Of a stretch of 38,549 nucleotides of DNA, positions 1 through 38,549 are shown in pieces. The position numbers were made by a program, and so were the translations under genes. The DNA comes from Chloroflexota bacterium (GTDB lineage: Bacteria > Chloroflexota > Anaerolineae > Anaerolineales > Villigracilaceae): positions 1-38,549 of the forward strand of contig JACRLC010000072.1 of assembly GCA_016235425.1 (NCBI GenBank), read 5' to 3'. The notes beneath the pieces were generated by a model that saw nothing but the letters and a program-made list of their open reading frames with translations, was not told the origin of the DNA and made no database searches. Numbering within the stretch: position 1 is the stretch's first letter; every line of letters begins with the position of its first letter.

Positions 1-149
1 AATTCTCAAGCAGTTGTTGTTCCGCTTTTCTAAAGAATGCGGGCAGGTTAGGTATTGTCCCAGTCCTGCGAATCGAGAGCCTTTTCAAGTTAAAATGGAC
101 TGTCTGGTGTATTGGTTTTTAAGGTGCAAAAGTCGAGTCAAAAGAGTGT
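1..149. other. Window edge, no recognisable gene
   Basis: This stretch lies downstream of the DUF456 gene, which ends at 150 on the minus strand. I see no convincing coding region, RNA or terminator here; the open frames that cross it are antisense to the DUF456 gene. Confidence 0.5.
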
Positions 150-665
150 TTATAACCAGGCCCAAAGCATCCAAAAAACTACCATCACGGTTCCGATCCC
201 AAACCGTGCGGCAAATGACCAGCCCCAGCCCGTCATCCAGGCTTTGGTGCTTGCAAAGGCCGTGTCCCGGCTCCGCAGGCGATACAACTCGGCAAGGAAT
301 AATCCGACGGGAGATGCGACCATGCCGATCAAAGGGGTAAAGAAAATGCTGACGATCAATCCCGCCGCGAAGGCCAGCAGGATGGAACTCCAGGGTACTT
401 GTTTCTCGCGCGCGTGTCCGGCGATGATGATGTTGTCAACGATGTTGCCGCCGATCATCAAGAGGGTGATCAAAGCGAAGAGTACCCAGTCGATCCAGCC
501 CATCTTGTCGTTGCCTGCCTGCACGATGGCATAAAACAAAGTTGCCAGCCACATGACCGTCAGGCCGGGGAAGACCGGGATCAACAATCCGAAGAGACCC
601 ATAAGCAATACGAACAGGGTCAGCGAGTCGATCATTACTTGTAACCAGAGTTCAAAACCAGGCAT
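150..665 (-). CDS. DUF456 family membrane protein
   Basis: A 171-residue, very hydrophobic protein with about four membrane segments (roughly residues 10-45, 55-80, 88-120 and 145-170). The Gly-rich N-terminal hairpin with a PVFPGLTV stretch and the central segment reading GNIVDNIIIAGHAREK followed by a Gly/Phe-rich helix fit the DUF456 family of small inner-membrane proteins, whose function is unknown. The start is the ATG after a GAGG ribosome site. It lies 64 bp downstream of serS on the same strand and may be read through from it. Family assignment is by eye and fairly confident; no role can be assigned. Confidence 0.7.
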   Translation of the reverse strand: MPGFELWLQVMIDSLTLFVLLMGLFGLLIPVFPGLTVMWLATLFYAIVQAGNDKMGWIDWVLFALITLLMIGGNIVDNIIIAGHAREKQVPWSSILLAFAAGLIVSIFFTPLIGMVASPVGLFLAELYRLRSRDTAFASTKAWMTGWGWSFAARFGIGTVMVVFWMLWAWL

Positions 666-676
666 GTTTCCTCTCA

Positions 677-719
677 GACCGTGGACGGTGTATGATGGGC
701 CATTTTGTTATCCACGGTC
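677..719. repeat. Small inverted repeat between serS and DUF456 gene
   Basis: GACCGTGGA (677-685) and TCCACGGTC (711-719) are perfect inverted arms with a 25-bp spacer. Degenerate copies of the same word (CTGTGGTC, TATGGTC) follow. There is no T-run, so it is more likely a degenerate intergenic repeat than a terminator. Confidence 0.45.
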
Positions 720-729
720 TGTCTGTGGT

Positions 730-2028
730 CTATGGTCGTATCACATCCATGCCGCCCATCCAGGGCTTCAACACTTCGGGCACGCGGATCGAGCCATCGG
801 CCTGCTGGTAGGTTTCCATTACGGCGATCAACGTGCGGGGCAGGCCAAGCCCTGAACCGTTGAGTGTGTGCAGGAACTTTGTCTTGCCGCCGTCCGCGGG
901 GCGGTACTTTATATTCGCCCGCCGCGCCTGAAAGTCGCGCACGTTTGAAACCGATGATACTTCCAGCCACTCGTTGCATCCCGGCGCCCAGACTTCGAGG
1001 TCATACGTGATTGCCGAACCAAAGCCGATATCGCCCGTGCAAAGCTGTTTCACCCGGTAAGTGAAACCCAATTCCCTGCAAGTGGCCTCGGCGTCTTCGC
1101 GCATCTTTTCGAGCAGGGCGTCCGACTCTTCCGGCCTGGCATACATGTACATTTCAACTTTATCGAATTGGTGCCCGCGTTTGATGCCGCGCACGTCGCG
1201 TCCCGCGCTCATTTTTTCGCGGCGGAAACAGGGCGTGTATCCCGTGTACATCAGAGGCAGTTGCGCTTCATCAAGGATCTCGTCCATGTGCAGGCCGGTC
1301 AGCGGCACTTCGGCGGTCGGCACGAAGTAAAAATCTTCCTCATGGTCTTTGTAAAGATTATCCGCGAATTTCGGCAGTTGGCCCGCGCCGAACACCGTGG
1401 CGGTTCTTACCATGAACGGCAGGTATTTTTCCGTGTAACCCTGGCGGATGTGCAGGTCGAGCATGAACGCGATCAAGGCGCGTTGCAGTCGCGCGCCCGC
1501 GCCGCTCAACACGTAGAAGCGCGAACCGGTGATCTTCGTCCCGCGCTCAAAGTCAATGATACCGAGCGCAGGCCCAAGGTCCCAGTGAGGACGCGGTTCG
1601 AAATCGAATTGAGGGACTTCGCCAACCGTCTTGATGACTACGTTTTCGTCTTCGCTTGCCCCGATGGGAGTCCGTTCATCCGGGACGTTGGGGATGGTCG
1701 CCGTTATCGAATCCAGTTCAGCTTCGACGTCTGTTACCGTTTTATCGAGCGCGGCGATTCTATCGCCCACTTCGCGCATGGCCGCGATTTTTGCTTCGCG
1801 TTCCGCGGCATCCTTCACACCTGCACTTGCGTGCGGTGCAAGTGTTTTGCCGATTTCCTTGGAGACCGCGTTGCGTTCAGCTTTGAGCTTCTCCACTTCG
1901 TTGAGGAGCGCGCGGCGTTTTTCGTCCAGCTTCAGGATGGCATCCACAGGAGATGGATCCATCTGGCGGTTCCTGAGCGCCGTGCGGATGAGGTCAGGCT
2001 GTTCGCGAATGAGATTGAGATCGAGCAT
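730..2028 (-). CDS. serS: Seryl-tRNA synthetase
   Basis: A 432-residue cytoplasmic class II aminoacyl-tRNA synthetase that charges tRNA-Ser with serine. The N-terminal 110 residues are the Lys/Glu-rich coiled-coil arm (starting [14 protein letters not shown]). Motif 2 is visible as [21 protein letters not shown] and motif 3 near the C-terminus as [19 protein letters not shown]. Length is normal for bacterial SerRS. The start is the ATG at 2028 behind a GGAGGT ribosome site; the frame stays open upstream to 2103 but that extension falls inside the T-box terminator and is not coding. Expression should rise when uncharged tRNA-Ser accumulates, through the leader at 2046-2338. Confidence 0.97.
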
Positions 2029-2045
2029 GGTTGCACCTCCGTGTG

Positions 2046-2090
2046 CGAAAAAAGAATACGCCCCGGTCCATTTGCAGGACGAGGGGGCGT
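2046..2090 (-). terminator. T-box intrinsic terminator of serS leader
   Basis: On the minus strand, ACGCCCC and GGGGCGT arms (2084-2090 and 2058-2064), extended by GGAC/GGTCC, are followed by ATTCTTTTTT. This is the regulated terminator of the T-box leader; pairing of uncharged tRNA to the core should favour the alternative antiterminator. Confidence 0.85.
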
Positions 2091-2338
2091 CTCGTGGTGC
2101 CACCTGCTTTCATCACGCCCCTCTCCCCTCGGGAGAGGGCAGGGTGAGGGCGCAATCTTCGGCTTGCACGATAACGGGCGCATCCCGGTTCTCTTACAGC
2201 AGGACAAATTGACAATTCGTCCTACTCCTGCGAGAACAACTAAGCAAAGGGGATTTCATCACTTGGCTGATCGTCTCGCATTGACCGACGACTCTCTGGA
2301 CAGTTGCATGATTACTTGTCTTCGCGTGTGTCTTATGT
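2046..2338 (-). promoter_or_regulatory. T-box riboswitch (tRNA-Ser) upstream of serS
   Basis: On the minus strand the leader carries a Stem I region with the AGAGAGT bulge motif, then a Stem III hairpin (arms GGACGAATTG and CAATTTGTCC), the post-stem AGAGAACCGG element and the T-box core AGGTGGCACCACG (2093-2105), followed by an intrinsic terminator. The core reads UGGC, whose C would pair with a G discriminator, as tRNA-Ser has. A UCC serine codon at 2251-2253 in a GAAAUCCCC context is the best candidate specifier, which I could not fold to confirm. An extra 9-bp GC-rich hairpin (2119-2139) lies between Stem III and the T-box core. Confidence 0.9.
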
Positions 2339-2345
2339 TTGCTGG

Positions 2346-2373
2346 ATTATACACTTCCCAGGAGGGATGTCAA
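2346..2373 (-). promoter_or_regulatory. Sigma-70 type promoter of serS
   Basis: On the minus strand, TTGACA (2368-2373) and TATAAT (2346-2351) are both perfect consensus hexamers, separated by 16 bp. Transcription would start near 2339, exactly at the front of the T-box leader. Confidence 0.88.
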
Positions 2374-2388
2374 GCAAGTAAAATTCTG

Positions 2389-2425
2389 TATAATCTTCTT
2401 ATCAATCTGAAGTGACAGTCACTTC
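2389..2425 (+). promoter_or_regulatory. Probable -10 box and 17-bp palindrome ahead of hydrolase gene
   Basis: TGTATAAT (TATAAT at 2389-2394) is a good extended -10 on the plus strand; its -35 region would overlap the serS -35 and is weak. Just downstream, GAAGTGAC-A-GTCACTTC (2409-2425) is a perfect 8+1+8 palindrome, and a third half-site AAGTGAC lies at 2458-2464. The placement, downstream of the -10 and upstream of the ribosome site, would suit a repressor operator. No cognate regulator is visible. Confidence 0.5.
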
Positions 2426-2491
2426 GTCTTCTCCATTTCACTGCGGGTGCTTCGCAAAAGTGACTGTTAGTTTAATTTCAAGGAGGATTTC

Positions 2492-3304
2492 ATGTTGGAA
2501 GAAATGCGTAATTATCCAAAACTTCAACCGGGCGAGACACGCCTGGTTGGAAAACAGGTTCAGGATGGGATTGAAAACCAGTATGTGGTGATCCAAACCC
2601 CGTTTGGCTATCGCCGCGTGGCTGAGATTTATCGCCCCGAAGGGGAAGGTTCATACGCGGCGATCTTGTATGTCCACTGGTATGAGCCCGAAGCGCGGGA
2701 TTCAAATCGCACACAGTTCATCGAAGAAGCAAAAGAGATGGCGCGCACTGGCGCAGTCTGTTTGCTGGTGGAAACGCTTTGGTCCGATATGGACTTTTTC
2801 TACAAGCGCACCCAGGCCGATGACCCGAAAAACTCAATTGAAGAAACCGTCAACCTGCGCCGTTTCATGGACTTGTTGCTCGACCAGCCGAATATAGACC
2901 CGGGCCGTTTTGCGTACGTCGGCCACGATTTCGGCGGGATATACGGTGTGCTGGCTGGGAGCCTGGATCGGCGCCCCACGCATTACGTCATCATGGCTTC
3001 GACGCCGCGTTTCTCGCACTGGTATTTGTATTATCCCAAGCTGGAAGGTGAAATTCGGGAAGCATTCATCCAGCAAATGTCTGAGATTGACCCAATCACC
3101 CACGTCCCAAATTTATCGCCCGCGCCGGTCTTCTTCCAATTTGGTGATGATGATTTCCACGTATCCAAAGAACGCGCCGAAGAGTTCTTTGCCGCGGCAA
3201 AAGAGCCGAAAGAGATGAAATGGTATCAGTCAGGGCACGGGTTAAATGAGGACGCGGCGAGGGAGAGAAAAGAGTGGTTGAAGGAGAAGTTGAGGCTGGC
3301 ATAA
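2492..3304 (+). CDS. Alpha/beta hydrolase, dienelactone hydrolase-like, with Asp at nucleophile elbow
   Basis: A 270-residue cytoplasmic alpha/beta-hydrolase fold protein, closest by eye to the dienelactone hydrolase family. The start at 2492 follows an AAGGAGG ribosome site. The nucleophile elbow reads VGHDFGG (residues 143-149), placing Asp146 where esterases and dienelactone hydrolases carry Ser or Cys. A plausible acid lies in GDDD (218-221) and the catalytic His in SGHG (His249). An Asp nucleophile is what haloalkane dehalogenases and epoxide hydrolases use, so the substrate class is uncertain. It is a single-gene unit ending in a strong bidirectional terminator. Confidence 0.7.
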   Translation: MLEEMRNYPKLQPGETRLVGKQVQDGIENQYVVIQTPFGYRRVAEIYRPEGEGSYAAILYVHWYEPEARDSNRTQFIEEAKEMARTGAVCLLVETLWSDMDFFYKRTQADDPKNSIEETVNLRRFMDLLLDQPNIDPGRFAYVGHDFGGIYGVLAGSLDRRPTHYVIMASTPRFSHWYLYYPKLEGEIREAFIQQMSEIDPITHVPNLSPAPVFFQFGDDDFHVSKERAEEFFAAAKEPKEMKWYQSGHGLNEDAARERKEWLKEKLRLA

Positions 3305-3338
3305 AAAATCGGCCAGTTTTATGACTGGCCGATTTTTT
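3303..3338. terminator. Bidirectional intrinsic terminator
   Basis: TCGGCCAGT (3309-3317) and ACTGGCCGA (3324-3332) form a 9-bp perfect stem with a 6-nt loop, flanked by six A and six T. It overlaps the stop codons of the convergent genes ending at 3304 and 3337, and so serves both. Confidence 0.92.
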
Positions 3339-4038
3339 ATGCAGGTTTGTTTCCTGCTTTTATCATCGTACCCACCTCCAGCAACGCCGCCCTGTAAAAG
3401 AATGCCAGCCAGAAAACGATGCCGAAGTATTTGAGTACGTCGCCGGTAGTCATGAATTGGTCGAAGTAGGGAAGGGTGATGAAGACGCGGCGGGAAAGCC
3501 CAAAAAGAAAAAATGCCGCTCCCAACAGCAGGTAATCGTATTCCAAAATTTTGGGCAAAAAATAGAGCAGGTAGGCCAGGATAACGACAAGGTAGAGGGC
3601 ATAAAAAATCCTTTCCCGGACGTGAAATAACTTCGGAAGGACATGGTCGTGCAGGCGGAACAGGTCATCGATTCCCAGGAACAGGCTGAAGCCGCCGGAG
3701 ATGGCGATGAACATTACCGTTGCGCCGGCGGCGTTTTGTTGTTTCAAAATTATTGCGCTGAATAGACAAATGGCCGCCGTGCTGATCCACAGCAGGACGC
3801 TCCAATTGGATAACATGCCGATGTAGGATGGGTATCTCATCACTTCCGCCGGATCTTTAGCGAGTTTCCAGATCGGGTTGCCGGTCAGGTTTGCGACAAA
3901 TACTGTGATTCCCGCGCCTCCCAATGAGACGATGATGCCAAGCACCGTGGTAGGCCATATTTTCAATATTTGATTCTTGATGGCTGGGCAGGAAAAGCGG
4001 GGAAAGATTTGCGCGGCCAAAACATTTTTCAGGTTCAT
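3337..4038 (-). CDS. Hypothetical multi-pass membrane protein
   Basis: A 233-residue protein with about six hydrophobic segments (near residues 27-52, 75-95, 102-122, 143-165, 168-190 and 205-222). No family is recognised. A charged loop, DDLFRLHDHVLPK, sits after the third segment. It starts inside the end of the sugar transferase gene (ATGA overlap, 4035-4038), so the two are surely co-transcribed and probably translationally coupled. That suggests a role in making or moving the same surface polysaccharide, which is inference from context only. Confidence 0.7.
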   Translation of the reverse strand: MNLKNVLAAQIFPRFSCPAIKNQILKIWPTTVLGIIVSLGGAGITVFVANLTGNPIWKLAKDPAEVMRYPSYIGMLSNWSVLLWISTAAICLFSAIILKQQNAAGATVMFIAISGGFSLFLGIDDLFRLHDHVLPKLFHVRERIFYALYLVVILAYLLYFLPKILEYDYLLLGAAFFLFGLSRRVFITLPYFDQFMTTGDVLKYFGIVFWLAFFYRAALLEVGTMIKAGNKPA

Positions 4039-4661
4039 TGTTTGCTCTTGTTTGATTCTGAGGTTTGGCTGCCGGTAAAATACTCAACCGTTGCCTGTCC
4101 CGGCTGGCTGATGCCTTCGCGTTTGATCACTTTCCAGGCCGTCATGAAAATGATCTTGATATCCAGCCAGAACGACCAGTGATCCACGTACCACACATCC
4201 ATTGCCAGTCTTGCGGGCCAGTCGGCGGCGTTGCGGCCATTGACTTGCGCCCAGCCGGTGAGGCCGGGGACCACGTCATGGCGGCGGGCTTGTTCGGGCG
4301 AATAGAGCGGGAGATATTCCATGAGCAGGGGACGCGGCCCGACGAAGCTCATGTCGCCGCGCAGGATGTTGAGGAGTTCGGGCAATTCGTCGAGGGAAAG
4401 AGTTCGGAGGATCTCCCCAAAGCGTGTGAGCCGCTTGGAATCCGGGAGCAGGTTTCCGGTCCGATCCGAGGCGTTTGTCATCGTGCGGAATTTGTAAATG
4501 AAGAAGGGATGTCCCTTGCAGCCGGGTCGTTCCTGTCGAAAGAGAATCGGAGTCCCAAGAAAAATGCGGACGAGGATGGCCGTAAGAACGATGATTGGGG
4601 AAAGGATGATTAGCGCGAGGATCGAGAAGAATAGGTCGAAGATGCGTTTGCTGGGGGGCAT
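4035..4661 (-). CDS. Undecaprenyl-phosphate sugar transferase (WcaJ/WbaP-type)
   Basis: A 208-residue bacterial sugar transferase that would place the first sugar-1-phosphate on the lipid carrier in exopolysaccharide or glycan synthesis. It has the N-terminal membrane helix after KRIFDL, then the hallmark blocks [35 protein letters not shown] and [11 protein letters not shown]. It is the short form that lacks the multi-pass N-terminal domain of WbaP. TATAAT lies only a few bases upstream of the ATG with no ribosome site, so the message may be leaderless. It overlaps the downstream membrane-protein gene by 4 bp. Confidence 0.9.
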
Positions 4662-4727
4662 GGCTCTATTATAAACACACTTCGGAAGTCTTTAATATTT
4701 ATGGTATATTTTGCGCAGGAGCGACAT

Positions 4728-5405
4728 ATGAATGAGCGCATCTTAATTATCGAAGACGATCAGGCAATTTTGAAACTTCTTCAGCGCGGCCTTGCTTATG
4801 AGGGCTACACGGTGGATACCGCCACCGACGGCCGCACGGGTTTGATCCTGGCGCGCGACCATACGCCCGACCTGGTGATCCTTGATTGGATGCTTCCGGG
4901 CATGGATGGTTTGGAAGTGTGCCATCGCTTGCGGACGGGCGGCTCGATCCCGATCCTGATGCTGACTGCGAAAGATACTGTGCAGGATCGTGTGCAGGGA
5001 CTCGACGCGGGCGCGGACGATTACATGGTGAAGCCGTTCAATCTCGATGAGTTGCTGGCGCGCGTGCGAGCATTGCTTCGCCGCACACAGCCTGAACGCG
5101 TGCCGGTGTTGAAGTTCGCCGATCTTACACTGGACACGGGTTCACGGCAGGCGTCGCGCGGCAGCCGCGTGGTGACGCTCACGGCAAAGGAATATGAGTT
5201 GCTGGAGTTGTTCCTGCGCCACCCGAAACAGGTGTTGACGCGCGAGGTGATCTTCGACCGTGTGTGGGGGTATGATTTCGGCGGCGAGAGCAATGTGCTT
5301 GAAGTTTATATCCGATATTTGCGGCAGAAGCTCGAAGGGGATGGGGAAATGCGCCTGATCCATACCGTGCGCGGTGTGGGGTACGTTTTAAGGGAAAACC
5401 CGTAG
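4728..5405 (+). CDS. OmpR/PhoB-family response regulator
   Basis: A 225-residue two-component response regulator. The receiver domain (1-115) has the acidic pair Asp9/Asp10, phospho-acceptor Asp53 ([13 protein letters not shown]) and the conserved Lys in MVKPF. The C-terminal winged-helix DNA-binding domain (about 130-225) ends [13 protein letters not shown], typical of the family. The start at ATG 4728 follows AGGAG at the right distance; an upstream in-frame ATG at 4701 has no ribosome site. A TATATT box lies about 20 bp upstream. The partner kinase follows after 111 bp on the same strand. Confidence 0.95.
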
Positions 5406-5516
5406 TGAGCAACGAGTAATCAGTGAGCAGTTATCAGCAAAAAGCGAGCGGGCAGGCGCGTAGATAGGTGAACGCGTGAACAAATCGTCCATCGTAAATC
5501 CGAAATCGTAAATCGA
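5406..5516. repeat. Degenerate word repeats between regulator and kinase
   Basis: ATCGTAAATC occurs twice (5491-5500 and 5505-5514), and GTGAGCA and ATCAG words recur at 5406-5438. No gene, terminator or ribosome site for the kinase is seen. It looks like decayed tandem-word filler. Confidence 0.5.
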
Positions 5517-6884
5517 ATGTCTCTTCGCCTGCGCCTCACTTCACTTTACTCGACCTTGATCGGTGTGATCCTGCTTATCTTTGGCGTTGCGGCTTATATC
5601 CTCGTCAACATCATTCTTCTCAATCAAATGGATGACACGCTCGCCAGCGTCGCCAGCGACATTGTAAAAGTAGCCAGGGTTGATTCAGTGGGGGAGATCA
5701 ACGTGATCAGCCTGCCGACCCTGGATATGACGGCGAACGCGTACGTGCAGGTCTGGGGACCCAACAACAACCTGATCTCGACCTCTCCCAGCATTAGCAT
5801 GTTGACCGAGCCTCTCGATCCAACCGGACTTCAGGCTGGCCGCACGATCTACCGCGATTCCTATCTCCAAGAATCTCACCTGCGGGTTTTAACCGTGCCC
5901 CTTGAATTGCGCGGCCGGACGATTGGCTTTCTGCAAGTGGGGTCGAGTTTGGCGGTGGTGGATGCGACGCGCGGCGACATGCTTTCGATCCTGGGCGCGG
6001 GGGTGCTGATCGCGATCCTGTTGGCGGGGCTGGGTTCGTGGGTAATGCTTGGACGCGCGCTTTCCCCGCTCGAATCCATCACCGATACCGTAGACCAGAT
6101 CAACCGCGCCGACGATCTTTCCCGCCGTATCCCGTACGATGGAAGTACGGAAGATGAGATCGGCGTTCTGGTGGAATCTTTCAACCAGACGCTCGAACGG
6201 CTTGAATCGTTGTTCACATCGCAACAACGATTTCTAGCCGATGTGAGCCACGAATTGCGGACGCCGCTGACCGTTATCAAAGGCAATGTGGATTTGATGC
6301 GCCGCATGAAAGAGGTGGACGAGGAGTCGCTGACCAGTATCGATCAGGAGGCGGGGCGCCTGACGCGCCTGGTCGGTGGTTTGCTCATGCTGGCACAGGC
6401 TGAGTCCGGCAAGCTCACGCTCAATCTCAAGCCGGTCGAGTTGGATATGCTTCTCACGGAAGTCTTTCAGCAAATGCACATCCTTGCGGGCATGAAAGTC
6501 CACGTGCATTTGAATGAGATCGATCAGGTTCAGGTGAAAGGCGACCGCGACCGCTTAAAACAGGTTCTGCTCAACCTGGTTGCCAACGCGATCCAATACA
6601 CGCCCGCGGGCGGGGACGTGTTCCTGAGCTTGACCATCGTAAAGGATCAGGCACGCATCATCGTCCGGGACACCGGGCCGGGCATCCCTGCCGAGGATTT
6701 GCCTCACATCTTTGAGCGCTTCTATCGCGCCGAGAAGTCGCGCACGCGCTCGAAGGTCGGTGGCTTTGGGCTTGGGCTTTCCATCGCGCACTGGATTGTG
6801 GAACATCACGGGGGAAAGATCGAGGTCGATTCAAAGGAAGGCAAGGGGACAACGTTCGCGATCTGGCTTCCGCTGGCTTCGTAG
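5517..6884 (+). CDS. Sensor histidine kinase (HAMP-HisKA-HATPase)
   Basis: A 455-residue membrane-bound kinase, partner of the regulator just upstream. It has a membrane segment at about 10-33, an extracytoplasmic sensor domain (34-155), a second segment (158-180), HAMP (about 180-235), the HisKA dimerisation box with His245 in DVSHELRTPL, and a HATPase domain with the N box (NLVANAIQY), G1 (DTGPGIP) and G2 (GFGLGLSIAHWIVEHHGG). The order resembles CssS/BaeS-like kinases that often sense envelope stress, but the signal cannot be read from the sequence. The ATG lacks a clear ribosome site, yet the start fits the family's N-terminus. Confidence 0.94.
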   Translation: MSLRLRLTSLYSTLIGVILLIFGVAAYILVNIILLNQMDDTLASVASDIVKVARVDSVGEINVISLPTLDMTANAYVQVWGPNNNLISTSPSISMLTEPLDPTGLQAGRTIYRDSYLQESHLRVLTVPLELRGRTIGFLQVGSSLAVVDATRGDMLSILGAGVLIAILLAGLGSWVMLGRALSPLESITDTVDQINRADDLSRRIPYDGSTEDEIGVLVESFNQTLERLESLFTSQQRFLADVSHELRTPLTVIKGNVDLMRRMKEVDEESLTSIDQEAGRLTRLVGGLLMLAQAESGKLTLNLKPVELDMLLTEVFQQMHILAGMKVHVHLNEIDQVQVKGDRDRLKQVLLNLVANAIQYTPAGGDVFLSLTIVKDQARIIVRDTGPGIPAEDLPHIFERFYRAEKSRTRSKVGGFGLGLSIAHWIVEHHGGKIEVDSKEGKGTTFAIWLPLAS

Positions 6885-6902
6885 TTTTTCAGTTCACTCA
6901 CC

Positions 6903-6974
6903 TTACGCAGAACGTCCCGAAGGTTCCTGTAATTCAGCCTTGCTTTTGCCCCAAACCTTCGGGACGGTGCGTAA
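6903..6974. repeat. Dispersed palindromic element, copy 1
   Basis: AACGTCCCGAAGGTT (6911-6925) and AACCTTCGGGACGGT (6954-6968) form long inverted arms round a 28-bp loop, with outer arms TTACGCA (6903-6909) and TGCGTAA (6968-6974). The inner arms recur exactly at 32770-32784 and 32812-32826 with a different loop, so this is a repeat family and not just a terminator. Confidence 0.8.
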
Positions 6975-7028
6975 CATCGGTTAGTTCAGTAATTGGGTGG
7001 TTCTTAGTTTGGTAGTTGCGTGGTTATG

Positions 7029-7736
7029 CTATGGCAACCCCAGCCTCTCCCGCGCCTGTCTGCACAGGCTTGCGCCGTATTTGTTGTACCATTCTTCAAC
7101 CGCCGCACTGGTTGCCGCGCCGTTTTGCGCGTCCTGGTAGATCGGCCAGCCGTATTGGACATAGCGTTTGGTCTGGGCGGGCCATGTCCATTCGGCGCGG
7201 GCGATGACGCCGATGCCGCCGTTGTAGCCGGCAAGCGCGAGGCGCGCGTCACCGCCTGCTTTGGCAAGTGACCGCGAAAGATAATTCAGCCCTCGTGCGG
7301 CATTTGTGTCCGGGTCATAGGGACTGTCGGTGGCGTAAAAGTGAAAAGGCATTACCTGGAAGAGTCCCATTGCGCCGGAGCGTGACGTGGCGCGCGGATC
7401 CCCGCAGGATTCGATCTGCATAACAACGGCGGCCAGGTTCGGGTCCAGGTTTGAGGCGGCCGCCCATTGCGAGATGGAATTGCCCCAGTATTGGATCTCG
7501 CGCGTGAATATCGGGGAAATGCCTGGGGACAGGAGCGGCGAGTCCGCATTTTGAATATTAGCGGGTTGAGGTGGCGCGTCTGCTGGTTGGATGGCAAGCG
7601 TGTGATTCCATGCAAATGACGCCAGGATGGCGCTGACGAATAAAACTGCGAGGGGTGGGAGTATAAAACTAAAACAGCCGCTGGCTTCTTCAGTCGCCGC
7701 GGCTGTTTGCATATCGGTTGTGCGAGCTCGGGGCAT
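7029..7736 (-). CDS. Membrane-anchored lytic transglycosylase (SLT domain)
   Basis: A 235-residue protein with a short cytoplasmic N-terminus, a membrane anchor at about 24-44, a Pro-rich linker, and a C-terminal SLT/GEWL domain (about 85-235). Catalytic Glu109 lies in MQIESCGDP, followed by SRSGAMGLFQVMPFH and ALAGYNGG, the hallmark blocks of lytic transglycosylases that cleave peptidoglycan between MurNAc and GlcNAc. It would act outside the membrane. The gene stands alone; the ATG has only a weak AGAGAG ribosome site. Confidence 0.92.
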   Translation of the reverse strand: MPRARTTDMQTAAATEEASGCFSFILPPLAVLFVSAILASFAWNHTLAIQPADAPPQPANIQNADSPLLSPGISPIFTREIQYWGNSISQWAAASNLDPNLAAVVMQIESCGDPRATSRSGAMGLFQVMPFHFYATDSPYDPDTNAARGLNYLSRSLAKAGGDARLALAGYNGGIGVIARAEWTWPAQTKRYVQYGWPIYQDAQNGAATSAAVEEWYNKYGASLCRQARERLGLP

Positions 7737-7789
7737 ATCTATTCTCTCTTCTGGGTCTAAAGGACCCGGCTCGAGTGGTGTATAAGGGT

Positions 7790-8119
7790 TTATTTGGGCG
7801 GCAGGGTTTTCATAAACTCCAGCGCGAGGGTAATCCAGTGTTCAAGGGACAGGTCTGCGGAGTAACCTTCCTGCGCGACCATGATCCATCCGCTCATTGG
7901 TTTGCCCGTAATGTCGAAAGGTTTTGCACCGGGCAGGTTGAGCGCCTGTGAATGTTGGTCTGCGCCAACGCGAACGATCAGGTAATCTTTGTGAACGCCG
8001 ACAGCCATGTTGCCATTGACCATAAACCCGATTCCGCCAAACATTTTCTTTTCATCCGCGCGGACGATTGGGATCAGTTTTTGGCGGAGACGCTCTGCGA
8101 GCTGCTGATTGTATGGCAT
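7790..8119 (-). CDS. TfoX N-terminal domain protein
   Basis: A 109-residue protein matching the TfoX_N fold: KKMFGGIGFMVNGNMAVGV, YLIVRVG, a P-x-D/M-x-G-KPMSGWIMV block, and a C-terminal helix. In Gammaproteobacteria TfoX is linked to competence, but stand-alone TfoX_N proteins occur widely with no known role. It follows the membrane-protein gene ending at 8136 by 16 bp and is probably in the same transcript. No ribosome site is visible ahead of the ATG. Confidence 0.85.
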   Translation of the reverse strand: MPYNQQLAERLRQKLIPIVRADEKKMFGGIGFMVNGNMAVGVHKDYLIVRVGADQHSQALNLPGAKPFDITGKPMSGWIMVAQEGYSADLSLEHWITLALEFMKTLPPK

Positions 8120-8135
8120 AAGTCAATGAGATGCG

Positions 8136-8915
8136 TTATGCGTCGTAGTGACGGTCGTTGTTATCCGCTCCGCGCGCGCCATACGAAACCGGGTGATAGG
8201 TTGGCTCAGGCGGGACAAACGATGTTTGTTGCGGCGCGGCAGGCTTTGGCGCAGGGTTGAAGGAACCCGTGTTGACAGGACGATTGAGACTGGATGCAGA
8301 ACGCAGGACAGGCTGGTTGATGGGTTGGTTGATTGGCCGAGGCTGTTGATAGGAAGAGGTGCGCGGCTGGCTTTGATTGCTGTAAGCGCGGTGCTCGTCT
8401 GTGGTGAAGAGACGGTCACCGGCGAGGGAGAAGGTGCCGATGATGAGCACGCGGATCAGCCAGACCATGGCGGCCACGAAGATGGGGACTACTTTGGTGA
8501 GTGTGCCACTGCTCAAGACCGCGTCCGAGCCGAGGCTGTTGTGGCTGACAATGGCGATTGAAACGCCCCACCAAGTGAGGGTGGCGTTGAAGCCCGCGGC
8601 CAGGAGCCACGCACCGAAAAGGTAATACACTTCTGCGGGTTCGTCTCGTCCCTGTTCGGGGGTAAAGATGCGGGCGATACCGGCAAAGTCAATGCCGCAG
8701 AAGGCAATGGCGAGGATGGTGGCCCAGCGGAAACCGGCGAATTTGAGATCACCGAGAACGTCTAACAGCGCGAACTGGGTGGTACTGAAATTGAAGATCT
8801 CAAAAGCGAGCAGGGCACCGATGATCATCAGTCCCCAGGCCGCTCCACGGTTAAATTTACGGTTTTTGAAGAGGGCAGCCAGGCCATCCCCGAGATTACG
8901 ACGGTATGTAGTCAT
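8136..8915 (-). CDS. Membrane protein with disordered tail, possibly damage-regulated
   Basis: A 259-residue protein with four to five membrane segments in the first 170 residues and a Ser/Pro/Asn/Gln-rich, probably disordered cytoplasmic tail. No family is recognised. The start at 8915 is set by AAGGAGG seven bases upstream; the frame extends further to 8963 but that would run through the promoter. The promoter at 8952-8980 carries a GAAC-N4-GTTC palindrome in its spacer, so the gene (and perhaps the TfoX gene behind it) may be under a LexA-like repressor. That is inference. Confidence 0.75.
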   Translation of the reverse strand: MTTYRRNLGDGLAALFKNRKFNRGAAWGLMIIGALLAFEIFNFSTTQFALLDVLGDLKFAGFRWATILAIAFCGIDFAGIARIFTPEQGRDEPAEVYYLFGAWLLAAGFNATLTWWGVSIAIVSHNSLGSDAVLSSGTLTKVVPIFVAAMVWLIRVLIIGTFSLAGDRLFTTDEHRAYSNQSQPRTSSYQQPRPINQPINQPVLRSASSLNRPVNTGSFNPAPKPAAPQQTSFVPPEPTYHPVSYGARGADNNDRHYDA

Positions 8916-8951
8916 TTCGACCTCCTTGTCGAATGGGTGTGGACTGGTTGG

Positions 8952-8980
8952 ATTATAGAACATGTGTTCTAGATCGTCAA
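8952..8980 (-). promoter_or_regulatory. Promoter with SOS-like (Cheo-box type) operator in its spacer
   Basis: On the minus strand, TTGACG (8975-8980) and TATAAT (8952-8957) are separated by exactly 17 bp. The spacer is almost filled by TAGAACATGTGTTCTA (8956-8971), which contains GAAC-N4-GTTC, the half-site pattern of the Gram-positive LexA (Cheo) box. A repressor here would block the promoter directly. Confidence 0.75.
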
Positions 8981-8999
8981 GGTTTTGGATTGCCTTTTT

Positions 9000-9212
9000 T
9001 CATTCCCCAAATTCGCCTGCGCCAGCTGGATTTCCTCCAGTACCTGTTCTCCCGGCATGGCTGTGGGTGAGTGTCGGTTCAGGTGTTGAAGTCAGTGTTG
9101 CAGTAACTGTTGCTGCAGGCAAAGACGTTGCGGTTGGCATTTGGGTGGGGCTGGCGCAGGCGGCCAGAAAAGCGCAAATGAGCAAAAATTGGAATATGGG
9201 TTTTGAGTTCAT
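9000..9212 (-). CDS. Small lipoprotein, possibly truncated
   Basis: A 70-residue product with a clear lipoprotein signal (hydrophobic core FLLICAFL, lipobox LAAC at about 16-19) followed by a Thr/Pro-rich linker like those of other lipoproteins in this window. The ATG has a GGAGG ribosome site. No folded domain follows. After the linker, another frame reads MPGEQVLEEIQLAQANLGNE, which looks more protein-like than the annotated tail and runs into the neighbouring promoter, so this may be the head of a larger, frameshifted lipoprotein. Confidence 0.55.
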   Translation of the reverse strand: MNSKPIFQFLLICAFLAACASPTQMPTATSLPAATVTATLTSTPEPTLTHSHAGRTGTGGNPAGAGEFGE

Positions 9213-9306
9213 GATTTCCTCCAGTTGATTACCTTGTCATAGCGGCGGCCTCAGTCGCTTTTGCCCCATAAAACGCGGCTGAGGCAGTTGTTGCGAAGAT
9301 TCTCGC

Positions 9307-9396
9307 TTATTTAATTCCGAGTTTGGTTCTCACAAAGCGGCGCACGCGTTGCGCGGCGCGTACCTTATCCACCCACTCTTTAGTCAGTTCGTTCAT
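9307..9396 (-). pseudogene. HEPN-domain toxin remnant
   Basis: The ATG at 9396 starts MNELTKEWVDK, a typical opening of the HEPN proteins that pair with MNT nucleotidyltransferases. After 11 residues it continues in Arg-rich sequence unlike HEPN and stops at residue 29, where about 130 residues would be expected. It overlaps the restored end of the nucleotidyltransferase frame (9380) by 17 bp, the usual arrangement for such pairs. The toxin half is clearly lost. Confidence 0.65.
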
Positions 9397-9750
9397 ACAA
9401 AACCTTCCCCTTTGCCGTGATTTCGCGCAGGAACCAATCGCCCAATTTTTTTCGCTTTTCAAGCATGGCGCGCGAATGACGATAATATCAACTTTGAATG
9501 AAAGGTCGGGAAGGGAATCTGCAACTTTCAGGATCGCATCCATTTCCTCCCCTTCCGGCGTGTCCATCACCACGAGCAGATCCACATCGCTCCAGGCCGT
9601 CGGCTTTCCATGCGCGTGCGAGCCGAAGAGGATGATCTGCTTCGGGTCGAAGTTTTGTGCGATGTGCCTGGCAAGCGCGCGGATCGTCTTCGTTGGAATG
9701 CGCTTGCGATTATTGATTGGCTGGACCTGAAATGCTGCTGGTGTTGCCAT
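9380..9750 (-). pseudogene. MNT-type nucleotidyltransferase (antitoxin), frameshifted
   Basis: The first 94 or so residues are a minimal nucleotidyltransferase domain with GSHAHGKPTAWSDVDLLVV (the GSx10DxD motif). Near 9465-9475 the frame shifts: the original frame degenerates after VDIIVIRA, while the next frame resumes exactly as expected with MLEKRKKLGDWFLREIT, ending at 9380. Restoring one base gives a 123-residue protein of normal length. MNT proteins adenylylate (AMPylate) their HEPN partner. The break could be a real mutation, in keeping with loss of the toxin, or a sequencing error. Confidence 0.75.
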
Positions 9751-9751
9751 A

Positions 9752-9770
9752 GTTGAATTATACATTCAAC
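9752..9770. promoter_or_regulatory. Palindrome over -10 box of the nucleotidyltransferase gene
   Basis: GTTGAAT-TATAC-ATTCAAC is a perfect 7+5+7 inverted repeat. On the minus strand its centre includes TATAAT (9757-9762), placed so that transcription would begin at or next to the ATG at 9750, giving a leaderless message. The layout suits self-repression of a toxin-antitoxin operon. Confidence 0.5.
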
Positions 9771-9771
9771 A

Positions 9772-10680
9772 TTATTTCTTTTGCGGCGCGCCCATTTCCT
9801 GTTTTACGGTGTGATAGAGATTCTCCGCTTTCAATTCGCTCAACGCGTAGCATGGCGATTTCAAGTGATTTGCCAGTTGTTGGGCGAGTCCCTGGTCAAA
9901 GGCGGCGTGTTCCATATTGATCACCACACTGCGCGTGTTTTCGTGTGCAATGAGTTCGGCGAAGCGGTAGGATTCTTCCTGAGGGGGGAGCGTGCCAATC
10001 GAAACGTTGCCAGCCCCATCGGTCAGGACAATGAGAAGCGGTTCCACGTCCGGGTGGGTATGCTTCTCGTGAGTCAAAACATCGTGTGCGAGGAAAAGTC
10101 CCGCGGAGAGCGGAGTCTTCCCGCCAACGGGAATATCGGCGAGCGCGCGCTGGGCAAGTTGCACGGAATTGGTGGGGGGGAGGACGAGGGTGGCGCGGTC
10201 CTTTTGGAAGACGATGAGACCGACTCTATCTCGACGTTGGTAGGCATCCGTCAAAAGAGAGAGGATCGCCCCTTTGGTGGCGTTCATGCGCTCGGCCACT
10301 GCCATGGACCACGACGCGTCCACGAGGAAGAGCACAAGATTTGCCACGCGTTTGACGCGGACCTTGCGTTGCAGGTCGCTTCGTTCGATGGCGAAGGCGA
10401 GGCGCTTGCGTTTTTCCCCGCGGCGTTTCTGGAAGGGTGCCGCGGCGCGGAACGTGGCATCGAAGGCGATGTCGTTGAGTTTGTCCCCGGCGGGGCGCGA
10501 TTTGATATAGCGGCCATGTTTGCGTTCAGTTTTCGTCAGTGAACGACGGCCGGCATGTTTGCGGGCTAATTTATCGAGCGGGGTGTTGAGCTTGCGCGGC
10601 TGGAAGGTCTCGCCGGTTTTTATTTTTTGTCCACCTTCCCACCAGTTTGCGTTCGTGCTTGCGAACACATCCTGTTGCAT
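9772..10680 (-). CDS. chlD: Chelatase D-subunit-like VWA domain protein (second half of I-D fusion)
   Basis: 302 residues counted from the internal ATG at 10680. It contains an integrin-type VWA domain with an intact MIDAS motif DASWSM (near 119) and TDGAGN, and an N-terminal basic linker, as in the D subunit of magnesium/cobalt chelatases. The open frame continues upstream of this ATG with NLKLEEESEEGPQQGQPEPMQQ to the run of nine A at 10736-10744, which joins it to the AAA gene by a -1 shift, giving a 685-residue fusion. An independent start is possible but no good ribosome site is seen. No large (CobN/ChlH) subunit is in the window. Confidence 0.85.
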   Translation of the reverse strand: MQQDVFASTNANWWEGGQKIKTGETFQPRKLNTPLDKLARKHAGRRSLTKTERKHGRYIKSRPAGDKLNDIAFDATFRAAAPFQKRRGEKRKRLAFAIERSDLQRKVRVKRVANLVLFLVDASWSMAVAERMNATKGAILSLLTDAYQRRDRVGLIVFQKDRATLVLPPTNSVQLAQRALADIPVGGKTPLSAGLFLAHDVLTHEKHTHPDVEPLLIVLTDGAGNVSIGTLPPQEESYRFAELIAHENTRSVVINMEHAAFDQGLAQQLANHLKSPCYALSELKAENLYHTVKQEMGAPQKK

Positions 10681-10730
10681 GGGTTCAGGCTGGCCCTGTT
10701 GCGGACCTTCCTCCGACTCTTCCTCGAGTT

Positions 10731-11828
10731 TTAAGTTTTTTTTTCCTCGGGCTGGCCCTGTTGGCTCTCGGATTGTTCCTCCGCTTCATTCGGGACCGAT
10801 TGGCCTGCCAACTGCTCGATGCGCTCTTGCAGCTGCTCGGTGGTCATCTCGGCCTGCTGGAAGGGAGTGCGTTTGATGCGATGAGGTAATGCCAGTTCTG
10901 CCGCAAGGGCAATGTCGTGATCGTTGATCTTTGTGCGGCCCTCGAAGGCGGCTTCGGCGCGCGCGGCCTTGAGAATAACAAGGTCGGCGCGGTGGCCGTC
11001 CACGTTGAGGGAGGCGGTCAGCGCGGCGATGGACAGCAGGTCGCGGCTGGTGTGTGTGACCTGGTCAACGAGTTCGCGGGCGCGGGCGATTTGTTGTGAG
11101 AGTTCCTCTTCCTTGGGGAGCCATTTTTTGCGGAAGGCTTCTGAGTCGCGTTCGAACTCCAGATTGCGTTCCATGATCATCACGCGTTCGCGCGCCTCAC
11201 GGATGCCGACGATGTCCATCGAGAGGGCGAAGCGGTCAAGCAGTTGGGGGCGAAGCTCTCCTTCTTCAGGATTCATCGTCCCAACGAGAATGAAGCGGGC
11301 GGGATGAGCAAATGAAATGCCTTCGCGTTCGACGGTGTTTACGCCCATCGCGGCTGAGTCCAGTAGGACGTCCACAACGTGATCGTCGAGCAGATTCACT
11401 TCGTCAATGTAAAGAAGTCCACGATTGGCGGAAGCCAGCACGCCCGGCTCGAAGTGGCGTTCGCCTTTTTGAATGGCTTGTTCGATATCGAGAGTTCCCA
11501 CCACTCGATCTTCGGTGGCAGAGACGGGCAGATTGATAAATGGCGTGGCGCGCTCTGATGTGGGAAGTTTTTTATTGGTTGCGGCGCGTTCCTTGCATTC
11601 GGTGCACCATGTGGCGGGTTTATCGGGATCGCAGCCGAAGCGGCAATCCTGCACGATTTTTACGTGGGGAAGCAATGCGGCCAGCGAACGCGCCGCAGTG
11701 GATTTAGCTGTGCCGCGTTCGCCGCGGATCAATACACCGCCGATACGTGTATCAACGGCATTCAAGATCAAAGCGCGTTTCATGCGCTCTTGTCCAACGA
11801 TGGCAGTGAAGGGATAAATGGCGGGCAT
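10731..11828 (-). CDS. chlI: Chelatase I-subunit-like AAA+ ATPase
   Basis: A 365-residue AAA+ ATPase of the magnesium/cobalt chelatase I class, which uses ATP to drive metal insertion by the large subunit. Walker A is GERGTAKS (36-43), Walker B is LLYIDEVNLL, and sensor segments FILVGTMNPEEGELRPQLLDRF follow. Four cysteines (62, 66, 75, 78) in the N-terminal insertion could bind a metal. The last 15 residues are Gln/Glu-rich and end PEEKKT at a stop right after nine A. Reading slips there would continue into the VWA domain (see 10736-10744). The start follows GGAG. Confidence 0.92.
   Translation of the reverse strand: MPAIYPFTAIVGQERMKRALILNAVDTRIGGVLIRGERGTAKSTAARSLAALLPHVKIVQDCRFGCDPDKPATWCTECKERAATNKKLPTSERATPFINLPVSATEDRVVGTLDIEQAIQKGERHFEPGVLASANRGLLYIDEVNLLDDHVVDVLLDSAAMGVNTVEREGISFAHPARFILVGTMNPEEGELRPQLLDRFALSMDIVGIREARERVMIMERNLEFERDSEAFRKKWLPKEEELSQQIARARELVDQVTHTSRDLLSIAALTASLNVDGHRADLVILKAARAEAAFEGRTKINDHDIALAAELALPHRIKRTPFQQAEMTTEQLQERIEQLAGQSVPNEAEEQSESQQGQPEEKKT
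10736..10744 (-). other. A9 run, candidate -1 frameshift or slippage site
   Basis: In the zero frame the mRNA reads GAG GAA AAA AAA ACU UAA and stops. After a -1 shift on the A run it reads AAC UUA AAA CUC GAG and stays open to 9772. From 11828 to 9772 plus the re-read base is 2058 nt, an exact 686 codons. Programmed frameshifting that makes both the small and medium chelatase subunits from one chlD gene has been reported in bacteria. A sequencing error in the homopolymer would look the same. Confidence 0.6.
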
Positions 11829-12024
11829 ATATACTCCAGTGCGTGATTATACCGCTTTGCGGCACTTTGCACTTCCTCTTCCGTAAATTTCAACTTGATT
11901 TCGTTGGTGACATTTGACTCATGTTGTATTAATGGATCGTGTAATTTGATTGCAGGGTTGGTGATTAAAGATATATTTTTGCGCATTAACGATGTAAATG
12001 TCGTGTATACACATCTCATTAGGG

Positions 12025-12053
12025 TTGTCAACTTCTGCAATGCCCTGTATAAT
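12025..12053 (+). promoter_or_regulatory. Promoter of S1 protein gene
   Basis: TTGTCA (12025-12030) and TATAAT (12048-12053), preceded by an extended TG, are separated by 17 bp. The predicted start, near 12060, gives a leader of about 30 nt before the ATG at 12089. Confidence 0.85.
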
Positions 12054-12088
12054 CCGCCTTACATTTCTTTTAACTGGAGTCACAAGTG

Positions 12089-13345
12089 ATGGATGAGAAT
12101 CAAGCCCTGACCGGGCAGGGGGCCGCCAACGCGAACCCGCAGGGAGACCAGCCCAATAACAACCAGACCATGGAGTCACTGCTCGAAACAGAATCCCTGA
12201 GTGTGGAGCTTCCTCAGGCCGGTGAGATCCGCAAGGGGACAATCGCCAGCATTGGCGCGAACCAGATTCTGGTAAGCATTGGCGCCAAATCGGAGGGCGT
12301 TATTTCGGGCCGCGAGTTGGAACAACTCACGGAGGAAGAGCGCGAAGCTCTTGCGGTTGGTCAGGAAGTAAACGTCTACGTTGTCAATCCCGAAGACGCG
12401 AATGGCAACGTTGTTCTTTCGTTCAAGCGTGCCCAGGAACAGATGTCCTGGGAAAACGTGGAAAAAATGATCGCCGATGAGACCGTGATCGACAGCAAGA
12501 TCATCGGTTTCAACAAAGGCGGTTTGATCGTAGGGGTGGGCGGCTTGCGCGGCTTTGTGCCTGCCTCCCAGATCAGCGCATTTCGCCGCAGTCAGTCCAG
12601 CGGCGATACGCCCGAACAGCGCTGGCAGAAAATGGTCGGCCAGCCGATCTCCGTCCGCATCATCGAAGTGGACCGCGAACGCCGCCGCCTAATCCTTTCA
12701 GAACGCGCCGCAAACACCGAATCGCGCGCCTCCGTCAAAGAGCGCGTTATCAGCGAACTGGAAGAAGGCAAGGTATACACCGGCCGCGTCACCAGCCTCG
12801 CGGACTTTGGCGCATTCGTCAACCTCAACGGCGCAGACGGCCTCGTTCACCTCTCCGAGCTTTCGTGGGACCGACTCCAGCACCCGCGCGAACTGCTCGA
12901 AGTGGGGCAGGAAGTCAAGGTCAAGGTTATCAACATCGACCGCGAAAAGAAGCGCATCGGCCTCTCCATCCGCGCTTTGCAGGATGACCCGTGGAAGACA
13001 CGCGTTGAAAAATTCAGCGTCGGCCAGTTGGTCGAAGGCGTGATCACCCGCCTGACCAAGTTCGGCGCATTTGCCCGCCTCGAAGGCGACATCGAAGGCC
13101 TGATCCACATCTCCGAGATCAGCGAGACCCGCATCGAACATCCAAAGGAGGCTCTCAAGGAAGGCGACGTCAAGACCCTGCGCGTCATCCGCATCGATGC
13201 CGAACAGCATCGCATTGGCCTCAGCCTGCGCAAAGTGGACTCCGCCGCATTCGCAGACAAGGACTTCAAACTGCTCACGCAGGAATACAAAAGCGAGCAG
13301 GACGACGAGACTCCTCCACCACCGCCGGAAGCGGGTGGCGAATAG
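12089..13345 (+). CDS. rpsA: S1 RNA-binding domain protein (ribosomal protein S1-like)
   Basis: A 418-residue protein with four S1/OB repeats (about 45-115, 130-200, 218-290 and 303-375); repeats three and four show the classic GxVTxLxxFGAFVxLxGxxGLVHLSELS pattern. Acidic tails lie at both ends. Four-repeat forms are usual outside Proteobacteria and bind mRNA on the small ribosomal subunit. Start: the ATG at 12089 sits 9 bases from GGAG; an in-frame GTG directly before it is the alternative. A GC hairpin follows the gene. Confidence 0.92.
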   Translation: MDENQALTGQGAANANPQGDQPNNNQTMESLLETESLSVELPQAGEIRKGTIASIGANQILVSIGAKSEGVISGRELEQLTEEEREALAVGQEVNVYVVNPEDANGNVVLSFKRAQEQMSWENVEKMIADETVIDSKIIGFNKGGLIVGVGGLRGFVPASQISAFRRSQSSGDTPEQRWQKMVGQPISVRIIEVDRERRRLILSERAANTESRASVKERVISELEEGKVYTGRVTSLADFGAFVNLNGADGLVHLSELSWDRLQHPRELLEVGQEVKVKVINIDREKKRIGLSIRALQDDPWKTRVEKFSVGQLVEGVITRLTKFGAFARLEGDIEGLIHISEISETRIEHPKEALKEGDVKTLRVIRIDAEQHRIGLSLRKVDSAAFADKDFKLLTQEYKSEQDDETPPPPPEAGGE

Positions 13346-13360
13346 AAAGCCTGAGAATTC

Positions 13361-13385
13361 AGAGCGCACCCCCACGGTGCGCTCT
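13361..13385 (+). terminator. Hairpin after S1 gene
   Basis: AGAGCGCACC and GGTGCGCTCT are perfect 10-bp arms with a 5-nt loop. The T-run is weak (TCTTCC), so termination is likely but may be partial, leaving some read-through into the dipeptidase gene 15 bp on. Confidence 0.65.
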
Positions 13386-13399
13386 TCCATAAATCCCCC

Positions 13400-14491
13400 A
13401 TGCACATCATCGTAGATGCCCATGCCGACCTGGCCTGGAACATGCTCAAGTACGGACGTGATTACACACGTGCCGCCCATGAAACGCGCCAACTCGAAAT
13501 CGGTTCACAGGCCGCCGCGGAAAATGGCGATACCCTGCTTGGCTGGCCGGATTACCAGCGCGCCCGGGTGGCTGTCGTCTTTTCGACTTTATATGCGACT
13601 CCTTTCCGCTGGAAGACGACCGATAACGAACTGCATACCTACAAAACTTTTGACGAAGCCCACCGCCTCTACCGTGACCAGTTGGATGCGTACCACAGAC
13701 TGACAGATTCCCATCCCGATAAATTCCGCCTCCTCCGCTCCCAATCGGACCTGAGCCTGCTTCTCGACGATTGGCATGATCTCCCCGAAAGCTCACATCC
13801 AGTTGGGCTTGTCGTTCTCATGGAAGGCGCGGAAGCCATCCGCGAACTCTCCGAGCTTGAAGAATGGCACGAAAAGGGACTCAGGCTCATCGGTCCCGCG
13901 TGGGTCGGGACGCGTTACAGCGGCGGCTGGCGGGAACCGGGTCCGCTCACAGACGATGGCCGCAAACTGCTCTCGGCCATGTCCGATTTCAACTTCATCC
14001 TCGACCTGAGTCACATGGATGAACCCGCCGCGCTGGAAGCCCTTGACCGATATGAAGGCCCCATCGTTGCCACGCACGGCAATTGCTTATCCCTCGTGCC
14101 GGGTTTTGCCTCGAACCGCCTGTTTTCAGATCGGTTGATCGAGGGCGTGATCGAACGCGATGGGGTGATTGGCGTGGTTCCGTTTAACCCATATTTGAAA
14201 GCGGGCTGGACAACGGCGAAGAGCAGGCGCGAAGAGTTATCCCTGGCTGACCTGGCAAATCACATTGACCACATCTGCCAGATGGCGGGAGATTCGCTTC
14301 ATGCTGGAATTGGCTCCGATTTCGACGGCGGTTTTGGCGTGCAATCGGTCCCGCATGAGATAGACACGGTCGCCGACTTGCAAAATCTGGTATCCTTGCT
14401 TATGGCTCGCGGTTATTCCGATACCGATACAGAGAATATTCTTGGCGGGAATTGGATAACCCGCCTAAAGAGAGAATTGCCTGCATCATGA
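13400..14491 (+). CDS. Membrane dipeptidase (peptidase family M19)
   Basis: A 363-residue zinc dipeptidase of the renal dipeptidase family. Metal ligands are visible: His8 and Asp10 (DAHADLAWN), bridging Glu142 (LMEGAEAI), His205 (LSHMDE) and His226 (ATHGN), with the substrate-side SDFDGG block near 307. It would cleave dipeptides, including ones with a D-residue, and appears cytoplasmic since no signal peptide is present. There is no clear ribosome site before the ATG. Its last codon overlaps the next gene (ATGA). Confidence 0.92.
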   Translation: MHIIVDAHADLAWNMLKYGRDYTRAAHETRQLEIGSQAAAENGDTLLGWPDYQRARVAVVFSTLYATPFRWKTTDNELHTYKTFDEAHRLYRDQLDAYHRLTDSHPDKFRLLRSQSDLSLLLDDWHDLPESSHPVGLVVLMEGAEAIRELSELEEWHEKGLRLIGPAWVGTRYSGGWREPGPLTDDGRKLLSAMSDFNFILDLSHMDEPAALEALDRYEGPIVATHGNCLSLVPGFASNRLFSDRLIEGVIERDGVIGVVPFNPYLKAGWTTAKSRREELSLADLANHIDHICQMAGDSLHAGIGSDFDGGFGVQSVPHEIDTVADLQNLVSLLMARGYSDTDTENILGGNWITRLKRELPAS

Positions 14492-14985
14492 GTCAGAATT
14501 CCGCTTCCAGGCCTTCCCCGGTGGACACTTCGCGCTATGAGAATCCCTCGAAGTTGCGGGTGCGCGTCAGTTTCATTGTTACTTTCATTGGGTTATTTGT
14601 TTTCATTCTCGGCGCGAAACCGAACTGGCTCGGCTGGGACCGAAGCCCCGTGGTCGGCTTTGTGCAGATTTCAGTTTTTCTTGTGGGGCTTGCGTTCATT
14701 TGTCTCGGCGGCTATATCGGATTGGTGACCCTTTGGCGCGGCATGGAACGGACGATTGCCGCGGATATCGGCCTGCGATTGGTCAGCACGGGTTACGTCG
14801 TGGCAGTATTTGCCGGTATGGCCGATGTGTTCGGGATGGGATCACAGTCCCTTCCGCAGGTTCCCTACTTCGGTCCGTGGCAGGCCTTGGGGGTATTGAT
14901 CGGGCAGATGATCATTGCATTGGGATTTCTTCTGCTCATTCCATATCAGTCACCAAAACAAAGTGGGCATAATTCCACAGAATGA
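14488..14985 (+). CDS. Hypothetical four-helix membrane protein
   Basis: A 166-residue protein with a 25-residue polar N-terminus and four membrane segments (about 28-50, 62-85, 98-118 and 132-152). No family is recognised. It starts inside the stop of the dipeptidase gene (ATGA), so the two are translationally coupled. It is the last backbone gene before the AT-rich region. Confidence 0.75.
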   Translation: MSQNSASRPSPVDTSRYENPSKLRVRVSFIVTFIGLFVFILGAKPNWLGWDRSPVVGFVQISVFLVGLAFICLGGYIGLVTLWRGMERTIAADIGLRLVSTGYVVAVFAGMADVFGMGSQSLPQVPYFGPWQALGVLIGQMIIALGFLLLIPYQSPKQSGHNSTE

Positions 14986-15163
14986 GACCATGTTTGGCGC
15001 AGAATGCCCGGATCTCGACAAGTTGCTGATCTGTGGATTGATCTTGACGGATACCATCGCGACAGCAGTGGTGCGAATCTACAATGAAACTGGGTGGGAG
15101 GGGCGTAGGGCATTTACTCTTGGGATGAAGGGCGACGGGAGCGCTGAATTTTATGCGACTCAT
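14936..15163 (-). pseudogene. Possible serine-recombinase N-terminal fragment
   Basis: One minus-strand stretch reads RQDQSTDQQLVEIRAFCAKHGLIL, which resembles the helix after the catalytic Ser in large serine recombinases. The remainder does not match, and the open frame overlaps the end of the membrane-protein gene on the other strand. If genuine it is a short dead fragment at the left edge of the AT-rich island. Weak call. Confidence 0.2.
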
Positions 15164-15415
15164 TGTGGAATCCCCTGTTTCTTTTTGAGCTTAATAACCA
15201 TGCCTACTGCAGAAACAAAGATCCCCATTCCAGCTTTTAGATTTTCTTGAGCTTAAACTGTTACTGCAACATCAAATTCTATTTGTCGTACACTCCTACT
15301 GTGACTAAATCTATCCATTTATAAATCTCCACCAGCAAAGTACGATAAATTTTGTCAGAATTTATGTGTGCTCCATTATCTTTGCATGTTAGAGTATTTT
15401 GTATTTTTTATGTCA
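14986..15415. other. Gene-poor left edge of AT-rich island
   Basis: 430 bp in which base composition falls from GC-rich to AT-rich. Apart from the possible recombinase fragment I find no gene, no clear terminator and no RNA. Two similar words, TTTGAGCTTAA near 15185 and TCTTGAGCTTAA near 15245, hint at a decayed direct repeat. Confidence 0.4.
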
Positions 15416-15838
15416 TTATGATAATTCTTCCATAACTCCGAGAAATCGCTTATCAGTATCCCTCGTATTATTAAATGCAATTCTTAGTCTGAGGGCTTCT
15501 CGAGCAACTTCTCTTTCATCAGGTTCAAGAATGTCAGCCATATGAGCAAGTGACTCCAATGCCCTAAGGACATCCCCGGGTCTCTTAGAACCGAGATCTC
15601 GCAGTGCAACTGCCCATTCAGTTCTGATTATTGCATGTGGGTCATCAATGCGATGGATTTTTCTCAATCGACGATGGCTAATTGACTGAAGGATCATCCT
15701 TTCGGCCTTATGAAGTGATTTTGTTTTATCAATAGCAGTAACAATAAATGATGCAACAATAGAACTAATTACTCCTATGGCAAATCCCCAGAACTGACTT
15801 AATAGGAACACACCTACAGCTTTTATGAGTTGAATCAT
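15416..15838 (-). CDS. Small membrane-anchored protein of the kinase/receiver operon
   Basis: A 140-residue protein: one or two N-terminal membrane segments (about 5-35), then a charged helical domain rich in Arg/Glu with EWAVALRDLGSKRPGDVLRALESLA. No family is recognised. It starts 4 bp inside the end of the receiver gene (ATGA overlap) and so belongs to the kinase-receiver operon. It is AT-rich like its neighbours. It may be the output or membrane tether of the pathway; this is a guess from position. Confidence 0.65.
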   Translation of the reverse strand: MIQLIKAVGVFLLSQFWGFAIGVISSIVASFIVTAIDKTKSLHKAERMILQSISHRRLRKIHRIDDPHAIIRTEWAVALRDLGSKRPGDVLRALESLAHMADILEPDEREVAREALRLRIAFNNTRDTDKRFLGVMEELS

Positions 15839-16302
15839 GTATGGTCTCCTGCTTCGATGTTAATGTTCTCAGCAAGTATTTTTTCGACTGTATTTGCGAG
15901 ATCCATTGGAAGGATTGGTCCTTTTCTCAAAATCTCTCTAATCCCGCTTTGGGTTAAATCTATGTTGCGACGATTGGCTTCGTCCCTTATCATTTGCAAT
16001 GACATAACACTTAGGATAATTATTGGAGTCTTGGGCTTGGAATCCATTAAGATTTCCAGAGCGTCAAACCCACCAAATTGATGTGTATGTTCTGTTGCTG
16101 AGGAAAGGGAGTCCATTATGATGTCAAGAATAATAAGATCGTATTCTTTGTTGGGCTTTATGGCATTTTCAATTTGCTCACCTATAGATACTATTTCTAT
16201 GTGATGACCATTTTTTTCTATAAAATAGATGAGCCCGTCAAATCCTAATCTGTTTTTTGTTCCACCGCCTGCTTTATCATCAATCCAAAGTATATTAGCC
16301 AT
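15835..16302 (-). CDS. Stand-alone receiver domain protein
   Basis: A 155-residue single-domain response regulator. The acidic pair Asp8/Asp9 (ILWIDDK), phospho-acceptor Asp60 (LIILDIIMD), the Thr/Ser-position strand TPIIILSV and Lys in LRKGPILP are all present. There is a longer than usual loop after the phospho-site (SLSSATEHTHQFGGFDALE). It has no DNA-binding domain, so output must be by protein contact, probably with a neighbour. It overlaps the kinase gene by 8 bp and the membrane-protein gene by 4 bp. Confidence 0.85.
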   Translation of the reverse strand: MANILWIDDKAGGGTKNRLGFDGLIYFIEKNGHHIEIVSIGEQIENAIKPNKEYDLIILDIIMDSLSSATEHTHQFGGFDALEILMDSKPKTPIIILSVMSLQMIRDEANRRNIDLTQSGIREILRKGPILPMDLANTVEKILAENINIEAGDHT

Positions 16303-18145
16303 TTTTGCTCTCCTTGGAATTCATAATAGGTAAGTGAATGTAAACAGAAGTGGAGTACGGTCCGTCGATATCAGAACCTTTTGGCATAGATGTTATCGTT
16401 AGGTATCCACCTGCGCCCTCAAGAAATTTTTTAGCACTCCAAAGCCCTCGGCCAGTACCTGCTTTTCCTTCCTTTATTGCTAATTTCCCGCGATAATACT
16501 TTTCCGTAACTAAGTTGAACTCATTGCTTAGTATACCTATACCGTAATTTTGAAACTCAATTATAGCCATGCCCATTTTTACTCGTCCTATAATGCTGAC
16601 GTATCTACCATATTTCGATTGGCTACCTTGATGTTGCATACGACCCCAGAACGAGTATTTTATTGCATTTCCAATTAAATGCCCTATAGCCGATTTTAGC
16701 TCTGCCTCGTCGCATGATACTTTTATCTCTCTAAGAGAGTCGTATAAACATCTGATCTCAATGCCCTGGCTTTCGGCCCTCTTTCTCCATGTATCCACTA
16801 AAGTATTCATCATAGGAAAGATTCTAATTGCACCTTCTTTTATCCTGGTCGATATACCATCAATCCCAGCGTCTAAGTGACTCCACATTATTTTATTAAG
16901 ATTTAGCGCTTCATCAAGAAAATTGGTCACTCGTAACAATGTGTCAGATAAATACTTTTCTATATCGACCGATTTGTACAAATAACTTAATGCGTTGGTT
17001 GTCTCATACTTTAATACTTCTGCGTCAGCAACCAATGCCTGAAGTGGTTCAACGACATCATGCGATACTTGTGTAAAGAGCGCGTCAAAATCCCTTGATC
17101 TTCTTTCGGCGGCGCTCCTGTGTGCCATAATGTTCTCATAGCCGATGCTGGCAATTCCTGTTATATACCTTATATCATCGTTGTCGAAGTAACTTTCCAA
17201 CTCGTGTTCAACCGAGATAAAGGCAAAAGGGATCTTATTTGACGAATCACTAATTCTCGCAGCAATTACTGATCCTTGGCTTTTCCCATCTTCCCTCATG
17301 GAATGATACTTAAATCTTCTATCATTGGGTATTGAATAAGAAAGCAGTGTTTCTTCTTTTTTGTATAAGTATCCAAATATTCCTTTATTTATAGGGATAT
17401 TGTGTGTAAATATATTTCTTTTGGCTTCGTTGGCTCGGCGTCCTGCAACTGTAATAACTTCAAAATGAGTTTTTTCATCTGCAACCTTGCCAATGTAAAT
17501 AGATGTGTCATTTCCCCACAACTTAATGCATGCATCGGCAATACGGTCATAGCATTCATGTTCATTTGTGGCGGATAAAATAACTGCAGCGTCTGACCAT
17601 AAACTGACAAGATATCTATCTGCAATTATGTTGCGACAAGCTTGATAGACAAGAGGAATATATTCTGAGAAAGTTTGGATGTAGCTTTTTACTTGAACCG
17701 CCCTGTTTTCTTGTTCTGGTTCTGTATTCCAAGATAGTGTGACATACCCTAAGTCAATGTCTTTAATTTTGAGGGGAATCCAAAATCCGCAAACTAGAGA
17801 GTTGAGATATTTATATTCAGGAGAGTTAATTTCGAATTTGTTTTTTAATGCTTCACAATCCTTGCTTTTTGTATAATCAACGAATTGATAGGAGAGATTG
17901 TGGTTCTCTTTTTTATCTATTAATTGAAATCGACGTTGCCAACCTATTGTTTTATAAGGACCGATACTCTCTGCTAATTTATAAAATTTACCTGATCTAG
18001 ACCTTACACGTATATGGGCATATGGAGCATTGCCAATGTTGCAAAGTTCTTGGAGAAAGTTCAAAACCCCTTTTTGCGGAAAAGAAATACATTCATTCAC
18101 CCAAGCTGGGAGTTCTTCAATTGAGGATGCCTTGGTTGTTTTCAT
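16295..18145 (-). CDS. Soluble GAF-type sensor histidine kinase
   Basis: A 616-residue cytoplasmic sensor kinase with no membrane segment. Two GAF-like sensor regions are inferred (about 25-160 and 180-335), then an atypical dimerisation box with His362 in VSHDVVEPLQAL, then a HATPase domain with N box HLIGNAIKYS (Asn493), G1 NYGIGI and G2 GTGRGLWSAKKFL. It should phosphorylate the receiver encoded directly downstream (8-bp overlap). Base composition is strikingly AT-rich compared with the 12-15 kb genes, which points to acquisition. The signal sensed is unknown. Confidence 0.85.
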   Translation of the reverse strand: MKTTKASSIEELPAWVNECISFPQKGVLNFLQELCNIGNAPYAHIRVRSRSGKFYKLAESIGPYKTIGWQRRFQLIDKKENHNLSYQFVDYTKSKDCEALKNKFEINSPEYKYLNSLVCGFWIPLKIKDIDLGYVTLSWNTEPEQENRAVQVKSYIQTFSEYIPLVYQACRNIIADRYLVSLWSDAAVILSATNEHECYDRIADACIKLWGNDTSIYIGKVADEKTHFEVITVAGRRANEAKRNIFTHNIPINKGIFGYLYKKEETLLSYSIPNDRRFKYHSMREDGKSQGSVIAARISDSSNKIPFAFISVEHELESYFDNDDIRYITGIASIGYENIMAHRSAAERRSRDFDALFTQVSHDVVEPLQALVADAEVLKYETTNALSYLYKSVDIEKYLSDTLLRVTNFLDEALNLNKIMWSHLDAGIDGISTRIKEGAIRIFPMMNTLVDTWRKRAESQGIEIRCLYDSLREIKVSCDEAELKSAIGHLIGNAIKYSFWGRMQHQGSQSKYGRYVSIIGRVKMGMAIIEFQNYGIGILSNEFNLVTEKYYRGKLAIKEGKAGTGRGLWSAKKFLEGAGGYLTITSMPKGSDIDGPYSTSVYIHLPIMNSKESKNG

Positions 18146-18155
18146 GAGGTTTCCA

Positions 18156-18282
18156 CTACTTAGTCATTCTCTCTGGATCAGTGGCGATTGTAAAGACGAG
18201 TGGTGCGATGATGAAGGTGAGCAAAAGCAATTCATATTCGTTGATGATGTCCCGGGAGACGAAGAATGTAAAGAGAAATAGG
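18156..18282 (-). pseudogene. C-terminal fragment of a membrane protein cut by the IS
   Basis: From the IS edge at 18283 an open frame runs 42 codons to a TAG at 18156 with LFLFTFFVSRDIINEYELLL and a second hydrophobic stretch, TFIIAPLVFTI. The N-terminal part is missing; no matching upstream part is recognised right of the IS. It ends 10 bp before the kinase start, so it may once have been the first gene of that operon. Confidence 0.4.
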
Positions 18283-19754
18283 TCCGAACCGACAGCACAT
18301 TCAAGGCATAAAAAAGTTCCGAAGTACCGCCAGATAAGTATTGGCAAAAAGTGTGTGAAAACCGCCAGATATGAGGGACCAATGTCGGTTAGTGTTTCAA
18401 GAAAGGATACGCCCAGCGTTTGAAGATGCGTCCTTTGACATAAACCGTCAAGTGCGCGCGTTGCGTATCCAAAACAACCTTAACATACTGACCTTTCAAT
18501 CGTTTGCCAACAATGAAAGTCTGACTGAGCAAATGGATTTTGCCCTGCCTGGTCACCTGACGAATAAAGATCACGCGACCAGCGGCAACCGGTAAAGCAT
18601 CAGTAGCTACTACGAACCGAGGCGGCAATTTCTGAAGTCGCTTGCGCCGCCGATATTGTTCGGGTGTCAAGCCGCCCAATCTGCGTTGAACGTGCTGCGA
18701 ATTGACGGTGTCCTGCAAGCGTTGCAATTCCCGTTTGAGGGCGCTGACGCGGGTAAAATGACGTTGGAATAAACGTGGTTGGAACCAGCCATTGAAGTTC
18801 TCCACGCTTCCGTTGTACTGAGGTCGAGCTGGTGGAATGAAGATCGGTTCGACCTCAAAACGCAAACACAGACGGATCATCCGCGAGAGATAACGTGCGG
18901 CGGGTCCCCAGCCGAGATATTCGCGGGTGTTGTCGAACTGCATTTGTTTCGGACGACCGAGTGTCTTCCAACACTCGCCCAAAAACTCCAAAACTGCCTC
19001 GATTTTGCGCGAATGTCCGAGTTTTAGGCAAGTTGCGCCATCAAAAACGTCCTTGCAGACGAAAATGTAGTAACGCTGCTTCTGCCCTTTCAGGTAGATC
19101 GGACCGACCAAATCGACCTGATGCAATTGATTGGAGTCTTGCGCTTGCGGTGTCGGATAGACGTGTGTAGGCAAGTAACGCGCCAAGCGGACTCTGGGCA
19201 AAGTTACGCCGTTTCTTTGTAGCACGCGCTCGATGGTTCTAAGGCATGGTACAGAACGAACATTCAAGGCTTTCAGTTCGGCTTGAATCGCGCTTGCGCC
19301 AATCAGAGCGTAACGTGTTTGTGGATGGTAGGTCGACTCAAGCCGTTTGCGAATCGACAGTATCGTCCGTTCCATCTCTGGTGAAATCAACGCTGTCCGT
19401 TGGCGCGCGCGAGTCAAATCATACAAACCCGCTGTACCCATGGCTTGATAGCGTCGCCACCAAATACGGAACCATTCACGTGACCGATCCAAGGTCTGGC
19501 AGATAACCTCGATGGATCGACCTGCCAAACGCATTTTGATCGCCTGGTGGCGATCTGAGAATTCATCTTTCATAGCAACCTCCGTAGAAAACGATTGACG
19601 GTTTTCACACGTGGCTACTGTAAATCAGAATTGCTCTGCTCTCTATGTGTCGTTTCGACTGACACAAATGCCAAGACTTATGTGGCGGTACTTTTCCGGC
19701 TTTTGCCAAGAGTTAGATGGCGGTCAAATGCCAACTATGTACTGTCGGTTCGGA
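18283..19754 (-). mobile_element. IS481-like insertion sequence
   Basis: A DDE transposase gene is bracketed by complex inverted ends. TCCGAACCGACAG at 18283-18295 faces CTGTCGGTTCGGA at 19742-19754. Further in, AAGTACCGCCA-AT-AAGT-TTGGCA is shared in inverted orientation, and GTGTGAAAACCGCCA (18353-18367) faces TGACGGTTTTCACAC (19596-19610). Repeated TGGCGGT words (18326, 18361, 19683 and 19718) look like transposase binding sites. I see no target-site duplication, so the exact outer edges are uncertain. Confidence 0.75.
18389..19573 (-). CDS. DDE transposase, IS481-like (rve integrase core)
   Basis: A 394-residue transposase. The N-terminal helix-turn-helix regions (about 5-60 and 65-130) bind the element ends; the rve core supplies Asp154 (HQVDLVG), Asp214 (MQFDN) and Glu258 (NGSVENFNGWF), a complete DDE triad. 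A C-terminal SH3-like segment (about 325-390) follows. It is full length and apparently intact, so the element may be active. The GC content is closer to the backbone than to the island round it, consistent with later insertion. Confidence 0.92.
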   Translation of the reverse strand: MKDEFSDRHQAIKMRLAGRSIEVICQTLDRSREWFRIWWRRYQAMGTAGLYDLTRARQRTALISPEMERTILSIRKRLESTYHPQTRYALIGASAIQAELKALNVRSVPCLRTIERVLQRNGVTLPRVRLARYLPTHVYPTPQAQDSNQLHQVDLVGPIYLKGQKQRYYIFVCKDVFDGATCLKLGHSRKIEAVLEFLGECWKTLGRPKQMQFDNTREYLGWGPAARYLSRMIRLCLRFEVEPIFIPPARPQYNGSVENFNGWFQPRLFQRHFTRVSALKRELQRLQDTVNSQHVQRRLGGLTPEQYRRRKRLQKLPPRFVVATDALPVAAGRVIFIRQVTRQGKIHLLSQTFIVGKRLKGQYVKVVLDTQRAHLTVYVKGRIFKRWAYPFLKH

Positions 19755-19802
19755 GTTATCTCAAAGTATACAGGATTTTCTTACCTAACACAACCAAAAT
19801 GG

Positions 19803-19821
19803 TGCTCCACAGAGATTCGAA
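19803..19821 (-). repeat. Decayed copy of tRNA-Glu 3' end (possible att remnant)
   Basis: TGCTCCACAGAGATTCGAA resembles TGCCCCCACGGGGATTCGAA of the adjacent tRNA-Glu (antisense reading), with about 16 of 19 positions shared when one gap is allowed. Such copies arise when elements integrate at tRNA 3' ends. Weak but well placed, between the IS and the tRNA. Confidence 0.35.
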
Positions 19822-19859
19822 TAATATCCCCTTAACGGGGACGCTGGTTTTATAAAACA

Positions 19860-19880
19860 AAAACCGCCTCAACGGCGGTT
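19860..19880 (-). terminator. Terminator of tRNA-Glu
   Basis: On the minus strand AAACCGCC and GGCGGTTT form an 8-bp stem with a 5-nt loop, followed by TTTTGTTTT. It lies 8 bp after the tRNA 3' end. Confidence 0.85.
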
Positions 19881-19887
19881 TCTGCTT

Positions 19888-19961
19888 GTGCCCCCACGGG
19901 GATTCGAACCCCGGTTTTAGCCTTGAAAGGGCTGCGTCCTAGGCCCCTAGACGATGGGGGC
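19888..19961 (-). tRNA. tRNA-Glu (UUC)
   Basis: 74 nt without an encoded CCA. The acceptor GCCCCCA pairs with TGGGGGC; the D arm is GTCTAGGGGCCTAGGAC and the T arm CGGGGTTCGAATCCCCG, both typical for tRNA-Glu. The anticodon arm reads CAGCC CTTTCAA GGGCT: with anticodon UUC placed in a normal seven-base loop, the 3' arm has one G too many, giving either an eight-base loop on a short stem or a six-base loop on a perfect AGCCC/GGGCT stem. It may be a sequencing indel in the G run or a real peculiarity. Confidence 0.88.
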
Positions 19962-19988
19962 GTCTTCGGGCTTTTTTCGAGCGGGCGG

Positions 19989-20017
19989 ATTGTATCATCC
20001 ACTTGCACGTCGGTCAA
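19989..20017 (-). promoter_or_regulatory. Promoter of tRNA-Glu
   Basis: On the minus strand, TTGACC (20012-20017) and TACAAT (19989-19994) with a 17-bp spacer. The start would be about 20 bp before the mature tRNA. It begins close to the stop codon of the gene ending at 20029. Confidence 0.85.
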
Positions 20018-20028
20018 GCATTTTTCGG

Positions 20029-20577
20029 CTAACTTTCCGGTTTAACGCGCTGGTTCAGCAGTGCGATCAAGTCAATCTGGCGGCGGTTGATCAGCATACC
20101 GGGGCTCTCCACGCGCAGGTTCGGGATCAGGATGGCCGTGAGGGTGGCGTTGAAGATCGGGATGAACTCGCGGCTTCCTTCCGACATCAGCGCAGGGAAA
20201 TCAAACCGCCCCGGCAATTCAAGGATGCCCTCGATCTCGAACATCTGGGTCGTCACACGCACCGGATATTCCGTAATGTTGGCATATCCCGCGCGGACCA
20301 GCGCATGCGGGCCGAGGTCCTCGCGCCGTCCCATGCACACCGCGTAGATGTGCTGCTTCATCATCCGCACCATCTCGAAATGATCCACCAGTTTCGTCGG
20401 CATGTGCAGGCGCGCCAGGCGGGCATCGTGTACTTCCATGGAGGAATGCGTCGAATCGTTCAACATTCCCATCGCGCCCGTACTCGTGATCATGATCTTG
20501 CCGACCACGCGGTAACCGGATGTCATGATATCGGCTGGCAAAAAGCGAAATGTTCGTGGTGATGTGTCCATCGCCAT
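20029..20577 (-). CDS. Conserved hypothetical protein
   Basis: A 182-residue soluble protein with no recognised family. The ATG at 20577 follows GGGGAGG by about 8 bases. The central region alternates beta-strand-like runs (VRVTTQMFEIEGILELPG) with charged helices. It is the third gene after lepB and the YgiT-type gene on the same strand, so a co-transcribed housekeeping protein is likely. No function is proposed. Confidence 0.7.
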   Translation of the reverse strand: MAMDTSPRTFRFLPADIMTSGYRVVGKIMITSTGAMGMLNDSTHSSMEVHDARLARLHMPTKLVDHFEMVRMMKQHIYAVCMGRREDLGPHALVRAGYANITEYPVRVTTQMFEIEGILELPGRFDFPALMSEGSREFIPIFNATLTAILIPNLRVESPGMLINRRQIDLIALLNQRVKPES

Positions 20578-20595
20578 GGTGGGATTCCTCCCCAG

Positions 20596-20892
20596 TTAAG
20601 AGTCTGTTGTGATGTGGGTCGAACCGGTTTGAGGCCGGGGAAAAGGCGGTTTGCGGCGGCGGTGTGTGGGCTTGCCGGCGTCCGGGCTGAGAAGCATCGT
20701 CAGCCATGAAATCGCCTTCTCATCATATTCGCGCTTCCCGCAAACATCGCACACCCATGCGGGAAAATGCGGCACGGTGATCAATTCGTCGCCCAGCCAC
20801 GTGAAATACGTGATCGAGCGCGGGTGCATGATCCCTGCCGGGCATTCATTGCATGGAATATATTGCGGAAGGGCATTCTCGTTACTGCTCAT
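20596..20892 (-). CDS. YgiT-type zinc finger protein
   Basis: A 98-residue protein with two CxxC knuckles, PCNEC (near 14-18) and VCDVCGKREYDE (near 47-58), the pattern of the YgiT-type (MqsA N-terminal) zinc finger. YgiT domains often sit in antitoxins, but no HTH and no toxin neighbour is present. The C-terminal tail is basic and Pro-rich. It starts 9 bp after lepB in the same operon. Confidence 0.82.
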   Translation of the reverse strand: MSSNENALPQYIPCNECPAGIMHPRSITYFTWLGDELITVPHFPAWVCDVCGKREYDEKAISWLTMLLSPDAGKPTHRRRKPPFPRPQTGSTHITTDS

Positions 20893-20901
20893 CTCGATCC
20901 C

Positions 20902-21492
20902 TTATGGCGCGGCGGCCTGAACGCTTGTATGCTCGATGACGGCCCACATTTGAGGCGGCCAATAAATAAGCACGGCCTTGCCTACCACGTTTTCGACCGG
21001 CAGGAGACCCCACGAATGCGAGTCAGACGAATCGTTGCGATTATCGCCCAGCACGAACAACTGTCCCTCCGGAACCTGCCAGTCGCCGGAATATCGGGGA
21101 GTTGCGGCGATGTACGGCTCATTCGTGGGGACCCCATTGACAATCACTTGTCCGTTCCGAATGCTCACAGAATCTCCCGGCAGTCCGATCACACGTTTGA
21201 TCAGCTCCTGTTCAGGATCCATCGGAAAATGAAACACGATAATATCGCCGCGCTGGTGTTCGCCGAAACGATACGCCAGCTTATTCACGAGCACAAATTC
21301 ACCGTCTTCCAATGTGGGACGCATACTGAAGCCGTCCACGCGCACGCGCGCCGAAACCGTATTGATTCCCAGAAACAGCAAAACAGCCAGTATAAGCGTT
21401 TCAAGAATATCGAATGCCAGGCGCTTCCAATTAACTTTATCTTCTGCGGGGGCCTGCGCTTGCGCCTGCCCTTCCGGTTGCAAATTTTCCAA
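20902..21492 (-). CDS. lepB: Signal peptidase I
   Basis: A 196-residue type I signal peptidase (S26) that cuts signal peptides from exported proteins on the outer face of the membrane. It has a single N-terminal membrane helix (about 28-45), nucleophile Ser56 in GFSMRPTL, general base Lys99 in LIKRVIGLPGD, and the later GDNRNDSSDSHSWG block. The best start is TTG at 21492, five bases after GGAGG; an upstream in-frame TTG at 21504 overlaps that ribosome site. A TATAAT lies at 21513-21518 with a poor -35. Confidence 0.94.
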   Translation of the reverse strand: MENLQPEGQAQAQAPAEDKVNWKRLAFDILETLILAVLLFLGINTVSARVRVDGFSMRPTLEDGEFVLVNKLAYRFGEHQRGDIIVFHFPMDPEQELIKRVIGLPGDSVSIRNGQVIVNGVPTNEPYIAATPRYSGDWQVPEGQLFVLGDNRNDSSDSHSWGLLPVENVVGKAVLIYWPPQMWAVIEHTSVQAAAP

Positions 21493-21546
21493 ACCAGCCT
21501 CCAAAGAAGGAAATTATACTTCGGTTTTTCCGATACCTGTCCGAAC

Positions 21547-22275
21547 TTAAGTCTTACCCCACGCGAAATACGTGGGAATGTGCAAAACGCGCTCGCCGCG
21601 CTGGCGGGCTTGTTCATCCACCAACTTCATCCTGCGGACCTCCTCCCCCGCGACCGATCCCGCCAAATCAGATTCGATCACGCCCCATTCCTGGTCCCAC
21701 TCCTCAGCTGAACGCATCATCCCCGGACCTTGAATTGGCCCCGTTTCAACCAGCTTGATTCCTGCCTGATGGAAGGTTTCACCTAACCGCGCCCCGAAAG
21801 AGGGATCTGCCCCCTGCCGCCGCAGAGATTCGGTTTGCCACTTCCCAACCTGCGTGAGTATATCCGGTTTATCCACGCGGGCGGAGTAATCCGGCTCGGC
21901 CAGCGCAAGGATGTTTCCATCGCGCCGCGTCACGCGTTTCATTTCGCGCATGGCTTGCAATGGACTGCGAACCCATAGCAACAAAAAATGGGAATAGACG
22001 ATATCGAAACATTCATCGGGATACGGCAGTTCAAGCGCATCGCCGCGCACAAGGGAAACTGCCGGGGCATGGATTCTGCATTCGTCGAGCGCGGCAGGAT
22101 CGAGGTCCAGGCCGTGAAGCGAGGCGGGGGTATTCAAATCAGCGAGGACCGCGCCCGTGCCGCAGCCCACTTCGAGCACACGCTGCGCGCGGTCGAGCCT
22201 TGTTTTATCAAAAAGATAGGCGCGTAAATCATGGGTCCATTTTGCCTGTTGCAGGTAGCGGTTGTGCCAGTTCAT
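21547..22275 (-). CDS. SAM-dependent methyltransferase (class I)
   Basis: A 242-residue class I methyltransferase. Motif I is VLEVGCGTGAVLADL (33-47), motif II ends in HGLDLDP, and a post-I acidic block GDALELPYPDECFDIVYSHF follows, as in the Methyltransf_11/25 group acting on small molecules. The substrate is unknown. Its ATG overlaps the stop of the upstream lipoprotein gene (TAATG, shared base 22275), so the two are coupled in translation. Confidence 0.88.
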   Translation of the reverse strand: MNWHNRYLQQAKWTHDLRAYLFDKTRLDRAQRVLEVGCGTGAVLADLNTPASLHGLDLDPAALDECRIHAPAVSLVRGDALELPYPDECFDIVYSHFLLLWVRSPLQAMREMKRVTRRDGNILALAEPDYSARVDKPDILTQVGKWQTESLRRQGADPSFGARLGETFHQAGIKLVETGPIQGPGMMRSAEEWDQEWGVIESDLAGSVAGEEVRRMKLVDEQARQRGERVLHIPTYFAWGKT

Positions 22276-23201
22276 TATCGGGGAAGGATTGTGGAGCAGT
22301 TTAGGCCAAAGGGCACCTGCAATTCCTCGTCGTTATACATGTCGAAATATAGGGTTTTGTAGGTGTTCCCAAAACGGATGGTGTATTTGTCGAGGATGAC
22401 GCCGTTCACTTCCACAGATTCATCCCAATAATAACCGACGATCTCACCGCGCGGGCCTAACAGTACGCTTAAGTACCCTTTTTCCATCTCGGAGCCGAAA
22501 TCTGCGCCGCCGCCCACCTTGATGGGCTTTTCCTGGGTGTAGCCATAATCCCTGTCTTTTGCGATGGGACATGAAACCGAGATTTCAGGTCTGAACAAAG
22601 AGAGGTTTTTGATGATGGCGGAATATGCGAGTTCTCCTTCACGATCCCATCTATTCTCACCGATTGCCTGGGCAACGATGGTCAGTAATTTGGAGTCTTC
22701 GGGAGCCAAAATGGTAAGGCGGCCTTTCACCGGCTGTTCATCCAATGTTCCAGTGTAATCTGCTGAAATCCCCTCCACGCCATCAATAGTGACATCCCGC
22801 CTTTCACCCTGGCTGAACTCGTGAATTCCAGCGGCGAAAGCTTCCATATATGACTTCATGATGGTGTTGATATGAACGCCTGGAGGCCGCGTGTCACCCT
22901 CCAATACCAATCTGACTTGTTCATCCGGGCTGGTGAGTATGGCTCTGTAACTACTTAAATCTCTTTCGTACCCGCGAATGGGAGCAAAATTGAATCCGCC
23001 TGCGGGGAAGGAGATTGGAGAAGTCTGCTCGGCAAGAAAGGCGGTGGGTGTCGGGCTGGCTGTGGGCGTTGGAGTCAACGTGCTGGTGGCTGTCAATGTG
23101 GGCGGAGGCGGGGTTGGGGTGGCGATCAACCCGCTTGCCTGGCAGGCGAGAATGACGAGGCTAAGAATTGTTGAAGCGATGGCAAATTTTTTTCTATGCA
23201 T
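22275..23201 (-). CDS. Lipoprotein with Thr/Pro linker, hypothetical
   Basis: A 308-residue lipoprotein: signal peptide with lipobox LAC at about 18-20, a Thr/Pro-rich linker (about 25-55), then a domain of about 130 residues beginning SPISFPAGGFNFAPIRGYERDL, and a Cys-containing C-terminal part. No named family is recognised. It follows AGGAGG at 23201. Together with the methyltransferase it forms a coupled pair downstream of the phosphatase gene. Confidence 0.75.
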   Translation of the reverse strand: MHRKKFAIASTILSLVILACQASGLIATPTPPPPTLTATSTLTPTPTASPTPTAFLAEQTSPISFPAGGFNFAPIRGYERDLSSYRAILTSPDEQVRLVLEGDTRPPGVHINTIMKSYMEAFAAGIHEFSQGERRDVTIDGVEGISADYTGTLDEQPVKGRLTILAPEDSKLLTIVAQAIGENRWDREGELAYSAIIKNLSLFRPEISVSCPIAKDRDYGYTQEKPIKVGGGADFGSEMEKGYLSVLLGPRGEIVGYYWDESVEVNGVILDKYTIRFGNTYKTLYFDMYNDEELQVPFGLNCSTILPR

Positions 23202-23250
23202 GATTTCCTCCTTTTGGATGGAAAAGATTATCAGGTGATGACTCCTGGAA

Positions 23251-23784
23251 TTACTTCTTTGGTTCCTGCCAGTTCAGGATGAAGTCAACCTGTGTATTCG
23301 TCTCGGGTGATCTTGGGTGGAAGATGCTTTTAGGCACATACCGCCACCACGCGGCCAACTGTTGAAGCGCATCCCTGCCGCTGTGTCCATGCCGTACAAG
23401 GTAACAGCCGACGGTGGTTCCCGTCCGCCCGACCCCGCCCCAACAGTGGAGATAGAGCCTGTGATTGGATTCCAGGGATGCGTCGATTTCATCCAGGATG
23501 GATTGCATCGTCTCACGTGTGGGGATGCCAAAATCGCCAATCGGAAAGCGCCGGTAACGTATCTCCTTTTCATAGGCTTGCGCCTGCTCCGTCAGTATGG
23601 GCAGGTAAGGCGGGAGTTCGTTTGGGTTGGTCAAATCAATGAAAGTGTCGAATCCGTTTTCGAGGAAGGCGTCCATCTGGCGGCGGGTGCGTTCCTCCGA
23701 ATTTGACATCGGATATTCTCCCGCGAGAAAGCGGCCTGGCAGGACCCAGTAGGATTCGGGCAGGGGACGTTTCATTTCATTCAT
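23251..23784 (-). CDS. Cys-based (dual-specificity/tyrosine) phosphatase
   Basis: A 177-residue cytoplasmic phosphatase with the CX5R active site HCWGGVGRTGT (Cys114, Arg120), and Asp84 in PIGDFGIPT as possible general acid, as in DSP/CDC14-like families. No signal peptide. The start ATG overlaps the stop of the metallopeptidase-like pseudogene by 4 bp (ATGA at 23781-23784), so it is in that operon. The substrate could be a phosphoprotein or a phosphorylated small molecule. Confidence 0.9.
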   Translation of the reverse strand: MNEMKRPLPESYWVLPGRFLAGEYPMSNSEERTRRQMDAFLENGFDTFIDLTNPNELPPYLPILTEQAQAYEKEIRYRRFPIGDFGIPTRETMQSILDEIDASLESNHRLYLHCWGGVGRTGTTVGCYLVRHGHSGRDALQQLAAWWRYVPKSIFHPRSPETNTQVDFILNWQEPKK

Positions 23785-24834
23785 GGGTTCAAAGAACAGA
23801 TTCTGTCCTGGATTTCATCACGCAGTTCCACGAGTTCTGGATATTCATAGAAAAATTGGATCTTCTTTTCGGCAATCGTGTCACCTGCGGGTTTGGGGGA
23901 AAAGATGAAAAACGAGAATGTTTCTGCGATGTCTTCCACGGGGTTGGTAACCGCATAATCGGTGACGAACATCTCCCGGTGTTCCTGATAGAAGGCATTC
24001 AGTTTCTCGTAATATTGTTCCTTGTTTCGGGTGCGGTCGATCCTCTGCCATTCATCGTAGATTTCGACCCAAAAATTCCCATGGAAGGAATTGATGTAGG
24101 AGTCGGGAAGACTGCATCCTTCGTGCGCGAAATATTGCGGGCAACGCAAGACTTCGTGTTCAAAGACCTGCGGGTCATCCGGGTTATCGAATACAACCTG
24201 GCTGGGTTACCTGCGATGGGCCAAGGGTGAGCAGGTGGGCAAATTCGTGGATCAACGTGTACGTCAAATCTCTGGCGTTTTTCGTATCAGCAATATCTAC
24301 TTGCAGGATCCAGGAATTTGGGTCTTCGTCCGTTCGTCTGACCGCCGCCAGAAGGTTGTTCTCCCCATCGCTTATGATGACGAAGTTGTCCAGTTTGGTC
24401 CGGCGTTTCTGGGGAATGAGTTTTACAAAATAATCCCAGACTTGTTGATGGGCGTCCTTGTTGTCCTGAAATTCGATCAACGACTCTGGAACGGGTTCGT
24501 TCCTCAACCAGGTGATTTTATCATCCGTGATCGAGTAAACAGCCAGCGTGTAGAGTTCTGCCTTGGTGTCATCCGGTTTGCCGCGCAAGTCGCCGGTCCC
24601 GGATTGATCCGGGGCCGCGCTGGATAGGATGCCGGCCATCACGTCCGCACAGATGACCCTGGGTGTGGGAGGCAGTGACGTGGGAGATGGCGATGGTGGG
24701 ACAGGCGTATTGGCGGGTGGAAGGATTGTTGGCGTTTCGAGAGCGAGTAATTTCGCACCCATGCTGCAAGCCAGCCCGCCCAAAAGCAGTAATGTGACGA
24801 CTATCAGAGTAAATGGATTGTGTTTGAGGTTCAT
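23781..24834 (-). pseudogene. HExxH lipoprotein (putative metallopeptidase), frameshifted copy
   Basis: The first part (ATG 24834, behind AAAGGAC) has a lipobox LAC, a Pro/Thr-rich linker and a peptidase-like domain reaching HEFAHLLTL. After GPSQVTQP the frame is lost by one extra base near 24198-24204; the next frame resumes with VVFDNPDDPQVFEHEV and continues to 23781, matching the intact neighbour at 24906-25946 throughout. Removing one base restores 350 residues. It is either a recent pseudogene or a sequencing indel, since the rest looks well preserved. Confidence 0.8.
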
Positions 24835-24905
24835 GTCCTTTTTTGTCCCCTTTTCGGATTGAGAGCAGGGATACATTTAATGGATTTTCAACAAACCAGG
24901 GTAAG

Positions 24906-25946
24906 TTATTGATACACCGCGCAAAGGTTGTTCAAAATTTCATTCCGCAACTGCACGAGTTCCGGGTAATCGTAAAAGAACAGGATTTTCAGTTCGTCAA
25001 CCGTGAATGCTCCGGGCTTGGGGCCGAGCACAAAAAATGACCAGGATTCGGCAATGTCTTCTTCGGGGTTGGTCACGGCGTAATCGGTGACGAATTCGTC
25101 TTCGTAGTTGTAATAAAAATTATCCAGTTCTTCGTAATACTTGTCGTCATCTTCGATCTGGTTGATCTCCTGCCATTCCTCGTAATGTTGAACCCAGAAC
25201 TTGTTGTAGAACGCGTTGATGTAGGAATCTTCGGTACTGCACCCTTCGCCGGGAAAGTAGACTGGGCAGGCGGAGACTTCCTGCAAATAAATATCGTTGT
25301 CGTCGGGGTTGTTGAAGACAGCGAGGCTCGGCGGGACCTGGTTCGCGTTGAGGGTGAGTAGGTGGCCGAATTCATGCACGAGGGTGTAGGTGAGGTTGGC
25401 GCGGTCAGAAACGTCGGCGATGTCCACTTCCAAGGCCCAAAGCGCGGGATCGTAGGTGGTCTGCGTGACTGAGGCGAGGGTGTTGTCGGGGCCGTCGGTG
25501 GTGATGGAGTATTCGGCCACCGCTTCGCGCTGATTTGCCGGGATGAGCGCCGTGAAATAATTCCAGACATCTTCGTGTGTGGCGGCATCGTCCTGTTCAT
25601 CCTGCAAATCCGAGGAGACGGTTTCGTAAAATGGATTGGCAATTTCATTGCCCGAAACTTCATAGGTGACGAGGTAGGTTTCTTCCTGTGTGGAGGTGTC
25701 CGCTTCGCTGGAAACATCGTCGCTGGGGGTGGCGGCCGCGTTCATAATTTCGGTCAATGCGGCGGGGCAGGAGGCTGACTCTGTTGCGGGTTCGGGCTGA
25801 GGCTCGGAGTAGGGGATCTCTGTCGGTGGGGTGTTTGGTTGGGCGGGTTGATCTTCGGGGGAGAAAATGTCTGTGACGGCCGCGCAGGCCAAAGTCGCAA
25901 AAAGAAGCGTGAGCCCGAAAATCAGTATTTGTATCCTGCGAGTCAT
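24906..25946 (-). CDS. HExxH lipoprotein, putative zinc metallopeptidase
   Basis: A 346-residue lipoprotein with signal peptide and lipobox (TLAC), an acidic Pro-rich linker, and a domain carrying HEFGH (191-195, zinc-binding His and Glu) inside a helix, TYTLVHEFGHLLTL. The C-terminal 100 residues are Tyr/Asp/Glu-rich. The family is unnamed to me; the zinc motif suggests a surface-exposed peptidase. The start at 25946 follows GGAG; the frame is open upstream but without a ribosome site. It is tandemly duplicated (next gene down, 71 bp away), with about half the residues shared by eye. Confidence 0.78.
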   Translation of the reverse strand: MTRRIQILIFGLTLLFATLACAAVTDIFSPEDQPAQPNTPPTEIPYSEPQPEPATESASCPAALTEIMNAAATPSDDVSSEADTSTQEETYLVTYEVSGNEIANPFYETVSSDLQDEQDDAATHEDVWNYFTALIPANQREAVAEYSITTDGPDNTLASVTQTTYDPALWALEVDIADVSDRANLTYTLVHEFGHLLTLNANQVPPSLAVFNNPDDNDIYLQEVSACPVYFPGEGCSTEDSYINAFYNKFWVQHYEEWQEINQIEDDDKYYEELDNFYYNYEDEFVTDYAVTNPEEDIAESWSFFVLGPKPGAFTVDELKILFFYDYPELVQLRNEILNNLCAVYQ

Positions 25947-25999
25947 GGCGGCTCCGGTAAAAGATTGGCGCAAGGATACCACACTCGTTGGAGCACGAT

Positions 26000-26029
26000 A
26001 AAAAAACAGCGGATTTGATAATCCGCTGT
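26000..26029 (-). terminator. Terminator of the radical SAM operon
   Basis: On the minus strand ACAGCGGATT and AATCCGCTGT form a 10-bp perfect stem with a 4-nt loop, followed by seven T. It closes the minus-strand series that begins at 32595. Confidence 0.9.
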
Positions 26030-26039
26030 AAGCCTGGTT

Positions 26040-27182
26040 TTACTTGTAAATTTCCTCCCACGGGTTTCGCAGGATGTTGCCCAGCACGTTTTTCGCCGCG
26101 CCCTGCGTGGGGAGCACGTCGCCATCGGGTTCAATGTAGAGCCATGCCTTGCCCGCGCCGGAGGGGATTTTGTCGTCTTCGGTTTCCATGGCAACGGGAT
26201 TCGATTCGGAGTATGGCACGGGCAGATCCCAACGCAGGGTGAAGTTGAGTTCGCTGGCTTTTCCCTGGAGTTGCAGGAGTTCATCGAGCAGGTTGTGATC
26301 GGATGTGCTGAGGGACAGGTTCTGCACACCGAGGCCCGCAAGTCTCTCGAGGATTTGCACGCTTTCGCTGACGTTGTCCTTTGTAAGCGTGAGATGGACG
26401 GTGAGGAACAAATCCGCAGGGACGATGGTTTCGATGGCTTTCCAGGCGGTCTTTTCGCCGGGTTGCAGGATCAGCATCACGTGGTCGAGACCGGTTTGCA
26501 GGAGGGTCTCGAGATAATTTTTTTCCGCGAGTTTGAAGCCGTCGGTGATCAGGCCGCAGACCTGGCCGACTTTTTCCGCGTAGGCAATCAACGCGGACAG
26601 GTCATCGCGCAGGGTGGGTTCGCCGCCCGTAAAAATGACGTGCGGGATTCCGGCCTGCCATGCCTTGTCCAAAACGGTCTGCCATTCTTCGGTGGTCAGT
26701 TCGCGTTCGACGCGTTTTGCCGGGGCGTAGTCTGCATGTGCGTTGGGGGGCAGGCGATAGGTGAGAGCGCAGTCGAGGCGGAGCGGGGCGGTGAGGGAGG
26801 CCGAATGGGGCGCGACCCGTTCAAAGTCGAGATAGGAAACGGGATCCAAATCGGGAGTGGAGATCAGGGTTTCGATCTTGTCCGCGAAGTCTTGAAAGTC
26901 TTCGAGCGCCATGCCCTTGCTCACGCGATAGCGCGCGGCAATTTGTTTCGCCACTTCATTGGGATTCGTCCCGCGGATGAAATGGTAGGCATATTCGGCG
27001 GCGGTTGAGTTGAGATGCAGGATGGTGGCGGCGTTGACGATCAATACGCCGGAGCCATCAGGCCTCAGCCGCAGGTGGATGCGATAGGGTTTTTCATCCT
27101 GCACGTCCTGTTTGTGATAAACGCCGACAGGGAGAGGTTGGATCTTTGCAAAGCGGTCTGCGAGACGGTTGACGATTTTCAT
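26040..27182 (-). CDS. Radical-SAM-like protein lacking cluster cysteines, PqqD-like N-terminus
   Basis: A 380-residue paralogue of the radical SAM protein at 28341-29759. The N-terminal domain (about 30-110) aligns with its PqqD-like recognition domain (IHLRLRPDGSGVLIVNA, ILHLN). The barrel keeps FTGGEPTLRDDL and the later strand pattern, but the cluster motif CxxxCxxC is replaced: TYRLPPNAHADY has Leu144, Ala148 and Asp151 at the three Cys positions. The SPASM cysteines are also gone, though WLYIEPDGDVLPTQG and LGNILRNPWEEIYK still align. It cannot bind the usual cluster and is probably a non-catalytic partner. It follows the DUF155-like gene by 9 bp. Confidence 0.82.
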   Translation of the reverse strand: MKIVNRLADRFAKIQPLPVGVYHKQDVQDEKPYRIHLRLRPDGSGVLIVNAATILHLNSTAAEYAYHFIRGTNPNEVAKQIAARYRVSKGMALEDFQDFADKIETLISTPDLDPVSYLDFERVAPHSASLTAPLRLDCALTYRLPPNAHADYAPAKRVERELTTEEWQTVLDKAWQAGIPHVIFTGGEPTLRDDLSALIAYAEKVGQVCGLITDGFKLAEKNYLETLLQTGLDHVMLILQPGEKTAWKAIETIVPADLFLTVHLTLTKDNVSESVQILERLAGLGVQNLSLSTSDHNLLDELLQLQGKASELNFTLRWDLPVPYSESNPVAMETEDDKIPSGAGKAWLYIEPDGDVLPTQGAAKNVLGNILRNPWEEIYK

Positions 27183-27191
27183 GGGAACTCC

Positions 27192-28229
27192 TTATGGATT
27201 GCGGAACCAGCCCAAATCCTCTATGAAAAAAAGATAGAAATAGCCGATGAGGAGAATCAGCCAGCCTGTGATTTGTACGATCTCCAGCAGGCTTTGCCAA
27301 GAGAGCGAGAAGTTCTCCTGCATCATTTCGATGATGTCTTCGAGATTGTCCAGTTTTTCCTTGACGGTCTTTTTCCAATCGTCCAGATAAAATTCATCGC
27401 GGATGGCGTGATAAAGCTGCGACGTGTACCAATCGCCGATGAGCAGAAGGTTTTGTTCGGTGTGTTCAAAATCGAGCATCAATTCGAGGCGGTGTTGTAC
27501 GATGCGTTTGATCTGTCCGCGTGTGGGGCCGAGCTGCGAGGCGCGGCGGGGATTGGCGCGGAATTGCTGGTTGATGTCGCGGAAACTGTTTTCGATGTGC
27601 TGGTCGAGCCGGCGGTAGCGAAGCAGTTGATAGTTGCCAATCTTGAGCAATTCGATGTCCGATTGAAAATCGCCGTTCGGCGCGATGATGACCGCACCCT
27701 CCCAATCCACCACGGTGAGATCGTCTTTTGAATAGCGCACGCGCGAACTCAGGATTTCGTCAATTTCCTGCCGGTCGAAGACTTCACGCTGTGAGCGGAT
27801 GAAACGCGCCAGCGCCACGGCATTGTTTTCCAAAAATTTTTCCGGCGAAGGTTTTGCGCCGACAAGCAAAAGGATTACAAACTCCTCGAACATGCCGGAG
27901 CTGCGATGTTCGATTGGCACGAAGCGTTCCTGCAAATTCCGCTGGACGACCTCGCGCTGTTGGATCGCGGCGAGACCTAAAGCATCCGACATTTGGAAGC
28001 GGCAATCAATGACCTGGATGCGATCGTCGAATCTTTGACGCAACACCGAAACCTGCACGCCTCCCGCCTGGACTTCAACCTGCCCCAGCGTTCTGACGCG
28101 GATATCCACGGGTTGGAAGTAGGGCGCGTCCTTCAGCCCGCGGATTTCCTCCGGCGGTTCGGGTGCGCTCTCGACGCGGTCTGGGAAGGCGAGAAGGTAG
28201 CAGATTTCAGTGGTTTTCGTTGGAGGCAT
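27192..28229 (-). CDS. DUF155 (RMD1-like) membrane protein
   Basis: A 345-residue protein with one or two membrane helices at the extreme C-terminus (about 312-336). The preceding helical region IGDWYTSQLYHAIRDEFYLDDWKKTVKEKLDNLEDI fits the end of the DUF155/RMD1 family, known from yeast mitochondria and bacteria but of unclear role. The N-terminal half is less typical. It lies between the two radical-SAM-type genes, with 9 bp to the next, so it belongs to their operon. Confidence 0.65.
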   Translation of the reverse strand: MPPTKTTEICYLLAFPDRVESAPEPPEEIRGLKDAPYFQPVDIRVRTLGQVEVQAGGVQVSVLRQRFDDRIQVIDCRFQMSDALGLAAIQQREVVQRNLQERFVPIEHRSSGMFEEFVILLLVGAKPSPEKFLENNAVALARFIRSQREVFDRQEIDEILSSRVRYSKDDLTVVDWEGAVIIAPNGDFQSDIELLKIGNYQLLRYRRLDQHIENSFRDINQQFRANPRRASQLGPTRGQIKRIVQHRLELMLDFEHTEQNLLLIGDWYTSQLYHAIRDEFYLDDWKKTVKEKLDNLEDIIEMMQENFSLSWQSLLEIVQITGWLILLIGYFYLFFIEDLGWFRNP

Positions 28230-28240
28230 GGTGAGCCTTG

Positions 28241-28326
28241 TGTCACTCTGAGGGAGCGCAAGTTGCGACCGAAGAGTCTCGTTTGTTGTGGTGGAGATTC
28301 TTCGGCGCTCCGCGCCTCAGAACGAC
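28241..28326. repeat. REP-like palindrome, TGTCACTCTGAGG type
   Basis: Outer arms TGTCACTCTGAGG (28241-28253) and CCTCAGAACGACA (ending 28326) and inner arms CGAAGAGTCTC (28270-28280) and GGAGATTCTTCGG (28293-28305) are inverted. The form resembles the long intergenic palindromes seen again at 33143-33299. It separates the radical SAM gene from the DUF155-like gene. Confidence 0.7.
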
Positions 28327-28340
28327 ATTTCCAGGGGAAG

Positions 28341-29759
28341 TCATTGGATAACAGGCAGGTTTACGCCGAAACTTTCGCGGTGCGTCTCAAACTGCAATGG
28401 ACATCCTCCGCCACATTCTGAAACAACGGGACAACCTTCGCATTTGGCAGGCAGTCCCTTGCGCTCGCGCAACTGCACGGACAGTTTGTGATTCCAAATG
28501 GAATCCCACGAGTCCGTGAGCATGTTGCCGAGCGGGTGGTAATACGACTGGCATGGTATCACATTCCCGTTGGATTCAATGCACATGCTGTATAACGAAG
28601 CTGTGCATCCTTTTACACCGAGGTTGCTCTGCGTGGGATCGAAGTTGCAGTATTGCGTAGGCGTGTACCAGATCAGGCGCTGGCCGTGATCGGATGTCTT
28701 TTGCACGGCCATATCGAGGATGGGTTGCAGTTCGCGTTCGTGCAAACCTGTGCCGACGGTGAGTCCGTTGCCGGAGTAAATCAGCGCGTTCAAGCCGATG
28801 GTGGGAACGCCGGTTTCAGCGAGAAAGTCCAGCGTATCGGGAATCTTGTGAACGTTCGTCCGCAACATGGTGGTGTTGGTCATCACGTAAAGCCGCGCAG
28901 CCAATACATTCTTCAGGCCCTGAATGGTTTGCTTGAAAGCGCCTTTTGCGCGCATCATCTCATCGTGGATATTTTCATCGCAGGATTCAACGGTGATTTG
29001 AACGTGGTCAAGACCGGCGTCCACGAGTTTTTGCACGTACTTTTCATCGGAGAGGCGGCGCGCGTTGGTGTTGAGGCCGGTGATCTGCCCATTGGATTCG
29101 GCGCGGGCGATCAGTTCGGGCAGGTCATTGCGGAGGGTTGCTTCGCCGCCGGTGAAGACGATGTGCGGCACGCCCAATGCCCAGAGCTGGTCAATGATTT
29201 TGAACCATTGCCCGGTGGTCAGCTCGGGGAAGTTGCGCTCGCGGGCGTTGTAGCAGTGGGCGCAGTCGTTGTTGCAACGGTAGGTGACGGCGAGATCCAT
29301 TCTGTAGGGTGCGGAGGGACGCGCGCTGAATGGCATGATCGATTCAAGGTCGAGTTCGTGGATTGCGCAGGCACCATCGGGACGAATCAAGTTGTCAAGC
29401 TGCAGGTTGAAGGTTGACAGGTCATTGCTTGCTTGATTTGCGCCAACCCGGTATTGATGCCTGATGGTCTGGATAATTTCCTGTTCTTTTCTTCCTTCGA
29501 GAATCAGGTAAGCCATCAGCGCGGCAGTTGGGTTCAAGTGCATGACGCGGTTGGCGTTGACGATCAAAGTTCCCGTACCATCGGGGTCAATCCGCAAGTG
29601 GATGCGCGATTTTTCGTGTTCGTTTTCGCGAGTGTAGTGGTAAAGGCGTGGGCCGGAGTCCAAAGTCTCCCGACTTTGGACTTGTTTATTGGATGGTGAA
29701 GATTCCAACGTCAGGAGACGTTGAAGTCCGGTTTGCAAACTTTTAAAATTCAGGGACAT
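28341..29759 (-). CDS. Radical SAM/SPASM maturase with PqqD-like domain
   Basis: A 472-residue enzyme. Residues about 50-130 form a PqqD-like peptide recognition domain (IHLRIDPDGTGTLIVNANRVMHLNPTA). The radical SAM cluster motif is CNNDCAHC (Cys162, 166, 169), followed by TGGEATLR. The C-terminal SPASM region has CTASLYSMCIESNGNVIPC and CEGCPVVSECGGGCP. Such proteins install thioether or C-C links in peptides (PqqE, sactipeptide and similar maturases). The likely target here is the Cys-Ala tail encoded at 30354-32096. ATG 29759 is six bases after GAGG. Residues 12-40 are encoded by REP hairpins. Confidence 0.92.
   Translation of the reverse strand: MSLNFKSLQTGLQRLLTLESSPSNKQVQSRETLDSGPRLYHYTRENEHEKSRIHLRIDPDGTGTLIVNANRVMHLNPTAALMAYLILEGRKEQEIIQTIRHQYRVGANQASNDLSTFNLQLDNLIRPDGACAIHELDLESIMPFSARPSAPYRMDLAVTYRCNNDCAHCYNARERNFPELTTGQWFKIIDQLWALGVPHIVFTGGEATLRNDLPELIARAESNGQITGLNTNARRLSDEKYVQKLVDAGLDHVQITVESCDENIHDEMMRAKGAFKQTIQGLKNVLAARLYVMTNTTMLRTNVHKIPDTLDFLAETGVPTIGLNALIYSGNGLTVGTGLHERELQPILDMAVQKTSDHGQRLIWYTPTQYCNFDPTQSNLGVKGCTASLYSMCIESNGNVIPCQSYYHPLGNMLTDSWDSIWNHKLSVQLRERKGLPAKCEGCPVVSECGGGCPLQFETHRESFGVNLPVIQ
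29657..29727. repeat. REP hairpin pair left of RAYT gene, inside coding sequence
   Basis: REP1: AGTCCAAAGTC-TCCC-GACTTTGGACT (29657-29682), perfect 11-bp arms. REP2: about 29702-29727, core CCAACGTC-AGGA-GACGTTG. Both share the GTC-(N4)-GAC core and loop type with the two hairpins at 30288-30350. Both lie inside the 5' end of the radical SAM gene and are translated. Confidence 0.88.
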
Positions 29760-30273
29760 CATTCACCTCATCCATTCCTGTAAAATCAAAATCCTGTAAC
29801 TGTGTCAGGTATTCCTTGTAATTGCTGAAAGGATAATCTTCGGGGTTCTCAACCAATCCATGCTTTACGGGATTCCAAAACACGTATCTCAAACGACTGT
29901 AATAATCGCGCTCCGAGCGAATGCAGGTATCCCAGTAATTCCACCAGACTTTTCGGCCATTTGCATTATCTTTATCATTCCAGTTGCGCGCAGTGAATTT
30001 ATGGTAACTGCTTGTAAATTTCGAGAGAGTGACGGCATTCCCGGGTGATTCGACGATGGCATGGTAGTGATTATCCAAAACGACCCAGGCGATAATCTTC
30101 CATTGATGAATTTTAGCCGCCTCATGGAACGCATCGTTCCATGAGGCTTTACGTTGTGGAGGCTGGATTAGGTGCTCGCTCAGGTAAATGGACGCGGTCA
30201 GCATATACAGTGTGTCGGGGAGAAATAAATGCGGAGGATTATGCGGGGCTGTTCTGAAGATATCGTTTTTCAT
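29743..30273 (-). CDS. REP-associated tyrosine transposase (RAYT, Y1 HUH family)
   Basis: A 176-residue single-domain HUH transposase: His69-Tyr70-His71 in LDNHYHAIVE, and the tyrosine helix RDYYSRLRYVFWNPVKHGLV with Tyr124/125 as candidate nucleophile. RAYTs nick and join at REP hairpins, and two hairpins lie on either side of this gene. The product appears full length. Its stop codon lies 17 bp inside the radical SAM gene start, so the maturase now depends on a transcript through the transposase. Confidence 0.92.
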   Translation of the reverse strand: MKNDIFRTAPHNPPHLFLPDTLYMLTASIYLSEHLIQPPQRKASWNDAFHEAAKIHQWKIIAWVVLDNHYHAIVESPGNAVTLSKFTSSYHKFTARNWNDKDNANGRKVWWNYWDTCIRSERDYYSRLRYVFWNPVKHGLVENPEDYPFSNYKEYLTQLQDFDFTGMDEVNDVPEF

Positions 30274-30287
30274 TGGGCAGTTTTCCT

Positions 30288-30350
30288 GTCAAAAGTCTGG
30301 AGACTTTTGACTCCAACGTTTTGACTCCAACGTCGGGAGACGTTGGAGTC
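30288..30350. repeat. REP hairpin pair right of RAYT gene
   Basis: REP3: GTCAAAAGTC-TGGA-GACTTTTGAC (30288-30311), perfect 10-bp arms. REP4: GACTCCAACGTC-GGGA-GACGTTGGAGTC (30323-30350), perfect 12-bp arms. A further half copy, GACTCCAACGTT, lies at 30309-30320. They are cognate to the transposase and start 3 bp after the stop of the Cys-tail gene. Confidence 0.9.
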
Positions 30351-30353
30351 CAG

Positions 30354-32096
30354 CTAACGGCCTCCACCCGCACAGGCGCAGGCGCAACCGGCGCAGGCGC
30401 AGGCGCAGGCGCATCCGCCGCCACTGCGACCGCCGCCGCGGCTCCGTCCACTGCTGGTGGGTTTGGGCGGGGGATTGGTCACGTTGGTGACGCGGCTGGT
30501 AAAGTCGCTGACGTTGCCGATGACTTTTTGGGAAAAGGTTTGAACGCCGGTAACGACGGAGGCGGCAAAGTCCGCGCCGGGGAGGGAGACTCTGCCCGAG
30601 GGCTGACTCGGCATGGATGACGGGAGCCTGCCTCCGGTCGAGGTGTGACGCGAGAATGTTGGGTCGTAGCTGCCCCACCACATCGGTACGTAAACCGGGC
30701 CGCGGAAGACTCTGCGGGAGCGGTCATCGTAATCCTTGTCGAGCATCGTCCATTCGAGTTGCTGGTCGAAGAAGGCCATCTGCACTTCGGGCGTGTCCGC
30801 TTTTTGAACTTGTTCCCAGGCGGTCTCCATGATGCGTTTGTAGTATTCGATGGTTTCCTTGCGGCTGAAACCTTTCATTTTTTCGGAGACCGATTTGACG
30901 AGGGCGATGGTCATGTCTTGAAGGTTTTTGCGGCGGTTTTTCGGATCCTTGTCTTTGAAGGCTTGAAGGAATTTGGACTCGTATTCGTGCAGGCCTTCGG
31001 GAAGCGGTTCGTTGACCGTGATGTCGAGCGGGTCGCGTTTGGTGACGACTGCCGCGCCTTTTTTGACTGCACCGAATAAGATCATTGTCATCACTTTGTC
31101 GAGCGGTTGTTCCATGAGGATGGCGGCTTCGACGGCGGTGAGTCCTCGTTTGATGCCGTGGCCTTCGATGGATATCTTCGGGGCCATGTACTGCAGTTTG
31201 CGGCGGTTGTTGCCGATGGCGGTCAGGGCGGGCAGGCCGACGAACATGAAGATAAAGAAGCAACAGAAAAAGAGCGGCCCAAGACTTGAGACGATGGAGT
31301 CAATGAATTCTCCAATGTCAAAAGCCGGTGCTGTGACAATGGCGGTGGCTGGAATGTATGCTTTTGGGAAGGATGCGCCGAACAGGTATTGTCTTGAGCC
31401 TGAGGTGTTTTGATTTGCCCAGGTGTATGTGATGCGGCCTTCGGAATCAAATCCTGTTTGCGGTTCGGATGGGAAATCGGATGGCGCGCCATGCCAGCGC
31501 GGTTCTTCGGGCTTTACACCGGGCGGCATGTGGAAGGTGACAGCCAGGTCGGTGTTGCCAACCACGTATTGACTTCCAAACCATGTGGGAGAGAAGACTG
31601 CGGAGGCGTAGGCTTCGTCGTTATCATCGGGATAGAGCACGCCGCTAATCCTGCCCGCGTACACATGGAGCGTGCCTGTTTGCCCAGGCTGGATGGCATA
31701 CGCACCCATATCCACCGCAAAGCCGTAGGAACCCTCTCCCTGATAGTCTGACGAGATGGAGACGCGGTTTCCGTTAACGTCAGCGAACGCTCCCTCGGTT
31801 GTGCCTGTAAGTGGGGTGGTTGGGGTTGTGTCTGGAAATGGCGCTTCGGTTGGGCTTGGGCTTATGGTGCTGAAGTTTCCGTTTGGCATGCCCACGTCCA
31901 CAAAGTCAATGACGTGCGCGCCGGGTTGGTTGGTGAACGTGAACTGGTAATCCAGCGACATCGTGCCGTCTGAATTCCAGTAGACGTTCACAACCTCCTT
32001 ATCGAGGCGGAATGAATATTCCTGTGCGAATGCGCTGGTGACAAGACCAAACGTCAACAGGAAGACGAGGCAGATTGCAAGCAGTTTTTGTTTCAT
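30354..32096 (-). CDS. Secreted/membrane protein with (Cys-Ala) repeat C-terminal tail
   Basis: A 580-residue protein: signal peptide (1-24, cleavage after AFA), a beta-rich extracytoplasmic domain (25-260, reminiscent of DUF2207), a membrane helix with FFCCFFIFMF (about 275-300), a cytoplasmic helical domain (300-500), a Ser/Gly/Pro linker, and a final GGG-(CA)4-G-(CA)3-GGGR tail with Cys at 562, 564, 566, 568, 571, 573 and 575. The tail is encoded by TGCGCC hexamers. With a PqqD-like radical SAM/SPASM enzyme downstream, the tail is the likely modification substrate. The start is ATG 32096 after GGAGG; the open frame upstream has none. Confidence 0.82.
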   Translation of the reverse strand: MKQKLLAICLVFLLTFGLVTSAFAQEYSFRLDKEVVNVYWNSDGTMSLDYQFTFTNQPGAHVIDFVDVGMPNGNFSTISPSPTEAPFPDTTPTTPLTGTTEGAFADVNGNRVSISSDYQGEGSYGFAVDMGAYAIQPGQTGTLHVYAGRISGVLYPDDNDEAYASAVFSPTWFGSQYVVGNTDLAVTFHMPPGVKPEEPRWHGAPSDFPSEPQTGFDSEGRITYTWANQNTSGSRQYLFGASFPKAYIPATAIVTAPAFDIGEFIDSIVSSLGPLFFCCFFIFMFVGLPALTAIGNNRRKLQYMAPKISIEGHGIKRGLTAVEAAILMEQPLDKVMTMILFGAVKKGAAVVTKRDPLDITVNEPLPEGLHEYESKFLQAFKDKDPKNRRKNLQDMTIALVKSVSEKMKGFSRKETIEYYKRIMETAWEQVQKADTPEVQMAFFDQQLEWTMLDKDYDDRSRRVFRGPVYVPMWWGSYDPTFSRHTSTGGRLPSSMPSQPSGRVSLPGADFAASVVTGVQTFSQKVIGNVSDFTSRVTNVTNPPPKPTSSGRSRGGGRSGGGCACACACAGCACACAGGGR

Positions 32097-32100
32097 TGGC

Positions 32101-32191
32101 CCTCCGGGGAAGTGTCGACAAAAGTGTCGAAGTGTCAGAGTGTCAAAAGTGTCACATTGACACTTGAGCACCTTCGACACTTTTGACACTT
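32101..32191. repeat. Cluster of eight GTGTC/GACAC words
   Basis: Five GTGTC words on the plus strand are followed by three GACAC words within 91 bp, making overlapping hairpins such as AAGTGTCA-CAT-TGACACTT and ending GACACTTTTTT. It fills the gap between the zinc-ribbon gene and the Cys-tail gene. It may attenuate transcription or be a decayed repeat. Confidence 0.6.
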
Positions 32192-32193
32192 TT

Positions 32194-32595
32194 TTACCAC
32201 TTCGGTTCTTCGGTCATTTGATAGACGGTGTGACAATACGGGCAGTTGACCATCGGCGCGCCGTTGGCGAGGGTGATGTCCTTGGCCGTGAGAGTCCCGC
32301 CGCAGGAACGGCATTTGACTTCTTCGATTTTGGTCTGTCCGGGTAAATCTACTTTCATGGTGACCTGCTGGACAACCTCGGTCTTCGTCCCGCGCATGGC
32401 GGCAATGACCATGCCTGCGCCGCCAGCAAGGAATAAGACGCCGACTGCGCCGAAGCCGAGTCCAAACGCCAGCCAGGAGGAACTTCCCTGCGAGGAGGTG
32501 GAGCCGATGACGCTCAATACTCCGTATCCCACCAAACACAGGCCAATCAAAAATAATATCCCCGCGCCGATGTAGAGAAAGGTTTTGTTTGCCAT
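32194..32595 (-). CDS. Membrane protein with C-terminal zinc ribbon
   Basis: A 133-residue protein: two membrane helices (about 8-30 and 42-66), then a cytoplasmic zinc ribbon with CRSCGG and CPYCHTVYQ (cysteines near 95, 98, 118 and 121). No named family. The ATG has AGGAG about eight bases upstream. It is the first gene of the minus-strand series and 97 bp ahead of the Cys-tail protein gene; a partner role in the same membrane assembly is inferred. Confidence 0.75.
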   Translation of the reverse strand: MANKTFLYIGAGILFLIGLCLVGYGVLSVIGSTSSQGSSSWLAFGLGFGAVGVLFLAGGAGMVIAAMRGTKTEVVQQVTMKVDLPGQTKIEEVKCRSCGGTLTAKDITLANGAPMVNCPYCHTVYQMTEEPKW

Positions 32596-32742
32596 GAAGA
32601 GGACTCCTATGTCAACTAACTATGGTGGTTGAGTAGCTCCGAATGCCGCTTCGGCAGGCTCAGTACAAGTTTTGAGGGGCGTATCGCGAGGCCCCCGAAG
32701 GGGGAAACCACCTATTTCATGTGTACTTGCTATTTCATATAG

Positions 32743-32850
32743 GTGTGTTTCAAATGAGTTGAAGGGATGAACGTCCCGAAGGTTTTCTCAAGGGATTTTA
32801 GCCGTTTTTTGAACCTTCGGGACGGTTGTTTCAACTGAAATGAAACACAC
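32743..32850. repeat. Dispersed palindromic element, copy 2
   Basis: Inner arms AACGTCCCGAAGGTT (32770-32784) and AACCTTCGGGACGGT (32812-32826) are identical to those at 6911-6968, with a 27-bp unrelated loop. Outer arms GTGTGTTTCA (32743-32752) and TGAAACACAC (32841-32850), helped by AGTTGAA/TTCAACT, extend the palindrome to 108 bp. Confidence 0.85.
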
Positions 32851-33142
32851 CCATTTCATATTTGCTTGAATCTTGCTGGTTTCGATACGTTCCTCGCTAT
32901 GCTCGGAACTACTCAACCAGCGGGAGTATTTTGTATACGTCAAGTCTAGCATTTTCGTTGTTTTTCGACAATTGACTTTTGTCTTGATTTTTGCACTGAA
33001 TTGGTGGGATTTGCAGAGCGCCGCAGCTTCCACATAGGCTTCATGGAGGCTGTGGTACAAGCGGTAGAAAGGGGATGTTTCTCTCCAAATGGCGTGCCAC
33101 TCGTCCTACAGCTAATTTGGGGTTGGATTTATACTTGCCACA

Positions 33143-33299
33143 TGTCGTTGCGAGACGGTGTTCTTCCGTCGAAGCAATCTCCAGTAAAACGGATAAATCT
33201 CATCGTGGAGTCTTTACCACTTAATCGGAGATTGCTTCGTCGCTAAGAGCACACCTGCCCTGGCGGGCGGTGCCAGGGAGAGCGCTCCTCGCAACGACA
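33143..33299. repeat. 157-bp REP-like palindrome, TGTCGTTGCGAG type
   Basis: Outer arms TGTCGTTGCGAG (33143-33154) and CTCGCAACGACA (33288-33299) are perfect; inner arms GAAGCAATCTCC (33171-33182) and GGAGATTGCTTC (33227-33238) are perfect. It sits just upstream of the mutase gene. Confidence 0.85.
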
Positions 33300-33326
33300 T
33301 GATGAAATGGAATAAAGGAACTTAAC

Positions 33327-34962
33327 ATGACCCTTAACGATCAATACAACAAATGGAAAGAAAATACTCTCAAGAAATCTTTGGAAAAATTCAAAGAGAG
33401 GAAAGAGCGTTTCGAGACCTCGGCAGGCATCGAGGTCCCGCGGGTGGCGTTGCCTGGTACAGGGCGGGGGGACCCCGCCCCTACGTCGGAGGAATCCTAT
33501 TTAGAGAAGTTAGGCTTCCCTGGTGAGTATCCGTATACCCGCGGAGTCCAGCCGACGATGTATCGTTCGCGGTTTTGGACAATGCGTCAGTATGCGGGGT
33601 TCTCGACAGCGGAGGAATCCAACAAACGCTATCGCTATTTGTTGGAGCAGGGCCAAACGGGATTGAGCGTCGCGTTCGACCTGCCGACTCAGATCGGCTA
33701 CGACGCGGACGACCCGATTGCGCAGGGCGAAGTGGGGAAGGTGGGCGTTTCGATCTCGTCCATTCGCGATATGGAGCAGTTGTTCGACCAGATCCCGCTC
33801 GACAAGGTTTCGACTTCGATGACCATCAACGCGCCCGCGGGCGTTTTGCTGGCGATGTACATTGCGGTGGCGAAGCGTCAGGGCGCGGACATGCGCCAGT
33901 TGCGCGGCACCATCCAGAACGACATTCTCAAAGAGTACGTGGCGCGCGGCACGTATATTTTCCCGCCCGCGCCTTCGATGCGGCTCATCACCGATATCTT
34001 TTCATTTTGCGCGAAAGAAGTACCGTATTGGAACACGATCTCGATCTCGGGCTATCACATCCGCGAAGCAGGCTCCACCGCCGTGCAGGAAGTTGCCTTC
34101 ACGCTGGCGAATGGAATCGCTTATGTAGAATCGGCCCTTGCGGCTGGTTTGAATATAGATGATTTTGCGGGTCAGCTTTCGTTCTTCTTCAACGCGCACA
34201 ACAACCTGCTCGAAGAGGTCGCCAAGTTCCGCGCCGCGCGCCGCATGTGGGCAAGGATCATGCGCGAACGATTCAAAGCGCAAAAGCCATCGTCGTGGCA
34301 ACTTCGATTTCATACACAAACGGCTGGGTCAACGCTCACGGCTCAACAGCCTGAAAATAACGTGGTGCGTGTTACGTTGCAGGCGCTTTCGGCAGTATTG
34401 GGCGGCACGCAAAGTTTGCACACCAATTCAATGGATGAGGCGCTCTCAACAAATCATCGCCTACGAATCAGGCATTGCGGATTCCATTGACCCGCTGGCT
34501 GGCTCTTATTTAGTCGAGTACCTCACCGATGAGATCGAAAAAGGCGCCCTCGACTACATCGCCAGGATCGACGAGATGGGCGGCGCGCTGCAATCCATTG
34601 AACGCGGCTACATGCAGAACGAGATCCAAAACGCCGCCTACGCCGCGCAGCAGGAGATCGAGCGCAAAGAGCAGATCGTGGTGGGCGTCAATCAATTTGC
34701 CGTTGATGAAGTTCTCACGTTGGAACGTTTGAAAGTTGATCCCGCGATTGAGGTGGCGGCGCGGGCGCGGTTGAAGGAATTAAGAGAGAGTAGAGACCAG
34801 GGAGTTGTGGAGCAGTTGCTTGCCAAGTTGGTGGAAGCGGCAAAGGGAACGGACAATTTGATGCCGTTGTTCATTGAGTGCGTGGAGAATGATGTCACGC
34901 TGGGCGAGATTTGCAATACACTGAGGGGGGTGTGGGGAGAGTATGTGGCGGAAGGATTTTAG
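33327..34962 (+). pseudogene. mcmA: Methylmalonyl-CoA mutase-type large subunit (catalytic domain), disrupted
   Basis: A B12-dependent acyl-CoA mutase catalytic subunit without its own B12-binding domain. The first frame has [21 protein letters not shown] (substrate Tyr region), [11 protein letters not shown] and SGYHIREAG up to [10 protein letters not shown]. There the frame breaks (about 34441-34451) and the next frame resumes with [31 protein letters not shown]. The block ALPTEEAVRIALRT or its like, usual between these parts, is missing, so an out-of-frame deletion of about 45 bp is inferred. Total 1636 bp. A REP-like insertion at 33456-33487 is translated in frame. AAAGGA precedes the ATG. 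Confidence 0.88.
33456..33487. repeat. GC-rich palindrome inserted in mutase coding sequence
   Basis: GTACAGGGCGGGG and CCCCGCCCCTAC are near-perfect inverted arms. They encode residues [12 protein letters not shown] between VPRVAL and [15 protein letters not shown], a linker where mutases vary. The composition is unlike the surrounding codons. Confidence 0.7.
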
Positions 34963-34971
34963 GGGAATTTT

Positions 34972-35817
34972 ATGGAACCTATTAGGACTAAGCCAGTTTT
35001 AGTTGAATGGTTGAAATCACAACAAAGGGATGCTAACCCTTTTAAATTTCGAGTTGTAGATATACGTGAAGGAAATCCTCCAACTCCTGAACTTATAGAT
35101 TTTTTGTCAGAAGAATATATTGTTGCCAATATAAGCCCCAAGGCATTAAAGATAGCTTTGAGTAAACTTAAGGATGACTGTGGCGAGCTAAACCTTCAAA
35201 AATTCCAAGAATTTGTTGAAGGAAACTTAACTGGCGAAGAAAAAATATCAACGTTGGTGGGGAGCTTTGGCGAAATTATCTCAACGATTTACCTTGTTCA
35301 ATTCGAAAAATATTGGCTGCCTGTATATAAGCTTCGATACAGGGAAAAGAAGAATTGGGCAATGAGAATGACGGATGTTTTTGTCGTAAACACTGAGGAC
35401 ATTAAGAAACCAATTGTCTCTTATGGAGAAGTAAAAACAAATACATCAGGATACAAAGGAAATATAGGTGTAGAAGGGCATGATAGTATAAAGAGAGATA
35501 ACGCGCTAGAAAACCCTGACATATTGCGCTTTATCATAAATACTCTTTGCGATCAAAATAAAGAAGATGAGGCATCTTTTTTTATTGAGATTCAACTCAA
35601 GATGGCAAATTATGAGATTAAACACAAATTATTTCTTGTCCACGACACGAAATTTTGGAAAGATGAAATCTTAGAAAACCTGGATGCTTGCGAATTAGAC
35701 TCGGCGTTACAAGACTTCACTGTGTATGCAGTTTTAATTGATAATCTAAAAACAGTCATAGACGAAAGTTTTAAGAACTCCTGGCGTGAGGCTGAGGTAA
35801 TTGCGAATGGCAAATAA
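34972..35817 (+). CDS. hamA: Hachiman-like HamA, DUF1837 nuclease
   Basis: A 281-residue DUF1837-type protein. PD-(D/E)xK-like residues are visible: Glu101 in GSFGEII, Asp135 in MTDVFV, and Glu153/Lys155 in YGEVKT. In Hachiman systems HamA is the effector nuclease held by the helicase HamB and released on phage infection. AT-rich, unlike the mutase before it. It starts 9 bp after the mutase stop, with AGGGGA as ribosome site, and ends 11 bp inside hamB. The catalytic set looks complete. AbpA-type systems are close relatives and cannot be fully excluded. Confidence 0.83.
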   Translation: MEPIRTKPVLVEWLKSQQRDANPFKFRVVDIREGNPPTPELIDFLSEEYIVANISPKALKIALSKLKDDCGELNLQKFQEFVEGNLTGEEKISTLVGSFGEIISTIYLVQFEKYWLPVYKLRYREKKNWAMRMTDVFVVNTEDIKKPIVSYGEVKTNTSGYKGNIGVEGHDSIKRDNALENPDILRFIINTLCDQNKEDEASFFIEIQLKMANYEIKHKLFLVHDTKFWKDEILENLDACELDSALQDFTVYAVLIDNLKTVIDESFKNSWREAEVIANGK

Positions 35818-38443
35818 TGAGTACGCCAATCGTATTCACAAAATTCTTAAAGAAACTATGCAAGACCGTGGCACTCATTATTTGAGTGCACGCGTGCGCG
35901 CTCGCGCCATGTTTCAAGATTATTCTTTACTAAAAGACACAGTTCTCGACCCTGGGCTAAATTTAAGGGAAGCTCAAAAATTATCCGAATTTATTTTCTC
36001 TCAGTCAAGTTTTTTGCTACGGGGCGAAACCGACGATGAGCAACAAATAGGGAGTTGGTTAAATTTAGCTGCACAATCTTTTGAGTTTTTATCAAAAGTG
36101 AGTGATGAAACGGAAAAAGATTATTTATTAATAAATGCTGCTTTTAGCTATCACATTGCTGGTTATCAAGCTAACGCACAATGCTTAGCAAAGTTACTTG
36201 AAGAAAGATTGGCTACTGAAGAAATAAACGACAGTAATGTTGATGTTTACCTAGCTCTAAATACAAAGAAAGCTGTTGTTGGATTTTTGAAGCGGGACAT
36301 CACTCTGATAGAGAGAGTTTCATCCTTGGTGATTGAACGAATTCAGTTGAATCAATCTGAAATAATCAATCAAATAACGGATGAACAAAGATCATTTTTA
36401 GATATATTTGAATATTCTGGGTCTGCCTATTTTCACAAGAGCCTCCTTTCAATGTGTAACTATTGGCGAACAGGAAGCGAAAATGAATACGAAAAAGCAA
36501 ATAGTGAAATGGAAAAGAGTTCTGAATATTTTGTTTTGGCAACAGATACAACATTTGCAGTTTTGGCAAGAGAATTAATTACAGCATATAAAACCTTGGA
36601 AGAAAAAGGTACTTGGTCGAATATTTCAGCTAACGGAGGAGATTTAATTCAAGATAGAGTCTGGCAAACTTACCTGAGAAACCTTGCGTTCGAGGAATCG
36701 ATTGTTGATTTTTGGGCGTCTCAACTTCATGCTCTAAGATCCCAAATTCTCACAAGTGATGATAGCTTTGTAATTCAAATGCCTACCAGCGCGGGCAAAA
36801 CGCTTATAGCAGAGCTTGTTATTCTTGCAGAACTTACTTCAAAAAAAGTGAAATGCTTGTATATAGCGCCATACCGTGCATTAGTGAATGAAGTTGAGAG
36901 AAATCTAGCAGATTCTTTAGGAGCGCTTGGGTACAAAGTTTCTAATTTATTGGGAAATTTTGAATTTGATGGATTTCAAAATTTTTTGGTCAACGAGGCA
37001 GATGTTCTAGTTGCCACACCAGAAAAAGCTGAATTGTTTCTTAGAACGCGTCCTGAATTTTTTGACAATCTGGGAGTTGTTATAGTTGACGAAGGCCATA
37101 TCATAGATGAGGGTTGGAGACCACCCAATAAACCTTCTTCAGATGCAGATACTGGATTGCCACAAATTACTCAGGCAGGCAGAGGAGTTTTACTTGAATT
37201 CTTGATGTCAAGAATGAAAGCTAGGCTTCCATCTACCAGATTTATATTTATGTCCGCAGTGATGAATGAAGAGAATGCTAATGATTTTGTAAAATGGCTT
37301 TCTAAGGATCAAGAACATTCTGTGAGCATAGACATATCTCGGCGCCCGTCGCGTTTAATTACTGCAAAATTCTTTTGGGAGGGCAATTCAGGTAAGTTTG
37401 AATATTTAAACTTACCAGTTTTGCCTAATGGCTTTCCGCCATTCGTACCTAACGTATTGATTAAAGAGAAAAAGACTATATCAAAAGCCGAAACAGTTGC
37501 CTCATTGGCTATTAGCATGGCGAGGACTGACCCAATATTGGTGTTCTGTGCAATGAAGAAGGAAGTGAGATTAGTAGCCGAAAAAATAATTGAACTTCTT
37601 GCTGCCAATCCTGTACCATTTTTACCTTTTACCGAAAGCCCAAATCTTGAATCTTACGATGTTGCTCGCCGTTGGCTAGGAGATGAGCATACTTTAACTA
37701 AAGTGCTGCGCTATGGAGTTGGAATTCATTATGGACCTCTTCCTGAGCCAGTACGAGAAGCTGTAGAAAGTGATTTCAAACAGAAAAAGATTAGTATCCT
37801 AATTAGCACAAACACATTGGGGCAAGGGGTTAATTTGCCCATAAAAACTGCTATTATCTACAGCGTAGTTAGGAGATGGGGCAAGGACTCGGAAAACATC
37901 AAAAAGCACGATTTTTGGAATATTTGTGGAAGAGCTGGCAGAGCGGGCAAAGAAACTGAAGGTCAGGTAATTTTTGTCGTTATTTCCCCAACAGATAATA
38001 TTTTGTTAAATGAGTTCAAAGATTACGCAAATATTGAGAATATAAATAGCGCTCTTTTTGAATTGCTAAAGGCATTGATAAGACAACAAATTCAGCAGGA
38101 TGAATTTATAAAATATATCGACTCACATATAATCGCTCTGATGGCTGAGAATGTTGTTGACATGGAAAATGATGAAAGCATTTTAGGTTTTCTAAAATCT
38201 AGTTTGGTAGGCGTGCAAGCTATAAAAAACAATGTCGATTTGACTCCTTTAGTTGGCGCTATTAAGGAGACTGCTCGATGGATTAGCAGTCAGGTTCCTG
38301 ATGTAAATTTGCGAAAAGTATTTGCTAGAACAGGTCTTAGCACTCAAAGTTGTTTGCAAATAGAGTCGGCTGTTAATAAGTTTCTTGACCGAGCCAGAGC
38401 GATTATGTTAACTGTCGTGTCCGACGACATCGGGCACAATTAA
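35807..38443 (+). CDS. hamB: Hachiman-like HamB, DExH-box helicase
   Basis: An 878-residue superfamily 2 helicase. About 300 helical residues precede the motor; Walker A is PTSAGKT (326-332), motif II is DEGH (428-431), motif III region FIFMSAV, later STNTLGQGVNLP, and motif VI CGRAGRAGKETEG (about 710). A helical C-terminal region follows. ATG 35807 lies eight bases from GAGGT, inside the end of hamA. The last ten or so residues (from about 38413) are encoded by the end of an IS21-like element, so the natural C-terminus may be trimmed slightly. Confidence 0.87.
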   Translation: MANNEYANRIHKILKETMQDRGTHYLSARVRARAMFQDYSLLKDTVLDPGLNLREAQKLSEFIFSQSSFLLRGETDDEQQIGSWLNLAAQSFEFLSKVSDETEKDYLLINAAFSYHIAGYQANAQCLAKLLEERLATEEINDSNVDVYLALNTKKAVVGFLKRDITLIERVSSLVIERIQLNQSEIINQITDEQRSFLDIFEYSGSAYFHKSLLSMCNYWRTGSENEYEKANSEMEKSSEYFVLATDTTFAVLARELITAYKTLEEKGTWSNISANGGDLIQDRVWQTYLRNLAFEESIVDFWASQLHALRSQILTSDDSFVIQMPTSAGKTLIAELVILAELTSKKVKCLYIAPYRALVNEVERNLADSLGALGYKVSNLLGNFEFDGFQNFLVNEADVLVATPEKAELFLRTRPEFFDNLGVVIVDEGHIIDEGWRPPNKPSSDADTGLPQITQAGRGVLLEFLMSRMKARLPSTRFIFMSAVMNEENANDFVKWLSKDQEHSVSIDISRRPSRLITAKFFWEGNSGKFEYLNLPVLPNGFPPFVPNVLIKEKKTISKAETVASLAISMARTDPILVFCAMKKEVRLVAEKIIELLAANPVPFLPFTESPNLESYDVARRWLGDEHTLTKVLRYGVGIHYGPLPEPVREAVESDFKQKKISILISTNTLGQGVNLPIKTAIIYSVVRRWGKDSENIKKHDFWNICGRAGRAGKETEGQVIFVVISPTDNILLNEFKDYANIENINSALFELLKALIRQQIQQDEFIKYIDSHIIALMAENVVDMENDESILGFLKSSLVGVQAIKNNVDLTPLVGAIKETARWISSQVPDVNLRKVFARTGLSTQSCLQIESAVNKFLDRARAIMLTVVSDDIGHN

Positions 38444-38549
38444 GTCCAGAGACATCGAACACATTTTTTGGATCGGGGGAGTCCGGCGTTGGGTTAACCA
38501 TAGCCTCGGTGGATATTTTCGTTCATACTGCCTCTTTGAGGAGGTCCTA
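38413..38549 (+). mobile_element. Left end of an IS21-like element
   Basis: From TGTCGTGTCC the sequence has the IS21-style repeated end sites: GACATCGGGCACAATT (38426-38441) and GACATCGAACACATTT (38451-38466). The window then ends with TTTGAGGAGGTCC, a good ribosome site for an istA-type gene just beyond. The transposase itself is not in the window. It overlaps the last 31 bp of hamB. Confidence 0.6.

Follow-up and report, generated by a model that had tools for sequence, protein, structure and literature searches.

The locus described here raises the question of what a radical SAM maturase acts on when the gene nearby encodes a large membrane protein that ends in a Cys-Ala repeat. Radical SAM RiPP chemistry is known mainly from short precursor peptides. 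The window, meaning the whole 38,549-nucleotide stretch analysed, belongs to a Chloroflexota bacterium (GCA_016235425.1, contig JACRLC010000072.1), and the first-pass annotation covered its positions 26040-32595. It described six genes in series on the minus strand, closed by a strong terminator, and all six were found in place. ZnR (32194..32595), a membrane protein with a C-terminal CxxC..CxxC zinc ribbon that scores below the Pfam cut-offs, precedes the tail protein (30354..32096), which has 580 residues from its ATG, the mechanical start of the reading frame being 32189. A RAYT (REP-associated tyrosine transposase, 29743..30273) lies between the tail gene and rSAM1 (28341..29762), the presumed tail maturase. 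These are followed by a protein with a C-terminal membrane segment (27192..28229) and by rSAM2 (26040..27182), a pseudo-radical-SAM paralogue. The closing hairpin is located at 26006..26029 on the same strand, with 10 pairs and then a T run; terminator-like sites across the region number 16 vs 15.8 in shuffles, which is no excess. As a functional unit, the six genes do not hold together. The RAYT is a passenger with 2 matches (one weak) among the loci compared, and the 27192..28229 protein is found in 8 of the 59 regions compared, the window counted (14 ORFs over all loci compared), so we regard neither as core. ZnR and a methyltransferase outside the six are often conserved. The DUF155 label given to the 27192..28229 protein finds no support in Pfam, where DUF6063 is the sole match (E 0.0019, below cut-off).

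The C-terminus of the tail protein is exactly GGG(CA)4G(CA)3GGGR and then stop, just as first read; in translation, the Cys-Ala tail together with the Gly residues leading into it, GGGCACACACAGCACACAGGGR, occupies 30357..30422 on the minus strand. The protein is composed of a signal peptide, a beta-sandwich, one TM helix, a helical domain, a disordered Gly-rich linker and the tail. The structure model predicts the beta-sandwich outside and the helical domain and tail in the cytosol, with pLDDT below 50 for the tail itself. Foldseek searches with this model return OST complex subunits and M1 aminopeptidases at TM-scores of ~0.23, which are uninformative on function. Among the 44 tail-protein homologues (at least 60 bits) in 39 regions fetched by body homology, a set that leaves out two strong partial matches (G263:C13 near 303,300 and G198:C22), 42 have the exact (CA)nG(CA)nGGGR end. 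One of the two exceptions comes from a split gene, with the tail on the gene's other half, and the second is a sequence entering Ns within the tail. This recurrence is beyond chance. Between any two of the 28 short-form tails that body homology identified, 8.6 of the 15 codons differ on average, always synonymously, and the 15 residues upstream of the tail are 21% identical per pair in a set that includes pattern-picked rows. Codons vary while residues are fixed, which, at the level of sequence, indicates selection on the tail residues. The archaeal variants (CA)6GGGR and CACACACVSCACACAGGGR retain the Cys repeat. One kinase-AAA fusion bears the last ~130 residues including the tail and adjoins a maturase, a single case of modularity.

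The tail is widespread. A scan of public genomes gave at least 119 loci with the pattern, spanning many bacterial groups and Asgard archaea, and at least 105 of them, the number among those listed, have the tail at the exact C-terminus of an ORF of at least 60 residues. The other listed loci comprise two with ORFs below that length where the sequence is cut off (L111, L125), one in which the tail is not C-terminal (L156), two unreadable in frame (L109, L162), and nine that are chance-like (L069, L075, L081, L082, L088, L097, L129, L131, L142). Within the Chloroflexota, the tail is carried by four records with strain names, one each of Ornatilinea, Levilinea, Bellilinea and Leptolinea.

The PqqD/radical SAM/SPASM make-up proposed for rSAM1 is borne out by Pfam. 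Its PqqD (RRE-like), radical SAM (CNNDCAHC) and SPASM domains score 30.1, 98.2 and 39.5 bits against cut-offs of 23.4, 29.5 and 21.5, respectively. The CxxxCxxC core cysteines (C162, C166 and C169) and those of the SPASM auxiliary clusters (C371, C385, C403, C440, C443, C449 and C453) are invariant in 24 sequences. Among proteins of solved structure, the rSAM1 profile matches the sequences of PqqE (6c8v) and SkfB (6efn) best, and rSAM1 scores 130 bits against the PqqE equivalog TIGR02109, below the cut-off of 381.35. An active enzyme follows on the tail strand in 62 of the 71 short-form loci with 1.5 kb downstream; in the remaining nine, it is on the other strand (2), in a split ORF (1), elsewhere in the genome (4) or represented by the pseudo copy only (2). 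The paralogue rSAM2 was called cysteine-less, which is right as to the missing CxxxCxxC but not as to the residue, since two cysteines are present. It retains an FTGGEPT motif and a PqqD-like N-terminus that scores 17.4, below the Pfam cut-off of 23.4. Its model matches SkfB (Z 23.0, rmsd 4.3, 299 aligned) and SuiB (Z 22.2, rmsd 4.1, 311 aligned).

Other partners vary with the locus. A same-strand ZnR is present in 62 of the 65 short-form loci with 600 bases upstream, and 29 of the 39 with room continue with a paralogue that lacks CxxxCxxC. A methyltransferase, missed in the first-pass annotation, is a frequent operon partner of Cys-Ala loci; the Methyltransf_11 gene of the window is displaced to 21547..22275 (minus strand) and is in-operon in many relatives. 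The pseudo-enzyme is absent from the fetched Asgard loci and the methyltransferase from the compared regions of a second tail class, described below; therefore, neither is needed in general. PADLOC gave only viperin-type radical SAM matches (best 58 and 34.5 bits) and one methyltransferase match (54.1 bits), and we rejected a defence system.

If the tail is what rSAM1 acts on, the two should occur together, as the first-pass annotation proposed to check, and they do. In the class sample of 298 genomes, all 39 tail genomes have the maturase clade, 4 genomes (of 43 with the maturase) have it without the tail pattern and 255 have neither, with a maturase cut of 500 bits chosen after the gap was seen and a profile built from tail neighbours; because the sampled genomes are related, Fisher p-values make the association look stronger than it is. 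In the Asgard phylum sample of 148 genomes, the Cys-Ala tail is accompanied by its maturase clade in 25 of 26. A second near-invariant tail, a Cys-His-Ser-Ala repeat (CHSAC), is present on a relative of the tail protein in 32 genomes of the class and goes with a sister maturase clade in all 32 (31 by search, and G118 by the adjoining gene in its fetched region) and in 22 of 25 in the Asgard sample. Crossed tail/maturase pairings show no positive association in either sample. A tail of either type lacks its maturase at the threshold used in the Asgard genomes G342, G417, G423 and G456, the last on a contig of 2.6 Mb. Of the 27 genomes from which named loci come, G306 gives no maturase match, and G307 and G312 show only copies without CxxxCxxC. 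Asgard genomes with a maturase and no tail pattern number 6 of 31, and 1 of 23 for the second clade. Regions were fetched for 22 of the 33 lower-scoring maturase genomes (for G215 and G235, the tail gene only), and in tail-less or split genomes the Cys-rich genes beside the maturase revealed nothing new. In the maturase tree, a FastTree tree with long-branch warnings, a single change accounts for tail classes I and II when the labelled rows are counted, and two changes account for the CHSAC label when all rows are.

The near-constant co-occurrence suggests that the enzyme chemically rebuilds the tail into a working part. We consider it probable that a RiPP-like system is at work here, with the C-terminal tail of a single-pass membrane protein in place of a short peptide as its substrate, and that the modified tail stays attached. 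The first-pass annotation had likewise named the tail of a large protein as substrate; the co-occurrence, the second tail/clade pair and the predicted topology agree with that choice, while the modification itself is something we infer, as are the bond type, the absence of cleavage and the functions of rSAM2, ZnR and the methyltransferase. The signal peptide would export the tail protein, leaving the beta-sandwich outside and the C-terminus in the cytosol. PqqD domains are known to bind peptide substrates, and that of rSAM1 may dock on the tail protein at a site N-terminal to the tail; a C-terminal stretch of ~130 residues is probably enough for this, since the kinase fusion carries just that. 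The radical SAM/SPASM part would then act on the Cys-Ala repeat, most likely at Cys. Thioether cross-links, a common chemistry of SPASM maturases, are candidate bonds; epimerisation or another Cys conversion could also be envisaged. rSAM2 may assist in docking or presenting the substrate, and the methyltransferase may act as a further tailoring enzyme. Once finished, the tail would remain part of the protein at the inner face of the membrane and probably serve as a metal-active, redox-active or rigid structural element. Its predicted place in the cytosol, the compartment in which such an enzyme works, agrees with a tail that is not released.

Alternatively, the tail could be a metal or Fe-S site as translated, with the radical SAM enzyme having another substrate or taking metal or sulfur from the tail. 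Dense Cys, plus the His of the second tail class, resemble metal ligands, and a zinc-ribbon membrane protein is the usual neighbour. However, rSAM1 has a domain of a peptide-binding kind, the maturase clade tracks the tail type in two domains of life, and no other substrate candidate is prominent among the recurrent neighbours of Cys-Ala loci, which makes this reading unlikely. We also think it improbable that the protein is an oversized precursor, whose modified tail is cleaved off and becomes a small product, a cofactor or a peptide, in the manner of PQQ or mycofactocin. A cofactor precursor could well be as nearly invariant as this tail, and peptidase candidates exist. The statement that no protease is nearby was not quite accurate, because an HExxH-containing lipoprotein-like gene (24906..25982) is immediately downstream of rSAM2; such a gene is near some relatives too, and an InhA-like domain gene is found in 13 of 20 CHSAC regions. 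But the HExxH gene amounts to 7 ORFs only among the loci compared, both peptidases look secreted from their sequences whereas the predicted place of the tail is the cytosol, the recurrent neighbours that were identified include no recognisable exporter or cytosolic protease, and the host protein is conserved far beyond leader length. That the tail is a sorting, attachment or degradation tag for unrelated machinery, with a hitch-hiking radical SAM gene, is very unlikely. The exact C-terminal position and the fixed GGGR end, seen in 107 of the 117 loci read in frame among the matches listed, would suit a tag, but the tail is cytosolic in the structure model, one carrier has 21 residues beyond it, and the co-occurrence with one clade persists where the genes are unlinked (G100, G173, G301, G308, G350, G371). 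Chance translation of a low-complexity DNA repeat, to which the two-residue alternation and the chance-like loci (9 of 119 pattern loci, among the matches listed) might point, is refuted by the synonymous codon pattern, and the reversed control pattern matches just 1 of 298 genomes.

Modification of the tail in place thus remains our preferred reading, and it has a precedent, which tempers the earlier description of the locus as a candidate new system. TIGR04222 ('near_uncomplex') membrane proteins with Cys-rich C-termini are proposed MNIO substrates in Antoine et al. 2025 (PMC12452194), where they are described as extremely diverse, with tails predicted periplasmic, and where MNIO genes are absent in 490 of 1372 genomes with a TIGR04222 protein. 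The two systems share a similar membrane protein, a Gly/Cys-rich C-terminus and a protein rather than a peptide as proposed target. They differ in that the enzyme here is a PqqD-radical SAM-SPASM protein and in that the tails are near-invariant, predicted cytosolic and tightly co-occurring with it. The window protein does not match TIGR04222 (cut-off 43) or DUF2207 (PF09972, gathering score 24.4), for which the CHSAC-tailed relative scores 31.8 bits, below cut-off, and 25.2, respectively. The window proteins that were compared with Pfam or NCBIfam include no MNIO, and in open-licence full text we found neither a radical SAM counterpart of the MNIO/TIGR04222 tails nor a paper joining radical SAM with DUF2207.

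Among SPASM RiPP maturases, SkfB, SuiB and PqqE with PqqD are alike in domain make-up and fold. Unlike in those systems, the candidate substrate here is the tail of a ~500-700 residue membrane protein, and a paralogue without CxxxCxxC stands alongside. The short precursor of leader and core that is a RiPP hallmark is lacking, the candidate substrate in the window being the 580-residue membrane protein. The ACGX system (TIGR04340) also has a Cys/Ala/Gly repeat adjoining a SPASM maturase, but rSAM1 scores 65.3 bits against its cut-off of 400 and the substrate differs in size. TIGR04347, a pseudo-SAM/SPASM family, resembles rSAM2 by name alone, as radical SAM-like without core-cluster function, and rSAM2 scores 49.7 bits against its cut-off of 525.

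More tentatively, and with rather less confidence than we have in the substrate, we propose that a dedicated PqqD-radical SAM-SPASM enzyme converts the near-invariant poly-(Cys-Ala) tail and the sister poly-(Cys-His-Ser-Ala) tail in place into a fixed rod, cross-linked or metal-binding, at the inner face of the membrane. Such rods could form a new class of prosthetic group, ribosomally encoded and tethered to the membrane, common to Chloroflexota, Planctomycetes, Armatimonadetes, Aminicenantes and Asgard archaea, with a pseudo-radical-SAM partner in many bacteria and a methyltransferase often in the Cys-Ala class. The two tail-enzyme pairs on one protein family, the tail-borrowing kinase, the partner without cluster cysteines and the carriers in Ornatilinea, Levilinea, Bellilinea and Leptolinea would make the proposal directly testable. 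If it is true, the chemistry of radical SAM RiPP enzymes extends to a large protein resident in the membrane. A sequence so fixed over bacteria and Asgard archaea would mean that the product must have an exact job, and this product would be more cofactor-like than antibiotic-like.

The first-pass annotation had described a set of minus-strand genes at 26040-32595 of the window, and this gene set was confirmed. The tail protein (580 aa, minus strand, ATG at 32096) ends in GGGCACACACAGCACACAGGGR, followed at once by the stop codon. Neither Pfam nor NCBIfam gave a match to it at E-values up to 0.1. Its presumed maturase, rSAM1 (28341-29762, minus strand), carries PqqD, Radical_SAM and SPASM domains, all above the Pfam cut-offs, and stays below every NCBIfam cut-off among the 25 best families, with PqqE at the top (130 vs 381). 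The rSAM1 paralogue rSAM2 (26040-27182, minus strand) lacks CxxxCxxC. The RAYT transposase, previously counted in the gene series, is a passenger instead. REP-like palindromes GACTCCAACGTCTCCCGACGTTGGAGTC lie in the RAYT region (29743-30345), just 3' of the tail gene, and the sequence suggests that the RAYT and palindromes form a REPtron that inserted into the operon. A RAYT likewise lies between the tail gene and rSAM1 at locus L144. The minus-strand run behind the operon includes a DSP/PTP-type phosphatase (23251-23784; Pfam Tc-R-P, PTP-SAK). Methylmalonyl-CoA mutase (33327-34962), a single 567-aa ORF in the related region L037, is here apparently divided between ORFs of 387 and 267 aa that overlap each other; the split seems to be a frameshift or an assembly error.

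The tail is not a product of chance. When the full-length protein was used as query, 71 of 298 Anaerolineae genomes (the class sample) proved to hold a homologue. Among regions that matched more strongly, 39 (L031-L068 and L017) were read and contain 44 homologous ORFs of at least 60 bits, 42 of them with an exact (CA)nG(CA)nGGGR C-terminus; the remaining two are one part of a split gene, the other part of which bears the tail, and an ORF with Ns inside the tail. The tail is kept down to ~33% body identity. Between the 28 tails of the window type (short form) in that set, a mean of 8.6 of 15 codons differ per pair, every difference being synonymous, and the 15 residues that precede the repeat share 21% identity per pair in a set that includes rows picked by pattern.

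Genomes of 84,980 species were scanned with a pattern in which only CACAGCACA was fixed, which gave at least 119 loci. Among the matches listed, 117 are readable in frame, and GGGR is followed by a stop in 107 (105 in an ORF of at least 60 aa); one other continues for 21 residues after the tail and nine are chance-like. By the record titles of these listed matches, the carriers are mainly Chloroflexota, with further bacteria (Armatimonadetes/Zipacnadia, Aminicenantes, Coatesbacteria, Edwardsbacteria, Sabulitectum/Fermentibacteraceae/Hyd24-12, Zixiibacteriota, Acidobacteriota, Pirellulales and other Planctomycetes, Hydrogenedentota, 'Deltaproteobacteria') and archaea (Hodarchaeota, Heimdallarchaeota, Sigynarchaeota, Lokiarchaeota). 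The two commonest forms among them have three or four CA units after the inner G. Asgard genomes add a third form, (CA)6GGGR, and a fourth, CACACACVSCACACAGGGR, whose Cys positions are the same as in the window form.

The expectation that the tail would co-occur with this radical SAM subfamily was borne out. Using a profile of 24 rSAM1 sequences, built from tail neighbours, and a first-clade cut of 500 bits set in a visible gap, all 39 class genomes with the tail were among the 43 with the maturase (tail only, 0; maturase only, 4, namely G005, G006, G128 and G157; neither, 255), related genomes not being independent. An active-type maturase at 303-374 bits occurs in 33 class genomes, of which G276 is also among the 43. 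Regions fetched beside these genes encode a tail-protein homologue with another near-invariant tail, a Cys-His-Ser-Ala repeat (CHSAC, class II; the Cys-Ala tail is class I) with small variations. The CHSAC pattern occurs in 32 class genomes, with the second-clade enzyme found by search in 31 and, once the region was fetched, adjacent in the 32nd (G118); in G024 and G225 the enzyme is present and the pattern is not. No positive association was seen for crossed pairings of tail and maturase.

The pairing recurs in 148 genomes of the Asgard phylum, that of the Hodarchaeota genome of L086: 26 have a CA-type tail, 31 a first-clade maturase (two truncated) and 25 both; 25 have a CHSAC tail, 23 the second clade and 22 both. 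Here G342, G417, G423 and G456 have a tail but no enzyme found at threshold, and six first-clade genomes and one second-clade genome have the enzyme without the tail. Among 27 genomes behind named loci, mostly picked for the lack of an active enzyme at the locus, 26 gave a maturase match at E ≤1e-50: 21 reach at least 500 bits, two are partial (366-374), G310 has 265, and G307 and G312 have 196 and 191, their fetched copies all lacking CxxxCxxC; the profile search gave no match in G306. In a FastTree tree of the maturase (163 rows, 142 tail-labelled), the labelled rows require a single switch between class I and class II, or two if unlabelled rows are a state; class I tail forms cluster, though not cleanly. 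The genome of region L272 (G192:C35), of the same family, keeps the pseudo-rSAM paralogue, with tail and active maturase absent at the thresholds used; decay of the system in this genome is possible. Asgard regions L328-L330 hold maturase-methyltransferase pairs that lack a neighbouring tail gene; G350 and G371 (the latter the source of L329) carry a tail gene of form CACACACVSCACACAGGGR on another contig.

Locus structure was compared among the matches listed. Of the 71 named short-form loci for which 1.5 kb of downstream sequence is available, 62 have an active rSAM gene on the strand of the tail gene; it is on the opposite strand at L090 and L102, in a split ORF at L180, and elsewhere in the genome for L099, L116, L149 and L170, and only a pseudo copy was seen at L098 and L163. 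The gene for the zinc-ribbon membrane protein ZnR is on the same strand in 62 of 65 short-form loci with 600 bases upstream, and the pseudo-rSAM is present in 29 of the 39 that have 3.5 kb of sequence downstream. Long-form loci have another gene order (ZnR, rSAM, pseudo-rSAM, tail proteins), and the active enzyme is present in all three of the 20 named ones that have 3.5 kb upstream. Where 900 bp of sequence is available, a Methyltransf_11 methyltransferase lies on the same strand within 300 bp in 31 of the 49 named short-form loci and 12 of the 19 named long-form ones; the class-genome regions likewise have it so placed in 10 of 24 (short-form) and 5 of 9 (long-form), and it lies beside the maturase in 15 of 16 fetched Asgard Cys-Ala-type regions (exception, L317). 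Between the operon and the window copy (21547-22275) lie a terminator (26029-26006) and four further genes. The methyltransferase is missing from all 20 CHSAC regions compared (L248-L267); 17 of these encode a 405-aa protein with no Pfam match and 13 an InhA-like-domain protein. Next to the maturase, these regions also repeatedly encode a membrane protein whose end resembles a zinc ribbon, and other neighbours recur there too.

The tail-protein model (52 sequences, mean pLDDT 84.3, pTM 0.50) begins with an N-terminal helix and a beta-sandwich-like region (29-244), continues through one long helix (261-296) into a helical domain (321-480), and closes with two helices (507-540) and a disordered tail. 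Given a signal peptide and a single membrane helix with NNRRK after it, a cytosolic tail is expected. The pseudo-rSAM model (24 sequences, pLDDT 84.7, pTM 0.83) resembles SkfB (Z 23.0, rmsd 4.3, 299 aligned), SuiB (Z 22.2, rmsd 4.1, 311 aligned) and PqqE (Z 21.7, rmsd 2.9, 226 aligned), and its FTGGEPT motif is conserved or almost so. In G048, a Ser/Thr kinase-AAA protein (1143-aa ORF; L068:978-4406) that adjoins a maturase bears the last ~130 residues with the Cys-Ala tail; therefore, the maturase recognition site is probably inside them. This fusion was seen once. Hungatella hathewayi WAL-18680 (L288:9542-12063) has a divergent maturase beside a compact tail protein (356-aa ORF), which reads from sequence as TM, beta-sandwich and TM, with 21 residues after the tail. 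The flanking genes are presumably argH and argG.

Antoine et al. 2025 (PMC12452194) propose MNIO modification for subsets of the TIGR04222 membrane proteins whose C-termini are Cys-rich and predicted to be periplasmic, and report no MNIO gene in 490 of 1372 genomes with a TIGR04222 protein. Since the CHSAC-tailed protein matches TIGR04222 below threshold and DUF2207 just over the cut-off, the MNIO and radical SAM systems may share a distant host-protein family while differing in their enzymes. No description of a radical SAM counterpart turned up in the open-licence full-text literature searched.

Enzymatic remodelling in the cytosol best explains the tail, because a PqqD domain and an intact SPASM radical SAM core are tied nearly 1:1 to the Cys-repeat tail, and because a partner without the core cluster and a methyltransferase often accompany the maturase. 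The conservation of Cys across tail variants points to Cys as the site where the maturase would react. Thioether bonds are a common precedent, and alternating epimerisation would also suit the two-residue period. The invariance of the tail argues for a fixed product, cofactor-like or structural. The recurrent neighbours include no recognised exporter or cytosolic protease, and the host protein is conserved over its whole length, from which we infer that the modified tail stays attached to the protein.
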